A stretch of DNA of 64,000 nt from Mumia quercus (GTDB lineage Bacteria; Actinomycetota; Actinomycetes; Propionibacteriales; Nocardioidaceae). How positions within the stretch are numbered: position 1 is the first letter of the stretch; every line of letters starts with the position of its first letter. This document shows, in pieces, positions 1 through 64,000 of this stretch. The stretch spans positions 1 to 64,000 of the forward strand of contig NZ_JANZYO010000002.1 of assembly GCF_025506335.1 (NCBI RefSeq). The letters are read 5' to 3'. A program made the position numbers and the translations under genes. The notes under the pieces are model-generated. The model made no database searches and had not been told where the DNA came from. It saw only the letters and a program-made list of their open reading frames with translations.

Positions 1-1223
1 CGCACCCGGAACTTCTTGGTGGCCTTCGGGCTCCAGCCCTTCGCCGTCTTCGCCCGCACCGTCACCGTGAGCTTCCCCCGCCGCAACGACGACCGCTTCA
101 CCGTGTACGACCGCCGACCCGGCTTCAACGTCACCTTCTTGAGCACCTTCGAACCCTTACGGATCACCACCCGGTACGACCGCACCGCACGCCCACCATC
201 ATCAGCAGGCTTCTTCCACCGCACCGTCCGCTTCTTCGCCCCAGCCTTCCCCGACACCCGCACCGACCGCACCACCGACGGCCGCCTCGGGAACAACGTC
301 CGATAGATCCCGACGGTCGTCTCGGTCCGCTTCGTGACCATGTCGCCGCGGGCGTTCACCGCGAGGAGTGCCCACGAGACGGGGTACGCGCTGTCATAGC
401 TCAGTGTGCGGATCGGCGCGACGTTGCCGTACGAGGTCGACGAGAAGGCCTTGATCGCGTCGACGTGCTCGTCTCCGACGTACACGCGATTCTTGGAGTC
501 GACGTCGAGGTTGTCGATCCAGCTCAGTCCCGTACGCGATCCCGCGACCATCGCCGCAGGTGCCGTCGCACCCGTGGCTCCCCGCGCGTACACGAGCAGC
601 CTCGCCTCGTCGGCTACCCAGAGGCGCCCGTCGCTCGTGAAGGCCACGTCACGGGCCTCCACGGGGAGATGCGCACCCGCCCCTGCGAGGACCTGGGACG
701 GCGTCGCGCTGCCCGCCGCGCCAGGCGCGTACACACGCACCGCGGACTCCCCCGCGACGGCGACGTGGCCGGCCACGCTCACTCCGAGGCGGGTCCACTC
801 GCCAGGGACGACGAGCGTCCGCAGCGCCGCTCCCTTCCCGCCAGGCCGAAGGACGGTGACCTTCGAGGTACCCGTCGTTGGCCCGTGCGGATCGAGGATG
901 TACAGGCGCCCTCCACCGTCCAGCGCGATGTCGGTCGCCGCCTCGGTCGTCGGATAGCGGAGCTTACGGACCGGCTTCGCCTTCTTGCCGTCGGCGCGGG
1001 GCCCGAAGACATCGATCCGCCACCCGCCGTGCCGCAGCGCGTACACCGTCCCGTCGTCCGCGATCTCCAGGGCCAGCGACGGAGCGAACTCGTCGTCAGC
1101 AAGCGTGCGATCGGGTGTGTAGCCCACGGTGTCCGCGGACGCGGCTCCTGAGCCGGCCAGGACGAGCCCTCCGGCAGCCATCACGGCCGCTGCGGTCAAC
1201 GCTACGGTGCTTCTGATGCGCAT
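1..1223 (-). CDS. propA: secreted beta-propeller protein with C-terminal Fn3-like domain (3' end cut by window edge)
   Basis: The reading frame is open from an ATG at 1223 to the window edge; only the last arginine codon and stop are missing, judging from the paralogue next door. About 407 residues are visible. It has a Sec signal peptide (basic start, hydrophobic stretch to about residue 25, ASA-D cleavage), then a propeller built from ~45-residue repeats with motifs such as GRLYILD, VYAPGA and NRVYVGD (NHL/SMP-30-like). The last ~100 residues form a basic fibronectin-III-like domain starting near RSVRVSGKAG. A ribosome site AAAGGAG lies 8 nt before the start. Its last 309 bases are almost identical to propB. 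It lies 29 bp after propB on the same strand, so cotranscription is likely. No catalytic residues are recognised; binding at the cell surface is an inference. Confidence 0.8.
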   Translation of the reverse strand, partial: MRIRSTVALTAAAVMAAGGLVLAGSGAASADTVGYTPDRTLADDEFAPSLALEIADDGTVYALRHGGWRIDVFGPRADGKKAKPVRKLRYPTTEAATDIALDGGGRLYILDPHGPTTGTSKVTVLRPGGKGAALRTLVVPGEWTRLGVSVAGHVAVAGESAVRVYAPGAAGSATPSQVLAGAGAHLPVEARDVAFTSDGRLWVADEARLLVYARGATGATAPAAMVAGSRTGLSWIDNLDVDSKNRVYVGDEHVDAIKAFSSTSYGNVAPIRTLSYDSAYPVSWALLAVNARGDMVTKRTETTVGIYRTLFPRRPSVVRSVRVSGKAGAKKRTVRWKKPADDGGRAVRSYRVVIRKGSKVLKKVTLKPGRRSYTVKRSSLRRGKLTVTVRAKTAKGWSPKATKKFRV

Positions 1224-1252
1224 TCCTGCGCTCCTTTCGAGGTGGCTCATGG

Positions 1253-2494
1253 TCATCGCACCCGGAACTTCTTGGTGGCCTTCGGGCTCCAGCCCTTCGC
1301 CGTCTTCGCCCGCACCGTCACCGTGAGCTTCCCCCGCCGCAACGACGACCGCTTCACCGTGTACGACCGCCGACCCGGCTTCAACGTCACCTTCTTGAGC
1401 ACCTTCGAACCCTTACGGATCACCACCCGGTACGACCGCACCGCACGCCCACCATCATCAGCAGGCTTCTTCCACCGCACCGTCCGCTTCTTCGCCCCAG
1501 CCTTGCCCGACACCCGCACCGACCGCACCACCGACGGCCGCCTCGGGAACAACGTCCGATAGATCTGCAGTCGCGGCGGACCCTCATCAGGCGCCCCGAC
1601 GATCAGGTCGCCGCGGGCGTTGACGGCGACCGGCTCCGAAAAACCCCAGTCCGGATACGCGAGCTTGCGGACCGGCGCCACGTCCCCGTAGACGTTCGGC
1701 GCGAACGCGGCGATGTCCCCATACGCGTCGATGACGTAGACCCGGCCCCGACCGTCGAGGTCGATCTGCGGGCGCACGATGTCATCGTTGAGCCGAGTCC
1801 GTACTCCGGCGATCGTGCCGACCGGTGGTGTGTTGCCGTCTGCGCCACGCGCGAACGCGACGAGACGCTTGTCGATCCCCGCCCAGACCCGACCGTCGCC
1901 GCCGAACCCGACGTCACGGATCTTGGTGGGCAGACGCGTGGCCGCCCCGGTGATCACCTGCGATGGCTCCGCGGTGCCCGAGGCTCCCGGCGGATAGACA
2001 CGCAGGGCCGAGGTGCCCGCCAGAGCGATGTGCCCGGCAGGTCCCACGCCGAGCGCTGTCCACGTCCCAGGGACTACCAGCCTCCTGAGGGGATTCCCCT
2101 TCCCTCGCGGCGGGAGCACGGTGACCCTCGAGGTGCCTGGAGTCGGGCCCTTCGGCTCGAGGACGTAGACGAGTCCCTTGCCGTCCACCGACACGTCGGT
2201 GGCTCCCGCAAAGACCCCTCTCACCTCGCGGACAGGCTTGGTCTTCCTTCCGTCGGCCCGTGGCCCGAACACCCGCAGCTGCTCACCGAACCTGTTCAGG
2301 ACGTACGCCGTCCCGTCGTCAGCGATCTCGAGCGCTTCGGCCGCGTTGCCGTCGCCGTGATAGTCCGGCAGCGTCCGCTCGTGCGGGTAGGTCACCGTGT
2401 CCGCCGCCGCCGGCGCGGCACCGACCGTGGCGAGACCGCCCACGACCAGTGCCGCACCCGCGAGTGGCGCGACGATCCGCGTCATCTGTGCCAT
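1253..2494 (-). CDS. propB: secreted beta-propeller protein with C-terminal Fn3-like domain
   Basis: The protein has 413 residues: a signal peptide to about residue 31 (ending PAAADTV), NHL-like repeats (GTAYVLNRFG, GLVYVLEPKG, GRVYVIDAYG) and a basic C-terminal Fn3-like domain ending KKFRVR. The second Met (residue 4, MTRIV) is an equally good start; neither has a strong ribosome site. It is the closest relative of propA: the Fn3-coding segment differs by one base in 309. It lies between the propA gene and the remnant pseudogene, all on the minus strand with gaps under 30 bp. The propeller parts of propA and propB are clearly more diverged than the tails, so the tail was recently copied or converted. 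Function is unknown. Confidence 0.85.
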   Translation of the reverse strand: MAQMTRIVAPLAGAALVVGGLATVGAAPAAADTVTYPHERTLPDYHGDGNAAEALEIADDGTAYVLNRFGEQLRVFGPRADGRKTKPVREVRGVFAGATDVSVDGKGLVYVLEPKGPTPGTSRVTVLPPRGKGNPLRRLVVPGTWTALGVGPAGHIALAGTSALRVYPPGASGTAEPSQVITGAATRLPTKIRDVGFGGDGRVWAGIDKRLVAFARGADGNTPPVGTIAGVRTRLNDDIVRPQIDLDGRGRVYVIDAYGDIAAFAPNVYGDVAPVRKLAYPDWGFSEPVAVNARGDLIVGAPDEGPPRLQIYRTLFPRRPSVVRSVRVSGKAGAKKRTVRWKKPADDGGRAVRSYRVVIRKGSKVLKKVTLKPGRRSYTVKRSSLRRGKLTVTVRAKTAKGWSPKATKKFRVR

Positions 2495-2520
2495 GCCGGG
2501 ACGCTATCGACGTCCGGGGG

Positions 2521-2678
2521 TCACCGGACGCGGAACTTCTTGACCACCTTCGGGCTCCAGCCGTGATGTTCTTCGCGCGGACGGTCGCGCTCGCGACCCC
2601 GGCACCTGCCATCGTCACACCGCCGGCGACGAGCACGATGCTCCCCGCTGCGGCGATCGATCGTTTCGTCCTCCTCAT
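2521..2678 (-). pseudogene. Collapsed remnant of a ninth propeller-family gene
   Basis: An ATG at 2678 opens a convincing signal peptide (MRRTKRSIAAAGS, then a hydrophobic run ending GVASA). It joins directly to the family's C-terminal signature TVRAKN. One missing base later, in another frame, the stretch 2560-2521 reads GWSPKVVKKFRVR followed by a stop, exactly the tail of propB/propC. The whole propeller and most of the Fn3 domain are therefore gone, leaving signal peptide plus tail with a frameshift. The sequence fits between propB (26 bp away) and propC (5 bp away). This is direct evidence of past internal deletion in the array. A short signal-peptide peptide could still be translated. 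Confidence 0.8.
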
Positions 2679-2683
2679 TCCCC

Positions 2684-3859
2684 CTATCGCACCCTGAACG
2701 AGCGCACGACCTTCGGGCTCCAGCCCATCGCTGTCTTCGCGCGCACCGTGACCGTGAGCTTCCCGCGCCGCAACGCCGAGCGCTTCACGGTGTAGGACCG
2801 CTGACGAGGCCCCAGCTTCTTCACCTTCAGTACCTTCGAGCCCTTGCGAATCACGATCCCGTACCGGCGCACGTCGCGACCGCCGTCGTACGACGGCTTC
2901 TTCCACCGGACGGTGCGGCGCGCCGCAGCGGCCTTGCCGGTGACGCGCACCGCCCGCACCTTCGAGGCACGTGTCGGGAACATCGTCCGGTAGATCCGGA
3001 CCGCGTTGGCGCCCACAGGGACGACGATGTCGCCACGGGGACCCACGTCCTCGCCGCGCTGATACTCCGGCCGCGTCCTCGGGGGGATGGTGAGCGTACG
3101 CAGCGGCGCCACGTTGCCGTTCGCCGACGGCGCGAACACGCTCATCCGCGAGCCACCACCCGAGTACTGGCTGACGTAGACCCGCCCGGCCGCATCGACG
3201 TCGAGCTCGACACGCTCACCGAGCCCGGTCCGAGGACCGGTGACGCGACGGTCGGGAGTCGCGCTCCCTCGCGCCCCGGGCGCGTACGACAGCAGCGTGT
3301 GGGGCGACGCTCCTGCCACCCAGAGGCGGCCGTCGCCGCTGAGGGCCAGCTCGAGCGAACCCTCGGACGCCTCCGCCGGCACGTCGATCACCCGGGCGGG
3401 CGTCGCACGGCCGCGGGCAGTCCGCGAGTAGACCTGGACCCTGTAATCACCACCGAGGGTGGTCGCGATCTCTCCGGACGGGGAGAAGGCGATCGAGGTC
3501 TTGTCGTCTCGGAGCTCCAGTGCCCGCAGCGGTTTGGGCGACGTCGCGCCGTGCGGGTAGACCTTGATGAGGGTGTCGACGTCCCGCTCCCCCGCTGACA
3601 GGGCGTAGAGGCGACCCGCTGCATCAGTCGCAAGCGCATCGAGGACATCGACGTACACGGTGGGCTTCTGCACCCGCACCGGCCGGGCGTTCCCGCGTGC
3701 ACCGGGCCCGAAGACACGGATGGTCGGCGGGTCCGTCGCCCGCAGCACGTACGTCGTGCCGTCCGGCCCGACCGCGAGCCCCGCAGGGCTGCCGACCTTC
3801 GCCCGGTCGCCGGCGGTGGCGACCGCGGTCGTCGCGGCCAGCATTCGTCGTCTGCTCAT
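2684..3859 (-). CDS. propC: beta-propeller protein with Fn3-like domain and shortened signal region
   Basis: The protein has 391 residues. It has the family propeller (GRLYALSAGE, GRLWVAGAS, GRVYVSQYSG) and basic Fn3-like tail ending GWSPKVVRSFRVR. The N-terminus is unlike its neighbours: after MSRRRMLAATTAVATA it runs straight into the first repeat, so the hydrophobic segment is only about ten residues and the usual leader (DTV..PERTI) is absent. No strong ribosome site precedes either Met1 or Met6. It may be poorly secreted, use a different start, or have lost part of its signal peptide. It is probably the first gene of the propC-pseudogene-propB-propA unit, since a channel gene lies upstream. 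Confidence 0.78.
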   Translation of the reverse strand: MSRRRMLAATTAVATAGDRAKVGSPAGLAVGPDGTTYVLRATDPPTIRVFGPGARGNARPVRVQKPTVYVDVLDALATDAAGRLYALSAGERDVDTLIKVYPHGATSPKPLRALELRDDKTSIAFSPSGEIATTLGGDYRVQVYSRTARGRATPARVIDVPAEASEGSLELALSGDGRLWVAGASPHTLLSYAPGARGSATPDRRVTGPRTGLGERVELDVDAAGRVYVSQYSGGGSRMSVFAPSANGNVAPLRTLTIPPRTRPEYQRGEDVGPRGDIVVPVGANAVRIYRTMFPTRASKVRAVRVTGKAAAARRTVRWKKPSYDGGRDVRRYGIVIRKGSKVLKVKKLGPRQRSYTVKRSALRRGKLTVTVRAKTAMGWSPKVVRSFRVR

Positions 3860-3943
3860 GAGTGTGTTCCAGTCTGTGTGGATCCGCTGCGATGCGGAGG
3901 GGCCGTTGAGTGGTGCGTGCTCATCGGCCCAGAGGAGCCCTGG

Positions 3944-4591
3944 TCAGGCGTCGCGACGGCGCTTGGTCACGCCCGAGACCGCAAGAGCGACGACGGTCAC
4001 CAGGTAGACCTGGCCGATCAGCGCCTCGAACGCGGCGAGCATCTTGCCCGTGTCGGTCGCGGGGGTCAGATCCCCGAAGCCGGTCGTCGTGATGGTGACG
4101 AAGCTGAAGTAGAAGTAGTCGACGCCGTCGTGGACGTCGGGCGTCTGTGCGAAGAAGACGCCGTCCCAGGCGCCCATGAAGGCATACAGCCCCGAGAACG
4201 CGTACCCCAAGAGCAGGTAGACGACGATGACACCGAGCACGATGTGCACGTCGAGCGACGGGTCGCGGACGAGGTGCGCACCGATCGTCGCGATCGTCGC
4301 CAGGCACAGCACGACCACGATCGCCGAGTACGCCATGGTCGCCGCGCGATCCTGCGCCACCTGGGCGACCGCACTCGCGACGATCCCCAGCACCACCAGG
4401 ACGCTCGAGGCAAGGACCACCGGGCGCCGGGCGCCCGACGTGCGCTGGGCGAAGAGCAGCGCCGCGCCCAGGAGCGCCGCGACGAGCGGCCGCAGCCACG
4501 GGTTGTCCACCGGGACCAAGAGCACCACGACGGCCAGCAGGATCAGCAGGATCCCGTACCGGTCCCGACGTGGTGCCCTCTGGTCGTCCAC
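3944..4591 (-). CDS. Two-TM-pore potassium channel-like membrane protein
   Basis: This is a 215-residue integral membrane protein with a GTG start. Hydrophobic segments lie near residues 13-28, 34-48, 58-80, 86-106 and 116-138, then a pore loop and a last helix around 184-205. The selectivity filter reads TTTGFGD at 168-174, the form of K+ channel filter (TXGYG/TXGFG) in the Ion_trans_2 family, so K+ passage is the expected role. The first helices resemble small actinobacterial ion channel proteins without a cytosolic RCK domain; the C-terminus is only a short basic tail. It sits inside the propeller array on the same strand, with no visible reason for the link. Its upstream gap to propD is 52 bp. 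Confidence 0.82.
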   Translation of the reverse strand: MDDQRAPRRDRYGILLILLAVVVLLVPVDNPWLRPLVAALLGAALLFAQRTSGARRPVVLASSVLVVLGIVASAVAQVAQDRAATMAYSAIVVVLCLATIATIGAHLVRDPSLDVHIVLGVIVVYLLLGYAFSGLYAFMGAWDGVFFAQTPDVHDGVDYFYFSFVTITTTGFGDLTPATDTGKMLAAFEALIGQVYLVTVVALAVSGVTKRRRDA

Positions 4592-4643
4592 GACACGTGA
4601 GCCTAGGGGTCAACATGCTGCGCCGCAGAAGCATTGCCGTGGC

Positions 4644-5570
4644 CTATCGGATCAGCCGGGGATAAATGACGATCCGGTTCTTGTACGCCGAGACGGCGAC
4701 CTTGCCCGTGCGGCTGACCGAGAGCCCGTTGATCGATCCGTGTCGCGCGTTGCTGACGACGCGCAGTGGCGTTGTCTCGCCTGACGCGGTACGGGGCAGG
4801 ACGTAGACGTGGCCCCAGTGGAGGCTGACGTACGCGCGGCCGGCGCGGTCGAAGTCCAGCACCTCCGGCTCCCACAGACTCGGCCACTCGCCGGTGATCT
4901 TCCGCTCCGGCGCGACATCACCCTTAGCGCCCGGTGCGAACACCGTGATGAACTCGCCTTCGCCGAAGGTCGCCCAAATCCGGCGGTCGACGTTCATCTT
5001 GGCATCGATCCTGCCGACCAGCTCCGTCTTCGGACCGGCGATCTCCCGCAACGGCTGGGCGTCGCCCGCTGCCGAGCGCCGGTAGATCCTGAGGAAACCC
5101 CATCCCACGACCAGCATGCGCTTGTGGGGCGTCATCGACACCGAGCCGATGTACGCCCCGGTGCGCAGGACACGGATCGGCCGGACGTTGCCCCGCGCCC
5201 GCTTGCCGAAGACGAGAACCCGTTTGTTGCCGTTGGCGACGTACAGACGGCCATCACTGTCACGTGCAATGCTGCGTGGCTGGAACAGGCGCGTGCGCTT
5301 GCCTGCGATCCGGTAGAGCGGCCGCGCGTTTCCGCGGGCCTTCGCACCGTAAACGACGATGCGGTTGCGGGCGAAGTCCGTGACGTACGTCCGCCCGGAG
5401 GTCGACAGGTGGACCGCGCGGAAGTCCTTGGCGCCAGCCTTCGCGCCCTTGATCGTGCGTTCCGGTCGCACGTCGACTGGGTCGGTCGGTGCGGCCTCGG
5501 CGGGGCTGCTGACGAGCAGCCCACCTGTGAGTGCGGCTACGGCGACCAGGCCGCTGGTCTGACGCTTCAT
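4644..5570 (-). CDS. propD: secreted beta-propeller protein without the Fn3-like tail
   Basis: The protein has 308 residues from the ATG at 5570, chosen because a good ribosome site (CAGGGGGAA) precedes it and a signal peptide follows (MKRQTSG, hydrophobic core, AEAAPTD). Repeats such as GRTYVTDFARN, GRLYVANGNK and GRAYVSLHWG mark the same propeller family as its neighbours. It stops at IYPRLIR, just where the other members continue into the Fn3-like domain, so it is a propeller-only version. Either the tail was lost here or this is the ancestral form. It is followed by the channel gene and preceded by propE, 94 bp upstream, all minus strand. Confidence 0.82.
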   Translation of the reverse strand: MKRQTSGLVAVAALTGGLLVSSPAEAAPTDPVDVRPERTIKGAKAGAKDFRAVHLSTSGRTYVTDFARNRIVVYGAKARGNARPLYRIAGKRTRLFQPRSIARDSDGRLYVANGNKRVLVFGKRARGNVRPIRVLRTGAYIGSVSMTPHKRMLVVGWGFLRIYRRSAAGDAQPLREIAGPKTELVGRIDAKMNVDRRIWATFGEGEFITVFAPGAKGDVAPERKITGEWPSLWEPEVLDFDRAGRAYVSLHWGHVYVLPRTASGETTPLRVVSNARHGSINGLSVSRTGKVAVSAYKNRIVIYPRLIR

Positions 5571-5664
5571 CACGGTTCCCCCTGAGTTCGGATGTCGAAT
5601 CCAGGGAGTCTCAGCCGCATGCTCCGAGCCGATCAACACCTTTCGACAGGCCTCAAAAGGCCCG

Positions 5665-6909
5665 CTACTTCCGCACGCGGAACGCCTTCTTCGCGGACGG
5701 GCCGTAGCCCTTGGCGTTCTTGGCCCTCACGAAGACGGTGAGCTTGCCATTGCGAAGCTTGGCGCGCTTGAGCGTGTACGACCGCCTGGTCGCCCCGAGA
5801 TCGCGGCGCAGCAGCGTCTTGCCGCCCTTCTTGACGACGAGCCGGTAGCCGGTGATCCGTGCGCCTCCGTTGCTCGACGGCGCCTTCCACGAGACCTTCC
5901 GCGACTTCGCGGCCCGCTTCCCGGAGACCTTCAGGGCGCGCGGCTTGCCCGGGACCTTCACCGTCGGCTTCGGCTTCGGCGGCGCGGGCAAGCTCAGGGG
6001 GCCGAACGTGCTGACAGTGCCGCGCACGTAGCTCGCCACCACGACCTCGCCGCCCGCCCCGACCGCGACGCTCACCGGGAACTCGATGCCCGTCCGCGGC
6101 CCGCGCAGCACGGCGATCGGCGCGACGTCCCCGTACGCGCCGGGGGCGAAGACCTTGACGTCGTGGCCCGTGTAGTCGCTCACGTAGACCCGGCCGGCGG
6201 CATCGAGCGCCACGTCGGTCGGCTGCTGCAGCCCCGTACGCGCGCCCGCGATCCGGCGGGTCACGGTCCCGGCGCCTGCGGGGTCCTGCACCATCCGGAC
6301 CTCGCGCGCCGCCGCGGCGGCCGCCCAGAGGCGACCGGTCCTGTCGACCTCGAGGCCTCGCAGGCCCGACCCGCCGGCCATGGTGAGCGTCCCGTCGACG
6401 ATCTCGTCGCCGGGCGCGAACCGCTCGATCGTGTGCTCGCGGTCCCCCACGTACGCGGTGCCGTCCGGCGAGACCGCGATCCCGACGCCCTCACCCTTCA
6501 GCGCAAGGGTCCGTACGGGCACGGCGCCACCGTCGGCGCCGGCCGCGAAGACCCGCGCCCCGCTCGCGAACGTGCTCACGTACGCGCGCGTGCTGCCGTC
6601 GAGCGCGATCCCGAACGGGCCGGACGGGAAGCCGGTCACGCGCCGGATCGGTGTCGCCTCACCCTGTGCCCCCTTCGCGAACACCGCGTACGCGAACCCC
6701 GCCGTGGTCACGTAAGTCTCCCCTGCTGCCGAGACAGCCACGCCTTGCGGTGACGCGACGCCGGTGACCGTGCGCAGCGGGGTGACGTCATGAACGGCGG
6801 GCGCCGCGGTTGCCGACGGTGGCGCGGCCAGCACGGCGGCGGCCAGTCCGAGCGCGGTGACGGTGCCGAGCGCGCGGGTGCGTGTGGGGCGGGACGGGGC
6901 GAGACGCAT
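5665..6909 (-). CDS. propE: secreted beta-propeller protein with C-terminal Fn3-like domain
   Basis: The protein has 414 residues from the ATG at 6909, which has an AGGAGGG ribosome site and opens a signal peptide cut near TATAAP. Propeller repeats include GETYVTTAG, GRLWAAAAA and GRVYVSDYTG, each followed by a KVFAPGAYGD-type strand. A proline/lysine linker (about residues 308-320) leads to the basic Fn3-like domain, ending KKAFRVRK. propE to propH share the linker form KVPGKPRALKVSGK and the final lysine, which separates them from propA-propC. The ribosome site lies in one arm of a 12-bp perfect hairpin (6912-6960). Function is unknown. Confidence 0.85.
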   Translation of the reverse strand: MRLAPSRPTRTRALGTVTALGLAAAVLAAPPSATAAPAVHDVTPLRTVTGVASPQGVAVSAAGETYVTTAGFAYAVFAKGAQGEATPIRRVTGFPSGPFGIALDGSTRAYVSTFASGARVFAAGADGGAVPVRTLALKGEGVGIAVSPDGTAYVGDREHTIERFAPGDEIVDGTLTMAGGSGLRGLEVDRTGRLWAAAAAAREVRMVQDPAGAGTVTRRIAGARTGLQQPTDVALDAAGRVYVSDYTGHDVKVFAPGAYGDVAPIAVLRGPRTGIEFPVSVAVGAGGEVVVASYVRGTVSTFGPLSLPAPPKPKPTVKVPGKPRALKVSGKRAAKSRKVSWKAPSSNGGARITGYRLVVKKGGKTLLRRDLGATRRSYTLKRAKLRNGKLTVFVRAKNAKGYGPSAKKAFRVRK

Positions 6910-6911
6910 GA

Positions 6912-6960
6912 GGCCCTCCTCGGGTGAGCGTGCACGAGTCACGATCCACCGAGGAGGGCC
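6912..6960 (-). promoter_or_regulatory. Hairpin enclosing the propE ribosome binding site
   Basis: On the message strand GGCCCTCCTCGG (6960-6949) pairs perfectly with CCGAGGAGGGCC (6923-6912), a 12-bp stem with a 25-nt loop. The second arm contains the Shine-Dalgarno AGGAGGG, and the start codon follows two bases later. This could block translation until melted. It could also act as a terminator for propF. A separate 6-bp stem (6968-6986) lies just after the propF stop. Confidence 0.55.
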
Positions 6961-6997
6961 CACAGGGCGCCGGCATTGCACCGGCGTTGTTCACGAC

Positions 6998-8257
6998 CTA
7001 CTTGCGGACGCGGAACGACTTCTTCGCGTTCTTGCCGAAGCCCTTCTTGTTCTTCGCCTTGAGGTAGACCGTGTTCTTGCCGTTGCGCAGCTTGGCGCGC
7101 TTGATCTTGTACGACCGCTTGCTCGCGCCGAGGTTCTTCCTGAGCAGGACCCGGTTGCCCTTCTTGACCACCAGCCGGTAACCGGTGATCCTGGCGCCTC
7201 CGTTGTTGGCCGGCGGCCTCCACGAGACCCGCCGCGTCTTGGCACGTGCCTTGCCGGACACCTTGACGGCCCGCGGCTTGCCCGGGACCTTCACGGCAGG
7301 CTTCGGCGGAGCGAACAGCGGCGCGAACGAGGAGATGTCGTTGCCGCCGTAGTCGGCGACGACGAGCGTCCCGTTCGGCGTGACCGAGATACCGGCGGGC
7401 AGCGTCAGGGCTGCCGCAGGGCCACCGAGCACCTTGATCGGCGCGACGTCACCGTTCGCGTTGGCCGCGAAGACCTTCACGTCCTTCGCCACCTCGTCGA
7501 CGACGTACACACGCCCGGACGCGTCGACGTCGACATCGCTCGCGAACTGGATCTGCGTCTGTGCCCCCTTGATCAGGCGCGCGGGCGTCGGGTCGCCGGT
7601 GGCTCCCGGCGAGAACGCGACGACCGAGTCGCCGGAGCCGTTGGCGACCCAGAGGCGGTTCCCCGCATCGACCGCGAGGCCGCGCGCGTTGGTGAGGCGC
7701 GAGCTCGTGATCGTACGCTCAGCGGCAGGCGTGCCCGTCGCCGACAGCGGGAACACCTTGATCGTGGTGGTGCCGTTCGAGACGTTGACCTTGTTGCTCT
7801 TGTCGATCGTGATGCCGAACGGCACGAAGCCGGGGTCGAACTTCGCGTCCGGAGCGACCGGGCCATCGGCCGTCGGGCCGAAGGCGAGCACGCGGTTGGC
7901 TGCCGTCCCCGTCGAGTTGGCGACCCAGGTGAAGCCCGCGCTGTCAGCCGCCACATGACGTGGAGAGACGATCAGCGAGGCCGCGCCGGAGATGCTCCGC
8001 TGCGGCGGTACGTCGCCGTTGGCGTTGGCGGCGAACACGCTCACCGACCCGCCACCGAAGTTGCTGACATGGATCTTGCCGTCGCGGACGTACATGCCGA
8101 GCGGCTGGTTGAGCCCGGTGTTGGTCGGGCCCTTGATCGTACGGACGGGTGCGACGCTGACGTCGTCGGCGGAGGCGCTGGGACCGAGAGCTGCCAGCGT
8201 TCCTGCGATGAGTGCGGTGCCGGCAAGGGCGCCGGTCACGCGGATGGTGTGGTTCAT
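6998..8257 (-). CDS. propF: secreted beta-propeller protein with C-terminal Fn3-like domain
   Basis: The protein has 419 residues. The start has an AAGGGGGAA ribosome site and opens a signal peptide (MNHTIRVTGALAG, cleavage near SASADD). Propeller strands such as GKIHVSNFGG, NRLWVANGSG and GRVYVVDEVA alternate with VFAANANGDV-type strands. The linker KPAVKVPGK leads to the basic Fn3-like domain ending KKSFRVRK. It is a close sister of propG, matching it along the whole length, including the phrases RTIKGPTNTGL, GFTWVA and AERTITSS. The ribosome site lies in a weaker hairpin (8264-8297). Confidence 0.85.
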   Translation of the reverse strand: MNHTIRVTGALAGTALIAGTLAALGPSASADDVSVAPVRTIKGPTNTGLNQPLGMYVRDGKIHVSNFGGGSVSVFAANANGDVPPQRSISGAASLIVSPRHVAADSAGFTWVANSTGTAANRVLAFGPTADGPVAPDAKFDPGFVPFGITIDKSNKVNVSNGTTTIKVFPLSATGTPAAERTITSSRLTNARGLAVDAGNRLWVANGSGDSVVAFSPGATGDPTPARLIKGAQTQIQFASDVDVDASGRVYVVDEVAKDVKVFAANANGDVAPIKVLGGPAAALTLPAGISVTPNGTLVVADYGGNDISSFAPLFAPPKPAVKVPGKPRAVKVSGKARAKTRRVSWRPPANNGGARITGYRLVVKKGNRVLLRKNLGASKRSYKIKRAKLRNGKNTVYLKAKNKKGFGKNAKKSFRVRK

Positions 8258-8263
8258 GGTTTT

Positions 8264-8297
8264 CCCCCTTCGCCGTCCACAGTGGGCACGAAGAGGG
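8264..8297 (-). promoter_or_regulatory. Hairpin enclosing the propF ribosome binding site
   Basis: In the message, CCCTCTTCG (8297-8289) can pair with CGAAGGGGG (8272-8264), nine pairs with one U-G wobble. The second arm is the propF Shine-Dalgarno, ending six bases before the ATG. The loop holds CCACTGTGG, also present in the propG hairpin loop. Confidence 0.4.
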
Positions 8298-8318
8298 TCA
8301 CGCTATGTCTACTTTGTC

Positions 8319-9587
8319 CTATTTACGGACGCGGAACGACTTCGTGGCGTTCTTGCCGTAACCCTTGGCGTTCTTGGCCTTGACGAAGACGGTGACCCTG
8401 CCGCTGCGCAGCTTCGCGCGCTTGAGCGTGAACGACCGCCTCGACGCGCCGAAGGTCCGCTTGACCAGCGTCTTGTTGCCCCTCTTCACCACCAGCCGGT
8501 ATCCGGTGATCCTGGCTCCCCCGTTGCTGGACGGCGCCCGCCACGACACCTTGCGTGTCTTGGCACCCCGCTTGCCCGCGACCTTCAGGGCCCGCGGCTT
8601 GCCCGGGACCTTCACCGCGGGCTTCGGCACGGGCTTCGTCGTCACCGGCGCGAAGAGCGGCGCGAACGACGAGATGTCGTCCCCTCCGTAATCAGCCACG
8701 ACCAGCGTCCCTTCCCGCGCAACCGCCGCTCCCGCCGCCATGGTCAGCGCTGCCGCCGGCCCGCCGAGCACCTTGATCGGCGCAACGTCGCCGTTCGCGG
8801 TGGCGGCGAAGACCTTGACGTTTTTCGCATGGTGGTCCACGACGTACACACGCCCAGCCGCGTCGAGGGCGACGTCGGTCGCGAACTGGATCTGCGTCCG
8901 AGGTCCCTTGATCACGCGCACGGGTTCCGCGTCGCCGATGGCCCCGGGCGCGAACGCGACGACGGAGGCACCGAGGCCGTTGGCCACCCACAGCCGATTC
9001 GCCCCATCGACCGCCAGGCCGCGTGCGTTGGTCAGGTGGGAGCTTGTGATCGTACGCTCGGCGGCAGGCGTGCCGGTCGCCGAGATCGGGAACACCCTGA
9101 TCGTCTTGACGAGGTCCGAGACATTGACCTTGTTGCTCCTGTCGACGGCAATGCCGTACGGATTGATGCCGGGATCAAATACCGCATCCGGAGCGACGTT
9201 GCCGTCGGCCGTCGGGGCGAAGGCGAACACACGGTCGAGGTCTGCGACCCAGGTGAAGCCCGCGCTGTCCACCGAGACGTCATGGGGGTTGGTGATGAGC
9301 GACGCCGCGCCCGAGATCCTCCTCAGCGGCCGTACGTCGCCGTTGGCGCCGGCGGCGAACACACTGAGCGAGCGGTCATCGGCGTTGCTGACGAAGATCT
9401 TGCCGTCACGGACATCCAAATCCACCGGCCCGGCGAGTCCCGTGTTGGTGGGCCCCTTGATCGTACGGATCGGAGCGACGTGGATGTTGACGTCGTCGGC
9501 GGTCGCGCTGGGCCCCACGGCCACGAGAGATCCTGCGATGAGCGCGGTGCCGGCAAGAGCGACGGGCACGCGGATGGTGTGGTTCAT
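8319..9587 (-). CDS. propG: secreted beta-propeller protein with C-terminal Fn3-like domain
   Basis: The protein has 422 residues from the ATG at 9587, preferred to an upstream in-frame start because of the GAAGGAGG ribosome site and the signal peptide that follows (MNHTIRVPVALAG, cleavage near SATADD). Propeller repeats include GKIFVSNADD, NRLWVANGLG and GRVYVVDHHA. The linker carries an extra TTKPVPKP compared with propF. The Fn3-like tail ends TKSFRVRK. It shares its propeller with propF but a 74-base identical tract of tail-coding DNA with propH, so it is mosaic. Its ribosome site is inside the strongest hairpin of the set. Confidence 0.85.
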   Translation of the reverse strand: MNHTIRVPVALAGTALIAGSLVAVGPSATADDVNIHVAPIRTIKGPTNTGLAGPVDLDVRDGKIFVSNADDRSLSVFAAGANGDVRPLRRISGAASLITNPHDVSVDSAGFTWVADLDRVFAFAPTADGNVAPDAVFDPGINPYGIAVDRSNKVNVSDLVKTIRVFPISATGTPAAERTITSSHLTNARGLAVDGANRLWVANGLGASVVAFAPGAIGDAEPVRVIKGPRTQIQFATDVALDAAGRVYVVDHHAKNVKVFAATANGDVAPIKVLGGPAAALTMAAGAAVAREGTLVVADYGGDDISSFAPLFAPVTTKPVPKPAVKVPGKPRALKVAGKRGAKTRKVSWRAPSSNGGARITGYRLVVKRGNKTLVKRTFGASRRSFTLKRAKLRSGRVTVFVKAKNAKGYGKNATKSFRVRK

Positions 9588-9633
9588 GGTGTGCCTCCTT
9601 CGTGACCACAGTGGACACGAAGGAGGCCACACC
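9588..9633 (-). promoter_or_regulatory. Long hairpin enclosing the propG ribosome binding site
   Basis: In the message GGTGTGGCCTCCTTCGTG (9633-9616) pairs with CACGAAGGAGGCACACC (9604-9588): 17 pairs with one bulged G and an 11-nt loop. The second arm contains the whole Shine-Dalgarno and touches the ATG. Translation would need this stem to open; termination of propH transcription is the alternative role. Confidence 0.6.
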
Positions 9634-9647
9634 CCATCCTCTTTGCG

Positions 9648-10874
9648 CTACTTGCGGACGTGGAACGGCTTCGTGGCGTTCTTGCCGTACCCCTTGGCGT
9701 TCTTGGCCTTGACGAAGACGGTGACCCTGCCGTCGCGCAGCTTCGCGCGCTTGAGCGTGAACGACCGCTTGCTTGCGCCGACGTTCTTCCGCAAGAGGAC
9801 CTTGTTGCCCTTCTTCACCACCAGCCGGTATCCGGTGATCCTCGCTCCGCCATTGCTCGACGGCGCCCGCCACGACACCTTGCGTGTCTTGGCACCCCGC
9901 TTGCCCGCGACCTTCAGGGCCCGCGGCTTGCCGGGCACTGTCACGACCTTCGGCGGCGCCGCCGGGAAGAGCGGCCCGAACTCCAGGACCGACTTCCCGG
10001 AGTAGTTCGCGACCACCAGGCGCCCGTTCCCGGCGACGTCGAGGTGAGCCGGGTAGTTGAGCCGGGTCGCCGGCCCACCGAGGACCTTGAGCGGAGCGAC
10101 GTTCCCTCGCGCGCCGGGAGCGAACGCGAGGACCGTGCTGAACGCGTGGAAGTTCGACGCGTAGACCCGCCCCGCGCTGTCCGTCCCGATGCCGACGATC
10201 CCGCTGGTCAGCTCGGTCGCCGCCCCGGTGATCGTCCGCAGCGGCGTCGCCGCTCCGGCCGCACTCGGCGCGAAAGCGTGCAGGGCAGCCGCCGAGTCCA
10301 CCCAGGTCGTCCCGTCGGGAGTGACATGGACCCCACTACCACCTCCAAGACCCGTGATCTGGCGTGTCGTCGTCGCGGGGTTGCCCACCGCCGCCGGCGA
10401 GTAGACGTTGACCGTCGTCGACTTGCGCACGAAGATGCTGCCGGTCGGGCCGATGTCGAGGCCGAGCGCCGCACCGGTGCCGGTCCCGAAGGTCTTGACC
10501 GGAGCGTCGCCGGTGTCGGCGTCTGGGGCGAATACCGAGACCAGCCCGTTGTTGTTCGCGACATAGGTGAAGCCCAGGTCGTCGACGGCAACGCCACGCG
10601 GGCCGTCGAGACCGGAGGTCATGGTGCGCAGCGGTGCAGCGGCGCCGTTGGCCCCTGCGGCGTACACGACCACGTTGTTCTGGACGTAGTTCGAGACATA
10701 CGTGCGCCCCGCGGACTTCGTCACGCCGAACGGGGTGGTGGTCGCGCCGGTGATCTCGCGCTCGGGCAGGACGTTGACGGTGTCGGCGGCTGCGCTCGGG
10801 CCGGCGACGACCATCGCCGCGGCGACGAGCGCGACGGCGGACAGTACGGCGGACGTGCGGACGGTTCGGTTCAT
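9648..10874 (-). CDS. propH: secreted beta-propeller protein with C-terminal Fn3-like domain
   Basis: The protein has 408 residues with a signal peptide (MNRTVRTSAVLSA, cleavage near SAAADTV). Propeller strands include GRTYVSNYVQN, GFTYVANNNG and GRVYASNFHA. The Fn3-like tail after VTVPGKPRALKVAGK is almost the same as in propG but ends KPFHVRK, where others have FRVRK. It is the first gene of the minus-strand run and so probably carries a promoter of the array; the 64 bp between it and the DUF1330 stop leave little room, and no clear -35/-10 was found. Its ribosome site GAAGGGAGAA is in a hairpin. Confidence 0.85.
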   Translation of the reverse strand: MNRTVRTSAVLSAVALVAAAMVVAGPSAAADTVNVLPEREITGATTTPFGVTKSAGRTYVSNYVQNNVVVYAAGANGAAAPLRTMTSGLDGPRGVAVDDLGFTYVANNNGLVSVFAPDADTGDAPVKTFGTGTGAALGLDIGPTGSIFVRKSTTVNVYSPAAVGNPATTTRQITGLGGGSGVHVTPDGTTWVDSAAALHAFAPSAAGAATPLRTITGAATELTSGIVGIGTDSAGRVYASNFHAFSTVLAFAPGARGNVAPLKVLGGPATRLNYPAHLDVAGNGRLVVANYSGKSVLEFGPLFPAAPPKVVTVPGKPRALKVAGKRGAKTRKVSWRAPSSNGGARITGYRLVVKKGNKVLLRKNVGASKRSFTLKRAKLRDGRVTVFVKAKNAKGYGKNATKPFHVRK

Positions 10875-10879
10875 GGCAG

Positions 10880-10911
10880 TTCTCCCTTCGCCCCCTCACG
10901 GTGAAGGAGAA
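10880..10911 (-). promoter_or_regulatory. Hairpin enclosing the propH ribosome binding site
   Basis: In the message TTCTCCTTC (10911-10903) pairs with GAAGGGAGAA (10889-10880), nine pairs with one bulge. The second arm is the propH Shine-Dalgarno, ending five bases before the ATG. It is the fourth member of the hairpin series in front of propE-propH. Confidence 0.45.
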
Positions 10912-10938
10912 GGGGTCACCAGGGGTGTCGCTTTGCCC

Positions 10939-11271
10939 TCACGGGGTTGTCACATTGAGGACGTCTGTCGCGCGGTGGTCCTCGTCGACACCGTCGACGA
11001 CGATCACGTTCGACACGGAGTTCTCGGTACGCAGCGGAAGGATCGCCTGGTAGGCGGGCGACTCGTACCACGCCTTCACCTGCTCCCGGTCCGGGAACTT
11101 GATGATGATGATCGTCGACGACCAGGAGCCCTCGACCTCGGTCACCTTGCCGCCGTGGACGATGAACTTCCCTCCGTACGGGGCGAGCGTCTCGTCGATC
11201 CGCTCGAGGTAGGTCACGATCTCGGGTCCCATCGAGACCTCGCGCATGTCGGCGATGGCGTAGGCGGTCAT
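10939..11271 (-). CDS. DUF1330 family protein
   Basis: The protein has 110 residues from the ATG at 11271, which has a GAAGGAGC ribosome site; an in-frame upstream ATG has none. The pattern MTAYAIADMR, then GGKFIVHGGKV and IIKFPDREQVKAWYESPAYQ, is typical of the DUF1330 alpha/beta ferredoxin-like (dimeric barrel) family. The biochemical role of this family is not established. It is cytoplasmic, with no signal peptide. It diverges from the ArsR-type regulator gene 168 bp away, and the gene order suggests, but does not prove, joint control. Confidence 0.8.
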   Translation of the reverse strand: MTAYAIADMREVSMGPEIVTYLERIDETLAPYGGKFIVHGGKVTEVEGSWSSTIIIIKFPDREQVKAWYESPAYQAILPLRTENSVSNVIVVDGVDEDHRATDVLNVTTP

Positions 11272-11373
11272 CTGCGTGCTCCTTCGTGTGGGGCGGCTTG
11301 TCCTGTCCCGCAAGCCTCCCGCGAGCGTCGGCACGGAGTCGATGACCTCGGAGGTCATGATTTCGCGGAGGGG

Positions 11374-11402
11374 TTGACAGGCCGCGCCAGCGAGCGCATT
11401 CT
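11374..11402 (+). promoter_or_regulatory. Candidate promoter of the arsR-type gene
   Basis: A perfect -35 box TTGACA (11374-11379) is followed, after 17 bases, by CATTCT (11397-11402), a poor -10. Downstream, the two similar stretches CAGTTATAC and CGGTTATGG precede the ATG and could be the regulator's binding sites. Confidence 0.35.
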
Positions 11403-11439
11403 AAAACCATCCAGTTATACAACAGATCGGTTATGGATA

Positions 11440-11778
11440 ATGACGGACGACGAGCTCGACGCGGTGTTCGGGGCACTCGCGGATCCCACGCGACGCGCCA
11501 TCCTGGCCCGCCTGGCGCGGGGCGACGCCAGCGTCAACGAGCTCACGGCCATGTTCGCGATGTCGCAGCCCGCGGTGTCGCGTCACCTCAAGGTCCTGGA
11601 GCGCGCCGGGCTCGTCTCGCGCGCACAGCAGGGGACCATGCGGCTCAGCCACCTTGAGGCGGGACCGCTGAGGGAGGCCACGGACTGGCTCGCGGACTAT
11701 CGGGCGTACTGGGAGGACAGCTTCGCCCGGCTCGACGCGATCCTCGCCGAGGCCGACGACCCGCCCGCCGGCACCTGA
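11440..11778 (+). CDS. ArsR-family winged-helix transcriptional regulator
   Basis: The protein has 112 residues. The N-terminal half is a winged helix: FGALADPTRRAILARLARG, then SVNELTAMFAMSQPAVSRHLKVLERAGLV, the recognition helix of ArsR/SmtB proteins. No metal-binding cysteine pair is present, as in the group of ArsR-type repressors that pair with SRPBCC (AHSA1-like) genes. The ATG at 11440 fits the domain; the ATG seven bases upstream is in another frame. It is 28 bp upstream of such an SRPBCC gene on the same strand, so a two-gene autoregulated operon is likely. The ligand is unknown. Confidence 0.88.
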   Translation: MTDDELDAVFGALADPTRRAILARLARGDASVNELTAMFAMSQPAVSRHLKVLERAGLVSRAQQGTMRLSHLEAGPLREATDWLADYRAYWEDSFARLDAILAEADDPPAGT

Positions 11779-11806
11779 CCGGTCACCGACACCCCAAGGG
11801 GGAACC

Positions 11807-12283
11807 ATGTCCGACCTCGAAGTCACCGCAACACCGGGCACGAGCACGATCGAAATCAGCCGGTCGTTTGCGACCACACCCGAGCGGCTTTACCACGCCA
11901 TGATCGACGACGAGCTGCAGAGGCAGTGGCTCGGCCCCGACCGCCTCACGACCGAGATCGAGATCAACGAGGTGCGCGACGGCGGCCGGTGGCGGTGGGT
12001 CCAGAAGGACACCGACGGGACCGAGTACGGCTTCCGCGGCGTCTACCACGGCGAGCCGTCCGTCGAGAACGGCATCACCCGGACGTTCGAGTTCGACGGC
12101 GTCCCGGGCCACGTGTCGCTGGAGACCCTGCGGTTCACCGACCTCGGCGGCGGGTCGACCCGCATCGACATCGTCTCCGCGTTCATGTCGGTCGAGGACC
12201 GCGACGGCATGGTCGAGTCCGGCATGGAGGGCGGCATGGAGGAGGGGTACGTCCGCCTGGACAAGATCCTCGCCGACTCCTGA
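11807..12283 (+). CDS. SRPBCC (AHSA1-like, START-fold) protein
   Basis: The protein has 158 residues with a good ribosome site (AAGGGGGAA). It starts with the strand/helix pattern IEISRSFATTPERLYHAMIDDELQRQWLG, the signature of Activator-of-Hsp90-ATPase-1-like START proteins, and continues with GGRWRWVQKD and GFRGVYH. The fold forms a deep hydrophobic pocket for a small ligand. The pairing with the upstream ArsR gene is a common actinobacterial arrangement. The true ligand or reaction cannot be read from sequence. Confidence 0.85.
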   Translation: MSDLEVTATPGTSTIEISRSFATTPERLYHAMIDDELQRQWLGPDRLTTEIEINEVRDGGRWRWVQKDTDGTEYGFRGVYHGEPSVENGITRTFEFDGVPGHVSLETLRFTDLGGGSTRIDIVSAFMSVEDRDGMVESGMEGGMEEGYVRLDKILADS

Positions 12284-12326
12284 CGCGGTCCGATCGGGGA
12301 CGGGCGGGGCGCATAGGCTGACGGAC

Positions 12327-13412
12327 GTGGCAGCGTTCGCATCTGACAACTACGCCCCCGCCCATCCCGCGGTCCTCGAGGCGCTGGTCGCCGCCAACGA
12401 GGGGCACGCGGTCTCGTACGGAGAGGACCGCTGGACCGAGCACCTCGCGGAGGTCGTACGGCACCACTTCGGCGACCACGCCGTCGCGTACCCGGTCTTC
12501 AACGGCACCGGCGCCAACGTCGTCTCGCTGGCGGCCGCACTCCCCCGCTGGGGTTCGGCGATCGTCACCGACGTCGCCCACCTGCACACCGACGAGAACG
12601 GCGCCCCCGAGCGCGTCGCCGGCATCAAGCTCCTCACGGTCGACGCCCCGGACGGCAAGATGCACCCGGAGTCGTTCGGACCGTACGTGCTCAACCTCGG
12701 CGACCCGCACCGTCCGCAGCCGTTGGCCGTCTCGTTGACCCAGTCGACGGAGCTCGGCACCGTCTACTCCGTCGACGAGGTCCGCGGACTCGTCGACACC
12801 GCGCACGCGTATGGGATGCGCGTCCACATGGACGGCTCCCGGCTGGCCAACGCCGCCGCGCACCTCCGCCTCCCCCTCCGCGCGCTCACCACCGACCTCG
12901 GGATCGACGTGCTGTCGTTCGGCGGCACCAAGAACGGCCTCGTGCTCGGCGAGGCGGTGGTCGTCCTCAACCCGGAGGCGGTCGCCGGGATCGAGTACGT
13001 TCGCAAGATGTCGATGCAGCTGGCATCGAAGATGCGTTACGTCTCCGCTCAGCTCGTCGCCCTCCTCGACCCCGAGCGCGACCTGTGGCTCGCGAACGCC
13101 TCGGCCTCCAACGCCCGCGCAACCCGCCTGCGCGAGGGCGTCGACGCGCTCGCCGCGGAGCTTGCCCGCGACGGCAGGACGCACGACTCCGGCGCGCCGC
13201 TGTTGCACATCGCCTACCCGACGCAGGCCAACGTGGTCTTCCCTACGCTCCCCCGCGCCGTCGCCGATGCCGTACGCGCGGAGCACCCGTTCTACGACTG
13301 GCGTCCGACGGCGCACCCCGACCTCGTCGAGTCCCGCTGGATGTGCTCGTGGGACACGACCGACGAGGATGTCGACGCGTTCCTCGCCTCGCTCCGCAAG
13401 GCCTTCGGATGA
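12327..13412 (+). CDS. ltaE: Low-specificity L-threonine aldolase (PLP enzyme)
   Basis: The protein has 361 residues with a GTG start. This fold-type I PLP enzyme begins FASDNYAPAHPAVLEAL, with FNGTGANVVSL near residues 58-68 (cofactor binding), MDGSRLANAA at 168-177 (Asp169 pairs with the pyridine nitrogen) and SFGGTKNGL with Lys202 as the likely Schiff-base lysine. It splits threonine or allo-threonine into glycine and acetaldehyde in the cytosol. The next gene's ATG overlaps its TGA, so the two are translated in tandem. A relative in the beta-eliminating lyase family is the only alternative. Confidence 0.88.
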   Translation: MAAFASDNYAPAHPAVLEALVAANEGHAVSYGEDRWTEHLAEVVRHHFGDHAVAYPVFNGTGANVVSLAAALPRWGSAIVTDVAHLHTDENGAPERVAGIKLLTVDAPDGKMHPESFGPYVLNLGDPHRPQPLAVSLTQSTELGTVYSVDEVRGLVDTAHAYGMRVHMDGSRLANAAAHLRLPLRALTTDLGIDVLSFGGTKNGLVLGEAVVVLNPEAVAGIEYVRKMSMQLASKMRYVSAQLVALLDPERDLWLANASASNARATRLREGVDALAAELARDGRTHDSGAPLLHIAYPTQANVVFPTLPRAVADAVRAEHPFYDWRPTAHPDLVESRWMCSWDTTDEDVDAFLASLRKAFG

Positions 13413-13708
13413 CCGACGACCGGCGGCCGCGGGTCGAGATCACCTACTGCACCCAATGCCAGTGGCTGCTCCGCGCCGGCTGGATGGCGCAGGAGCTGCT
13501 GAGCACCTTCGGCACCGAGCTCGGCGAGGTCGCGCTCGTCCCCGGCACCGGGGGCGTCTTCCGGGTGCGCGTCGACGACGTCCTCGCCTGGGACCGGAAA
13601 GAGGACGGCGGTTTCCCGGACGCCGCCGCGCTCAAGCGCCGCGTCCGTGACCGCGTCGACCCCGACCGTACGCTCGGGCACGCGGATCGCGCGGAGTCGG
13701 ACGCGTGA
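13409..13708 (+). CDS. SelT/SelW/SelH (Rdx) family small redox protein
   Basis: The protein has 99 residues, with its ATG overlapping the threonine aldolase stop. It begins VEITYCTQCQWLLRAGWMAQELL, where Cys14 and Cys17 form the CXXC motif of the Rdx family. In selenoprotein W/T/H the second position can be selenocysteine; here both are plain cysteine codons. A conserved VALVPGTGGVFRV strand and a W/RKEDGGFPD loop follow. The family has a thioredoxin-like fold and an assumed but unproven redox role. It overlaps the next gene by four bases (GTGA). Confidence 0.85.
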   Translation: MTDDRRPRVEITYCTQCQWLLRAGWMAQELLSTFGTELGEVALVPGTGGVFRVRVDDVLAWDRKEDGGFPDAAALKRRVRDRVDPDRTLGHADRAESDA

Positions 13709-14517
13709 GCGAGTCGGCGTTCCCGGCCCTGGCCCCGGACGTGCAGTGGTCGGTCCAGGTGCGCGACGCCGACGACGACCTCGTCCTCGCCTCGTACGGA
13801 GCCGACGTCGTGCTCCCCACCGCGAGCATCGGCAAGCTGGTGCTCCTGGTCGAGGCCGCCCACCGCCTCGCGGCCGGGACGCTCGACCCGGCCGAGCTGC
13901 TCGTGCGGACGGACGAGGACGCGGTCGCCGACTCCGGCCTCTGGCACGTCCTGCAGACAGACAGGCTCCCCGTCGTCGACGCCTGCGCGCTCATCGGCGC
14001 CGTGAGCGACAACCTCGCGACCAACGTGCTGCTGCGGCGGCTCGGGCTCGACGCCGTGACCGCGACCGCCACGCGGATCGACATGGCGCGCAGCAGGCTC
14101 CTCGACCGGGTCCGCGACGACCGCGGGCCTGAGCACGCGCCGGCGCTGTCGGTCGGGTGTGCCGAGGACCTCGCGCGGTTCTGCGCACGTCTCCACCGCC
14201 GCGAGATCCTGTCGCCGGCCGTGAGCGAGACGGTCAGCGGATGGCTGTCGCTCAACACCGACCTGTCGATGGTTGGCGGATCCTTCGGCCTCGACCCGCT
14301 CGCCCACGCCGATCCGGACCGGGGCCTCGTCCTCTGGAACAAGACCGGCACCACCGAGACGGTTCGCGGCGACGTCGGTGTGGTGTCCGGACCGCGCCGC
14401 ACCCTCGCGTACGCGGTGCTGGCGTCGTGGGAGCCGGCGTACGACCCGCGCGACGGCGTCCTCGACGATATGCGCGAGGTGGGTCGCTGGCTCCGCGGGC
14501 TCGTCACCGCTCAGTAG
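13705..14517 (+). CDS. Class A beta-lactamase-fold serine hydrolase, no signal peptide
   Basis: The protein has 270 residues with a GTG start. All three penicillin-recognising motifs are present: SIGK (Ser41, Lys44), SDN at 101-103, and KTG at 213-215. It is thus an intact serine beta-lactamase/PBP-like fold. Unlike exported class A beta-lactamases it has no signal peptide or anchor, so it should act in the cytosol, or be exported in an unrecognised way. The family includes many proteins of unknown substrate; antibiotic resistance is not implied. It ends a tightly overlapping run (aldolase, Rdx protein, hydrolase) and its stop overlaps the stop of the convergent LysM gene by seven bases. Confidence 0.8.
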   Translation: MSESAFPALAPDVQWSVQVRDADDDLVLASYGADVVLPTASIGKLVLLVEAAHRLAAGTLDPAELLVRTDEDAVADSGLWHVLQTDRLPVVDACALIGAVSDNLATNVLLRRLGLDAVTATATRIDMARSRLLDRVRDDRGPEHAPALSVGCAEDLARFCARLHRREILSPAVSETVSGWLSLNTDLSMVGGSFGLDPLAHADPDRGLVLWNKTGTTETVRGDVGVVSGPRRTLAYAVLASWEPAYDPRDGVLDDMREVGRWLRGLVTAQ

Positions 14518-14960
14518 AGCGGGACGTAGAGCGTCGTCCCCGCCTGGATCGTGCCGGGGTCGGACAGCGCGTTGAGCTGCGTGATCTCGTGGACGGTCTC
14601 ACGGATGTCACCGCCGGGGTTCGCCGCGGCGGCGACGTCCCACAAGGTCTCGCCCTGCTGAAGAGTGACGGCACGGCTCGGCACGGGCTCGCCCGCCTCG
14701 GACGTGGCGATCACCTGCGTGCCGAGGCCGACGGTGAGGCCGCCGAAGGCGAGCATGGCCGCAAGGAAGACCACGAAGCGACCGCGTCGCGTCAGGCGGT
14801 ACGACGGCTTGCGCGGGGTGGGCGTGCGCGGCGCCGGGCGCGGCGGGGTCGGTGCGGCCGACACGCGCCCCTTGCCTGCGGGGTGCCGCGCCACCGCTCG
14901 GGTCAGCGGCGTGTCGAGAGTGACGACAGTGCGGTCGCAGGTGCTCGGGACGGTGGTCAT
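14511..14960 (-). CDS. LysM-domain membrane protein divergent from lexA (likely SOS-induced division inhibitor type)
   Basis: The protein has 149 residues from the ATG at 14960, which has an AGGAGG ribosome site; longer in-frame starts would run through the SOS boxes. It has a proline-rich basic cytoplasmic N-terminus, one membrane helix at about 61-82, and an extracellular LysM domain at 98-148 with QQGETLWDVA and IQAGTTLYVPLY. Size, topology and position match Rv2719c of M. tuberculosis and DivS/YneA-type SOS genes beside lexA, which halt division after DNA damage. Four LexA boxes lie in the shared promoter region, so LexA repression is expected. The division-inhibitor role is inferred from context. 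Confidence 0.85.
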   Translation of the reverse strand: MTTVPSTCDRTVVTLDTPLTRAVARHPAGKGRVSAAPTPPRPAPRTPTPRKPSYRLTRRGRFVVFLAAMLAFGGLTVGLGTQVIATSEAGEPVPSRAVTLQQGETLWDVAAAANPGGDIRETVHEITQLNALSDPGTIQAGTTLYVPLY

Positions 14961-15041
14961 CGTGTCCTCCTGGTCTCGGACTGGTACGGCCTGTCCGACG
15001 GCGGCGAGGCGGCTGACCAGCTGGTGGATCCGGAGCCGGAG

Positions 15042-15073
15042 CCGAACACGCGTTCGATCGAACATGCGTACGA
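15042..15073. promoter_or_regulatory. Two abutting LexA (SOS) boxes
   Basis: CCGAAC-ACGC-GTTCGA (15042-15057) is followed with no gap by TCGAAC-ATGC-GTACGA (15058-15073). Each matches the actinobacterial SOS box TCGAAC-N4-GTTCGA at 11 of 12 positions. They lie 82-113 bp upstream of the LysM gene start. Confidence 0.85.
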
Positions 15074-15110
15074 ACATAACCACACGGACTGACAGATGTG
15101 AAGCAGCCAC

Positions 15111-15126
15111 TCGAACAAACTTTCGA
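15111..15126. promoter_or_regulatory. LexA (SOS) box
   Basis: TCGAAC-AAAC-TTTCGA matches the SOS box at 11 of 12 positions. It is between the LysM gene and lexA, 69 bp upstream of lexA. Confidence 0.8.
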
Positions 15127-15147
15127 GTGGCGGACGACACGCGGCGG

Positions 15148-15163
15148 TCGAACATATGTTTGA
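15148..15163. promoter_or_regulatory. LexA (SOS) box proximal to lexA
   Basis: TCGAAC-ATAT-GTTTGA matches the SOS box at 11 of 12 positions. It ends 31 bp before the lexA ATG, the right place for autorepression. Confidence 0.85.
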
Positions 15164-15194
15164 TCGTGTCGTCGCGCAGCACTAGGGTCGGTAC

Positions 15195-15908
15195 ATGACC
15201 AAAGCCGAGGTTTCCGAGCTCCCCGACGGCCCACCGGACGCTAGCGGACTGACTCCCCGCCAGCGACGCGTGCTCGAGATCATCCGCGAGTCGATCGAGC
15301 AGAAGGGCTACCCGCCCAGCATGCGCGAGATCGGCGCGGCGGTCGGTCTCGCCAGCGTCTCCTCGGTCGCGCACCAGCTCAAGGTCCTCGAGCGCAACGG
15401 CTTCGTCAGGCGCGACCCCAACCGCCCGCGCGCGATCGAGGTCCGCCTGCCCGACGTCCTCGCGGCGCGGCGCTCGATCGGCGACGCGGCCGACTTCGGC
15501 TTCGACGACACCGGCTCGGGCGACTCACGACCCGCCCCCGCGTACGTCCCGATGGTCGGACGGATCGCGGCCGGCGGCCCGATCCTCGCCGAGGAGCGCG
15601 TCGAGGAGATCATGCCGCTCCCCCGTACGCTCGTCGGCGAGGGCACCCTGTTCATGCTCGAGGTCCGTGGTGACTCGATGGTCGAGGCCGCGATCTGCGA
15701 CGGCGACTACGTCGTCGTCCGCCAGCAGCCCACCGCCGAGAACGGCGAGATCGTCGCCGCGCTGCTCGACGGCGAGGCCACGGTCAAGACCCTCCAGCGC
15801 AAGGACGGCAAGGTCTGGCTCCTTCCCCACAACCCGGCGTACGACCCGATCGACGGGACCGACGCCGCGATCCTCGGCAAGGTCACCACGGTCATGCGGC
15901 GCGTCTGA
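15195..15908 (+). CDS. lexA: LexA SOS repressor / self-cleaving protease
   Basis: The protein has 237 residues. The N-terminal winged helix (about 19-85) has [16 protein letters not shown] and the recognition helix [18 protein letters not shown]. The C-terminal S24 peptidase domain has the Ala126-Gly127 cleavage bond ([10 protein letters not shown]), nucleophile Ser161 (GDSMVEA) and general base Lys198 (EATVKTL). It represses SOS genes as a dimer and is cut when RecA filaments form. An acidic linker (about 100-113) separates the domains. It is divergent from the LysM gene, with four LexA boxes in between, and converges on the helicase gene downstream. Confidence 0.97.
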
Positions 15909-15998
15909 CCCCACGCGTCGTGTGGTGGGCGCGAGATCCCCTCGGTCTCGCGCCCACAGGTGTGTCTGGCCACTTACCGCCCGTGCGGTGCCGTGACA

Positions 15999-16070
15999 GG
16001 GGTACCCGAGCGAAGGTGCACCGACCCCACCGGACACAGTCGGGTCCGTGCATCTCCGCTGGGGTACCCC
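15999..16070. terminator. Large imperfect hairpin between convergent lexA and dinG-type genes
   Basis: Arms 15999-16027 and 16042-16070 match at 25 of 29 positions around a 14-nt loop; both arms carry GGGGTACCC at the base. It sits in the 174-bp gap between two convergent stops, so a two-way terminator is the simplest reading. No T-run follows. A dispersed palindromic element is the alternative. Confidence 0.6.
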
Positions 16071-16082
16071 AGGGGACGCGCG

Positions 16083-18125
16083 TCACTCGGACGCGGCAGC
16101 GTCGAGCCGCTTGAGCGCCGACAGGACGAGGTTGCGGTCGACGGTGCGCCACATGGGGGGCATCGACGACGCGAGGAACCCTCCGTACCGCGCCTTCGCC
16201 AGGCGGGAGTCGAGCACCGCGACGACGCCACGGTCGTCGGCCCGTCGGATCAGCCGGCCGGCGCCCTGGGCGAGCAGGAGCGCGGCGTGGGTCGCGGCGA
16301 CCGCCATGAAGCCGTTGCCCCCACGGCGCTCGACGAGGCGCTGGCGCGCGCTCATCAACGGGTCGTCCGGCCTCGGGAACGGGATGCGGTCGATGATCAC
16401 CAGCTGGCACGTCGAGCCGGGCAGGTCCACGCCCTGCCAGAGGCTCAGCGTGCCGAAGAGGCACGCCTGCGGATCCTCGGTGAACCGCCGCGCCAGCTCG
16501 GGCAACTGGGCGTCGCCCTGGCACAGGACCTCGACCTCGGGCAGCCGCTCGCGTACGACCTCGGTCGCGGCCTCGGCCGCCCGTCGCGACGAGAAGAGGC
16601 CGAGGGTCCGCCCGCCGGCGGCCGAGACGAGGTCGACGATCTCGTCCAGCGTCGCCTCCGCCATCCCGTCGCGGCCCGGCGGCGGCAGGTGGCGGGCGAC
16701 GTAGAGCATCGCCTGCTTCGCGTAGTCGAACGGCGAGCCGACGTCGATCGCGTCCCAGGCGAGCACGGACTCGTCACGATCCTCCGACTCACCTGTCGTG
16801 GCCGCCGCGGCGCCGGCCTGCTCGTTCGCCCACAGCCCGACCGAGCGCGCGACGGAGTCGAATCCCCCGCCGAGCTTGAGGGTGGCACTGGTGAGCACGA
16901 CCGTGTTCTCGCCGAAGAGCTTGTCGCGCAGCGTCAGCGCGACGTCGACCGGCGCGATCCGCAGCTCGTTGCCGCCGCGAGAGCCGTCGCGCTCGGCGAG
17001 CCACAGGACGTCCGTGTCAGAGGCGACCGCCATCCGCTCGGCGATCTTGCGCACCTCGTCGACGAGGCCCTTGACCTGCTGGCGCGCCGCGTCGGTGTCG
17101 CCCTCCTGCGCCTCCTTGGGCATGGCGGAGTGACAGGCGCGCGCGTTGTCCCGCACCAGCGCGAGCGCGTCGGCGAGCTGGTCGGTCGGTGAGGCGATCC
17201 GGCCGGGCGGAGTCACCTCGAGCGCGTCGCGCAGCGCGTCGCTCGCGTCCTCGAGGTCGTCGGCCTCACGGCCGCGTACGAAGGCGCGGGCGCGGCGCGC
17301 CGCCCGCTCGACCATCGGCGGCGACAGCTCGGCCGTCGACGCCTGCGTGACCCGGGCGACGAGCTCGTGGGCCTCGTCGACGACGACGGTGTCGTACTCG
17401 GGCAGCATGGGCACGCCGTCGATCGCGTCGATCGCGAGGAGCGCGTGGTTGGTGACGACGAGGTCGGCGTCTGCGGCGGTGTCGCGCGCCTGCTCGGCGA
17501 AGCACTCCTGCGCGTACGGGCAGCGTGCCGCGCCGAGGCACTCCCGCGCGTGCACGCTGACCTGCCGCCAGGCGCGCTCGGTGTGGGCGGGGGCGGAGTC
17601 ACGGTCGCCGACGCCGCCGCGGTCGGACTCCTCCTCGGCCCAGGCGCGCAGCGTCACGACCTCCTCGCCGAGCGACCCGGTCGGGGCCTCGATGAGGACC
17701 CCCTGCTCGTCGGGCGCGCCCTCGCGGACCCGGTGGAGACAGGCGTAGTTGCCGCGTCCCTTGACGACCGCGTGCCTCGGCGTCCGTGAGAGGACGGTAC
17801 GGGCGCCGTCGAGGAGCGCCGGGATGTCGCGCTCCACGAGCTGGTGCTGCAGGTTGAGCGTCGCTGTCGCTACCACCACACGGCGGTCGTGCAGGAGGCT
17901 CGGGACCAGGTAGCCCAACGACTTGCCGGTGCCCGTCCCCGCCTGCACCAGGAGGTGGCGCCCCTGCGCGAACGCGTCGGAGACCGCCTCGGCCATCCGT
18001 ACCTGCCCGGCGCGCTCCGTGCCGCCGACAGCGTCGACCGCGGCGTGCAGGACCGCACCGACCCGTGCGTGTCGCTCGGACTCGGCGGCGGGCGGTGCTG
18101 GGCGGTCCGAGATCGACGAGGTCAC
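16083..18125 (-). CDS. DinG/XPD-type ATP-dependent DNA helicase with Fe-S cluster
   Basis: The protein has 680 residues. Motif I QAGTGTGKS is at 61-69 and the DEAH box at 250-253. Four cysteines (129, 196, 202, 208) in the family spacing (NYACLHR, then ARECLGAARCPYAQEC) should bind a [4Fe-4S] cluster. C-terminal motifs include GLFSSRRAAE, GTLSLWQGVDLPG and GAGRLIRRADDRG (motif VI). These proteins unwind DNA 5'-3' and act on R-loops or damaged forks. It is cytoplasmic. It converges with lexA, but no LexA box is seen in its own upstream region (18126-18362). Confidence 0.9.
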   Translation of the reverse strand: MTSSISDRPAPPAAESERHARVGAVLHAAVDAVGGTERAGQVRMAEAVSDAFAQGRHLLVQAGTGTGKSLGYLVPSLLHDRRVVVATATLNLQHQLVERDIPALLDGARTVLSRTPRHAVVKGRGNYACLHRVREGAPDEQGVLIEAPTGSLGEEVVTLRAWAEEESDRGGVGDRDSAPAHTERAWRQVSVHARECLGAARCPYAQECFAEQARDTAADADLVVTNHALLAIDAIDGVPMLPEYDTVVVDEAHELVARVTQASTAELSPPMVERAARRARAFVRGREADDLEDASDALRDALEVTPPGRIASPTDQLADALALVRDNARACHSAMPKEAQEGDTDAARQQVKGLVDEVRKIAERMAVASDTDVLWLAERDGSRGGNELRIAPVDVALTLRDKLFGENTVVLTSATLKLGGGFDSVARSVGLWANEQAGAAAATTGESEDRDESVLAWDAIDVGSPFDYAKQAMLYVARHLPPPGRDGMAEATLDEIVDLVSAAGGRTLGLFSSRRAAEAATEVVRERLPEVEVLCQGDAQLPELARRFTEDPQACLFGTLSLWQGVDLPGSTCQLVIIDRIPFPRPDDPLMSARQRLVERRGGNGFMAVAATHAALLLAQGAGRLIRRADDRGVVAVLDSRLAKARYGGFLASSMPPMWRTVDRNLVLSALKRLDAAASE

Positions 18126-18248
18126 CGACGCAGCCTACCGACCCGCGGCCCGCCCACGCGGCGGCGACTCACAGGCGGTGTGGTCGCGGCGCGCAACGGC
18201 CTGGCCGCGCGAGTCACCATCCGGTAACGATTGGCCCCTCTGCTCCGA

Positions 18249-18264
18249 CTAAGCGCTTGCTTAG
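18249..18264. promoter_or_regulatory. Candidate operator upstream of the liv operon
   Basis: CTAAGC-GCTT-GCTTAG is a perfect inverted repeat in the 237-bp region between the divergent helicase and livG genes, 99 bp before livG. The TAAGC...GCTTA shape is common for TetR-family operators; the regulator is not identifiable. Nothing else is recognised in this gap. Confidence 0.4.
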
Positions 18265-18362
18265 CGCTCAGAGATGGGTAGCGTTCGGCGGCAACGAGGT
18301 CATGTGGTCCGGGTCACACGCCTGCCCAGATGACAACCGCCCCCTCTCTCGGAAGGACGCGT

Positions 18363-19229
<867 letters not shown>

Positions 19230-19231
19230 GC

Positions 19232-19951
19232 ATGCTCACGATCACCGACCTCACCACCTCGTACGGGCCGGTCCGTGCCCTCGACTCGGTCGACATGACG
19301 GTCGAGGCGGGACGCATCACGGCGGTCCTCGGCGCCAACGGGGCGGGCAAGACCTCGCTCCTGCGGACCGTGTCGGGACTCGTCCGCCCGTCCTCGGGGA
19401 CGATCACCCTCGACGGCACCGACATCACCGGCGCGCCGGTCGAGTCGATGGTGCACCGCGGCATGGCCCACGTCCCCGAGGGACGCGGCGTCATCGCCGA
19501 GCTCACGGTCGAGGAGAACCTCCGCCTCGGAGCGCGGGGTGCCGCCAAGCGCCCCAGCGACGCCCCGGCGCCCGTACGCACGCTGGACGACGCCTACCAG
19601 CTCTTCCCCGTGCTCGGAGACCGGCGCAGCGCGCAGGCGCACACGCTGTCCGGCGGCGAGCGCCAGATGCTCGTCATCGCCCGGGCCCTGCTGGCCAGGC
19701 CCACGCTGCTGCTGCTCGACGAACCGTCGCTCGGTCTCGCGCCCCGGATCGTGGCGCAGATCTTCGACCTGATCCGCACGCTGGTGGCCGACTCCGGCCT
19801 GACGGTGCTGCTGGTCGAGCAGAACGCCCGCAGCGCCCTGTCCATCGCGCACACCGGTGTCGTGCTCAACCTCGGCAAGGTCGTCGTGACCGAGTCCGCC
19901 GAGGTCCTGCGCAACGACACCGCGCTGCGCCACTCGTACCTCGGGTTCTGA
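19232..19951 (+). CDS. livF: Branched-chain amino-acid ABC transporter, ATPase LivF
   Basis: The protein has 239 residues. Walker A GANGAGKTS, signature LSGGERQML, Walker B LLLLDEPSLGL and the LivF-typical phrase HVPEGRGVIAELTVEENL are all present. An inserted stretch around residues 107-125 (AAKRPSDAPAPVRT) is rich in proline and alanine. It forms the second nucleotide-binding subunit with LivG on the inner face of the membrane. The ribosome site GGAGG lies in the end of livG, and livH follows nine bases after the stop, so translation is coupled. Confidence 0.92.
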   Translation: MLTITDLTTSYGPVRALDSVDMTVEAGRITAVLGANGAGKTSLLRTVSGLVRPSSGTITLDGTDITGAPVESMVHRGMAHVPEGRGVIAELTVEENLRLGARGAAKRPSDAPAPVRTLDDAYQLFPVLGDRRSAQAHTLSGGERQMLVIARALLARPTLLLLDEPSLGLAPRIVAQIFDLIRTLVADSGLTVLLVEQNARSALSIAHTGVVLNLGKVVVTESAEVLRNDTALRHSYLGF

Positions 19952-19960
19952 GGAGGGACC

Positions 19961-20851
19961 ATGACCGACGACATCCAGAAGCTCGTCAACGTCCTGCTCA
20001 ACGGACTCACCCAGGGCATCGTGATCGCCGCGTTCGCGCTCGCGCTCGTGCTGATCTTCCGGTCGACGCGGATCATCAACTTCGCGCAGGGCTCGCAGGC
20101 GATGTTCACCACCTACCTCGCGCTGACCCTGCTCAACCGCGACTTCCCGTACTGGGCGGCCTTCGCCGTCGCCCTCGCGGCCGGCTTCGTGATCGGCGCC
20201 GTCCTCGAGCGGGTGGTCATCCGGCCCCTCGAGGGCGGGATGGAGCTCAACATCGTGATCGCGACGCTCGGCCTCTACGTGGCGATCCAGGCGCTCGCCG
20301 CGATCCTGTTCGGGTCCGACTACCAGTCGTTCCCCTCCCCGTTCGGGATGACCGGCTTCCAGGTCGGCGACCTGAACCTCGCCCTGACGCCGACGAGCAT
20401 CTTCGTGCTCTGCACGGTCGGCGTCGTCGGTGTCGGGCTCACGCTGCTCTTCCAGAAGACGCAGCTCGGGCTCACGATGCGCGCCGCGGCGTTCGACGGC
20501 GAGGTCTCGCGCATCCTCGGCATCAAGGTCTCCCACCTGCTCACCTTCGGGTGGGCGCTGGCGGGCCTCGTCGGCTCCGTCGCCGGCATCCTCGTCGCGA
20601 CCGGCACCTTCATCTACCCGAGCTACATGGAGACGCTGATCGCGTTCGGCTTCATCGCCGCGGTCATCGGCGGGCTCGACAGCCCGGTCGGCGCAGTCGT
20701 CGGCGGCGTCCTGCTCGGCCTCGTCAACTCGCTGGTGTCCGGGTACGTGGCCTCCGGCCTGGTCACCCTCGCCGCGTTCGCCCTCCTGATCGTCGTGCTC
20801 CTGCTCAAGCCCGGCGGCCTCTTCTCCAGCACCACCGCAAGGAGGGTCTGA
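19961..20851 (+). CDS. livH: Branched-chain amino-acid ABC transporter permease LivH
   Basis: The protein has 296 residues and about eight membrane helices. The family start LLNGLTQGIVIAAFALALVLIFRSTRIINFAQG and the cytoplasmic loop LGLTMRAAAFDGEVSRILGIKVSHL, which contacts the ATPases, identify it as LivH. GGLDSPVGAVVGG near the C-terminus is also typical. A ribosome site GAGGAGG precedes the ATG. The stop overlaps the livM start (TGATG). Confidence 0.92.
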   Translation: MTDDIQKLVNVLLNGLTQGIVIAAFALALVLIFRSTRIINFAQGSQAMFTTYLALTLLNRDFPYWAAFAVALAAGFVIGAVLERVVIRPLEGGMELNIVIATLGLYVAIQALAAILFGSDYQSFPSPFGMTGFQVGDLNLALTPTSIFVLCTVGVVGVGLTLLFQKTQLGLTMRAAAFDGEVSRILGIKVSHLLTFGWALAGLVGSVAGILVATGTFIYPSYMETLIAFGFIAAVIGGLDSPVGAVVGGVLLGLVNSLVSGYVASGLVTLAAFALLIVVLLLKPGGLFSSTTARRV

Positions 20852-21927
20852 TGTCGACCGACACCACTGCGAAGCGCCTGCTCGACCTCAACCTGACCCG
20901 GAGCCTGCTCATCAGCCTCGGCGTCCTGCTCGTCGGGGTGCTCCTGCTGGAGTCCACCGACCGCTACACCAACACGCAGCTCTCGTCGCTGACCTACTAC
21001 GCGATCGCGGCGATCGGCCTGACCGCGCTGACCGGTCTCAACGGGCAGATCTCCCTCGGGCACGGCGCCCTGATGGCCGTGGGTGCCTACACGACCGCGC
21101 TTCTGCTCGACACGGAGTCGCCGCTCCCCTTCCCCGTGGTGGCGCTGGCCGCCGTCGTCGTGACGTCGGTGGTCGGGTTCGTGGTGGGCATCGGCGCAGC
21201 ACGGCTCCACGGCCCCTACCTCGCCGGCGCCACCCTCGCGCTGGCCGTCGCGCTCCCGAGCGTCGCGCTCTACTTCAAGGGCACGTTCAACGGCGAGGTC
21301 GGCCTGACGGTCGCCTCGCCGCGGCCGCCGGAGTGGTTCGTGTCGTTCATCGACGCGGTGTCGGGCGAGTTCGCCACGTCGTCCAAGTACGTCGCGTACC
21401 TCGGGCTCTTCTGCCTCGTCGTCGCCCTCTTCTTCGCGCTGAACCTCCGCCGGTCCAAGGTCGGACGCCACTGGCGCGCGGTGCGTGACCAAGAGGTCGC
21501 GGCCGAGATCGCCGGCATCAACCTCGGCCGTACGCGCGTGCAGGCGTTCGTCATCAGCGCCGCGTACGCGGGGCTGGCGGGCGCGGTCATGGCGGTCGTC
21601 GTACGCCTCGCGGCACCGAGCGCGTTCACCATCGTCCTCTCGCTCTCGCTGCTGACCGCCGCGGTGATCGGAGGTCTCGGCAGCATCACCGGCGCCTTCA
21701 TCGGCGCCGCGGTGCTGGTCTTCCTGCCGCCGTGGGTCACCTCGCTCTCGACCGGCTCGGGTCTGTCGGACACCCAGGCCGCACAGATGTCGCCGTTCAT
21801 CTACGGCATCGTCCTCGTCCTCGTGATGCTCCTCGCACCCGGAGGAGTGATGGGGACCCTCTCGACGGCATGGCGGCGTGCACGCCTGCGCCGTCTCCAC
21901 CCCGCAACACCCACCCAGAAGGGATGA
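20851..21927 (+). CDS. livM: Branched-chain amino-acid ABC transporter permease LivM
   Basis: The protein has 358 residues and eight to ten membrane helices. Signatures are YYAIAAIGLTALTGLNGQISLGHGALM and the ATPase-contact loop VGRHWRAVRDQEVAAEIAGINL, then GGLGSITGAFIGA. Its ATG is preceded by AAGGAGG and overlaps the livH stop. With LivH it forms the membrane channel of the importer. Confidence 0.92.
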   Translation: MSTDTTAKRLLDLNLTRSLLISLGVLLVGVLLLESTDRYTNTQLSSLTYYAIAAIGLTALTGLNGQISLGHGALMAVGAYTTALLLDTESPLPFPVVALAAVVVTSVVGFVVGIGAARLHGPYLAGATLALAVALPSVALYFKGTFNGEVGLTVASPRPPEWFVSFIDAVSGEFATSSKYVAYLGLFCLVVALFFALNLRRSKVGRHWRAVRDQEVAAEIAGINLGRTRVQAFVISAAYAGLAGAVMAVVVRLAAPSAFTIVLSLSLLTAAVIGGLGSITGAFIGAAVLVFLPPWVTSLSTGSGLSDTQAAQMSPFIYGIVLVLVMLLAPGGVMGTLSTAWRRARLRRLHPATPTQKG

Positions 21928-21932
21928 GATCC

Positions 21933-23258
21933 ATGGCTCATCAGCCCAGGCCGACGCGCAGGAGTCGCCGGCTCGTACTCGGAGCGGCGCTCGCTGCCTC
22001 CGCACTGGTCGTCGCCGCGTGCGGCGGTGGTGACGACGACGGCGGCTCGAACGATCCCGGTCTCACCGAGGAGTCGATCAAGATCGGCGGCCACTTCCCG
22101 CTCACGGGTGTCGCGGCACCCGGCTACAGCGAGATCCCGCTCGGTCACAAGGCGTACTACGAGTTCGTCAACGCCAACGGCGGGGTCGGCGGTCGCGACA
22201 TCGAGTTCATCGCGCGCGACGACGGCTACAACCCGGCCAAGACCTCGGAGGTCGTCAACGAGCTGGTCCTGAAGGACGAGGTGTTCGCCATCGTCGCCGG
22301 CCTCGGCACGCCGACCCACCAGGCGGTCACGAACTTCCTCAACGCCGAGGGCGTCCCCGACCTGACCGTGTCGTCCGGCTCGCTCCTCTGGGACAACCCG
22401 GAAGAGCTGCCGATGACGTTCGGGTGGCAGCCCGACTACGAGTCCGAGGGCAAGGTCATCGGCCAGTACATCGCCGAGAACATGCCCGACGCCAAGGTCG
22501 GCATCTTCGGTCAGGACGACGAGCTGGGCGAGGACGGCACGCGCGGCCTCGAGCAGTACATCGACGACCAGATCGTCGCGCAGGTGAAGTACGTCCCGGG
22601 CAACACCGACGTCGGCCCGCAGATCGCCGAGCTGCAGAAGTCCGGCGCGGACGTCGTGGTGGGCTTCAACGTGCCGTCCTACACCGCGCTGTCGCAGCTG
22701 GTCTCCATGAAGCTCAACTACAAGCCGACGTGGTTCTACACCAACGTCGGCTCGGACTCCGGGCTCGTGGGCTCTCTCCTCGAGGAGTTCTCGCAGGGCG
22801 CCATCAAGGGTTCCAGCCCGCTGGCCGGTGTCTACACGACCACGTACATGCCGCAGGCGTCCGAGCCCGACAACGAGTGGACGAAGCTCTGGCAGAAGGT
22901 CTGGGACGAGTACGGTGACGGCTCGCCGCTGACCAACTACAAGGTCTACGGCATGTCGCAGGCGTTCACCGTGGTGGACGCGATGAAGCGCACCGGCGAC
23001 GACCTCAGCCGTGAGTCGCTCGTGGAGACGTTCGAGCAGGAGGGCGGCGACCTCGGCGGCCCGAACTACGTGCCGTTCCGCTACTCCGAGGACCGCCACG
23101 CGGGCATCGGCGGGCTCAAGCTGGTCCAGATCCAGGCCGACGGGACGACCACCGACAAGACGCCGGTCCTGCAGACCGACGTCGGTGACGCGGAGATCGA
23201 GGAGTTCACCGGCGACGTCGGCACCCCGCCGGAGTCGGGCATCCCCGGCGATGAGTAG
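21933..23258 (+). CDS. livK: Branched-chain amino-acid ABC transporter substrate-binding lipoprotein LivK
   Basis: The protein has 441 residues from the ATG at 21933, with GAAGGGATGAG as ribosome site. A twin-basic leader (RRSRR) and lipobox LVVAAC place the lipidated cysteine at residue 30, followed by an acidic Gly/Asp/Ser tether. The periplasmic-binding-protein type I fold (Peripla_BP_6) starts IKIGGHFPLTG. It captures the amino acid outside the cell and hands it to LivHM. Short-chain amides or urea are other substrates of this family, so the substrate is not certain. It is last in the operon, followed by a strong hairpin. Confidence 0.9.
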   Translation: MAHQPRPTRRSRRLVLGAALAASALVVAACGGGDDDGGSNDPGLTEESIKIGGHFPLTGVAAPGYSEIPLGHKAYYEFVNANGGVGGRDIEFIARDDGYNPAKTSEVVNELVLKDEVFAIVAGLGTPTHQAVTNFLNAEGVPDLTVSSGSLLWDNPEELPMTFGWQPDYESEGKVIGQYIAENMPDAKVGIFGQDDELGEDGTRGLEQYIDDQIVAQVKYVPGNTDVGPQIAELQKSGADVVVGFNVPSYTALSQLVSMKLNYKPTWFYTNVGSDSGLVGSLLEEFSQGAIKGSSPLAGVYTTTYMPQASEPDNEWTKLWQKVWDEYGDGSPLTNYKVYGMSQAFTVVDAMKRTGDDLSRESLVETFEQEGGDLGGPNYVPFRYSEDRHAGIGGLKLVQIQADGTTTDKTPVLQTDVGDAEIEEFTGDVGTPPESGIPGDE

Positions 23259-23267
23259 GCTCTGACA

Positions 23268-23309
23268 GGACGGGCGCCGAACCACGTGCGGGTGGGTCGG
23301 CGCCCGTTC
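23268..23309. terminator. Terminator between livK and hflX
   Basis: ACGGGCGCCGA (23270-23280) pairs perfectly with TCGGCGCCCGT (23297-23307) around a 16-nt loop, in the 62-bp gap between the convergent livK and hflX stops. TTCTCGT follows on the plus strand. It can serve both genes. Confidence 0.75.
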
Positions 23310-23320
23310 TCGTGCGTCTG

Positions 23321-24763
23321 TCAGGCGTACGCGGCGAGCGCGCCGGCGAGGTCGTCGTGGACGCGCGCGACCACGTGCGTGCCCTCGGCGGTGTGCTCGA
23401 GCGTGTCGATCTCGCCGTGCAGGTGGATCTGGTTGAGCAGGTCCCCGCGCTCGTACGGGAGGACGACGTCGACCTTCGCCGTGGGCGTCGGCAGGTCGGC
23501 CTCGATCGCGCTGAGAAGCTCGTCGATGCCCTCGCCGGTGCGTGCCGACACCACGACCGCGTGCGGCTCGCGCGAGAGCAGCCGTGAGAGCACCAGCGGG
23601 TCCGCGGCGTCGGCCTTGTTGACCACGATGATCTCGGGCACGGAGAGGGCGTCGATCTCGGCGAACACCTCGCGGACGGCGTTGATCTGGCCCTCCGGGT
23701 CGGGGTGCGAGCCGTCGACGACGTGCAGGACGAGGTCGGCGTCGGACACCTCCTCGAGGGTCGACCGGAACGCCTCGACCAGCTGGTGCGGCAGGTGCCG
23801 GACGAACCCGACGGTGTCCGACAGCGTGTACTCGCGGCCGTCGGAGGTCTCCGTCCGCCGGGTCGTCGGGTCGAGGGTGGCGAAGAGCGCGTCCTCGACC
23901 AGCACCCCCGCCCGGGTGAGGCGGTTCAGCAGGCTCGACTTGCCGGCGTTGGTGTAGCCGGCGATCACGACGGCCGGCACCTGGTTGCGCTGGCGGTTGG
24001 CGCGCTTGGTGTCGCGCGTCTTGCGCATCTCCCCCAGCTCGCGACGGAGCTTGGCGATGCGGTCGTTGATCCGCCGGCGGTCGGTCTCGATCTTGGTCTC
24101 ACCAGGACCACGCGAGCCGATGCCGCCGCCGTCGCCGCCGACGCGTCCACCAGCCTGGCGGGAGAGGTTGCCACCCCAGCCACGCAGGCGCTGCTTCATG
24201 TACTGCAGCTGGGCGAGCTCGACCTGCGCGCGGCCCTCGCGGGACTTCGCGTGCTGGGCGAAGATGTCGAGGATCAGGGCCGTCCGGTCGACGACCTTGA
24301 CCTTGGTGCGGTCCTCCAGGTTGCGCAGCTGGCTCGGCGCGAGCTCGCCGTCGCAGATCACCGTGTCGGCGCCCGTGGCCTGCACGATCTCGGCGAGCTC
24401 CTCGACCTTGCCTCGACCGACGTACGTCGCCGGGTCGGGACGCTGACGCCGTTGGATCAGGCCGTCGAGCACCTCCGAACCGGCGGTCTCGGCGAGGAGC
24501 TTCAGCTCGGTGAGAGAGTTCTCGGCGTCGGTCGCGGACCCCTCGGTCCACACGCCGACGAGGACGACACGCTCGAGCCGCAGCTGGCGGTACTCGACCT
24601 CGCTGATGTCCTCGAGCTCGGTCGAGAGTCCGGCGACGCGGCGCAGGGAGTTGCGGTCGGCGAGGTCGAGCTGCTCGCCGTCGTGGGTCTCGTCAGACCG
24701 GGGCTGCTCGTTCAGAGCGACAGCCTCGTCGGTCTCGTACGTGGTGGGTTCGTGTGAAGTCAT
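23321..24763 (-). CDS. hflX: Ribosome-associated GTPase HflX
   Basis: The protein has 480 residues. An HflX N-terminal domain with the Gly-rich GGRVGGDGGGIGSRGPGETKIE segment is followed by the G domain: G1 GYTNAGKSS, G3 DTVGF, G4 NKAD. HflX splits stalled ribosomes under stress. A ribosome site AAGGGACAG precedes the ATG. It is 31 bp downstream of dapF on the same strand, in the order dapF-hflX conserved with mycobacteria. The N-terminal ~45 residues are acidic and poorly conserved. Confidence 0.95.
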   Translation of the reverse strand: MTSHEPTTYETDEAVALNEQPRSDETHDGEQLDLADRNSLRRVAGLSTELEDISEVEYRQLRLERVVLVGVWTEGSATDAENSLTELKLLAETAGSEVLDGLIQRRQRPDPATYVGRGKVEELAEIVQATGADTVICDGELAPSQLRNLEDRTKVKVVDRTALILDIFAQHAKSREGRAQVELAQLQYMKQRLRGWGGNLSRQAGGRVGGDGGGIGSRGPGETKIETDRRRINDRIAKLRRELGEMRKTRDTKRANRQRNQVPAVVIAGYTNAGKSSLLNRLTRAGVLVEDALFATLDPTTRRTETSDGREYTLSDTVGFVRHLPHQLVEAFRSTLEEVSDADLVLHVVDGSHPDPEGQINAVREVFAEIDALSVPEIIVVNKADAADPLVLSRLLSREPHAVVVSARTGEGIDELLSAIEADLPTPTAKVDVVLPYERGDLLNQIHLHGEIDTLEHTAEGTHVVARVHDDLAGALAAYA

Positions 24764-24794
24764 CTGTCCCTTGCAACGTCGGCGGTGCGCTCGA

Positions 24795-25619
24795 TCATCC
24801 CAGCCACGTCAGGTCCCCGCGAGCGATTATGACCGCCGGACCGGCGAGGACGGCGTGACCGTCGGCCTTCCAGGTCACGTGCAGCGTGCCGCCGGGGACG
24901 TCGACGCGGTATGTGACGTCGCCTCCGTCGGCGGGATCGGCGCCGTCGGCGGCGGCGCTCGCGAGGGCCACGGCGACCGCGCCCGTCCCGCAGGACCGGG
25001 TCTCCCCCGCGCCGCGCTCGTGGACCCTCATCGCGACGTGGCGCGGGCCCTGGCGCGCGACGAACTCGATGTTGACGCCCTTCGGGTAGACCGACGCGTC
25101 GTACTCGGGCTCCTTCAGGAGGGTGCCGGCGTCGTCCAGGTCGTCGACGAACGCGACGGCGTGGGGGTTGCCGACGTCGACGTGACGCGCCGGGCGGACG
25201 ACCCCCTCGGTCGTGACCTTCGACTCGCCCAGCAGCCGGGGAGTGCCCATGTCGACGGCGATGGTGTCGCCGTCGTACGTGACGACCTTGACGCCGTCGC
25301 GGGTCGCGATCGGCACCGGCTGCGTGGGGTCCACGAGGCCTTCGTCGGCGAGGTAGCGGGCGAACACGCGTACGCCGTTGCCGCACATCTCGGCGATCGA
25401 GCCGTCGGCGTTGCGGTAGTCCATGAACCACTCGGCGCCGGCGTCGTCGCCGGCCCGGACCGCGCGCAGCACGCCGTCGGCCCCGATGCCGCGGCGGCGG
25501 TCGCACAGCGCCGCCACGAACGAGGCGTCGAGCGCACCGTGGACCGTCCCGTCCGGGTCGGGCAGGATCACGAAGTCGTTCTCAGTGCCGTGGCCCTTGA
25601 GCCACGCGAAGGTCGTCAC
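24795..25619 (-). CDS. dapF: Diaminopimelate epimerase
   Basis: The protein has 274 residues from the GTG at 25619, chosen because it puts FAWLKGHGTENDFV, the family start, at the N-terminus; the longer frame upstream is low-complexity and overlaps the neighbour. The two catalytic cysteines are Cys79 (EMCGNGVRVF) and Cys210 (RSCGTGAVAV). It interconverts LL- and meso-diaminopimelate for lysine and peptidoglycan synthesis. It is preceded 10 bp upstream by a small gene and followed by hflX, probably in one operon. Confidence 0.93.
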   Translation of the reverse strand: MTTFAWLKGHGTENDFVILPDPDGTVHGALDASFVAALCDRRRGIGADGVLRAVRAGDDAGAEWFMDYRNADGSIAEMCGNGVRVFARYLADEGLVDPTQPVPIATRDGVKVVTYDGDTIAVDMGTPRLLGESKVTTEGVVRPARHVDVGNPHAVAFVDDLDDAGTLLKEPEYDASVYPKGVNIEFVARQGPRHVAMRVHERGAGETRSCGTGAVAVALASAAADGADPADGGDVTYRVDVPGGTLHVTWKADGHAVLAGPAVIIARGDLTWLG

Positions 25620-25629
25620 CCCGCCAAGT

Positions 25630-25857
25630 CTAGGCGTCGGGCGTCTGCTGCGAGCCACGCGCCGCGGAGGCGTCACGCCGCGCGCGTCCGGCGGCGTCGC
25701 CGATCTCGAACAGCTCGGTGGCGAGGTCACCGACCTCGGTGATGACCTGGCGTGTCGCTCCCAGCACGATCACGGCCAGCCGTTGGGCGGTGGAGGTGAT
25801 CGCCTCTGCCGACTGCTGGACCACGTCCTTGTTGATCTCGCGTCGCCGCAACACCAT
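25630..25857 (-). CDS. Small conserved-type hypothetical protein upstream of dapF
   Basis: The protein has 75 residues from the ATG at 25857; a longer frame starts in the opposite promoter region. It begins MVLRRREINKDVV and is helical throughout, with heptad-like hydrophobic spacing (VQQSAEAITSTAQRLAVIVLG) and a basic, polar tail. No family is recognised and no signal peptide is seen. It lies directly upstream of dapF and divergent from the TetR gene with a 59-bp gap. Codon use looks like the neighbours', so it is probably real. Confidence 0.6.
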   Translation of the reverse strand: MVLRRREINKDVVQQSAEAITSTAQRLAVIVLGATRQVITEVGDLATELFEIGDAAGRARRDASAARGSQQTPDA

Positions 25858-25916
25858 GGCGGTCACGGTACCCGATGGCCACGGGCCCCGTCCGGGCTCC
25901 GCGATAAGGTGCCCCG

Positions 25917-26555
25917 GTGCAGGTCTCCGACGACGCCTTGTCGCGTCACGAGCAGAAGGAGCGTACGCGACAGGCACTCTTGGACGCGGCGCTCGAGCTC
26001 ACCGACGAGCACGGGTTCGCCGGGGTCAGCCTCCGCCAGGTCGCGCGACGCGCGGGTGTGGTCCCGACCGCGTTCTACCGCCACTTCGCGAGCATGGAAG
26101 AGCTCGGTCTCGCGCTCGTCGACCAGTCCTTCGGCACGCTGCGCGGCATGATGCAGATCGCCCGCCAGGACCCCGAGACGTACGCCGACGTCATCACGGC
26201 CTCGGCCGCGATCATCGTCGAGCAGGTCCGCACCCACCGGTCGCACTTCGCGTTCGTCGCGCGCGAGCGGTTCGGCGGGGTCCCCGCCGTACGCCGACGC
26301 ATCCGCGACGAGCTGCGCCTGTACGTCACCGAGCTGGCGATGGCGCTGCGGACCTTCCCGTACCTCGACACGTGGAACCGCGAGGACGTCCAGACCGCCT
26401 CGCGCCTCTTCGTCAACATCATGGTCTCGACAGCCGAGCAGGTCATCGAGTCGCCCGACGATCCCGAGGTGCTGGCGCAGATCGAGACCGAGGCACGGCG
26501 GCAGATGCGGCTGATCGTGCTCGGGTACGCCGGGTGGCGGTCGGAGCCAGGGTGA
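25917..26555 (+). CDS. TetR-family transcriptional regulator
   Basis: The protein has 212 residues with a GTG start. The N-terminal helix-turn-helix reads LTDEHGFAGVSLRQVARRAGVVPTAFYRHFASMEELG, the TetR signature. The C-terminal ligand domain contains VRTHRSHFAFVARERFGG, seen in TetR proteins near fatty-acid genes, but the ligand is unknown. Its stop overlaps the GTG of an SRPBCC gene (GTGA), so the two are made together and the SRPBCC protein may bind the same type of small molecule. Confidence 0.9.
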   Translation: MQVSDDALSRHEQKERTRQALLDAALELTDEHGFAGVSLRQVARRAGVVPTAFYRHFASMEELGLALVDQSFGTLRGMMQIARQDPETYADVITASAAIIVEQVRTHRSHFAFVARERFGGVPAVRRRIRDELRLYVTELAMALRTFPYLDTWNREDVQTASRLFVNIMVSTAEQVIESPDDPEVLAQIETEARRQMRLIVLGYAGWRSEPG

Positions 26556-27004
26556 GCGTCACCGTGCGGTCGGAGGGCACCGGGCGGCTCAGCGCGGAGG
26601 TCCACGTGCGCGCGCCCGTCGAGGCTGTCTGGGCATACGTCACCGCGTGGGAGCGGCAGGGCGAGTGGATCCCGGCGACGCGGGTCCGGATGGAGGGCGA
26701 CCTGGTCGTGGCCCGCACCGGGATCGGTCCGCTCGCGTTCGACGACCCGATGCGGGTGACCTCGTGGGACCCGCCACGACGCTGCGACGTCGCGCACCTC
26801 GGCCGCGTCGTCAACGGCACGGGCACGTTCACCTGCACGCCCGACGCGGCCGGCACCGGCACGGAGTTCGGGTGGAGCGAGCAGGTGCGCGTCCCCGGCG
26901 GGCGCCTCGCTCCCGTGCTCTGGCGGATCGCCTCCCCCGCGCTGCGCCTGTCGTACGCGTACGCGTTGCGCCGCCTGCGCGACCGTGCGGAGCGCGGCGG
27001 CTAG
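26552..27004 (+). CDS. SRPBCC family (polyketide cyclase/START-like) protein
   Basis: The protein has 150 residues with a GTG start overlapping the TetR stop. The pattern AEVHVRAPVEAVWAYVTAWERQGEWIPATRV is typical of SRPBCC polyketide-cyclase-like proteins; GTGTFTCTPDAAGTGTEFGWSEQV completes the sheet. A hydrophobic ligand pocket is expected. Its last four bases overlap the last four of the convergent miaA. Confidence 0.82.
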   Translation: MSVTVRSEGTGRLSAEVHVRAPVEAVWAYVTAWERQGEWIPATRVRMEGDLVVARTGIGPLAFDDPMRVTSWDPPRRCDVAHLGRVVNGTGTFTCTPDAAGTGTEFGWSEQVRVPGGRLAPVLWRIASPALRLSYAYALRRLRDRAERGG

Positions 27005-27915
27005 CGCTCGACCACGGCGAGCGCCTTCTCGACGAGGTCGGGGGCGTCGTACGGGAGCCAGACGATCCGGGGGTCCTTGCGAAACCAGCCGTCCTGGCGC
27101 CGCGCGAACTTCCGGGTCCCGCGGATGGTCGCCTCGCGCGCCTCGTTCTCGCTCATCATGCCGTCGAGGTAGGCGAGCACCTGCGAGTAGCCGAGGGCCC
27201 GGCTCGCGGTGCGGCCCTGGGCGAGACCGTGCTCGACGAGTCCCCGGACCTCGTCGACCAGCCCTGCCTCCCACATGCGGTCGACCCGCAGGGCGATCCG
27301 CTCGTCGAGGACGTCGCGCGGGACGTCGACACCGAGGAGTCGTACGTCGTCGTAGTACGCGGTGTGCGCCGGCAGCGTCGCGGTGAACGGCCGCCCGGTG
27401 ATCTCGACGACCTCGAGCGCGCGGACGATCCGGCGGCCGTTCGACACCAGGATGCTCGACGCCGCCTCGGGATCGACGGCCGCGAGCCGCCGGTGCATCT
27501 CCTCGGGCCCCTGTGCGCGCAGCTCCGCCTCGAGCCGCTCGCGGACCGCGGGGTCAGTCCCGGGGAACTCGAACGCGTCGACGACCGCACGGACGTACAG
27601 CGCGGACCCGCCGACGAGGACCGGGACGGCACCGCGCGCCCGTACGTCCTCCAGCGCCGCACGCGCCCACCCCTGGAACTCCGCGACCGTGGCCGCCTCG
27701 GTGACGTCGAGGACGTCGAGGAGGTGGTGCGGCACTCCCCCGCGCTCGGCCTCGGGGAGCTTCGCCGTGCCGATGTCCATGCCGCGGTAGATCTGGTACG
27801 CGTCGACGTTGACGACCTCGCCTCCGACCCGTTGCGCGAGCGCCACCGCGAGGTCGGACTTGCCGGCGGCGGTGGGTCCCACGACGGCGACGACGGGAGG
27901 CTTCACGGCGACCAT
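27001..27915 (-). CDS. miaA: tRNA dimethylallyltransferase MiaA
   Basis: The protein has 304 residues from the ATG at 27915. The P-loop GPTAAGKS is at 13-20; NVDAYQIYRGMDIGTAKL and GGSALYVRAVVD are family motifs, and TRKFARRQDGWFRKDPRI is the tRNA-binding end. It puts a dimethylallyl group on N6 of A37 in tRNAs that read U-starting codons, the substrate later thiomethylated by MiaB (32960-34459). It is convergent with the SRPBCC gene. Confidence 0.95.
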   Translation of the reverse strand: MVAVKPPVVAVVGPTAAGKSDLAVALAQRVGGEVVNVDAYQIYRGMDIGTAKLPEAERGGVPHHLLDVLDVTEAATVAEFQGWARAALEDVRARGAVPVLVGGSALYVRAVVDAFEFPGTDPAVRERLEAELRAQGPEEMHRRLAAVDPEAASSILVSNGRRIVRALEVVEITGRPFTATLPAHTAYYDDVRLLGVDVPRDVLDERIALRVDRMWEAGLVDEVRGLVEHGLAQGRTASRALGYSQVLAYLDGMMSENEAREATIRGTRKFARRQDGWFRKDPRIVWLPYDAPDLVEKALAVVER

Positions 27916-27975
27916 TCTGACTGACGTAGATTCGAAGGCATCCAGCACACCGCATCACGCCAGGGAGAAAGCGCC

Positions 27976-28239
27976 ATGAGCAAGTTCGACGAGGCCTTCG
28001 AGAAGTTCAAGGGCTCCAGCGAGGACCTGGCCCGCGAGATGAAGGAGCGCGCGAGCGTCCTCGTCACCGAGAACGGTGACAAGATCGACGACGCCCTCGA
28101 GAAGGTGCGGGACAAGGCCAAGGAGATGAGCAAGGGCAAGTACGACCGCAAGATCGACAAGGCCCACGCCGTCGCGAAGGAGCAGATCCACAAGCTCGAC
28201 AAGGGCCAGGAGCCGCCGAACTCTACGCCTGCCGGCTAG
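27976..28239 (+). CDS. MT0933/Rv0909-like small helical protein (annotated family: antitoxin)
   Basis: The protein has 87 residues with a good ribosome site (AGGGAGAAAG). It is highly charged and helical: MSKFDEAFEKFKG, then VTENGDKIDDALEKVRDKAKEM. This matches the MT0933-like family, named antitoxin from Rv0909. No toxin gene adjoins it, so the antitoxin label may not describe its role. A second paralogue lies at 32747-32959. The stop codon is inside a short stem (GGCTAG...CTAGCC, 28234-28252) that may end transcription. The 158 bp to the next gene hold nothing else recognised. Confidence 0.75.
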   Translation: MSKFDEAFEKFKGSSEDLAREMKERASVLVTENGDKIDDALEKVRDKAKEMSKGKYDRKIDKAHAVAKEQIHKLDKGQEPPNSTPAG

Positions 28240-28397
28240 GGCTCCGCTAGCCCCTCGCCTCGACACGCCGTGCGCGGGTGCGAAGTCCGCGCCTCGGTGC
28301 TCTGATGGGAGAAATGTCCTAGTTTGTTCCCGCCGGTCTCGGGTGTTGACCCGCGTGGGAGCACGAGGGCACAGCCCATCGAGAACGGGGGAACGAC

Positions 28398-31300
28398 ATG
28401 TTTCGACGCGTCGTCACCTACGCGGCCGCGGCGGGACTCGTCGCCGCGACCATCGCAGCCATACCCTCAGTCACGCAGGCGGACGACGAACGTCCGTGGC
28501 TGGACACGAGTCTCGCGCCGGAGAAGCGGGCAGACCTGCTGATCGCGGCGATGACGCTGGACCAGAAGCTCCAGCAGATCTACAACCAGCCGTTCTACAA
28601 CGAGGAGCTCGACCCGGACGGCAACCCCGACGACAGCCCGGCCGACCGCAACGACTGCAACTTCACCATCGTCGGGCGCCACATCGAAGGCATCCCGGAG
28701 CTGGGCATCCCCACGTTCCGGCAGGCCAACGGCGGCACGGGCATCCGCGGCGGCGACTGCCTGCCTGAGCCGACGGCCACGGCGCTTCCCGCCCAGGTCT
28801 CGTCGGCAGCGACGTTCAACCGCGACCTGATGACCGACTGGGGGAAGGTCCTCGACGTCGAGCTCGAGGCGTGGGCCACCCAGGTCCTGTGGGGCCCCGG
28901 CATGAACATGATCCGGACCCCGTACGGCGGTCGCAACAACGAGTACTTCAGCGAGGATCCCTACCTCACCGGCGTGATGGGCAGCGAGATCATCAAGGGC
29001 ATCCAGGCCCGAGGTGTCAGCCAGGCCACCGCGAAGCACTTCGTCGCCAACGACTCGGAGTACCAGTTCGAGCGCTGGACGTCGGCCAACCGGGTGCCGT
29101 CTCGCGCCATGCACGAGATCTACCTGCTGCCGTTCGAGATGGCCGTCAAGGACGCCGACGTGTCCTCGATCATGTGCGCCTACCCGGACCTCAACTTCAC
29201 CTACAACTGCTCCAGCTCGCCGCTGCTCCAGCAGACGCTGCGCCAGCGGTGGGGGTTCGACGGCTACGTCTTCTCCGACCGGCGCGCCCAGCAGAGCACT
29301 CTTGACGCGATCGCCGCCGGCGTCGACGTCGAGCTCGACGAGTCGCCTGAGTGGTACAAGCCGGAGACGATCAAGGCGTACATCAACTCCGGCGTGATCA
29401 CGGAGGCGCAGATCGACGACCTCCTTCGCCCTCGCTACATCAAGATGTTCGAGTTCGGGAACTTCGAGCGGCCGTACAACAAGTTCCTCTGGAACGAGGT
29501 CGACCCGCTGATGGCTCCGACCGGCTCGCACGCCAAGGTGGCCAAGCAGGCCGGCGCCGAGGGCCTCGTCCTCCTGCGCAACGACAAGAACATCCTGCCG
29601 CTCAACCGGGAGGCTGTGGAGTCGGTGGCCGTCATCGGTCCGCAGTGGTTCGCCGCCGAAGCCTCGCTGCCACCGCGCAGCGGCAACCGTGCCGCGAACA
29701 TCACGGTCAACGAGCCGTTCCAGGTGACGCCTGTGCAGGGTCTCCAGAACGTGCTCAAGGACGTGAATCCCGACGCGACGGTGACGCTCAACACCGGCAC
29801 CAACATCGCCAGTGCGGAGCGGGCCGCCCGCAACGCCGACGTGACCGTCCTGATGGTCGGGGACGTCGCCCGGGAGACCTGGGACAAGAACGCGTACTGG
29901 CCCGAGGAGAACCCGAACAGCAGCGCTTCGGGCGCGCCGAACGAGACGCCCAACCTCGACCTCCCGACGATCACCGGCACCAACCAGCAGGAGCTCATCC
30001 CGCGGGTCCTGGCGGCCAACCCGAACACGATCGTCGTCATGAAGACGCAGGGACAGGTCAACATGCCGTGGATCGACGACGTCCACACGATGGTGCAGGC
30101 GTGGTACCCGGGCGAGTGGGACGGCGAGGTCGTCGCCGAGGCACTGTTCGGCGTCACCAACTTCTCCGGCAAGCTGCCTCTCACGATCGGCAAGACCGAC
30201 CGCGAGGCGGCGTACGAGACCTCGGAGCAGTACAACGGCTTCGAGGAGAACACCGGCACTCCGGGCGGTTACGGCCGCGACCCGCAGTGCATCAATCCGC
30301 AGGAGCAGCCGCCGTGCACGGTCTCAGGACCGGCTCCTCAGCGGGTCGTCCGCTACACGGAGGGCCTGAAGATGGGCTACCGGTGGTACGAGTCGACCAA
30401 GACCGAGCCGTACTTCCCGTTCGGCTTCGGCCTCTCGTACACGACCTTCGACTACAGCGACCTGTCCGTCACCGAGGTGGGAGGGGGCAACGGGCACACC
30501 GCCCTGCGCGCCGACTTCACGGTCAAGAACACCGGTGACCGCGAGGGTATGGAGGTCCCGCAGGTGTACCTGACGCTGCCTGGAGAGGCACGCGAGCCGG
30601 CCAAGCGGCTGGTGGGGTTCGACAAGGTCGACCTCGCCGCCGGCGAGAGCAAGAGGGTGTCGGTGCTGATCGACTCCAACGCCTCCAACCACCCGTTCTC
30701 GTACTTCTCACCGGACGATCCTGACGATCTCCGGAAGTGGGCGGACGGAGACTGGGTGACACCCGACGGCGACTACAAGGTGCACGTCGGCGGCTCGTCG
30801 GCCGACACCCCGCTGGAGAAGACCGTCGGTCTCAACTTCAGCAACAACGCCCCGACCGCCCAGAACGTCACCGGCGTCCGGGTGCGCGAGGGACGTTCGG
30901 TCGTCATCGAGCTGAAGGCCAGCGACCCCGACGGGGACGCGCTGTCGTACACCTACTCGGACCTGAACGGGAACAAGGTGACGCCGATCGGCAACGGCTC
31001 GGCAGTCCGCTTCACCCCGAAGGCAGGGTTCACCGGACGCACGTCGTTCCGCTACACCGTCAACGACGGTCACGGCGGCGAGGCGTCCGCACAGGTCTTC
31101 GTGACGGTGACGCCGGCACCCAAGACCAACTCCAGGATCACCAACGTCAAGATCAAGCCGAACCGTCTGACGACCAACACGCGGGCGAGGGTCTCGTTCC
31201 GCGTCCGGTCGGGCGGCAAGGCTGCTCGTGGCAAGTACGTGATCAGGGCCCGCGGCGAGGTCGTCGGGCGCGGCACGCTCAACGCCCGAGGCCGGGCGAA

Positions 31301-31415
31301 CGAGCGGATCAAGCGTCTCGGCGCCGGCAGGCAGAAGCTGCGGATCGTCTACCAGGGCTCGAAGACCGCCAAGCGCGCCGTCAAGGAGCGCACGGTCCGC
31401 GTCATCAGGAGGTAG
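28398..31415 (+). CDS. Secreted glycoside hydrolase family 3 protein with Ig-like C-terminal domains
   Basis: The protein has 1005 residues. A signal peptide ends near residue 30 (VTQADD). The GH3 barrel spans about 40-380, with KHFVANDSEYQFER and SIMCAYPDLN. The expected nucleophile is Asp294 in GFDGYVFSDRR; most family members have SDW or SDY there. The GH3 C-terminal domain (about 395-620) includes AEGLVLLRNDKNILPL, and is followed by a fibronectin-III-like domain, usual for beta-glucosidases/xylosidases. Beyond residue 810 are a cadherin-like repeat (SDPDGDALSYTYSD, VNDGHGGEASAQVFV) and a basic Ig-like tail. It probably releases beta-linked sugars outside the cell; the sugar is unknown. 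It stands alone, with a terminator behind it. Confidence 0.88.
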   Translation: MFRRVVTYAAAAGLVAATIAAIPSVTQADDERPWLDTSLAPEKRADLLIAAMTLDQKLQQIYNQPFYNEELDPDGNPDDSPADRNDCNFTIVGRHIEGIPELGIPTFRQANGGTGIRGGDCLPEPTATALPAQVSSAATFNRDLMTDWGKVLDVELEAWATQVLWGPGMNMIRTPYGGRNNEYFSEDPYLTGVMGSEIIKGIQARGVSQATAKHFVANDSEYQFERWTSANRVPSRAMHEIYLLPFEMAVKDADVSSIMCAYPDLNFTYNCSSSPLLQQTLRQRWGFDGYVFSDRRAQQSTLDAIAAGVDVELDESPEWYKPETIKAYINSGVITEAQIDDLLRPRYIKMFEFGNFERPYNKFLWNEVDPLMAPTGSHAKVAKQAGAEGLVLLRNDKNILPLNREAVESVAVIGPQWFAAEASLPPRSGNRAANITVNEPFQVTPVQGLQNVLKDVNPDATVTLNTGTNIASAERAARNADVTVLMVGDVARETWDKNAYWPEENPNSSASGAPNETPNLDLPTITGTNQQELIPRVLAANPNTIVVMKTQGQVNMPWIDDVHTMVQAWYPGEWDGEVVAEALFGVTNFSGKLPLTIGKTDREAAYETSEQYNGFEENTGTPGGYGRDPQCINPQEQPPCTVSGPAPQRVVRYTEGLKMGYRWYESTKTEPYFPFGFGLSYTTFDYSDLSVTEVGGGNGHTALRADFTVKNTGDREGMEVPQVYLTLPGEAREPAKRLVGFDKVDLAAGESKRVSVLIDSNASNHPFSYFSPDDPDDLRKWADGDWVTPDGDYKVHVGGSSADTPLEKTVGLNFSNNAPTAQNVTGVRVREGRSVVIELKASDPDGDALSYTYSDLNGNKVTPIGNGSAVRFTPKAGFTGRTSFRYTVNDGHGGEASAQVFVTVTPAPKTNSRITNVKIKPNRLTTNTRARVSFRVRSGGKAARGKYVIRARGEVVGRGTLNARGRANERIKRLGAGRQKLRIVYQGSKTAKRAVKERTVRVIRR

Positions 31416-31432
31416 TGGCCACAAACAGAGAG

Positions 31433-31472
31433 GAACAGGGCCCTCGGTGCTGCGGCACCGGGGGTCCTGTTC
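31433..31472. terminator. Terminator between the GH3 gene and its convergent neighbour
   Basis: An 18-base arm (31433-31450, starting GAACAGGGCC) pairs with 31455-31472 at 15 of 18 positions around a TGCG loop, in the 64-bp gap between convergent stops. Confidence 0.7.
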
Positions 31473-31479
31473 GTGTCGA

Positions 31480-32157
31480 CTACTCCTCGCGTCTCCACTC
31501 CGCGACCCAGTAGCCGACGCCGTACGGGGCCGCGTCGTAGCGCAGCCGCGCGCGCCACGACGCCGCGGTGGGGTTGCTGTCCGCGCGGACGGTCGCGCCG
31601 AGCGCCCTCAGCGCCGGCGCCCCGCTCGCCCAGAGCTCGGCTGCCCGGTCGAGATCGAGGTCGGCGAGGGCTTCGGTGTCGGGGCCCGCGAGCGCGGTGC
31701 TGACCGCCGCGTCGAACGCGAGGGCCCGTACGTCCACGTGGCCGGGCGCGCTCTCGTCCCGCTTCGCGGTGCCGTCGGCGAGCACGACCAGCGCCGTACG
31801 CGCGCCGGGACGCAGCGCGAGAGCCGAGCCGCTGGTCTCGTGGTACTCCCGCGGCACGTCGGCAGCCACCCGGTCGAGGAGCCACGCGCCGAGCGGGAGC
31901 GCCGACCCGGCACGTACGCCTCTGGTCGCCGGCGCCGCCTCGCCGTACCCGTACGGCGAGAAGTCCGCGCGTACGTCGGTGAACGACACGGCAGCCGGGC
32001 CCGGTGCGACCACCACGACACGGTCGGCCGACGACGTCGCGGCGCCGACCGCCTCGAGCACGCACGCCCGCAGCGGCTCCAGCTCGTCGGCCGCCCCCGC
32101 GGCGATCTCCGGGACGAGCAGCGGCGTCTGCGGGACCACGGCGACGGAGAGGAGCAC
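31480..32157 (-). CDS. Extradiol dioxygenase-like protein of the Rv2728c type
   Basis: The protein has 225 residues with a GTG start. The start VVPQTPLLVPEIAAG and later VVVVAPGP and TALVVLADGTAKRDESAPGH resemble the LigB/class III extradiol dioxygenase-like fold. Between miaA and miaB, mycobacteria carry Rv2728c of similar size, so this is the likely orthologue. The usual metal-binding histidine in the first motif (PHTP-type) is glutamine here, so it may not be an active dioxygenase. The role is unknown. Confidence 0.6.
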   Translation of the reverse strand: MLLSVAVVPQTPLLVPEIAAGAADELEPLRACVLEAVGAATSSADRVVVVAPGPAAVSFTDVRADFSPYGYGEAAPATRGVRAGSALPLGAWLLDRVAADVPREYHETSGSALALRPGARTALVVLADGTAKRDESAPGHVDVRALAFDAAVSTALAGPDTEALADLDLDRAAELWASGAPALRALGATVRADSNPTAASWRARLRYDAAPYGVGYWVAEWRREE

Positions 32158-32205
32158 GCTCCGAGGCTAGCCCCCGCCCCGGTCGGGACGCCTAGAGTGC
32201 TGGAC

Positions 32206-32673
32206 ATGAGTCATGCCCTGGTGCCCGCGTCGTACGTCCTGCTCCTGCGAGGACCTCGCGGCGACGAGGAGATCCTCCTCCACCTCCGCCAGAACACCGG
32301 CTTCCGCGACGGGCGGTGGGCGACGATCGCGGGGCACGTCGACCCGGACGAGTCGGCACGGACAGCCGCCCAGCGCGAGGCGTACGAGGAGGCGGGCGTC
32401 TCGATCGCGCCCGACGCGCTCGAGCCGTTGACGACCCTCCACCGGTGGGTCCAGGGCGGGCCCGCGGTGGAGCAGCGCGTCGACTTCTTCTGGATCGCGC
32501 GCTCGTGGAGCGGCGAGCCGCGCATCGCCGAGCCGGAGAAGTCCGCCGACCAGCGGTGGTTCCGTCTGCGCGACCTTCCCCAGCCCGGTGTCGAGCACGA
32601 GATGATCGTGATCGAGGCCTATCTCCGCGGCCTGGTGCCGCCCATCCTCACGCTCACCTCCCACGCGGGCTGA
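32206..32673 (+). CDS. Nudix hydrolase
   Basis: The protein has 155 residues. The Nudix box is complete: GHVDPDESARTAAQREAYEEAGV, with the REXXEE-type glutamates for Mg2+ and the diphosphate. It hydrolyses a nucleoside diphosphate linked to another group; the substrate cannot be told. The N-terminal strand ASYVLLLRGPRGDEEILLHLRQ is typical of the small housekeeping Nudix proteins. It is divergent from the Rv2728c-like gene (48-bp gap) and 73 bp upstream of an MT0933-like gene. Confidence 0.9.
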   Translation: MSHALVPASYVLLLRGPRGDEEILLHLRQNTGFRDGRWATIAGHVDPDESARTAAQREAYEEAGVSIAPDALEPLTTLHRWVQGGPAVEQRVDFFWIARSWSGEPRIAEPEKSADQRWFRLRDLPQPGVEHEMIVIEAYLRGLVPPILTLTSHAG

Positions 32674-32746
32674 GTCGGCGCGCGAAAAACGGACAGCCGT
32701 ATTACGTTTCCCCCGGAAACATCATTTCGACCAGACGGGGGAACCC

Positions 32747-32959
32747 ATGGGAGCGTTCGACAAGTTGCAGGACGGCGCCGAGGACCTGAAGGACAAGGCA
32801 CAGGCCTTCCTCCAGGAGCACGGCGACAAGATCGACTCGGGGATCGACAAGGCGTCCGACTTCGTCGAAGACAAGACCGGCGGCAAGGTCAACCTCGACA
32901 AGGCTGCCGACGTCCTCAAGGACGGCATCGACAAGCTCGACGGCGAGCCGACGAGCTGA
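32747..32959 (+). CDS. MT0933/Rv0909-like small helical protein, second copy
   Basis: The protein has 70 residues, rich in Lys, Asp and Glu, with GAFDKLQDGAEDLKDKAQAFL and HGDKIDSGIDKASDFVEDKTGG. It shares the xGDKID and KxxDKxxE pattern with the protein at 27976-28239. A GGGGGAA ribosome site precedes the ATG, and upstream lies a 15-bp palindrome GTTTCC-CCC-GGAAAC (32706-32720), possibly an operator. No toxin gene adjoins. It ends against the miaB stop. Confidence 0.75.
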   Translation: MGAFDKLQDGAEDLKDKAQAFLQEHGDKIDSGIDKASDFVEDKTGGKVNLDKAADVLKDGIDKLDGEPTS

Positions 32960-34459
32960 TCAGCAGGCGCAGGCCGGACCGTCGCTGACGGGCGCAGGAG
33001 CCGGAGCGCCGATGGTCGGCATGCCGAGTCCGACCCCGACCGGGGCAGGAGCAGCGTTGCGGGCCTCCCAGGCGTCACCGGCGCGCGTACGGCGCACCGC
33101 GAGCGGCGTCCCATCTGCCATCAGGTGGTGGGGCGCCGCTTGCGTGATCTCCACCTCGACCACGTCGCCAGGGCGCACCTCGACGCCGTCGGGCCGCGCG
33201 AAGTGCACGAGCCGGTTGTCCCGCGCACGGCCGGTGAGGCGCTGAGTCGCCCCGTCCTTCTTGCCGCCCTTGCCGGCGCTCGTGTCAGCCACCAGCAGCT
33301 CGACCGTCGTCCCGACGAGGGCCTTGTTCTCTTCCCAGGCGATCTCGTTGACGAGCGCCACCAGCCGGTCGTACCGCTCCTGGACGACGGCCTTCGGGAG
33401 CTGCTCCTCCATCGTCGCGGCAGGGGTGCCGGGACGCGGTGAGTACTGGAAGGTGTACGCCGAGCTGAACCGCGCCTGTCGTACGACGTCCATCGTCTCG
33501 AGGAAGTCCTCCTCGGTCTCGCCGGGGAACCCGACGATGATGTCCGTCGTGATCGCGGCGTCCGGCATCGCGGCGCGGACCCGCTCGATGATGCCGAGGA
33601 AGCGCTCCTTGCGGTACGAGCGGCGCATCGCCTTCAGGACGCGGTCCGACCCCGACTGCAGCGGCATGTGCAGCTGCGGCATGACGTTCGGCGTCTGCGC
33701 CATCGCCTCGATGACGTCGTCGGTGAACGCGGCCGGGTGCGGGGAGGTGAAGCGGACCCGCTGCAGCCCTTCGATCTCGCCGCACGCGCGCAGCAGCTTG
33801 CCGAACGCGAGCCGGTCTCCGAACTCCACGCCGTACGAGTTGACGTTCTGGCCGAGCAGCGTGACCTCGACGACCCCCTCGGCGACCAGCGCCTCGATCT
33901 CGGCGAGGATCTCGCCGGGGCGGCGGTCCTTCTCCTTGCCGCGCAGGCTCGGCACGATGCAGAACGTGCAGGTGTTGTTGCAGCCGACGCTGATCGACAC
34001 CCAGGCCGCGAACGCCGACTCGCGCTTGGTCGGCAGCGTCGACGGGAAGACCTCGAGCGACTCGAGGATCTCGACCTGGCTCTCCTCCTGGACCCGCGCG
34101 CGGTCGAGCAGCGCCGGCAGGGAGCCGATGTTGTGGGTGCCGAAGACGACGTCGACGTACGGCGCGCGCTTCGTGATCGTGTCGCGGTCCTTCTGGGCGA
34201 GGCAGCCGCCGACGGCGATCTGCATGCCCGGGTTCTCCCGCTTGATGCTCGCGATGTGGCCGAGCGTGCCGTACAGCCGGTTGTCGGCGTTCTCACGCAC
34301 CGCACAGGTGTTGAACACGACGACGTCGGCGGGCTTCTCGTCGGCCGCGGCCGGCGGCGCCGCCACGTAGCCCGCGTCCTCGAGCAGACCCGACAGGCGC
34401 TCGGAGTCGTGCACGTTCATCTGGCACCCGTAGGTGCGCACCTCATACGTCTTCGGCAT
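32960..34459 (-). CDS. miaB: tRNA-2-methylthio-N6-dimethylallyladenosine synthase MiaB
   Basis: The protein has 499 residues from the ATG at 34459 (family start [22 protein letters not shown] just upstream). The auxiliary cluster cysteines are Cys12, Cys52 ([10 protein letters not shown]) and Cys86 (VGGCLAQK); the radical-SAM triad is Cys160, Cys164, Cys167 (CNNTCTFC). A TRAM domain follows, then an extra Ala/Pro-rich tail ending in CAC, longer than usual. It adds a methylthio group to the MiaA product at tRNA A37. Confidence 0.96.
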
Positions 34460-34538
34460 AGCCCTCCCAGGGTACGCGGCGGCTGGCCGTGCCCCCCTGT
34501 GCCTCCCCAGTGGACACCTGCCGCTGCAACAATGCGCC

Positions 34539-35024
34539 ATGCCCCGCCTCCGTCGTACGGCGCGCGTCCTCTCGACCGTGGTCGCCGCCGTCCTCGCACT
34601 CGCCCTGGCGTTCGCCGCGGCCGACGCGTACACGGGCCGCCAGACCCGCGAAGTGGCCATTCCTCCCGATGACGCCACGCCCGAGCAGGTGGTCGCTGCC
34701 TACGTCGACGCGCTCGACGCCCATGACTGCGACACCGCGTCGGCCCTGCGCACGCGGGACTCGAGTGAATCCGCCCTGTCCTGGTGCGAGTCGGTGGCCT
34801 CCCTCGAGGAGATCGAGGTCGGCGTCCACTTCCCGGAGTCCCGCGGGTACACCGAGGCGGAGCCCAGGGAAGAGCTGGTCGGCGTCGGCGTGACCTTCAA
34901 TCTGCAGTGGCGGCCGTTCCGCGACGACGGGTGGATCGAGGAAGGCAGAACCACGTGGGGATACACCCTCGCACGCGAGGCGGAGACCCATCCGTGGCGC
35001 ATCGTCGACGAGGGAACGGCATGA
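34539..35024 (+). CDS. Hypothetical secreted or membrane-anchored protein
   Basis: The protein has 161 residues with an N-terminal hydrophobic segment at about 8-28 ([18 protein letters not shown]). It could be a signal peptide or an anchor. The rest has an NTF2/DUF4878-like look ([25 protein letters not shown], then ALSWCES, and a final WRIVDEGTA strand) with two cysteines that could pair. No family is assigned with confidence. It is divergent from miaB and 87 bp upstream of the glu operon. Confidence 0.7.
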
Positions 35025-35111
35025 GGGTCGGCGGTCACGTTCTCACAACAACCGCGGGGGCGTCACGGTACCGAGTTGGTCCGGCCGCGGGCCTCACCGT
35101 ACCTTTCTCAC

Positions 35112-35915
35112 ATGTCGGATGACTCGTACGACTCGCCTGCTGGCATGCCATCATCCAGCGGCTCCAGCACTGCAACGGCCACATACATGGTCGCCGTCGA
35201 GGGCGTCCAGAAGTGGTTCGGCGACCTCCACGTCCTCAAGGACATCGACCTGAACGTCCGGCCCGGTGAGGTCGTCGTCGTGATCGGACCGTCCGGTTCG
35301 GGCAAGTCCACGCTCTGCCGTGCGATCAACCGGCTCGAGCCCATCGACGAGGGCACCATCGCCATCGACGGGTCCGAGCTGCCGGCCGAGGGTCGCAAGC
35401 TCGCTCAGCTGCGGGCTGACGTCGGGATGGTGTTCCAGTCGTTCAACCTCTTCGCGCACAAGACGGTCCTCGAGAACGTCATGCTCGGGCCGATCAAGGT
35501 CCGCAAGAAGTCCAAGGCCGACGCCGAGAAGCGCGCGATGGAGCTCCTGACGCGTGTCGGCGTGGAGTCGCAGGCCAACAAGTTCCCCGCCCAGCTGTCG
35601 GGAGGCCAGCAGCAGCGCGTCGCGATCGCCCGGGCGCTGGCCATGGACCCGAAGGTCATGCTCTTCGACGAGCCGACCTCGGCCCTCGACCCGGAGATGA
35701 TCAAGGAAGTCCTCGACACCATGGTCACGCTCGCCAAGGGCGGCATGACGATGATCGTCGTCACGCACGAGATGGGCTTCGCCCGTACGGCCGCCGACCG
35801 GGTGGTCTTCATGGCCGACGGGCAGATCCTCGAGGAGGAGACTCCTCAGGAGTTCTTCGACAACCCCAAGACCGACCGTGCCAAGGACTTCCTCGCGAAG
35901 ATCCTGAAGCACTGA
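35112..35915 (+). CDS. gluA: Glutamate-type ABC transporter ATPase GluA
   Basis: The protein has 267 residues. Walker [10 protein letters not shown], signature [10 protein letters not shown] and Walker [14 protein letters not shown] define the polar amino-acid (HisP/GlnQ/GluA) ATPase group. The start is uncertain: the ATG at 35112 gives a 25-residue Ser-rich extension, while the ATG at 35187 gives the usual length; neither has a ribosome site, so a leaderless message is possible. It is the first gene of gluABCD, the order known from Corynebacterium. Confidence 0.9.
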
Positions 35916-35982
35916 GTCGGCGACGCACGTCAGAAACCGTCAAACGGGTGCCGCACGGGCGCCGGTGAGCAAGGGAGAACTG

Positions 35983-36888
35983 ATGAAGATCCGTAGGACC
36001 AAGATCGCGGTCATCGCCGCGGCAGCAGCGCTCACCCTGGCCGGGTGTGGCGACGCCGGCAACGACGACGGCGACAACGGTGACGGGGGCAGCGACGGCT
36101 TCAGCCCCGAGGTCGTCGAGGACGCGTCGTTCGACGACGGCACGCGCATGGCCGAGATCGCCAAGGACGGCAAGGTCAAGATCGGCGTGAAGTTCGATCA
36201 GCCGGGCATCGGCTTTAAGTCGGCCACCTCGGACACGCCGACCGGCTTCGACCCCAACATGGGCAAGATCCTCGCCGCGAAGCTCGGCATCCCCGCCGAC
36301 AAGATCGAGTGGGTCGAGACGATCTCCGACAACCGTGAGCCGTTCCTCCAGAACAACACCGTCGACTTCGTGATCGCCTCGTACTCGATCACCGACGAGC
36401 GTCGTCAGGTCGTCGGCCAGGCCGGCCCGTACTACGTGACCGGCCAGCAGCTGCTGGTCGCCGCCGACGACGATTCGATCAACGGCCCGGACGACCTGAA
36501 GGGCAAGAAGGTTTGCTCGGTCACCGGCTCGACCTCGATCAAGACCGTTGAGGAGCAGTACGGCGCCACCCCGGCCGGCTTCGACACCTACTCGGAGTGC
36601 GTCGAGCAGCTCAAGACCGGCTCGGTCGACGCTGTGACCACGGACGGCGCCATCCTCGCCGGCTACGCCGCGGAGGACCCCGACGCCCTCAAGGTCGTCG
36701 GTGAGCCGTTCTCCGAGGAGCGCTACGGCATCGGCTACAACAAGGATGCCGCCGGCATGTGCGAGTTCATCAACACCACGCTCGAGGGTGCGTTCGAGGA
36801 CGGCGAGTGGGAGGCCGCGTTCGACGACTCGCTCGGCAAGGGCGGCATCGACCTGCCCGAGACGCCGACGCTCGATCCCTGCCCGTGA
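35983..36888 (+). CDS. gluB: Glutamate-type ABC transporter binding lipoprotein GluB
   Basis: The protein has 301 residues from the ATG at 35983, behind AAGGGAGAA. Lipobox LTLAGC gives a lipidated Cys22, then an Asp/Gly/Asn tether. The SBP_bac_3 fold is clear: GKVKIGVKFDQPGIGF, GFDPNMGKILAAKLG, VDFVIASYSITDERR. It captures glutamate or a related amino acid outside the membrane. A strong hairpin follows the stop and should favour a high level of this protein over the permeases. Confidence 0.92.
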   Translation: MKIRRTKIAVIAAAAALTLAGCGDAGNDDGDNGDGGSDGFSPEVVEDASFDDGTRMAEIAKDGKVKIGVKFDQPGIGFKSATSDTPTGFDPNMGKILAAKLGIPADKIEWVETISDNREPFLQNNTVDFVIASYSITDERRQVVGQAGPYYVTGQQLLVAADDDSINGPDDLKGKKVCSVTGSTSIKTVEEQYGATPAGFDTYSECVEQLKTGSVDAVTTDGAILAGYAAEDPDALKVVGEPFSEERYGIGYNKDAAGMCEFINTTLEGAFEDGEWEAAFDDSLGKGGIDLPETPTLDPCP

Positions 36889-36894
36889 TGCGGT

Positions 36895-36932
36895 GAGGTG
36901 ACGGGGTCGGCTCGGTCCGGCCCCGTCACCTC
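36895..36932 (+). terminator. Hairpin attenuator between gluB and gluC
   Basis: Arms 36895-36910 and 36917-36932 (GAGGTGACGGGG against CCCCGTCACCTC at the base) match at 15 of 16 positions with a six-base loop. It lies seven bases after the gluB stop and 50 bp before gluC, within the operon, so it is better read as a partial terminator or 3' mRNA stabiliser. Confidence 0.75.
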
Positions 36933-36982
36933 GTCTGTGTCTGTCTCCCCCGCTCGACTCTCGACCTCGTGAGGAGGTGCAC

Positions 36983-37630
36983 GTGGACGCTTTGACCGAG
37001 AACTGGGACCTCATTCTCGACGGGTTCCTCAACACGCTCCAGCTGCTGCTCGGCGCGGGCGCACTCGCGCTCGTCGTCGGCACGCTCATCGCGCTGTTCC
37101 GTGTCAGCCCGGTTCCCGTCCTTCGCGGCACCGGCGCGGTGTACGTCACGATCTTCCGCAACAGCCCGCTCCTGGTGCTCCTCCTCATCACGTACTACGG
37201 CCTTCCTCAGCTCGGGATCAACCCGAGCTTCTACTGGAAGATCATTCTCGCGATGGGCCTGTACACCGGCGCGTTCGTCGCCGAGTCGCTGCGCTCGGGC
37301 ATCAACGGCATCCCGCTCGGCCAGGCCGAGGCGTCGCGCTCGCTGGGCTTCACCTTCGGTCAGTCGATGACCCAGGTCGTGCTGCCGCAGGCGTTCCGTA
37401 ATGTGGTCCCGCCGCTCGCCAGCGTCTTCATCGCCCTCACCAAGAACACTTCTCTCGCGATGTCGTTCGGCGTCGCTGAGGCAGCCTTCCGGATGAAGGG
37501 CCTCGTCAACGACTACGCCACCGAACGCTGGACGATCTTCATCGGGATCGCGCTCGGCTACATCATCATCGTCGAGGCGATCTCGCTCGGAGCGGCCTTG
37601 CTGGAGCGCCGTTGGAGGGCAGAACGATGA
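36983..37630 (+). CDS. gluC: Glutamate-type ABC transporter permease GluC
   Basis: The protein has 215 residues from the GTG at 36983, five bases after GAGGAGG; the GTG at 36977 overlaps that site and is rejected. It has about five membrane helices. The HEAAL-type permease motif lies in ESLRSGINGIPLGQAEASRSLGFTFGQ, and VYVTIFRNSPLLVLL is typical of His/Glu/Gln permeases. It pairs with GluD. Its end overlaps the gluD ATG. Confidence 0.92.
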   Translation: MDALTENWDLILDGFLNTLQLLLGAGALALVVGTLIALFRVSPVPVLRGTGAVYVTIFRNSPLLVLLLITYYGLPQLGINPSFYWKIILAMGLYTGAFVAESLRSGINGIPLGQAEASRSLGFTFGQSMTQVVLPQAFRNVVPPLASVFIALTKNTSLAMSFGVAEAAFRMKGLVNDYATERWTIFIGIALGYIIIVEAISLGAALLERRWRAER

Positions 37631-38544
37631 GCCAGAGCACCGTCCTGTACGACACCCCGGGACCTCGCGCCCGCCGCACGTACCGCATCATCGGCGTCGT
37701 CGCCGTCCTCGCGCTGCTCGTCCTCGGCTTCGTGGTCATCAACATCCTCTACGAGAACGGCCAGCTCGAGTACGAGGGTGTCTGGGAGCCTTTCGTCACC
37801 CCGGCCTACCTCGAGCTGCTCTGGGGCGGCCTCCTCGACACGTTGAAGGCAGCGGCGCTCGCCATCCTGGGCGCGCTCGCCTTCGGCGTGCTCTTCGGGA
37901 TCGGCAAGCTGTCCGAGCATCGCCTCATCCGCTGGCCGTGCTGGCTCGTCGTCGAGTTCTTCCGCGCCGTGCCGCTGCTGATCCTCATCATCTTCATCTG
38001 GTCGCTGTACTCGCTCCAGCTCGACCGGTCGTTCCACGCGCTCGTGATCGGGCTGGTGCTCTACAACGGCTCGGTGCTGGCCGAGGTGTTCCGGGCAGGC
38101 ATCAACGCGGTGCCGAAGGGCCAGGCGGAAGCCGCCTACGCGCTGGGCATGCGCAAGTACCAGGTGATGACCGCGATCTTGATGCCGCAGGCCGTGAAGA
38201 TCATGCTGCCGTCGATCATCAGCCAGTGCATCGTCGCGCTCAAGGACACGTCCCTCGGGTACGTCATCCTCGCCCCCGGTCTCACCAAGGTCGGTCGCGA
38301 GATCTGGCGCGAGTTCGGCAACTACCTCGCGACAGCGCTCGTGCTGCTGGTGATCTACCTGGTCATCAACCTGATCCTCGACCTGATCGGACGCTGGGTC
38401 GAGCGCCGCTACACCGGTGGCCGCAGGCTCGACGTCGGCGCTCCGGGTGCTCTTGGCGAGCAGGATGCCGTGGCCCAAGTCGAGGCCGCGCGCAAGGCAG
38501 CCACGAAGGGCGGAGCAGGTACGGGAGCCGGCGGCTTCCAGTAG
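37627..38544 (+). CDS. gluD: Glutamate-type ABC transporter permease GluD
   Basis: The protein has 305 residues from the ATG at 37627, overlapping the gluC stop, with GGAGGG upstream. It has about five membrane helices; the loop EVFRAGINAVPKGQAEAAYALGM is the ATPase-contact motif. An N-terminal basic region and a Gly/Ala-rich C-terminal tail (from about residue 270) extend beyond the permease core, as in actinobacterial GluD. It is the last gene of the operon. Confidence 0.92.
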   Translation: MSQSTVLYDTPGPRARRTYRIIGVVAVLALLVLGFVVINILYENGQLEYEGVWEPFVTPAYLELLWGGLLDTLKAAALAILGALAFGVLFGIGKLSEHRLIRWPCWLVVEFFRAVPLLILIIFIWSLYSLQLDRSFHALVIGLVLYNGSVLAEVFRAGINAVPKGQAEAAYALGMRKYQVMTAILMPQAVKIMLPSIISQCIVALKDTSLGYVILAPGLTKVGREIWREFGNYLATALVLLVIYLVINLILDLIGRWVERRYTGGRRLDVGAPGALGEQDAVAQVEAARKAATKGGAGTGAGGFQ

Positions 38545-38559
38545 GAAACGACGCGCGAG

Positions 38560-38862
38560 TCAGCGGACGTACACGCTGCCGTCGAAGTTGAGCATGCCCG
38601 CGGCCTCGAGCCCGATCGTGGTCTCGCTGTTCTCGTCGTCGTCGGCGTGGGTCTCCACGTCGACGGCGGCGACCTCGGCGAGCGGGATCGCGTGCACCTG
38701 CGCGGTACGGATGCCGTTGCCGGAGCGGTCGGTGAGGTCGCCGTCCTCGAGGAACAGGTAGCCGTCGCGCAGACCGAGGATCCTCGCGTACGGGTGGAGC
38801 TCACGGCTCCCGTCCACGCGTCGGACGGACAGAGTGCTGAAGGCGTTGGTGTCGTGCGTCAC
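38560..38862 (-). CDS. Hypothetical small protein
   Basis: The protein has 100 residues with a GTG start at 38862 (a second GTG two codons upstream is equally possible). It is acidic and soluble: RILGLRDGYLFLEDGDLTDRSGNGI, AEVAAVDVETHADDDEN, then GMLNFDGSVYV. No family is recognised. Strand-rich, it may be a small beta domain. It is 16 bp after a DUF4442 gene on the same strand and converges with gluD, 15 bp away. Confidence 0.6.
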   Translation of the reverse strand: MTHDTNAFSTLSVRRVDGSRELHPYARILGLRDGYLFLEDGDLTDRSGNGIRTAQVHAIPLAEVAAVDVETHADDDENSETTIGLEAAGMLNFDGSVYVR

Positions 38863-38878
38863 GTGCACAGTGTCGCAC

Positions 38879-39343
38879 CTAGCGTGACGGTGTCGGCGTG
38901 ACCCACAGGCGGATGGTGCCCTCGACCACGCGGGTGCCGTCGGCGCGCGTCGCGTGGACGGTGACGTCGACCTCGGGCGCGTTCGCCCAGTCGGCCTCGG
39001 TGGTCTCGGCGACGCACACGAGGTCGCTGGTCGACTTGGCAAGGTACGAGACGTCCATCCCCTTGGGGAGCCAGCGGTAGCCGTCGGGCACGGTCGCCTC
39101 CGCGAGCAGGCCCATCGCCGCCTCGAGGCCGTTGCAGACGGCGATCGCGTGGACGGTGCCGATGTGGTTCTTGACGGACCAGCGCTTGGGGACGACGAGC
39201 TCGGCGCGGTGCGGGCGCATCTCACGCACCCGCGGACGCACCGTGCGGAAGTACGGCGCCTTGAGCGAGAACGCGAGACCGAACAGGCGGTCGCCCATCG
39301 GCAGGGACGAGATGCGGTCGTACAGGGCGAGCGTCTGGTTCAT
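38879..39343 (-). CDS. DUF4442 hotdog-fold protein (thioesterase-like)
   Basis: The protein has 154 residues. The sequence VRPHRAELVVPKRWSVKNHIGTVHAIAVCNGLEAAMGLLAE fits DUF4442, a hotdog-fold family related to PaaI thioesterases. NHIGTVHAIAVCN is the expected active-site helix region. A coenzyme-A thioester is a plausible substrate but unproved. It probably forms a small unit with the following hypothetical gene. Confidence 0.8.
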   Translation of the reverse strand: MNQTLALYDRISSLPMGDRLFGLAFSLKAPYFRTVRPRVREMRPHRAELVVPKRWSVKNHIGTVHAIAVCNGLEAAMGLLAEATVPDGYRWLPKGMDVSYLAKSTSDLVCVAETTEADWANAPEVDVTVHATRADGTRVVEGTIRLWVTPTPSR

Positions 39344-39362
39344 GGGTGGAGACTAGCAGGAA

Positions 39363-39380
39363 AGTTACCCGTCGGTAACT
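39363..39380. terminator. Short stem-loop at the end of the acetyltransferase gene
   Basis: AGTTACC-CGTC-GGTAACT is a perfect 7-bp stem that overlaps the stop codon of the GNAT gene, 20 bp from the DUF4442 start. It may weakly end transcription. Confidence 0.4.
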
Positions 39381-39910
39381 GTCCTTGCGAGGTCGTCCCG
39401 CGAGGCACGGCAGACGATCTGGGCGTACTCCTCCCCCGGCATCTGGATCCACTGCCGCTGAACGAAGCCGAGCTTGTCGAGCACCCGCAGGGAGGCCACG
39501 TTGCGCGCATCGGGGCAGGCCACGAACCACGTGGCGTCCGGGTGGCCGGGCAGCGCCACGTCGCGCAGGAAGACGGTGAGCATCCGTGCGCCGAGTCCTC
39601 TGCCGACCTGCGCCGGATCGCCGATCAGGTAGTCGAAGGCGACGGCGCTCGGCAACTGCACGCGTACGGCGAGGTCGTCGTCGGAGTCCACCGGATAGTC
39701 CTGCACGGTGGCGAACGGGGCACCCTCCAGCGAAGCCACCCACATGCGGGCCGGCTCCTCACCGCGCAGGCGCCCGCCGTACCGCACCTGCGCCGCCGTA
39801 ACATCCGCAGGTGGGTCGCGGAACCACGCCCGTACGTGGGGCTCGTGGTACCACGCGACGAGCGCGTGGAGGTCCTCTTCGTCCATCGAACGGAACTCGA
39901 TCGAGGGCAT
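39365..39910 (-). CDS. GNAT-family acetyltransferase
   Basis: The protein has 181 residues. The acetyl-CoA loop reads AQVGRGLGARMLTVFLRDV, the Q/R-X-X-G-X-G/A form, and PDARNVASLRVLDKLGF is the family's C-terminal helix. The whole layout (SMDEEDLHALVAWYHEPHVRAWF at the start, FDYLIGDP in the middle) resembles the AAC(6')/siderophore-acetyltransferase branch, but the substrate cannot be decided. It is divergent from the CapA-like gene by 34 bp. Confidence 0.83.
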   Translation of the reverse strand: MPSIEFRSMDEEDLHALVAWYHEPHVRAWFRDPPADVTAAQVRYGGRLRGEEPARMWVASLEGAPFATVQDYPVDSDDDLAVRVQLPSAVAFDYLIGDPAQVGRGLGARMLTVFLRDVALPGHPDATWFVACPDARNVASLRVLDKLGFVQRQWIQMPGEEYAQIVCRASRDDLARTVTDG

Positions 39911-39944
39911 GGCTGGAGAGTAGCGGCGCGTCTAGGCTCGGGGA

Positions 39945-41303
39945 ATGGGACGCAGCGCGCTGCTCGTCGCCAGCCTGGTGCTCGCCGGGTGCACCGCTGA
40001 GCCTCCGCAAGCGGAGGAGAGCCCTTCGGCCGCCCCGCCACCGCCGTCCCGCACCCCGGCGGCCGAGCCCTTCCGCATCCTCGTCACCCACCACCACTCC
40101 CCCTTACGGGTGCTCTCGACGGACGGCGCGGCCCGCCTCCTCGACAGCGGCGCCGTGGCCGGGCTTCGCCTGCTCCGTGATCAGGAGCCCGCAGCCGTCA
40201 TCGCCCGGGTCCGACGAGACCCCACCCTCATCGGCTACGTCCCGGCCTCCGCGGTCGACGAGACCGTACGGGCGGTGCGGGTGGGCAGCGTCGACCCGTT
40301 GCGCGATCCCACTGCCTCTCCGCTGCCAGGCGAGGGGCGGCCGTCCGATCAGGATGTGGTCACGCTCGCGATCACCGGCGACGTCATGCTCGGTCGCCGA
40401 GTCGGCGCCCGCCTGCGCCAGATAGGCGGGCCGACCTCAGTGTTCCGCCCGTTCCTCGGGCGGCTGGCCGCCGCCGACATCACCGTAGGCAACCTGGAGT
40501 CGACGCTGTCGCAGCGCGGCGCGCCGACGCAGGGCGGCGACTCGTTCGGCGCGGACCCGGGCGTGCGCGAGGCGCTGCGTGCCGCCGGGTTCGATGTAAT
40601 CGGGCTCGCCAACAACCATCTCGGCGACTTCGGCCCCGCCGCGATGCGAGACACCTTCCGGCTGCTGCGCGAGGGCGGACTTGCGTACGTCGGCGCCGGC
40701 CACCACCGTGCGGAGGCCGAGCGCCCGCTCGTCGTCGAGCGGGACGGAACATCGGTGGGTTTCGTCGCGGTGGACTCGATCGGCGAGACTCCTGCGGCGA
40801 CGGCGTCAAGCCCGGGGACCAACCGGCTCGACATGCCACCTCGTACCGGCCCGATGGACGAGCGTCGCCTCGCGCGCCTCGGCCAGCAGGTGCGCGCGCT
40901 CGCACGCCAGGTCGACACGGTGGTGGTCCTGGCGCACTGGGGCACGCAGTACACGAACGTGCCCGAGCCGTCGCAGCGACGCGTCGCCCGCGTCCTCGCT
41001 CGCGCGGGCGCCGACATCGTCGTCGGCGGGCATCCCCACTGGCTCCAAGGGCTCGAGCAGATCGGCGACACGCTCGTGGTCCACTCGCTCGGCAACTTCG
41101 TCTTCGACATGGACTTCCAGCGGCGGACACGGGAGGGCGCGGTCCTCGAGGTCGTCCTGTGGGACGGTGAGGTGAAAGGCGTCGAGCTCGTCCCGTACGT
41201 GATCGGGGAAGATTTCACGCCGCGCCCGGTCCGAGGGGCACGCACTCAGGCCGTGCTCGCCACCGCGTGGGAGACGAGCCGCGGCCCGTACGCCCTCCCC
41301 TGA
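39945..41303 (+). CDS. CapA-family (poly-gamma-glutamate synthesis-like) lipoprotein
   Basis: The protein has 452 residues. Lipobox LVLAGC gives Cys16, followed by a Pro/Ser-rich tether and an extra ~90-residue domain. From about residue 140 it has the PGA_cap metallophosphatase-like fold: ITGDVMLGRRVG, VGNLESTLS, GLANNHLGDFG, LAHWGTQYTN and GGHPHWLQGLE. These are the metal-site motifs of CapA proteins. No capB/capC neighbours are present, so it is not a poly-glutamate operon; a surface phosphoesterase-like role is an inference. Confidence 0.86.
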   Translation: MGRSALLVASLVLAGCTAEPPQAEESPSAAPPPPSRTPAAEPFRILVTHHHSPLRVLSTDGAARLLDSGAVAGLRLLRDQEPAAVIARVRRDPTLIGYVPASAVDETVRAVRVGSVDPLRDPTASPLPGEGRPSDQDVVTLAITGDVMLGRRVGARLRQIGGPTSVFRPFLGRLAAADITVGNLESTLSQRGAPTQGGDSFGADPGVREALRAAGFDVIGLANNHLGDFGPAAMRDTFRLLREGGLAYVGAGHHRAEAERPLVVERDGTSVGFVAVDSIGETPAATASSPGTNRLDMPPRTGPMDERRLARLGQQVRALARQVDTVVVLAHWGTQYTNVPEPSQRRVARVLARAGADIVVGGHPHWLQGLEQIGDTLVVHSLGNFVFDMDFQRRTREGAVLEVVLWDGEVKGVELVPYVIGEDFTPRPVRGARTQAVLATAWETSRGPYALP

Positions 41304-41307
41304 CGGC

Positions 41308-42342
41308 TCAGCGGATCCAGCGCCAGGCGACCGTGGCGACGCGGCGGAGCTGGAGGTCGTCGACGACCTCCGGACGGTCGCCCTCGGCGTGGTAGCCGGC
41401 GTACGGGATGCTGCCGAGCCGGGCGGCCGGGACGTCGGCCTTCTCGTACGACCAGTGGTCGCTGGCGCGGTCCTCGCACGTATTGGTGGGGATGCCGCCC
41501 GCGGCGTCGACCAGCGCGCGTACGACCCGGCCGTCGCCTGTGCCGCCGTCGCACACCGGGACGTACGGGGCCCGCACGCCGACGCGGTCCAGCGAGATCA
41601 TGCCACGCACGGCCGCCCGCTCTGCTGGCGCCATCCGTCCCACCCGGTGCTGGGAGCCGAAGTGGTGGAGGTCGTCACCGGGCCCACGGGGCTCCTCGGC
41701 GCCGAAGGCCACGAAGCGTACGGGGAGCCGGGTGCCGTGGTCCGCGGCGAGACGTGCGAGCTCGCGGACGACCGCGACCCCCGACGCGTTGTCCTCGGCG
41801 CCGGGCGAGACCGCCACCGTGTCGAGGTGGGCCCCGACCACCAGGTGAGGCTGCGACGGGTCGAACCCGGGCGGGTCGGCGATGACGTTGAGGGAGCGCC
41901 CCGCGGTCACGGGCACGCCCCAGGAGTCACCAGCCGGGACGCGGAAGGTCTCCTCGGTGACGGTGTAGCCGAGTCGGCGCATCTCGGCGCCGAACCACGA
42001 GGCGGCCTCCCGGAACGCCGGTGAGGTCGCGTGGCGCGGGCCGACGCGTACGGCGAGGTGGCGGACCGCGGCGCGCATCGCGTCGACGTCGGCAGCAGGC
42101 AGCTCTGGCTTGGGCGGCTGGCCCGGTGACGGCCCGGTCGTCCCCGGCTCCCCCGGCCTCGGGGTGTCTCGCGGCGCGACGCCGTCCGGGTCGCCGGCAC
42201 TCGGCTGGCCGGGGGTCGGCGACGTGGGCATCCGGTCGGCCTTCGGTGCGTCGGCATCCCCGCCGCACCCGCTCAGCAGCAGGAGAAGCGGGACCGCGGT
42301 GGCGAGGAGTGCGCGCACTCGCCCATGCTCCCACCGCGCCAC
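41308..42342 (-). CDS. M28-family zinc aminopeptidase lipoprotein
   Basis: The protein has 344 residues. The lipobox LLLSGC places Cys26 as lipid site, then a Pro/Asp-rich tether to about residue 80. The M28 domain has GAHLDTVAVSPGAEDNASG (first His and bridging Asp) and FGAEEPRGPGD (catalytic Glu pair), with a later DHWSYEKADVPA His. It should remove N-terminal residues from peptides outside the membrane. The start could also be the GTG nine codons in. It converges with the CapA gene with a 4-bp gap; recX ends 3 bp upstream of it in a minus-strand series recA-recX-M28. Confidence 0.85.
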   Translation of the reverse strand: MARWEHGRVRALLATAVPLLLLLSGCGGDADAPKADRMPTSPTPGQPSAGDPDGVAPRDTPRPGEPGTTGPSPGQPPKPELPAADVDAMRAAVRHLAVRVGPRHATSPAFREAASWFGAEMRRLGYTVTEETFRVPAGDSWGVPVTAGRSLNVIADPPGFDPSQPHLVVGAHLDTVAVSPGAEDNASGVAVVRELARLAADHGTRLPVRFVAFGAEEPRGPGDDLHHFGSQHRVGRMAPAERAAVRGMISLDRVGVRAPYVPVCDGGTGDGRVVRALVDAAGGIPTNTCEDRASDHWSYEKADVPAARLGSIPYAGYHAEGDRPEVVDDLQLRRVATVAWRWIR

Positions 42343-42345
42343 TGC

Positions 42346-42819
42346 TCAGTCGTCCCAGTCACCGGCGGTGAAGGCATCGGCATCGGCATCAGCGCCGACC
42401 TCCTCGCGGACGATCCGGAACGCCAGCCCCGGGCCGTAACCTTTGCGACCCAGCGCTCCGACCAGACGCCGAACCTTCACCTGCTCGTCGACGTTGCGCA
42501 GCGAGCGGAGCTTTTTGCGGACGAGCGCACGAGCGGCCTCTTCCTCGGACTCCGGGTCGATCGCGTCGATCGTGTCACGCACGATCTCGTCGTCGACGCC
42601 CTTGCGCCGCAGCTCGAGCGCGAGCGCCCTCCCCGCGAGTCCGCGCGTCTGCTGACGCGAGCGCACCCAGAGCTGGGCGAACTCCTCGTCGTCGACGAGC
42701 CCGACCTCCTCGAACCGGTCGAGCATCCGCTCGGCGATCGCGTCGGGCACGTGGCGACGCTTGAGCTGGGCGGCGAGCTCGGCGCGAGACCGCGGCCGCT
42801 CCGCCAGCCGGTCGAGCAA
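42346..42819 (-). CDS. recX: RecX, regulator of RecA (start unresolved, probably further upstream)
   Basis: From the TTG at 42819 there are 157 residues: LAERPRSRAELAAQLKRRHVP, then GLVDDEEFAQLWVRSRQQTRGLAGRALALELRRKGV, the helical RecX repeats. The frame continues upstream without a stop as ESVARKILL, which also looks like RecX, back to a CTG at 42906 that overlaps the recA stop (CTGA). No ATG or GTG exists in that stretch. The real start may be a non-standard codon coupled to recA termination. RecX limits RecA filament growth. Confidence 0.85.
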   Translation of the reverse strand: MLDRLAERPRSRAELAAQLKRRHVPDAIAERMLDRFEEVGLVDDEEFAQLWVRSRQQTRGLAGRALALELRRKGVDDEIVRDTIDAIDPESEEEAARALVRKKLRSLRNVDEQVKVRRLVGALGRKGYGPGLAFRIVREEVGADADADAFTAGDWDD

Positions 42820-42902
42820 GATCTTGCGTGCGACCGACTCGTGGTCGGGCTCAGGCCCGAGGTCGCGCTCGACCTCGGGCTCGCCCTGCCTTCGAGCGGT
42901 GC

Positions 42903-43994
<1,092 letters not shown>

Positions 43995-44125
43995 CAGCGT
44001 GGTCCCTTCAACATGTCGTGTCCGCCGGTCATCTACGACGTTAGAGAGCGGCACTGACACTCGTACGGCTCGTACGGGCGCCTGTGGATGCCGAGTCTCC
44101 TCGTCGACCTGTGGGAGACTCTAGT

Positions 44126-44141
44126 CCGAACATCTGTTCGA
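44126..44141. promoter_or_regulatory. LexA (SOS) box of recA
   Basis: CCGAAC-ATCT-GTTCGA matches the actinobacterial SOS consensus at 11 of 12 positions. It ends where the katE terminator hairpin begins. Confidence 0.88.
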
Positions 44142-44182
44142 CGCGACTACCGGCACGCGCGTGTCGCGTGCCGGTAGTCGCG
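44142..44182. terminator. Perfect 18-bp hairpin after katE
   Basis: CGCGACTACCGGCACGCG (44142-44159) is exactly complementary to 44165-44182, with a 5-nt loop. It starts 22 bp after the katE stop (minus strand) and abuts the recA SOS box, so it should separate katE from recA transcription. Confidence 0.8.
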
Positions 44183-44204
44183 TTGTCCGTCTGCTGACGA
44201 GGTG

Positions 44205-46463
44205 CTACACGGAGACGAAGGCTCCGAAGCGGTCCCACACCCGGTGGAACGCCATGTCCTCCTGGACCTGAGCGAGCACCTCGGGCCCGCTCTCCCCCAC
44301 GACGACGCCGAGGGCGTCGGCCGCGCCGAGGGCCTCGAGGACCGCGGCACCGGCACCCCACGCGCCGATCACCTTAGCGTGGCGGAAGGCCTCGTCGACC
44401 AGCAGCGCCACGCGCGGGTCGACGGTGGGCGGCGCCGCCGCGCCCGCCTTCGCGTCCCGCAGCGGCAGCGCGTCGGGCGCCGGGACAGGCGCCCCGGCGA
44501 GCAGGATCGCGTCGAACTCCACCGACCGCGCGGTCGCGAACGTCCGCTGCACCGGGATGTCCTGGACCATGCCGCCGTGCGGGGCGATCACCAGAGGCAC
44601 CATGCCGGCTTCGAAGATCGTCGTCCGGACCGCCTCGACGCCGGAGAGGTCGCCGTCAGGGTCGACGACGATGCCGACCATCCGTCCGTCGGCAGGCCAC
44701 GGCAGACCGACCTGCGACAGCGCCGGGCTGGGCACCGGCTCGGTCAGCTCGATCGTCGGCGCGGGGGCAGGCAGACCGAGCCCGGTGGCGACCTCCTGGC
44801 AGAGCACGGGGTCGATGTTGGCCAGGCACTGGAGCTGGCGCTCCTTGATCGCCTGCTCATAGCACTTGCCGAGCTCGAAGGTGTACGCGCGGATGATGTG
44901 CTCCTGCTCCACCGGCGTCATGCTCTTCCAGAACAGCCGCACCTGGCTGAAGTGGTCGTCGTACGAGGCGGGTTGCGCGCGCACCTTCGTGCCCTCGGCG
45001 ACGCGCACCGCGAGGTGCTCGAAGGAGCCGTCGACGTCCGCGCCGGCGTGGAAGGGGCAGCCGCCGTCGAGCGAGTTCGGCTTGTACGGCGCCACACCGG
45101 CGTGGACCGCGTGCTGGTGGAAGCCGTCGCGGAACATGTCGTTGACCTCGGTGTGAGGCCGGTTGACCGGCAGCTGGTTGAAGTTCGGCCCACCGAGGCG
45201 GGTCAGCTGCGTGTCGACGTACGAGAACAGCCGCGCCTGCACCAGCGGGTCGTCGGTGGCGTCGATGCCGGGCACCAGGTGCCCCACGTGGAACGCCACC
45301 TGCTCAGTCTCGGCGAAGAAGTTGGTCGGGTTCGCGGTGAGCACCATCAGGCCGACGGGCTGCACCGGCGCCAGCTCCTCGGGAACGATCTTCGTCGGGT
45401 CGAGGAGGTCGATGCCCTCGAAGACCTGCTCCGGGTTGTCGGGGAAGACCTGCAGCCCCAGCTCCCAGGCCGGGTAGGCGCCCGCCTCGATCGCGTCGTA
45501 CAGGTCACGCCGGTGGAAGTCCGGGTCCACGCCGCCGGCGATCTGCGCCTCCTCCCACGTGAGCGAGTGCGTGCCGAGGCGCGGCTTCCAGTGGAACTTG
45601 ACCAGCGAGGTCTCTCCCGCCGCGTTCTCGACGCGGAACGTGTGGACGCCGAAGCCCTCCATCATCCGGTACGACCGCGGGATGCCGCGGTCGGACATGT
45701 TCCACATCGTGTGGTGCTGTGCCTCGGTGTGGAGCGAGACGAAGTCCCAGAACGTGTCGTGCGCGCTCTGCGCCTGCGGGATCTCGCGGTCCGGGTGCGG
45801 CTTGCCGGCGTGGATCACGTCGGGGAACTTGATGCCGTCCTGGATGAAGAACACCGGGATGTTGTTGCCGACGAGGTCGAAGTTGCCGTCTTCGGTGTAG
45901 AACTTCGTCGCGAAACCGCGCGTGTCACGGACCGTGTCCGCCGAGCCCCGCGACCCGAGGACTGTCGAGAACCGGACGAACGTCGGGGTCTCCACGCCTT
46001 CGCGGAGGAAGCCCGCCTTGCAGATCGCGTCGGCGGTGCCGTAGCCGACGAAGACACCGTGTGCTCCCGCTCCGCGGGCGTGCACGACCCTCTCGGGGAT
46101 CCGCTCGTGGTCGAAGTGGGTGATCTTCTCGCGCAGGTGGTGGTCCTGCAGGAGCGTCGGTCCTCGCTCCCCTGCCTTGAGGGAGTGGTCGGTGTCGCGC
46201 AGGCGGGCCCCGACCGAGGTGGTCAGATAGGTCTCCTGCTGCGCCCGGGCGGTGACCGGCGCGCCGGTCGGCACGCCCGTGGCCGTACGGGTGGCCGGTG
46301 CGCTCTGGTCGTCCTTCGGCGGCAACGGCTTCCGCGGCTCGGTCGGCTCCGCCAAGCTCGGAGGCTCTGGACTCGGCGCTCCCGGGACGGCAGGATCGGT
46401 GTCTCCCGCGAGCCCGTGCGCGACCCGCTCGAACGTCTCCTTTGCCAGCTGCTTGAGATCCAC
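44205..46463 (-). CDS. katE: Large-subunit heme catalase (HPII/KatE type) with class I amidotransferase-like domain
   Basis: The protein has 752 residues. After a ~75-residue N-terminal extension the catalase core has the distal His in VHARGAGAHGVF, Asn in DLVGNNIPVFF, and FVRFSTVLGSRGSADTVRD. From about residue 580 a flavodoxin/DJ-1-like domain follows (VGIVVDPDGDLSGVEAVR), present only in large-subunit catalases. It breaks down hydrogen peroxide in the cytosol. Its upstream gap to the DUF3046 stop (92 bp) holds no recognised operator. Confidence 0.95.
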   Translation of the reverse strand: MDLKQLAKETFERVAHGLAGDTDPAVPGAPSPEPPSLAEPTEPRKPLPPKDDQSAPATRTATGVPTGAPVTARAQQETYLTTSVGARLRDTDHSLKAGERGPTLLQDHHLREKITHFDHERIPERVVHARGAGAHGVFVGYGTADAICKAGFLREGVETPTFVRFSTVLGSRGSADTVRDTRGFATKFYTEDGNFDLVGNNIPVFFIQDGIKFPDVIHAGKPHPDREIPQAQSAHDTFWDFVSLHTEAQHHTMWNMSDRGIPRSYRMMEGFGVHTFRVENAAGETSLVKFHWKPRLGTHSLTWEEAQIAGGVDPDFHRRDLYDAIEAGAYPAWELGLQVFPDNPEQVFEGIDLLDPTKIVPEELAPVQPVGLMVLTANPTNFFAETEQVAFHVGHLVPGIDATDDPLVQARLFSYVDTQLTRLGGPNFNQLPVNRPHTEVNDMFRDGFHQHAVHAGVAPYKPNSLDGGCPFHAGADVDGSFEHLAVRVAEGTKVRAQPASYDDHFSQVRLFWKSMTPVEQEHIIRAYTFELGKCYEQAIKERQLQCLANIDPVLCQEVATGLGLPAPAPTIELTEPVPSPALSQVGLPWPADGRMVGIVVDPDGDLSGVEAVRTTIFEAGMVPLVIAPHGGMVQDIPVQRTFATARSVEFDAILLAGAPVPAPDALPLRDAKAGAAAPPTVDPRVALLVDEAFRHAKVIGAWGAGAAVLEALGAADALGVVVGESGPEVLAQVQEDMAFHRVWDRFGAFVSV

Positions 46464-46555
46464 TGGTACTCCTCGTTGCTCGAATTTGCCGGGCGTACGA
46501 GGGAGCGGTACCCGTTAAGGCCGCTTACAGACAGCCGAGCCCCGATCGGTTGCCG

Positions 46556-46750
46556 TCAGCGCTCCGACGGCGGCAGCTCCAGGGCGGCCCAGACCGCACG
46601 CCACACGGTCTTGGGCGCCACCCCGGCGTCGAGCGCCTCGGTGACGGTCCGCCCTCCGAGCTCGGCCAGCACCTGCTGGTCGGCCCAGACGCGGGCGTAC
46701 CCGCCGCCGAGGTGCTTCTCCATGCGCTCCCAGAGCTCGCTGTGCCTCAC
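46556..46750 (-). CDS. DUF3046 protein
   Basis: The protein has 64 residues with a GTG start, beginning VRHSELWERMEKHLGGGYARVWADQ and ending ALELPPSER: the actinobacterial DUF3046 family (Rv2738c in M. tuberculosis lies next to recA in the same way). LGGRTVTEALDAGVAPKTVWRAVW fills the middle. The role is unknown. Its GTG overlaps the stop of the MMPL gene by three bases, so it is now tied to that gene's message, while katE separates it from recA. Confidence 0.88.
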   Translation of the reverse strand: MRHSELWERMEKHLGGGYARVWADQQVLAELGGRTVTEALDAGVAPKTVWRAVWAALELPPSER

Positions 46751-48936
46751 CTGGTCAGTATGCGGGGCGTGTCCTGACCGGCTCCCGCGGAGGGAGCCGT
46801 CGCCGGCTCGGCACCGCCCTCCCGCAGGCCGTGCCGCTCCCACCAGCGTTGCAGCGGCCCCGGAGCCCACCAGTTCCAGCGCCCGAGAAGCCTCATCGTC
46901 GCCGGCACCATGACGAGCCGTACGAGCGTCGCGTCCAGGAGCAGGGCGACGAGCATGCCGACACCGATCATCTTCATGAAGACGATCCCCGAGGTGGCGA
47001 ACGCGCCGATGACGACCGCGAGCAGCAGCGCCGCGCTGGTGATGATCCGCCCGGTCTTCTGCACGCCGGTCGCGACGGCGGTCTCGTTGTCGCCGGTCGC
47101 GTCCCACTGCTCGCGGATCCGCGACAGCAGGAACACCTCGTAGTCCATCGAGAGCCCGAAGAGGATCGCGAACATCAGGATCGGTTGGGTGCCGTCCAGG
47201 TAGCCCGACGAGGTGTAACCCAGCAGACCCTCGAGGTGCCCGTCGGCGAAGATCCACGTGACCACCCCGAACGCAGCCGTGATCGACACGATGTTGACCA
47301 GCACCGCCTTCACCGGCAGCACCACCGAGCCGAACGCGACGAAGAGCAGCGCCAGCATCGCCACCACGATCAGCCCGACCATCAGCGGCAGCCGGTCGCC
47401 GATCCCGTCGAGCATGTCCACGGTCTGGGCGCTCGGACCGCCGACGACGCTCTCGGCCGGCGCGTCGACGCCGCGAAGGTCGCGGACGAGGTCCTGCGAA
47501 GCACCGCTCTGCTCCTCGCCGCGCCAGGTGACGTCGATCAGGGTGCCGTCCGCACCCGCGGCCACCGGGCGTACGGTGGCGACGCCGTCGACCGCGCGCA
47601 GCTGCGCGGCGTACGCGGCGACCTCGGTCTCGTCCGTCGTGGCGACGAAGACCTCCGCGCCCGCGGTCGGCCCTCCGAACCCTTCCTCCAGCTTCTCGGT
47701 GGCCACCCGCGACGGCGCGTCCGCCGGGAGCGCCCGGTGGTCGACACTCCCCCACGAGGCCGACAGGAACGGGCTCGCGAGCAGCAGCAGGAAGCCCGTG
47801 ACCAGCGCGAGGCTCACGACGGGGCGGGCCATCACCGCGTGGGCGAACCGCGCCCAGCCTCGCGATGCCGACCCGCGCGCACGGCGTCGCCACGGCATCG
47901 CGCCCGCCTCGACCCGCCGGCCCAGCAGCGCGAGCGTCGCCGGGAGGAGCGTGAGTGCGGCGACCATCGCGACGAGTACCGCCGCCACCCCTCCGTACGC
48001 CATGGACCGCAGGAAGCCCTGCGGGAACACGAGCATCGCCGACAGTGCCACCGCGACGGTGAGGCCGGAGAACAGCACCGTACGGCCGGCGGTACGCATC
48101 GTGGCACCGACCGCTGCGGCGACCTGCTCTCGGTCTCCCGCGTCGCGCACCGCCAGCTCGTCGCGGAACCGGCTCACCACGAACAGCGCGTAGTCGATCG
48201 CGAGCCCCAGGCCGAGCAGCGTGATGATGTTGACGGCGAAGACCGACACGTCCGTGACCGTCGTCAGCAGCCGCACCACGGCGAGCGCGCCGAAGATCGC
48301 GACCACCCCGATCCCCACCGGCATCAGCGCGGCCACCACCGACCCGAACACGACCAGGCTGAGCAGGAGGACGAGCGGCATGGACAGCATCTCGGCGCGG
48401 GCGATGTCCTCGGACACGATCGTGTTCACGTCCTCGAACACCGCGCCCTGACCGGCCACCGAGACGTCCAGGGTCGCGTCATCGACCGCTGGTGGGTCGA
48501 GCGCGGGGCGCACCTCGTCGTACGCCTTCATCCGCGCGTCCTGGGTCTCGCCCGCCAGCGTGACGAGCACGGTCGTGGCGTGGCGGTCCTCGGAGACGAG
48601 CCCGTCGGTGCCCGGTGGCCCGTACGCCGTCACGTGCGAGACGGCGTCGGCCGGAAGCCCGGCCACGACGTCGGCGACCGCGGCGCGGAACGGAGCCGCG
48701 TCGACGGTCATGTCCATGCTCTCGTACACCGCGACGACGTCCGCCCCGTGCCGTCCGACGGAGTCCTCGATCAGCCGGGTCGCGCGGTACGACTCGCTGC
48801 CCGGGTCCTCGAACCCGCCGTCGCTGAGGGCGCTGAACGCCCCCGTCCCGTACACGCCCGCGGCCACGACCACGAGCAGGCCGAGCACGAGCACCCCCTT
48901 CGCCCGCCGTGCGACGAAGCGTCCCCACCGTTCCAT
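46747..48936 (-). CDS. MMPL-family (RND superfamily) membrane transporter
   Basis: The protein has 729 residues with two repeated halves, each one helix, a large outside loop and five more helices: about 12 membrane segments. Typical MMPL phrases are GLAIDYALFVVSRFRDEL in the first half and FGLSMDYEVFLLSRIREQW in the second, both holding the Asp/Tyr pair of the proton path. These pumps move lipids or small hydrophobic compounds with the proton gradient. It is divergent from a TetR gene with candidate operators in the gap, so it is probably that regulator's target. Confidence 0.9.
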   Translation of the reverse strand: MERWGRFVARRAKGVLVLGLLVVVAAGVYGTGAFSALSDGGFEDPGSESYRATRLIEDSVGRHGADVVAVYESMDMTVDAAPFRAAVADVVAGLPADAVSHVTAYGPPGTDGLVSEDRHATTVLVTLAGETQDARMKAYDEVRPALDPPAVDDATLDVSVAGQGAVFEDVNTIVSEDIARAEMLSMPLVLLLSLVVFGSVVAALMPVGIGVVAIFGALAVVRLLTTVTDVSVFAVNIITLLGLGLAIDYALFVVSRFRDELAVRDAGDREQVAAAVGATMRTAGRTVLFSGLTVAVALSAMLVFPQGFLRSMAYGGVAAVLVAMVAALTLLPATLALLGRRVEAGAMPWRRRARGSASRGWARFAHAVMARPVVSLALVTGFLLLLASPFLSASWGSVDHRALPADAPSRVATEKLEEGFGGPTAGAEVFVATTDETEVAAYAAQLRAVDGVATVRPVAAGADGTLIDVTWRGEEQSGASQDLVRDLRGVDAPAESVVGGPSAQTVDMLDGIGDRLPLMVGLIVVAMLALLFVAFGSVVLPVKAVLVNIVSITAAFGVVTWIFADGHLEGLLGYTSSGYLDGTQPILMFAILFGLSMDYEVFLLSRIREQWDATGDNETAVATGVQKTGRIITSAALLLAVVIGAFATSGIVFMKMIGVGMLVALLLDATLVRLVMVPATMRLLGRWNWWAPGPLQRWWERHGLREGGAEPATAPSAGAGQDTPRILTR

Positions 48937-48961
48937 CGGATCTCCCCGTGCTCTTCGCGTG

Positions 48962-49002
48962 GTGAATAGGATTCACTTTGGTTAACGCCGTTTATCGCTA
49001 AC
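48962..49002. promoter_or_regulatory. Candidate TetR operators between the MMPL and TetR genes
   Basis: A perfect palindrome GTGAAT-AGG-ATTCAC (48962-48976) is followed by GTTAACG...CGCTAAC (48981-49002, 6 of 7 pairs). TAACGCCGTTTA and TAACACCGTTCA form a direct repeat here. This is the only AT-rich patch in the 145-bp gap. Confidence 0.5.
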
Positions 49003-49081
49003 ACCGTTCACTATGATGAGCAGGGATAACCAATGTCAAGGGGTCCGCGACAACACGTGTCCGGACTGCCAAGGTGGGGAG

Positions 49082-49912
49082 ATGACGATGCAGGGCGACA
49101 AGGCCGACGCGAGACCCTCACGGCGGGACCAGCAGAGGCGGGCCACCCTCGCGGAGATCGTCCGTACGGCACGCATGCTGCTCGTGGAGACCCACGAGAT
49201 CTCGCTGCGGGCGGTGGCGCAGACGATGGGGATGACCGCTCCGGCGCTCTACCGGTACGTCAGCAGCCTCGAGGACCTCACGCTGCGCGTGGCCGCGCAG
49301 GTGTACGACGACCTGCTCGCGATCCTGGAGGAGGCTGCCGCCCCGTACGCCGGCGACCCCGCCGCACAGGTCGTCGCCGGCTCGACCGCGTTCCGGACCT
49401 GGTCGCTGCAGCACCCGCGGGAGTTCGGCCTGACCTTCGCCAACCCGATCACCAGCGCCGCCAAGGCCGTCGACCTGGGCGCCGATCTCGTCGGCGGGGA
49501 CGTCGCCCCTCCCCCGGGCTCCCTGCCGATCGGTGCGGAGTGCACGGCCGCCGCGCACCGGTTCGGCAACTTCTTCGGTCGCCTCGTCGTCGCCATCTGG
49601 ACGCAGCGCGGCTATCCCGAGCCCGGCCCCGTGCCGGCCCCGGCCGACGACGAGCTGTCGACCTCGCTGTCGTCCAAGATCGGCGCCGACGTCCCCACGG
49701 AGGCGTCGTGGGCGTTCGTCCGCGCCTGGTCCCGGCTGTACGGGACGACCGCGCTGGAGGTGTTCGGGCACATCGACGCCGAGATCGTCGACAGCGGCGC
49801 ACTGTTCCGCGACACGATGAGCGACTGCGGAGAGATCCTCGGGCTGAGCGACCGCCGCGCCGACCTTCAGAAGGTCGTCACCGAGGTGCTCGAGGCCGAG
49901 ACGACGCCGTGA
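49082..49912 (+). CDS. TetR-family transcriptional regulator with WHG-type ligand domain
   Basis: The protein has 276 residues. The start may be the ATG at 49082 or 49088, both after AAGGTGGGGAG. The helix-turn-helix reads ISLRAVAQTMGMTAPALYRYVSSLEDL. The C-terminal domain contains WSLQHPREFGLTFANPI, the WHG-type ligand region of actinobacterial TetR proteins. It is divergent from the MMPL exporter, the common arrangement in which the regulator represses the pump until its ligand appears. A perfect hairpin follows its stop. Confidence 0.9.
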   Translation: MTMQGDKADARPSRRDQQRRATLAEIVRTARMLLVETHEISLRAVAQTMGMTAPALYRYVSSLEDLTLRVAAQVYDDLLAILEEAAAPYAGDPAAQVVAGSTAFRTWSLQHPREFGLTFANPITSAAKAVDLGADLVGGDVAPPPGSLPIGAECTAAAHRFGNFFGRLVVAIWTQRGYPEPGPVPAPADDELSTSLSSKIGADVPTEASWAFVRAWSRLYGTTALEVFGHIDAEIVDSGALFRDTMSDCGEILGLSDRRADLQKVVTEVLEAETTP

Positions 49913-49920
49913 TCGCCCGC

Positions 49921-49977
49921 CCGTTGGTGCCTGGGTGGTCACCTCCGGCGTGCACGTGACCACCCAGGCACCAACGG
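49921..49977. terminator. Perfect 22-bp inverted repeat between convergent genes
   Basis: The arm 49921-49942 (CCGTTGGTGCCTGGG...) is exactly repeated in inverse at 49956-49977 around a 13-nt loop. It lies between the convergent TetR and ABC permease stops (90-bp gap) and can end both transcripts. Confidence 0.75.
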
Positions 49978-50003
49978 TGCGGTCGGAACGGCCCAGGGAC
50001 GCC

Positions 50004-50816
50004 TCAGCGCAGGATGAGCGACCCGACCCGCTGGGAGGCGACGCGCAGCCCGAGCGCGCCGAGGACCAGGAAGTAGACCACCGGCAGCCACAGGTCGGGT
50101 GTCACGTGGCCCGTCGTGAGCGACCGGATCAGGTCGACCGCCTGGTAGAGCGGGGTCACCTGCACCACCTGCTGGAGCCAGCCCGGGTACGCCGAGAGCG
50201 GGTAGAACGTCGCCGACAGCAGGAACATCGGCATCACCGCCACTTGGATCAGTTCGAAGTCCTGCCACGAGCGCATGTACGTCGACAGCGCCATGCCGCA
50301 CGCGGCGAACGCGAACGCGACCAGCAGCGCGGCGGGGAGCGCCAGCACCGCCCACCACGACTCGGTCAGGCCCATCACGACCATGATCAGGACGAAGGCC
50401 GCGGAGTAGCCGGCCCCGCGCAGCGTCGCCCAGGTCACCTCCCCCACCGCGACGTCGACCGGACGCATCGGCGTCGCGAGCACCGCGTCGTACAGGTGCT
50501 CGTACTTCAGCCGGAAGAACACCCCGAAGGTGGCGTCGAACAGCGCGCCGTTCATCGCCTGCGTCGCGAGCATCGCGGGGGCGACGAAGACCGTGTACGG
50601 GACCTCCTGGCCGTTGTCGAGGGTGACGTCCCCGACGAGCGCCGCGACGCCCACGCCGATCGACAGCAGGTAGATCAGCGGCTCGAGGAATCCCGAGGCG
50701 AACACCAGCGGGTGGCGCCGGTAGACCAGCACGTTGCGGTCGACCAGCCGACCCGCGCCCGTACGCCGCTGGGCGTCGCGCCGCTGCCCTTCTGTGGGCG
50801 CCGTCGTCGTGCTCAT
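50004..50816 (-). CDS. ABC-2 type exporter permease (DrrB-like), second subunit
   Basis: The protein has 270 residues with six membrane helices. Typical ABC-2 features are VYRRHPLVFASGFLEPLIYLLSIGVG near the N-terminus and the C-terminal PMFLLSATFYPLSAYPGWLQQVVQVTPLYQAVDLIR, the family's conserved membrane-interface loop. Its ATG overlaps the stop of the neighbouring permease gene (ATGA). The two different permeases plus one ATPase make a complete exporter; substrate unknown. Confidence 0.88.
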   Translation of the reverse strand: MSTTTAPTEGQRRDAQRRTGAGRLVDRNVLVYRRHPLVFASGFLEPLIYLLSIGVGVAALVGDVTLDNGQEVPYTVFVAPAMLATQAMNGALFDATFGVFFRLKYEHLYDAVLATPMRPVDVAVGEVTWATLRGAGYSAAFVLIMVVMGLTESWWAVLALPAALLVAFAFAACGMALSTYMRSWQDFELIQVAVMPMFLLSATFYPLSAYPGWLQQVVQVTPLYQAVDLIRSLTTGHVTPDLWLPVVYFLVLGALGLRVASQRVGSLILR

Positions 50817-51643
50817 CACTGCACCCCCAACCGTCGACCGAACGCCCGCCTGGCCCACCACCAGCCGACCACGCCGACCACCAGCAGGTACGCCACGTGC
50901 AGCAGCGCCCACGCGTCGAGGGTGTCCGTGCTGCACATCCGCGCGAGCTCCACCCCGTGCCACGCCGGCAGCGCGTAGGCGATCACCTGGACCCACTCGG
51001 GGAGCTGGCTGATCGGGAAGAACGCGCCCGAGAACATCGTCATCGGGATCACGCCGAGCCGGAACATCAGCGTGAGGGAGCTGTCGGAGCCGGTCCAGGC
51101 GGCGTACCCGACGAAGACCGCGCCGTGCGCCGCCCCGACGAGCGTCCCGGCCAGCACCAGCAGGAGGGCACCGCCGATCGAGGACAGCGTGCCGAAGAAG
51201 GCGAGCACGATCGTCAGCGCGACCGTCGCGCTCGCCAAGCGGAACGTCACGTACGACACGACGCCGTTGACGACGTCGACCGCGGCGAGCGGTGTCGAGG
51301 ACATCGCGTACGCCATCTTGGTCCACTGGAACATCGCGTACACCGGATAGAGCCCCTCGCCCGCGGCCGCCGTCAGCGCGGACGTCGCGAGGATCCCCGG
51401 AGCGATGAAGACGAGGTAGTCGACGCCGCCGAGCGCCGAGTCGTCGTTCACGAAGCTGCCGAGCCCGAGGCCGAAAGAGGCCAGCATGATCACCGGCAGG
51501 ATCGCGTACGAGAAGATCGAGCCGCGCCAGGTGCGGCGCAGCACCGTGACGTAGTACGGCACCTGGCGGCGTACGGCGGCCCACCGTCCCGGGTCGCCGG
51601 GCGGACGCTCGTGCAGCGTCCCCGAGATCGTCGGCGCGCTCAT
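50816..51643 (-). CDS. ABC-2 type exporter permease (DrrB-like), first subunit
   Basis: The protein has 275 residues with six membrane helices: TWRGSIFSYAILPVIMLASFGLGLG, then the C-terminal PMTMFSGAFFPISQLPEWVQVIAYALPAWHGVELAR loop of ABC-2 permeases. It shares its layout with the downstream permease. Start and stop overlap both neighbours by four bases or fewer, so the three genes are translated as a coupled unit. Confidence 0.88.
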   Translation of the reverse strand: MSAPTISGTLHERPPGDPGRWAAVRRQVPYYVTVLRRTWRGSIFSYAILPVIMLASFGLGLGSFVNDDSALGGVDYLVFIAPGILATSALTAAAGEGLYPVYAMFQWTKMAYAMSSTPLAAVDVVNGVVSYVTFRLASATVALTIVLAFFGTLSSIGGALLLVLAGTLVGAAHGAVFVGYAAWTGSDSSLTLMFRLGVIPMTMFSGAFFPISQLPEWVQVIAYALPAWHGVELARMCSTDTLDAWALLHVAYLLVVGVVGWWWARRAFGRRLGVQ

Positions 51644-52566
51644 GCGTCGAGCGCCCGGCCGGTGAGGCGGAGGAACACGTCCTCCAGCGTGGACCTCCGG
51701 ACGAGCGTCGACTGGGGTCGCAACCCTCGGTCGCCCGCCGCCTCCACAGCCTTCTCGCCGTCGGCGGTGTAGACGAGGACCCGGTCGGGCAGCACCTCGA
51801 TCCGCTCCCCCAGGTCGGCGACCAGCTCCGCTGCGGCCTCGTTCTCGCCCACTCCCATCCGCAGCTCGACCACCTCGCGGGTGGAGTAGCGGCGGATCAG
51901 CTCGTGCGGCGCCCCCTCGGCGACGATCCGACCGTCGTCCATGACCACGAGCCGGTCGCACAGCTGCTCGGCCTCGTCCATGTAGTGCGTGGTCAGCACG
52001 AGCGTCACGCCGGTCTGCTTGAGCCGGTAGAGCTGGTCCCAGACGACGTGGCGCGCCTGCGGGTCGAGCCCGGTGGTCGGCTCGTCGAGCAGCAGCATCT
52101 CGGGGTTGTTCACCAGCGAGCGCGCGATCGTCAGGCGCCGCTTCATGCCGCCGGACAGGTCGTCCACCATCTGGTTGCGCTTCTCGGTGAGCTTGACGAA
52201 CGCCAGCAGCTCGTCGGCCTTGGCACGGGCGTGCGCGCGCGAGAAGCCGAAGTAGCGCGTGTAGACGACGAGGTTCTCGTAGACGGTCAGGTCGGTGTCG
52301 AGCGAATCCTCCTGCGGGCACACGCCGATCCGCGCACGGATCTCCGAGCCGTCGGTCGCCGGGTCGCGCCCCAGGATCCGCAGCGAGCCGCCGCTCGTCG
52401 GCGACACCGCGGCGATCATCCGCATGGTCGACGACTTGCCGGCGCCGTTGGGTCCGAGGAAGCCGAACGCCTCGCCCTTCTCGACGACGACGTCGATCCC
52501 CTTGACCGCCTCGAACTCCCCGTACGCCTTGCGCAGCCCGTGCGCCTCGATCATCGCCTCGCTCAC
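51640..52566 (-). CDS. ABC exporter ATPase (DrrA/NodI-like)
   Basis: The protein has 308 residues with a GTG start. Walker A GPNGAGKSST, signature LSGGMKRRLTIARSL, Walker B MLLLDEPTTGLDP and the switch His in LVLTTHYMDEAEQL are complete. The C-terminal ~80 residues form the accessory domain of drug/polysaccharide exporter ATPases such as DrrA and NodI. It drives the two ABC-2 permeases encoded next. It is divergent from lhr across a region of palindromes. Confidence 0.92.
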   Translation of the reverse strand: MSEAMIEAHGLRKAYGEFEAVKGIDVVVEKGEAFGFLGPNGAGKSSTMRMIAAVSPTSGGSLRILGRDPATDGSEIRARIGVCPQEDSLDTDLTVYENLVVYTRYFGFSRAHARAKADELLAFVKLTEKRNQMVDDLSGGMKRRLTIARSLVNNPEMLLLDEPTTGLDPQARHVVWDQLYRLKQTGVTLVLTTHYMDEAEQLCDRLVVMDDGRIVAEGAPHELIRRYSTREVVELRMGVGENEAAAELVADLGERIEVLPDRVLVYTADGEKAVEAAGDRGLRPQSTLVRRSTLEDVFLRLTGRALDA

Positions 52567-52658
52567 GCCTCCGACCCTAAGGACGTCGGGCGGGGATTGT
52601 CTTGTCGATATCAGTTAGCCGACCGTGCCTCCCCGCACGTCGTCGAGCACCGCTTGCT

Positions 52659-52747
52659 GGTTTGCCACGCTGGCGCGGGATCCCGTGGTTGGCGCGGCAT
52701 GCTTGCCGCGCCAACCGGGGTTTGCCACGCTGGCGTGGAAAACCCCG
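52659..52747. repeat. Cluster of palindromes and direct repeats in the promoter gap of lhr
   Basis: GGTTTGCCACGCTGGCG occurs twice, 60 bp apart (52659-52675, 52719-52735). Between them GGTTGGCGCGGCA-TGCT-TGCCGCGCCAACC is a perfect 13-bp stem (52687-52716), and a second hairpin with 14 of 15 pairs and a 2-nt loop follows at once (52716-52747). They lie between divergent genes, where no terminator is needed. A dispersed palindromic repeat family is plausible. The rest of the 52567-52810 gap shows nothing clear. Confidence 0.65.
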
Positions 52748-52810
52748 CGGGCAGGGGTGAGCGTGCGCGGTCGACATGAACGTGTCAGCGACGCGAGGCA
52801 GGATGGACGG

Positions 52811-55800
52811 GTGCCCGACGTGCCCGACGTGCTCGACCGCTTCTCGCCCGCGACCGCGGCGTGGTTCCGCGGCGCGTTCCCGGCACCGACCGCCGCGCAG
52901 GCCGGAGCATGGGACGCCATCGCCCAGGGCAGCAACGCGCTCGTCGTCGCCCCCACCGGCTCGGGCAAGACGCTCTCGGCGTTCCTGTGGGCGCTCGACC
53001 GGCTCGTCACCGGGCCGGAGCCCGACGACGCCAAGCGGCGCACCCGCGTGCTCTACGTGTCGCCGCTCAAGGCGCTGGCCGTGGACGTCGAGCGCAACCT
53101 CCGCTCTCCGCTGGTCGGCATCACCCAGACCGCGAAGCGCCTGGCGGCCGACGGCGAGTCCGCGCTCCCCCGCGACGTCACCGTCGGCGTGCGCTCCGGC
53201 GACACGACGCCCGCCGAGCGTCGTACGCTCGCGACCCGGCCGCCCGACATCCTCATCACCACGCCCGAGTCGCTGTTCCTCGTGCTGACGTCGGCGGCGC
53301 GAGAGACGCTGCGCGGCGTCGAGGCCGTCATCGTCGACGAGGTCCACGCCGTCGCCGGCACCAAGCGCGGCGCCCACCTCGCGCTGACCCTCGAGCGGCT
53401 CGACGCCCTCCTCGAGACCCCGGCGCAGCGCATCGGCCTGTCCGCGACCGTCCGCCCGCACACGGAGGTCGCGCGGTTCCTGGGCGGCGCTGCCCCCGTA
53501 CGCGTGGTGGCGCCGGAGTCCGAGAAGCGCTGGGACCTCTCGGTGGTCGTGCCGGTCGAGGACATGACCTCCCTGCCCACGCGGACGAGCGAGGGCGACG
53601 ACGACCCCGATCCACGAGACCAGGCCTCGATCTGGCCTCACGTCGAGGAGCGCGTCGTCGACCTCGTCGAGCAGGCACGGTCGTCCATCGTGTTCGCCAA
53701 CTCGCGCCGCCTCGCCGAGCGGCTGACCGCGCGCCTCAACGAGATCCATGCCGAGCGACTCGGCGCCACGCTTCCCGACACCGGCTCCCCCGCCGCGGCC
53801 ACGCCCGGCCAGTCCGGCACCGCCGCGGGCGCCTCGCCGATCCTGGCACGTGCCCATCACGGGTCGGTCAGCAAGGAGCAGCGCGCCCTCATCGAGGACG
53901 ACCTCAAGTCCGGCCGACTGCCCTGCGTCGTCGCGACCTCGAGCCTGGAGCTCGGCATCGACATGGGCGCGGTCGACCTCGTCGTCCAGGTCGAGTCACC
54001 GCCGTCGGTGGCCAGCGGGCTCCAGCGGGTCGGCCGCGCGGGGCACCAGGTGGGCGAGGTGTCGCGGGGAGTCGTCTTCCCGAAGCACCGCACCGACCTC
54101 CTCCAGGCCACCGTCACGATCGAGCGCATGGTCTCCGGCGCCATCGAGGAGCTGACCGTCCCGACCAACCCGCTCGACGTCCTCGCGCAGCAGGTCGTCG
54201 CCGCGTGCGCGCTCGACACCCTCGACGTCGACGAGCTGTACGAGACGGTCCGGCGGGCCGCGCCGTACGCGACGCTCCCCCGCTCCGCGTACGAGGCGAC
54301 GCTCGACCTCCTTGCGGGCCGCTACCCGTCCGACGAGTTCGCCGAGCTGCGGCCGCGCCTGGTCTGGGACCGCGTCGCCGGCACGCTCACCGGCCGACCC
54401 GGAGCGCAGCGCCTCGCCGTCACGTCAGGCGGCACGATCCCCGACCGGGGGCTCTTCGGTGTCTACCTCGTCGGCGCGGAGTCCACCGCGCGCGGCAGCG
54501 CGCGCGTGGGCGAGCTGGACGAGGAGATGGTCTACGAGTCGCGCGTCGGTGACGTGTTCGCCCTCGGGGCGACGAGCTGGCGCATCGAGGACATCACCCA
54601 CGACCGCGTGCTCGTCTCCCCCGCGTACGGGCAGCCCGGGCGCCTGCCGTTCTGGCGCGGCGACAACCCTGGCCGGCCGATCGAGCTCGGCCGGGCTCTC
54701 GGTGCCTTCACGCGGGCGATGGCGACCGGCGACCGCGACGAGGCGCGGGCCCGATGCGAGACCGCAGGGCTCGACCCGTACGCGATCGACAACCTCTTCG
54801 CCCTCGTCGACGAGCAGAAGGCCGCGACCGGGCGGGTGCCCGACGACACCCTGCTGGTCGTCGAGCGCTTCCGCGACGAGCTCGGCGACTGGCGTCTCGT
54901 GCTGCACTCCCCGCTCGGCCTCGCCGTCCACGCGCCGTGGGCGCTGGCGGTGGGTGCACGGGTGCGTGAGCGCTACGGCCTCGACTCCGCGAGCATGGCC
55001 AGCGACGACGGCATCGTCGTCCGCCTCCCCGAGACCGACGCCGAGCCGCCGGGCGGTGAGCTGTTCGCCTTCACCGCGGAGGAGATCGAGGACCTCGTCA
55101 CCGAGGAGGTCGGCGGCTCGGCGCTGTTCGCGGCGCGCTTCCGCGAGTGCGCCGCCCGGGCCCTGCTGCTGCCTCGCCGTGACCCCGGTCGCCGCAGCCC
55201 GCTGTGGCAGCAGCGCCAGCGGGCCGCGCAGCTGCTGGAGGTCGCCCGGCGCTACCCGACGTTCCCGATCGTGCTCGAGACCGTGCGCGAGGTGCTCCAG
55301 GACGTCTACGACCTGCCGTCGCTGGTGCAGATGATGCGTGACCTGGAGAGCCGGCGCCTACGGATCGTCGACGTAGCGACCCAGGAGCCGTCGCCGTTCG
55401 CGAAGTCGCTGCTCTTCGGTTACGTCGCCGCGTTCCTGTACGAGGGTGACAGCCCGCTCGCCGAGCGCCGTGCCGCGGCGCTCGCGCTCGACTCGTCGCT
55501 GCTGTCGGAGCTGCTCGGCCGGGCGGAGCTGCGCGACCTCCTCGACGCCGAGGTGATCGCGCAGACCGAGGCCGAGCTCCAACGGCTCGTCCCCGAGCGC
55601 CGTGCCCGAGGCGCCGAGGGGGTCGCCGACCTTCTCCGGATGCTCGGCCCGATGACGTCGGAGGAGGTCGCCGAACGCTGCACCGAGCCCGCGGAGGCGT
55701 CGGCGTGGCTCGTCGAGCTGGCGGAGGCCCGGCGCGTGATCCGTGTCCCCGCGCCGTCGAGCGCGGGCGAGGCGGCCCAGTGGTGGGTCGCCGTGGAGGA

Positions 55801-57412
55801 CGCCGGCCGCCTGCGCGACGCGCTCGGCACCCCTGTCCCGATCGGCGTGCCGGACGCGTTCGTCGAGCCGGTCGACGACCCGCTGGGCGACCTCGTGGCG
55901 CGCTACGCCCGGACCCACGGGCCGTTTGTCGCCGGCGACGTCGCCGCGCGCTTCGGCCTCGGGGTCGCGGTGGTGTCCGAGACGCTGCGCCGGCTCGCCG
56001 CCCACGGTCGCGTCACCGACGGCGAGTTCACGCCCGGCGCCGGCGGGTCGGAGTGGTGCGATGCCGAGGTCGTGCGGCGCCTGCGCCGCCGCTCGCTGGC
56101 CGCGCTGCGCAAGGAGGTCGAGCCCGTCTCACCCGAGACCCTGGGCCGCTTCCTGCCCGCGTGGCAGCACGTGGGCGGGCGGCTGCGCGGCGTCGACGGC
56201 CTGCTGACGGCGATCGAGCAGCTCGCCGGCTCATCGGTGCCGGCCTCGGCGCTCGAGCCCCTGGTGCTGCGCTCGCGCGTCCTCGACTACTCCCCCGCGA
56301 TGCTCGACGAGCTCACCACCGCCGGCGAGGTCGTCTGGTCGGGGGTCGGCGCGCTGCCGGGCAACGACGGCTGGGTCTCGCTGCACCTCGCCGACACCGC
56401 GCCGCTGACGCTCGCGCCGCCGTCCGAGCTCGAGCTGAGCGCGCTCCAGGAGGCGGTGCTCGGCGTCGTCCAGTCCGGCGGTGCGTACTTCTTCCGCCAG
56501 CTCGCCGACGCCGTGGCAGCCGGCGGCGACACCTCGGCCCCCGATGCCGAGCTGGCCGACGCGCTCTGGGACCTCGTGTGGGCCGGCTACCTCACCAACG
56601 ACACGCTGGCGCCACTGCGCACGCTGATCGGCGCCGGTCGCACCGCTCACCGCACCGCGCGCGCCGCACCGCGGCTGCGCGGGCGTCGTGCGCCGTCCTT
56701 CGCACGCCCGACGATGCCGACCCGTACGGGTCCGCCGACCGTGGGCGGACGCTGGGCGCTGGTCCCGCGCCCCGAGGACAACCCGACCGTCCGCGCGCAC
56801 GCGACCGCCGAGCAGCTGCTCGAGCGGCACGGCGTCGTCACCCGCGGCACGGCCGTGAGCGAAGGGGTGACCGGTGGGTTCGCCGCCGTCTACAAGGTCC
56901 TGAGCGGCTTCGAGGAGGCCGGGCGGGCACGTCGGGGCTACTTCGTCGACGGCCTCGGCGCCGCCCAGTTCGCCACGGCCGGCGCCGTCGACCGCCTGCG
57001 CTCGTACGCCCGTGAGCCGGGCCAGGATCCCGAGCGGCGTGCCGTCACCCTGGCCGCCACCGACCCCGCCAACCCGTACGGGGCTGCGCTGGGATGGCCC
57101 GAGACCGGTGGCGGACACCGCCCCGGACGCAAGGCCGGCGCGCTCGTGGTGCTGGTCGACGGAGCGCTCTCGCTGTACGTCGAGCGGGGCGGGCGCACGC
57201 TCCTCACGTTCGACGACCTCGACGACCCGGAGGGCGCCGCCCGGCTCGAGCCGGCCATCGACGCGCTGGCGACCGCCGTCCGCGACGGCGTGCTGGGGCG
57301 CCTCACGGTCGAGAAGGCCGACGGCGAGGCGGTGCTGGGCACGGCGCTCGGCGAGGCGCTCGCCAAGGCGGGGTTCCACGCGACGCCGCGCGGCCTGCGG
57401 ATCCGGGGCTGA
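52811..57412 (+). CDS. lhr: Lhr-type large DEAD/H-box DNA helicase
   Basis: The protein has 1533 residues from the GTG at 52811, where homology starts (VLDRFSPATAAWFRGAF); the open frame further upstream runs through the palindromes. Motif I APTGSGKT is at 47-54; VDEVHAVAGTKRGAHL, SATV and GRAGHQVG (motif VI) complete the core, followed by the ~600-residue C-terminal region of long Lhr. It moves 3'-5' on single-stranded DNA and unwinds DNA:RNA hybrids in mycobacteria, where it is damage-linked. The nei2 start is two bases after its stop, the same pairing as Rv3296-Rv3297. Confidence 0.93.
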   Translation: MPDVPDVLDRFSPATAAWFRGAFPAPTAAQAGAWDAIAQGSNALVVAPTGSGKTLSAFLWALDRLVTGPEPDDAKRRTRVLYVSPLKALAVDVERNLRSPLVGITQTAKRLAADGESALPRDVTVGVRSGDTTPAERRTLATRPPDILITTPESLFLVLTSAARETLRGVEAVIVDEVHAVAGTKRGAHLALTLERLDALLETPAQRIGLSATVRPHTEVARFLGGAAPVRVVAPESEKRWDLSVVVPVEDMTSLPTRTSEGDDDPDPRDQASIWPHVEERVVDLVEQARSSIVFANSRRLAERLTARLNEIHAERLGATLPDTGSPAAATPGQSGTAAGASPILARAHHGSVSKEQRALIEDDLKSGRLPCVVATSSLELGIDMGAVDLVVQVESPPSVASGLQRVGRAGHQVGEVSRGVVFPKHRTDLLQATVTIERMVSGAIEELTVPTNPLDVLAQQVVAACALDTLDVDELYETVRRAAPYATLPRSAYEATLDLLAGRYPSDEFAELRPRLVWDRVAGTLTGRPGAQRLAVTSGGTIPDRGLFGVYLVGAESTARGSARVGELDEEMVYESRVGDVFALGATSWRIEDITHDRVLVSPAYGQPGRLPFWRGDNPGRPIELGRALGAFTRAMATGDRDEARARCETAGLDPYAIDNLFALVDEQKAATGRVPDDTLLVVERFRDELGDWRLVLHSPLGLAVHAPWALAVGARVRERYGLDSASMASDDGIVVRLPETDAEPPGGELFAFTAEEIEDLVTEEVGGSALFAARFRECAARALLLPRRDPGRRSPLWQQRQRAAQLLEVARRYPTFPIVLETVREVLQDVYDLPSLVQMMRDLESRRLRIVDVATQEPSPFAKSLLFGYVAAFLYEGDSPLAERRAAALALDSSLLSELLGRAELRDLLDAEVIAQTEAELQRLVPERRARGAEGVADLLRMLGPMTSEEVAERCTEPAEASAWLVELAEARRVIRVPAPSSAGEAAQWWVAVEDAGRLRDALGTPVPIGVPDAFVEPVDDPLGDLVARYARTHGPFVAGDVAARFGLGVAVVSETLRRLAAHGRVTDGEFTPGAGGSEWCDAEVVRRLRRRSLAALRKEVEPVSPETLGRFLPAWQHVGGRLRGVDGLLTAIEQLAGSSVPASALEPLVLRSRVLDYSPAMLDELTTAGEVVWSGVGALPGNDGWVSLHLADTAPLTLAPPSELELSALQEAVLGVVQSGGAYFFRQLADAVAAGGDTSAPDAELADALWDLVWAGYLTNDTLAPLRTLIGAGRTAHRTARAAPRLRGRRAPSFARPTMPTRTGPPTVGGRWALVPRPEDNPTVRAHATAEQLLERHGVVTRGTAVSEGVTGGFAAVYKVLSGFEEAGRARRGYFVDGLGAAQFATAGAVDRLRSYAREPGQDPERRAVTLAATDPANPYGAALGWPETGGGHRPGRKAGALVVLVDGALSLYVERGGRTLLTFDDLDDPEGAARLEPAIDALATAVRDGVLGRLTVEKADGEAVLGTALGEALAKAGFHATPRGLRIRG

Positions 57413-57414
57413 CG

Positions 57415-58209
57415 GTGCCCGAGGGAGACGCCGTCTGGCGTACGGCACGACGCCTCGACGACGCGCTGCGGGGCAAGACCCTGGTCCGGACCGACTTCCG
57501 CACCCCCCAGCTCGCGACCTCCGACCTCGCCGGCGAGACGGTCCAGAGCGTCTCGAGCCGAGGCAAGCACCTCTTCGCCCGGATCGGCGACCTCTCGCTC
57601 CACACCCGCCTCGGCATGGACGGGTCGTGGCGGACGTACGACGCCGGCGGTCGCTGGACCCGGCCCGGTCACGAGGCGCGCGTGGTGCTGCAGACCGAGC
57701 GGGTGCAGGCCGTCGGGTTCCTGCTGCCGACCGTCGAGCTGCTGACGCTCGAGCAGGCCGAGGCGGTCCGCGCGCGGCTCGGTCCGGACCTGCTCGACCC
57801 GGACTTCGACGCCGCGGAGGCCTCACGTCGCGTGAGCGCCGATCCCGCCCGCAACCTCGGCGAGGCGCTGCTCGACCAGACCAACCTCGCCGGTGTCGGC
57901 AACATCTTCCGCAACGAGATCCTGTACGTCCGCGGCCTGCATCCGGACACCACCGTCGGCGACGACCCCGACCTGACCCGTACGCTCGCGACTGCGCGCC
58001 GCATGCTCGTCGCGAACCGCGCGTTCCCCGCCATCGTCACCACCGGCGTGGACCGGCGAGGACAACGCACCTGGGTGTACGGACGAGGCGGCGAGCCGTG
58101 CCGTCGCTGCGGCACCCGCGTCGAGCGCCGCGCGCCGATCGTCACTCAGACCCGCGGGGTCGAGGAGCGCGTCACCTACTGGTGCCCGCACTGCCAACCA
58201 GCCCCGTGA
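57415..58209 (+). CDS. nei2: Endonuclease VIII-type DNA glycosylase (Nei2)
   Basis: The protein has 264 residues with a GTG start. After Met the sequence is PEGDAVWR: Pro2 is the Schiff-base nucleophile and Glu3 the acid of Fpg/Nei enzymes. The H2TH region LLDQTNLAGVGNIFRNEILY and the zinc finger (CRRCG...WCPHC) are intact. It removes oxidised bases and cuts the abasic strand. It lies directly after lhr, in a repair pair known in actinobacteria. Confidence 0.92.
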   Translation: MPEGDAVWRTARRLDDALRGKTLVRTDFRTPQLATSDLAGETVQSVSSRGKHLFARIGDLSLHTRLGMDGSWRTYDAGGRWTRPGHEARVVLQTERVQAVGFLLPTVELLTLEQAEAVRARLGPDLLDPDFDAAEASRRVSADPARNLGEALLDQTNLAGVGNIFRNEILYVRGLHPDTTVGDDPDLTRTLATARRMLVANRAFPAIVTTGVDRRGQRTWVYGRGGEPCRRCGTRVERRAPIVTQTRGVEERVTYWCPHCQPAP

Positions 58210-58212
58210 GGC

Positions 58213-58509
58213 TCAGCGGACGCCGACGGAGTCGGACTCCGGCGCGAGGGCGATCGAGGCGTCGATCGTCGACTGCTCCTGGATCTCCATCAGCGCGCTC
58301 ACGTCACGAAGCACCTGCGACATCGGCACTTCGAGGGCGTCGCACAGGGCGGCGAGAAGCTCGGAGCTCGGCTCCTTCTGGCCGCGCTCGACCTCGGAGA
58401 TGTAGCCGAGGCTGACCCGAGCGGCAGCAGAGACGTCGCGCAGCGTCAGCCCCTTAGCCATCCGGCGAGCCCGCAGGACCTCACCGATCAAACGTCGAAG
58501 CACCGTCAT
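58213..58509 (-). CDS. clgR: ClgR-type XRE-family transcriptional activator
   Basis: The protein has 98 residues. The Cro/C1-type helix-turn-helix fills most of it: IGEVLRARRMAKGLTLRDVSAAARVSLGYISEVERGQKEPSSELLAALCDAL. Size and position beside cinA and pgsA match ClgR (Rv2745c), which turns on clp protease and stress genes. The C-terminus ends SVGVR rather than the AA degron of the Streptomyces protein. It follows cinA on the same strand after 99 bp, and converges with nei2. Confidence 0.88.
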   Translation of the reverse strand: MTVLRRLIGEVLRARRMAKGLTLRDVSAAARVSLGYISEVERGQKEPSSELLAALCDALEVPMSQVLRDVSALMEIQEQSTIDASIALAPESDSVGVR

Positions 58510-58565
58510 CTCACACCTCCGCTCTCAGACTTGGTACAACTCCTCGTCGAGCCGTGTTCTTCCCA

Positions 58566-58587
58566 CCACTCTATGCGCTACGAGTGG
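58566..58587. promoter_or_regulatory. Inverted repeat upstream of clgR
   Basis: CCACTC-N10-GAGTGG lies 57-78 bp before clgR and 22 bp after the cinA stop. It may be a clgR operator or a weak cinA terminator. Confidence 0.3.
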
Positions 58588-58608
58588 CGGACCGGCAACG
58601 TGCTCAGA

Positions 58609-59106
58609 TCAAGGGGCGTTTCGTCCCTCGTCCAGAACCTCGCCGAGCAGGCCGAGCGCCGCGTCGACGGACCCTGCGCGTACGGCTGCACGGTCGCCGT
58701 CGAGCGCCAGCCCGAGGGTCCGTACGCCGTCCTCCCAGGCCACCGCGACGTACGCGGTCCCGGCCGGCTTGCCCTCGCTCGGACCCGGGCCCGCCACGCC
58801 TGTCGTCGCCACGCCGTACGAGGCGCCGAGCCGGTCGCGGACACCCTGAGCCATCGCCTCGGCGACACCCGGGTCCACCGTGCCTCGGGCGGCGATCAAG
58901 ACCTGGTCCACGCCCAGGAGCGCGCTCTTGAGATCGGCCGCGTAGGCGACGACGCCGCCCCGCACCACGTCGGAGGCGCCGGGGACGTCGACGACACGCG
59001 CACAGAGCGCTCCCCCGGTCAGCGACTCGGCGAACGCGACGGACTGCGCACGGCGACGCAGCTCGTCGACCAAGGACCGCGGGTCACCGCCCGCGAGGCC
59101 GGTCAC
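58609..59106 (-). CDS. CinA C-terminal-domain protein (nicotinamide-nucleotide amidase, PncC-like)
   Basis: The protein has 165 residues with a GTG start that overlaps the pgsA stop. It holds only the CinA C-terminal domain: VAFAESLTGGALCARVVDVPGASDVVRGG, VYGVATTGVAGPGPSEGKPAGTAYVAV. Members of this domain deamidate nicotinamide mononucleotide in pyridine recycling. The cinA-pgsA-ftsK order is widespread in Gram-positive bacteria. Confidence 0.92.
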   Translation of the reverse strand: MTGLAGGDPRSLVDELRRRAQSVAFAESLTGGALCARVVDVPGASDVVRGGVVAYAADLKSALLGVDQVLIAARGTVDPGVAEAMAQGVRDRLGASYGVATTGVAGPGPSEGKPAGTAYVAVAWEDGVRTLGLALDGDRAAVRAGSVDAALGLLGEVLDEGRNAP

Positions 59107-59732
59107 GGACGTCCGGCGACCTGCTCGGGGACGTCCTTCGCCTTGGACGCGCGGACCATGCGCACCGCCTGCGCGATGTAGTCGAAACCGGTGATGACCG
59201 TCACCAGCACGGCAGCGCCCATCGTCAGGTAGGCGAACCACATCATCCAGTCGGGCAGCAGCGCCTCGATCGGGAAGACGTACGCCCCCAGGGCCACGGC
59301 CTGCAGCACGGTCTTGAGCTTGCCGCCGCGCGAGGCCGGCATCACGCCGTAGCGGATCACGCCGAAGCGCATGAAGGTGATGCCCCACTCGCGGACGAGG
59401 ACGAGGATCGTCACCCACCACGGGAGCGCACCGATGATCGAGAGCCCGACGAACGCCATGCCGGTGAGCGCCTTGTCGGCGATCGGGTCGGCGATCTTGC
59501 CGAAGTCGGTGATGAGCCCGCGGCTGCGGGCCAGGTTGCCGTCGATGCGGTCCGTCGCCATCGCGACGACGAAGACCGCCCAGGCCGCGAGCCGCAGACC
59601 GGTGTCCTCACCGCCGTCGAGGAGGAGGAGCCACCCGAACAACGGGACGAACGCGATCCGGAGGACGGTCAGCGCGTTCGCGATGTTGTAGTTGCTCGGC
59701 GCCTGCGGGGCAGGCGTCGACGTGTCGTTCAT
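59103..59732 (-). CDS. pgsA: CDP-diacylglycerol--glycerol-3-phosphate phosphatidyltransferase family protein PgsA
   Basis: The protein has 209 residues from the ATG at 59732 (ribosome site GAGGAGAGAG). The CDP-alcohol phosphotransferase motif is intact: DRIDGNLARSRG, DFGKIADPIADK, i.e. D-x2-DG-x2-AR-x8-D-x3-D type. It has about five membrane helices. It makes phosphatidylglycerophosphate for membrane phospholipids. Its stop overlaps the cinA start; the RodZ-like gene lies 79 bp upstream. Confidence 0.92.
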   Translation of the reverse strand: MNDTSTPAPQAPSNYNIANALTVLRIAFVPLFGWLLLLDGGEDTGLRLAAWAVFVVAMATDRIDGNLARSRGLITDFGKIADPIADKALTGMAFVGLSIIGALPWWVTILVLVREWGITFMRFGVIRYGVMPASRGGKLKTVLQAVALGAYVFPIEALLPDWMMWFAYLTMGAAVLVTVITGFDYIAQAVRMVRASKAKDVPEQVAGRP

Positions 59733-59811
59733 CTCTCTCCTCGGGCCGGCTCGGGGTGGCAGGTCGTCTGGTGCCCCTGGCCTTGGACCTCGCTCCAGCC
59801 TATCGCCACCC

Positions 59812-61413
59812 TCAAGAATCGCCGAGCGTGGCCGACCCCTTCTCGGAGCCGTCCGCGACACGTCGCGCCTTGCCTCCGTTGACCGCCACGGTCGCGGCGT
59901 CGGCCCGTCCGACGGTGACCTTCGCGGGTCCGACGACGCTGACCCGCTTGAACTCGCCCTTCGCGAGGTCACCGGTCCAGATCGTGGCTCCCGTGCCGTC
60001 CGTGACGGTCACCTTGGTGGGCTTCTTCTCCTTGCCGCGGATGAGGAGGTGGTTGGTCGTCGGGGCTCCGAGCCCGGCCAGCGACGACGGGTCGGCGGGG
60101 GGCGGTGCCACCTCGGTGGGGACGCTCGCGGGAGCGTCGGTGTCGTCGCCGTTGCCGACCACGAGCTGCCCGATGCCCCAGATGATCGCGAGCACCAGGA
60201 CGACGACGGTGAGCGCGAGCCAGCTCCGGCCACCGCGGGCGACCCGGATCGCCTGGGCCCCGGTGGCGCGCTCGGCCTCGAAGACCGCACGCGCCGGGAT
60301 CGGAGCCTGGGCGTACGAGGCGTCGTAGCGCGCGATCCACGGCTCCGGGTCCGTCCCGAGCGCACGACCGAGCGAGCGGAGGTGGCCGCGTGCGTAGAAG
60401 TCGCCGCCGCAGGCCGACACGTCGTCCGCCTCCAGGGCCTCGATCACGTGAGGGCGGATGCGGGTGCGCTCGGCGAGGTCGTCGATGCTGACCCCTGCGC
60501 TCTCGCGCGCGGTACGGAGCTGGTCGCCGAGGCCAGGAACGGTCTGGACGGGTTCGGCATCCGCCGCGTCGTCCGCCTCAGGCGCGGGCTCAGGCGCGGG
60601 TGCGTCGACCACGAGGGAGCGCGGCGCGTCCTCGGCGGGCGCGTCGATGACGAGCTCCGGGCGGCCATGGCTCGCGCGCAGCGCCGTGACGACCTTGTAG
60701 CCCGGCGCGAGAGCGGAGGTCCCCGCGCTCTGCACCAGACCGAGGTCGATCCGCGCCGGCGCGCTGACCGACCGCACCGGCGGGGCGGGAGCGGGCGGGG
60801 CGGGAGCCGGCGGTACGGGAGCGGGCGGCGCGTCCTCGTCGTCACGGTCCTGCGCCGGCGCTGCCTCGGCAAGTTCAGCGGTGTCCGCGGGCGGAGGCGT
60901 GTCCGCGTCGGCGTCGCGGGGCGGCACGACCACGATCTCGTCGTCGCCCGAGAGCTGCCGCAGCGCCTCGGCGACGTCCTCGCGGCTCGCGCGCACGGCC
61001 AGTCCCAGCGGCACCACGAACGCCGTCCCGTCCGAGGCGACCACGTCGATCGCCCCGTCGCCGAGCAGTCCCCTGGGCTCCGCGAGCACGACGTGATCGA
61101 CATCGGCCCAGGGGAACCCTCGCCACGCGTCGCCGTGCCGTACGCGTACGCCGAGCGAGTCCGCGACCATCAGCGGGCTCCGCGCGTCGTACCACCCCCG
61201 ACCCGCCAGCAGCCCGACGCCACCGAGCACGCCCGCGATCAACCAGAGCAGCGCCGAGCCGTCGACCGCGCGCACGGCGTACGCGACCGCCAGCACGCCC
61301 GCTCCCACGGCGACGAGCGCGAGGACGCCCGCACTGCGGCGTACCTCGAGCACCTCCCCCGACCCCGTCCCCGCGGGGTCGAGCGTCCGTCCCTGCTCCA
61401 GCCGATCTGTCAT
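59812..61413 (-). CDS. RodZ-like HTH membrane protein with extra N-terminal two-helix/PH-like region
   Basis: The protein has 533 residues. The C-terminal half is RodZ-like: cytoplasmic HTH_25 at about 293-365 (LGDQLRTARESAGVSIDDLAERTRI), one membrane helix at 398-419, then an outside DUF4115-like domain (450-533). The N-terminal half is unusual: two membrane helices (27-49, 54-71), a PH-like strand region (about 76-165) and a Pro/Ala linker (165-215). Two frames may have fused. It follows ftsK with no gap and is expected to act in cell-shape control or the divisome. Confidence 0.8.
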   Translation of the reverse strand: MTDRLEQGRTLDPAGTGSGEVLEVRRSAGVLALVAVGAGVLAVAYAVRAVDGSALLWLIAGVLGGVGLLAGRGWYDARSPLMVADSLGVRVRHGDAWRGFPWADVDHVVLAEPRGLLGDGAIDVVASDGTAFVVPLGLAVRASREDVAEALRQLSGDDEIVVVPPRDADADTPPPADTAELAEAAPAQDRDDEDAPPAPVPPAPAPPAPAPPVRSVSAPARIDLGLVQSAGTSALAPGYKVVTALRASHGRPELVIDAPAEDAPRSLVVDAPAPEPAPEADDAADAEPVQTVPGLGDQLRTARESAGVSIDDLAERTRIRPHVIEALEADDVSACGGDFYARGHLRSLGRALGTDPEPWIARYDASYAQAPIPARAVFEAERATGAQAIRVARGGRSWLALTVVVLVLAIIWGIGQLVVGNGDDTDAPASVPTEVAPPPADPSSLAGLGAPTTNHLLIRGKEKKPTKVTVTDGTGATIWTGDLAKGEFKRVSVVGPAKVTVGRADAATVAVNGGKARRVADGSEKGSATLGDS

Positions 61414-61414
61414 G

Positions 61415-63943
61415 TCACTCTCCCCGCAGCGTCTCCAGGACCTCGTCCAGGTCGTCCGGCTTGATCAGCACGTCGCGCGCCTTCGAGCCCTCGCTGGGAC
61501 CGACGACGCCGCGTGACTCGAGGATGTCCATCAGGCGGCCCGCCTTGGCGAAGCCCACGCGGAGCTTGCGCTGCAGCATGGACGTCGACCCGAACTGGGT
61601 GTTGACCACGAGCTCGACCGCCTGCAGCACCAGCTCCAGGTCGTCGCCGATGTCGTCGTCGAGCTCGCGCTTGCTCGCCTGGGGCGCGGTGACGTCCTCG
61701 CGGTAGACCGGCTGCAGCTGGTCCTTGCAGTGCTGGACGACGTCGTGGATCTCCTTCTCGGTGATCCACGCGCCCTGCATGCGCAGCGGCTTGTTCGCGC
61801 CCATCGGCAAGAAGAGCCCGTCACCGCCGCCGACGAGCTTCTCAGCGCCCGGCTGGTCGAGGATGACCCGGCTGTCGGCCAGCGACGAGGTCGCAAAGGC
61901 GAGCCGGCTGGGCACGTTCGCCTTGATCAGGCCCGTGACCACGTCGACCGACGGACGCTGGGTCGCCAGCACGAGGTGGATGCCGGCGGCGCGCGCCAGC
62001 TGGGTGATGCGGACGATCGAGTCCTCGACGTCGCGCGGGGCCACCATCATGAGGTCGGCGAGCTCGTCGACGACGACGAGCAGATACGGGTACGGAGCGA
62101 GGACACGCTCGCTGCCCGGCGGCACCTTGACCGATCCCTCGCGCACCGCCTTGTTGAAGTCGTCGATGTGCCGGAACCCGAAGTTGGCCAGGTCGTCGTA
62201 GCGCAGGTCCATCTCGCGCACGACCCACTGCAGCGCCTCGGCCGCCTTCTTGGGGTTGGTGATGATCTGCGTGATGAGGTGCGGGATGCCCTCGTACGCG
62301 GTGAGCTCGACGCGCTTGGGGTCGACGAGGATCATCCGCACCTCGTCCGGCGTCGCCCGCATGAGCACCGAGGAGATCATCGAGTTGATGAAGCTCGACT
62401 TGCCGGACCCCGTGGCGCCGGCGACGAGGAGGTGCGGCATCTTCGCCATGTTGGCGACGACGAAGCCGCCCTCGACGTCCTTGCCGAGACCCACGACCAT
62501 CGGGTGGTGGTCGCTGCGTGCCCGGTTGGAGCGGAGCACGTCGCCGAGGGAGACGGTCTCCTTGTCGGTGTTCGGGATCTCGATGCCGATCGCGGACTTG
62601 CCCGGGATCGGCGAGAGGATCCGGACCTCGTTCGACGCGACGGCGTAGGAGATGTTCTTCGCGAGCGCGGTGATCTTCTCGACCTTCACGCCCTGGCCGA
62701 GCTCGATCTCGTACCGGGTGACCGTCGGTCCACGCGTGTAGCCGGTGACCTCGGCGTCGACGCCGAACTCCTCCAGCACCGTCGTCAAGCGCGCGACGAC
62801 CGAGTCCGAAGCCGCTGTGCGGGCCTTGTGCGGGGTGCCCTCGCGGAGCATGTCGTTGGCGGGCAGCGTGTAGACGATGTCACCGGAGAGGGCGAGCTGC
62901 TCGGCGCGCGCCGGCAGCGGCGTCATCGGCGGGAGCTCGACAGGCTCGTCGTCGGCTGGCGGTGCCGCCTCGGCGACGTCGACGCCGACCGTGTCGTCCT
63001 CCGGCGTGGGGGCCTTCTTGAGCTTGCCCTTGCGGGCGCCGGTGTCGACGGTGGGTTCCTCGTCGGCCCCCACGACCAGCGGGTTGTCGTACGGCACGTC
63101 GCTTCCGGTGCCGCCGCGGGGCGTGCGCTTGCGGGCGGGCTCGGCCGGGGCGGGATCGGACTCGAAGTGGCGGCGTCCGAGCACCATGTCGCGGGCGCTG
63201 CGCAGCCGGTCGGGGATGCGGTAGACGGGGGTGCCGGTGATGACGAGCAGCCCGAAGAACGCCAGCAGGGCCAGGAGCGGGACGGTCACGTACGGGGTGC
63301 GGAGGAGGTCGTCGAGCAGCTTGGAGACGCCGAAGCCGATCGCACCTCCCGCGTCACGGATCCCCTCGCCGCCGGCCTCGGACGGCTTCGGGATGCCGTT
63401 GGCGATCGAGACGATCCCCAACGTGCCGCCCGCCAGCGCCGCCCACCCGATGACCTGGCGGCCGAGCGGGCCGTTGGCCTCGGGGTTGCGCATCGTGCGC
63501 GCACCGACGACGAACAGCGCCAGCGGAACCGTCCACGCGAGCAGCCCGACGCTGTTGGACACCGCCTCGGCGACGGCGTGGGTCACCGGGCTGTCGACCT
63601 GGAACCAGACCGCGCCGACGACGACCACACCCAGGCCGATGAGCGCAAGGCCGATCCCGTCGCGGCGGTGCTCGGGATCGAGGTCGCGAGCTGCCGACCC
63701 GACGCTGCGGACGAGGGCCCCGATCAGGCGGGCGAGCCCCATCCAGAGGGCCCCGATCGCGCGGCCGATCGCGCTGAGGACACGGACGAACGGGCCAGGG
63801 CCTGTCCTCGGCGGCGGGACGGGCGGCTGACGCTTGGTCGAGCCACGGCCGCGCTGCTGCGGACGACGGTCCTGGCCACCGGACGACCGCGAGGGCTTCT
63901 TCTTCGACGACCCTTGCGGTGGGGAAGACGTACGGCTCGCCAT
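61415..63943 (-). CDS. ftsK: DNA translocase FtsK
   Basis: The protein has 842 residues from the ATG at 63943. Four membrane helices lie between about residues 80 and 245, then a charged linker, then the RecA-like motor with Walker A GATGSGKSS near 505 and LLVVVDELADLM (Walker B). The C-terminal gamma winged helix (about 775-842, LRVGFAKAGRLMDILESRGVVG) reads KOPS-type chromosome signals. It clears DNA from the closing septum. The RodZ-like start is one base beyond its stop. Confidence 0.96.
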   Translation of the reverse strand: MASRTSSPPQGSSKKKPSRSSGGQDRRPQQRGRGSTKRQPPVPPPRTGPGPFVRVLSAIGRAIGALWMGLARLIGALVRSVGSAARDLDPEHRRDGIGLALIGLGVVVVGAVWFQVDSPVTHAVAEAVSNSVGLLAWTVPLALFVVGARTMRNPEANGPLGRQVIGWAALAGGTLGIVSIANGIPKPSEAGGEGIRDAGGAIGFGVSKLLDDLLRTPYVTVPLLALLAFFGLLVITGTPVYRIPDRLRSARDMVLGRRHFESDPAPAEPARKRTPRGGTGSDVPYDNPLVVGADEEPTVDTGARKGKLKKAPTPEDDTVGVDVAEAAPPADDEPVELPPMTPLPARAEQLALSGDIVYTLPANDMLREGTPHKARTAASDSVVARLTTVLEEFGVDAEVTGYTRGPTVTRYEIELGQGVKVEKITALAKNISYAVASNEVRILSPIPGKSAIGIEIPNTDKETVSLGDVLRSNRARSDHHPMVVGLGKDVEGGFVVANMAKMPHLLVAGATGSGKSSFINSMISSVLMRATPDEVRMILVDPKRVELTAYEGIPHLITQIITNPKKAAEALQWVVREMDLRYDDLANFGFRHIDDFNKAVREGSVKVPPGSERVLAPYPYLLVVVDELADLMMVAPRDVEDSIVRITQLARAAGIHLVLATQRPSVDVVTGLIKANVPSRLAFATSSLADSRVILDQPGAEKLVGGGDGLFLPMGANKPLRMQGAWITEKEIHDVVQHCKDQLQPVYREDVTAPQASKRELDDDIGDDLELVLQAVELVVNTQFGSTSMLQRKLRVGFAKAGRLMDILESRGVVGPSEGSKARDVLIKPDDLDEVLETLRGE

Positions 63944-64000
63944 GGTGGCGAGCCTAGAGGCGAGACACGCCGTTCCTCGGTATCCCACGCCGCCCGCGCG

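Follow-up and report, generated by a model that had tools for sequence, protein, structure and literature searches.

Which process has made the last 309 bases of two neighbouring genes almost identical, when the genes upstream of this segment differ at two bases in five? The window, the whole 64,000-nucleotide stretch of Mumia DNA that we analysed (bases 1–64000 of contig C6, with window base 1 at contig base 1), opens with a direct repeat whose copies, at 1–309 and 1257–1565 (offset 1256), differ at a single base, C at 249 and G at 1505 (BLAST: 309 bp, 99.68% identity, E 1e-162). On the coding (minus) strand, the two copies form the 3′ ends, the last 103 codons, of two adjacent genes: copy 1 is the tail of gene A, with the final base of its last codon and the stop on contig C12, and copy 2 is the tail of gene B (codons 311–413). 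The mismatch is silent, lying at the third position of its codon, and over the readable part of copy 1 both tails encode the same protein sequence. The 248-base exact run within the repeat is the longest exact direct repeat (≥30 bases) across the 64-kb window, in which we found no inverted 30-mers. The left end of the repeat is the end of gene A, which reads CGC TGA on C12 and CGA TGA in gene B; the repeat is therefore complete at 309 bases, beginning inside the propeller's final strand and finishing with the final codon. At its other end, identity at the fixed offset of 1256 collapses immediately from base 310 (20/50 at 351–400, 13/50 at 401–450). The original prediction of a duplicated 309-bp tail with one mismatch, a sharp boundary and diverged propeller flanks is thus confirmed: the aligned pair differs only at 249/1505, identity stops abruptly after base 309, and DNA identity is 99.7% in the tail and 59.9% in the gapped alignment of the propellers, where 40% of the aligned bases differ. 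Open frames that cross the repeat on the opposite strand, such as 1242–1562 (plus strand), are common in high-GC DNA and were discounted.

Genes A and B head an array of related genes, all on the minus strand, between positions 1 and 10874. Gene A (3–1256) runs off the contig start, and its start codon shares bases with the gene B stop (ATGA); gene B (1253–2494) encodes 413 amino acids. Both are predicted to encode secreted beta-propellers with a basic, Fn3-like C-terminal tail; signal peptides of the array proteins were judged by eye. Gene C (2684–3859) has a tail whose DNA is 77% identical to the tails of A and B. It is 23 residues shorter than its counterpart in the congener genome G003; the missing residues belong to the signal-peptide region, and the product of gene C may no longer be secreted. 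An ion-channel gene (PF07885, 3944–4591) lies between gene C and the next array member, and similar DNA precedes the counterpart of gene C in G003. Two genes with a propeller and a tail of a second tail group follow at 5665–6981 and 6998–8257, and two further members lie at 8319–9632 and 9648–10874. In addition, the array contains two reduced copies. Between B and C, the relic at 2521–2678 joins a signal-peptide-like start out of frame to the last tail codons (44-base match at 84%, three-frame translation) and looks as if its propeller had been deleted. The member at 4644–5639 has no tail: its reading frame stops after IYPRLIR, at the junction of propeller and tail. In G004, the corresponding gene, with 71% identity across 286 aligned residues, carries an Fn3 tail. 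The counterparts of 4644–5639 in G003, G004 and G005 combine less basic tails (+18 to +22) with unusually basic propellers (+23 to +28). The relic and the tail-less member together suggest losses within the array.

We characterized the encoded domains by profile and structure searches. NHL repeats (PF01436) exceed the Pfam cut-off in four of the seven tailed window genes (A, 5665, 6998 and 8319) and in 4644; gene 9648 scores below the cut-off, and B and C have no match listed. All seven tailed genes match fn3 (PF00041) with E-values of at most 0.1; two exceed the cut-off of 25 (26.1 and 27.5), and B scores 23.6. A tail profile search returned mostly titin Fn3 domains, and NCBIfam gave weak matches to the ScyD/ScyE and ScyF families, all below cut-off. 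The structure model of gene B (12 sequences, mean pLDDT 84) predicts an NHL-like propeller fold and a mostly beta tail domain; ranked by E-value, its Foldseek hits are led by the periplasmic sensor BT4663 (several chains), and ranked by fit, by the NHL propellers of Thin, Brat and TRIM2, with a TM by target near 0.7. In this model the propeller's last strand spans residues 308–312, and the tail domain has its first strand from residue 325 on. Identity with A starts at residue 311, so that the repeat boundary falls inside the former strand, 14 residues ahead of the latter. Across Mumia, the last 95 residues carry a net charge of +27 to +34 in 28 of the 32 tailed genes and of +18 to +22 in the remaining ones, and the net charge outside the tail is −2 to +6 in 22 of the 32 and +9 to +28 in the rest. 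Judging from charge alone, one may guess that the basic tail binds the cell wall.

The position of copy 1 at the start of a contig raises the concern, already part of the original prediction, that the assembler placed one tail on both genes or masked differences between them. The assembly comprises 13 contigs (4.10 Mb), and contig C12 (203,663 bases) terminates in exactly bases 1–127 of the repeat. A comparison of 18 of the 26 contig ends, excluding two short contigs with only trivial self-matches, revealed nine pairs that share exactly 127 bases, including C6/C12, and one further pair that shares 132. These overlaps suggest that the assembler used a de Bruijn graph at k=127; the contig break at the window start is caused by the repeat itself. 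The C12 overlap anchors bases 1–127 of copy A to unique DNA, and the mismatch at 249 together with the flank from base 310 anchors its other side. In a k=127 graph, a hidden further mismatch requires at least 127 identical bases on each side. Without the difference at 249, positions 128–182 would permit a closed, poppable bubble; with it, no such position exists. Given the value of k deduced above, the 249/1505 difference therefore leaves no room in the assembly graph for a second mismatch concealed in a collapsed bubble. Moreover, the acetyltransferase gene at the C12 end directly adjoins the array in two of the five congener stretches (G003 and G004), with no match in those of G001, G002 and G005. 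Its place beside the array supports C12 as the continuation of C6 and hence the reading of the gene A stop as CGC TGA. On this contig evidence we treat both copies, and the one base at which they differ, as real; within the limits of such evidence, the concern is answered against an artefact, which we consider very improbable. As a separate observation, the acetyltransferase gene next to the array in G003 (L062 6880–7369) matches in pieces, at 59% versus 95–98%, as if frameshifted or mosaic.

If both copies are real, purifying selection might have kept the tails identical without any exchange of DNA, and the tails are indeed better conserved than the propellers in protein sequence across the family (mean identity 53% versus 34%; 325 pairs, 26 genes). 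We therefore compared silent sites, using codons that encode the same residue in both sequences, for 26 of the 32 tailed genes. Between A and B, such codons are identical at 101 of 102 positions in the tail and at 75 of 150 in the propeller (Fisher p 2e-20), and 68 of 69 fourfold sites in the tail agree. By comparison, a tail pair from two species with 95% protein identity (G003_7413 and G004_6013) retains 75 of 98 identical same-residue codons, a rate at which at least 101 of 102 has a probability of 5e-11. Homogenisation of silent sites in the A/B tail means that selection at the protein level fails to explain the identity, and the region 1–12000 has no Rfam match at the gathering score, giving no hint of constraint at the RNA level. 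The chance that selection alone accounts for the repeat is thus practically negligible. Same-residue codon agreement is higher in tails than in propellers throughout the family (means 0.60 and 0.50), so that part of the family-wide contrast reflects composition or selection. These averages give no sign of general homogenisation of tails within genomes (0.607 within, 0.602 between genomes).

Run statistics and trees separate the histories of the two domains. In a run test with 2000 permutations, A and B share the longest run among 28 pairs, 123 polymorphic sites (59 third positions), and reach p 0.0005, the floor of 1/2001, with all sites as well as with third positions. Other pairs also reach the floor. 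Among them, B and G004_7266 do so with all sites, through a tail run of just 15 sites, and gene C and G003_8655 do so with third positions, through a run in the propeller; short tail runs give low p in some other between-genome pairs as well. Since the test ignores uneven rates along a gene, it is weak on its own where rates vary. In trees of 24 of the 32 tailed genes, the A and B propellers are sisters separated by more than one change per residue, and the tails of the same genes are nearly zero apart. Because A and B are mutual nearest relatives by propeller, the conflict between their trees is one of depth and not of topology. We also compared fourfold sites in the flanking gene 15195–15908, which are identical at 43/51 in G003, 43/61 in G004, 92/141 in G005 and 61/95 in G002, on partial alignments for three of the four genomes; frame w12183 (four rows) was excluded, as it behaves as the antisense of 12327–13412 (plus strand, Beta_elim_lyase). 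Set beside the fourfold agreement of the A/B tails, these values make the A/B event look younger than the species splits.

The reading that best accommodates these data, at a probability of about 0.83, is recent gene conversion between old tandem paralogs, as originally predicted: homogenisation of silent sites is confined to the tail, and the shared run is the longest found. A and B would be old neighbours in which a recent homologous recombination event overwrote one tail with the other and spared the propeller. The tract would end on one side at the stop codon, beyond which A and B have no homology, and on the other at the propeller/tail junction, where about 60% identity is left, presumably too little for strand exchange to continue. 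A RecA-type pathway, a non-reciprocal transfer, and A and B of one chromosome as donor and recipient are inferred parts of this scheme. The proposed limitation to the Fn3-like domain holds as a description, with the boundary at residue 311 of B, but a domain-specific mechanism is unneeded: the tail is the stretch with the most homology left, and a domain-like boundary follows from the homology profile.

The original prediction named unequal exchange as an alternative, by which a gene or tail would have been copied recently and its propeller then lost or replaced. The genes lie in tandem on the same strand, and nearby signs of loss (the relic at 2521–2678 and the tail-less 4644–5639) speak in favour of this course. 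It nonetheless fits less well, as crossing-over in the tail adds or removes a whole 1256-base unit and, by our reasoning, would leave a duplicated propeller, whereas the propellers of A and B are both old, and in the trees each has the other as its closest relative; the extra events needed make it improbable. Import of the tail from another cell by homologous recombination would, with one genome per species, be indistinguishable from conversion within the chromosome. Yet a ready donor copy lies only 1.25 kb away, and the nearest tail among array genes of the five other Mumia genomes is only 85% identical, which renders import quite improbable. In this comparison of one genome per species, no unconverted A/B state was seen, a point against the conversion reading.

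Gene conversion between A and B may not be the only exchange in the array. Genes 8319–9632 and 9648–10874 are 86.5% identical in tail DNA and 54.2% in propeller DNA, and their same-residue codons agree at 80/92 in the tail and 64/120 in the propeller. The propeller of 9648 groups with genes of G004, G002 and G005 (support 100/99), its tail with that of 8319 (99/95). AU tests, with groups chosen after the trees were seen, reject on tail data the propeller clades of 9648 (p 0.003) and of 8319 (p 0.0045) and on propeller data the grouping of 8319 with 9648 (p 1.7e-6). The run test for this pair gives p 0.0005 with all sites, which survives correction for 66 pairs, and p 0.0015 with third positions, which does not. 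We interpret the conflict between these trees as evidence of an older tail exchange. Two further candidates were not adopted. Gene C and its G003 counterpart are 86.7% identical in propeller DNA and 80.3% in tail DNA (same-residue codons 197/233 versus 58/84), and we do not claim a third exchange, as neither tail has a donor among the pairs listed. A tail tract within G005 (8835/10155) reaches p 0.0015 at third positions and fails the 66-pair correction. From these comparisons of sequence, conversion in the array looks episodic rather than a general homogenisation.

We determined how widely such genes occur. Array-type genes are present in all six Mumia genomes, with 32 tailed genes in total. 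Among 149 genomes of the Nocardioidaceae, at least 18 have a match at E 1e-10 or better, namely the six Mumia genomes, with 3 to 11 matches each, and 12 further genomes with a single match; the scan scored a subset of its first-look candidates, so that the counts are possibly low. Among 196 genomes of the order, a tail match at E 1e-12 or better occurs in 12, which include two Mumia genomes, and one non-Mumia genome of the order, G262, contains two such tails in larger open frames. A near-identical pair of tails within one genome occurs in one of the six Mumia genomes; the best pair in each of the other five is 72 to 81% identical.

The process itself is known and fairly ordinary bacterial gene conversion, of which A and B are probably a further example. 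We found no paper on the Mumia propeller array in the literature searched, and its proteins are not known to be related to those of PE_PGRS17 and PE_PGRS18, the adjacent paralogs of Mycobacterium tuberculosis. The latter genes resemble A and B as neighbours in a high-GC actinobacterium whose tract exchange is ascribed to gene conversion (PMC1762029); there, however, conversion is shown by a series of strains, where Mumia offers one genome per species. Gene conversion of PE/PPE genes is also described in an outbreak (PMC12046097). For ligA and ligB of Leptospira, a review infers gene conversion that was favoured by the genes lying in tandem (PMC7821625). These genes, tandem in some strains, share one near-identical segment with the remainder unique to each, and encode surface proteins of Ig-like domains, a likeness to A and B by description (PMC7821625). 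In contrast to the 3′ tail of A and B, the identical part of ligA and ligB is a 5′ segment with its upstream region (PMC7821625). The tufA and tufB genes of Salmonella serve as an experimental model for conversion tracts between duplicate genes and are nearly identical, while A and B are mostly strongly diverged (PMC5485169 for tufA and tufB).

A and B thus provide a clean natural case of conversion that stops at a domain boundary in a tandem family, and they show that a short-read assembly can break at a conversion tract and still vouch for it through contig overlaps. Secreted propellers with strikingly basic tails in six of six Mumia genomes merit functional work. A further-reaching reading, which we hold to be rather unlikely, is that the array is a standing exchange system, in which recurrently converted cationic tails would act as recombination handles, propellers would be gained, lost and re-tailed, and strains would differ in their sets of secreted propellers. 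On that reading, one homologous crossover within the 309-base repeat would produce a clean 1256-base deletion of gene A and leave gene B intact.
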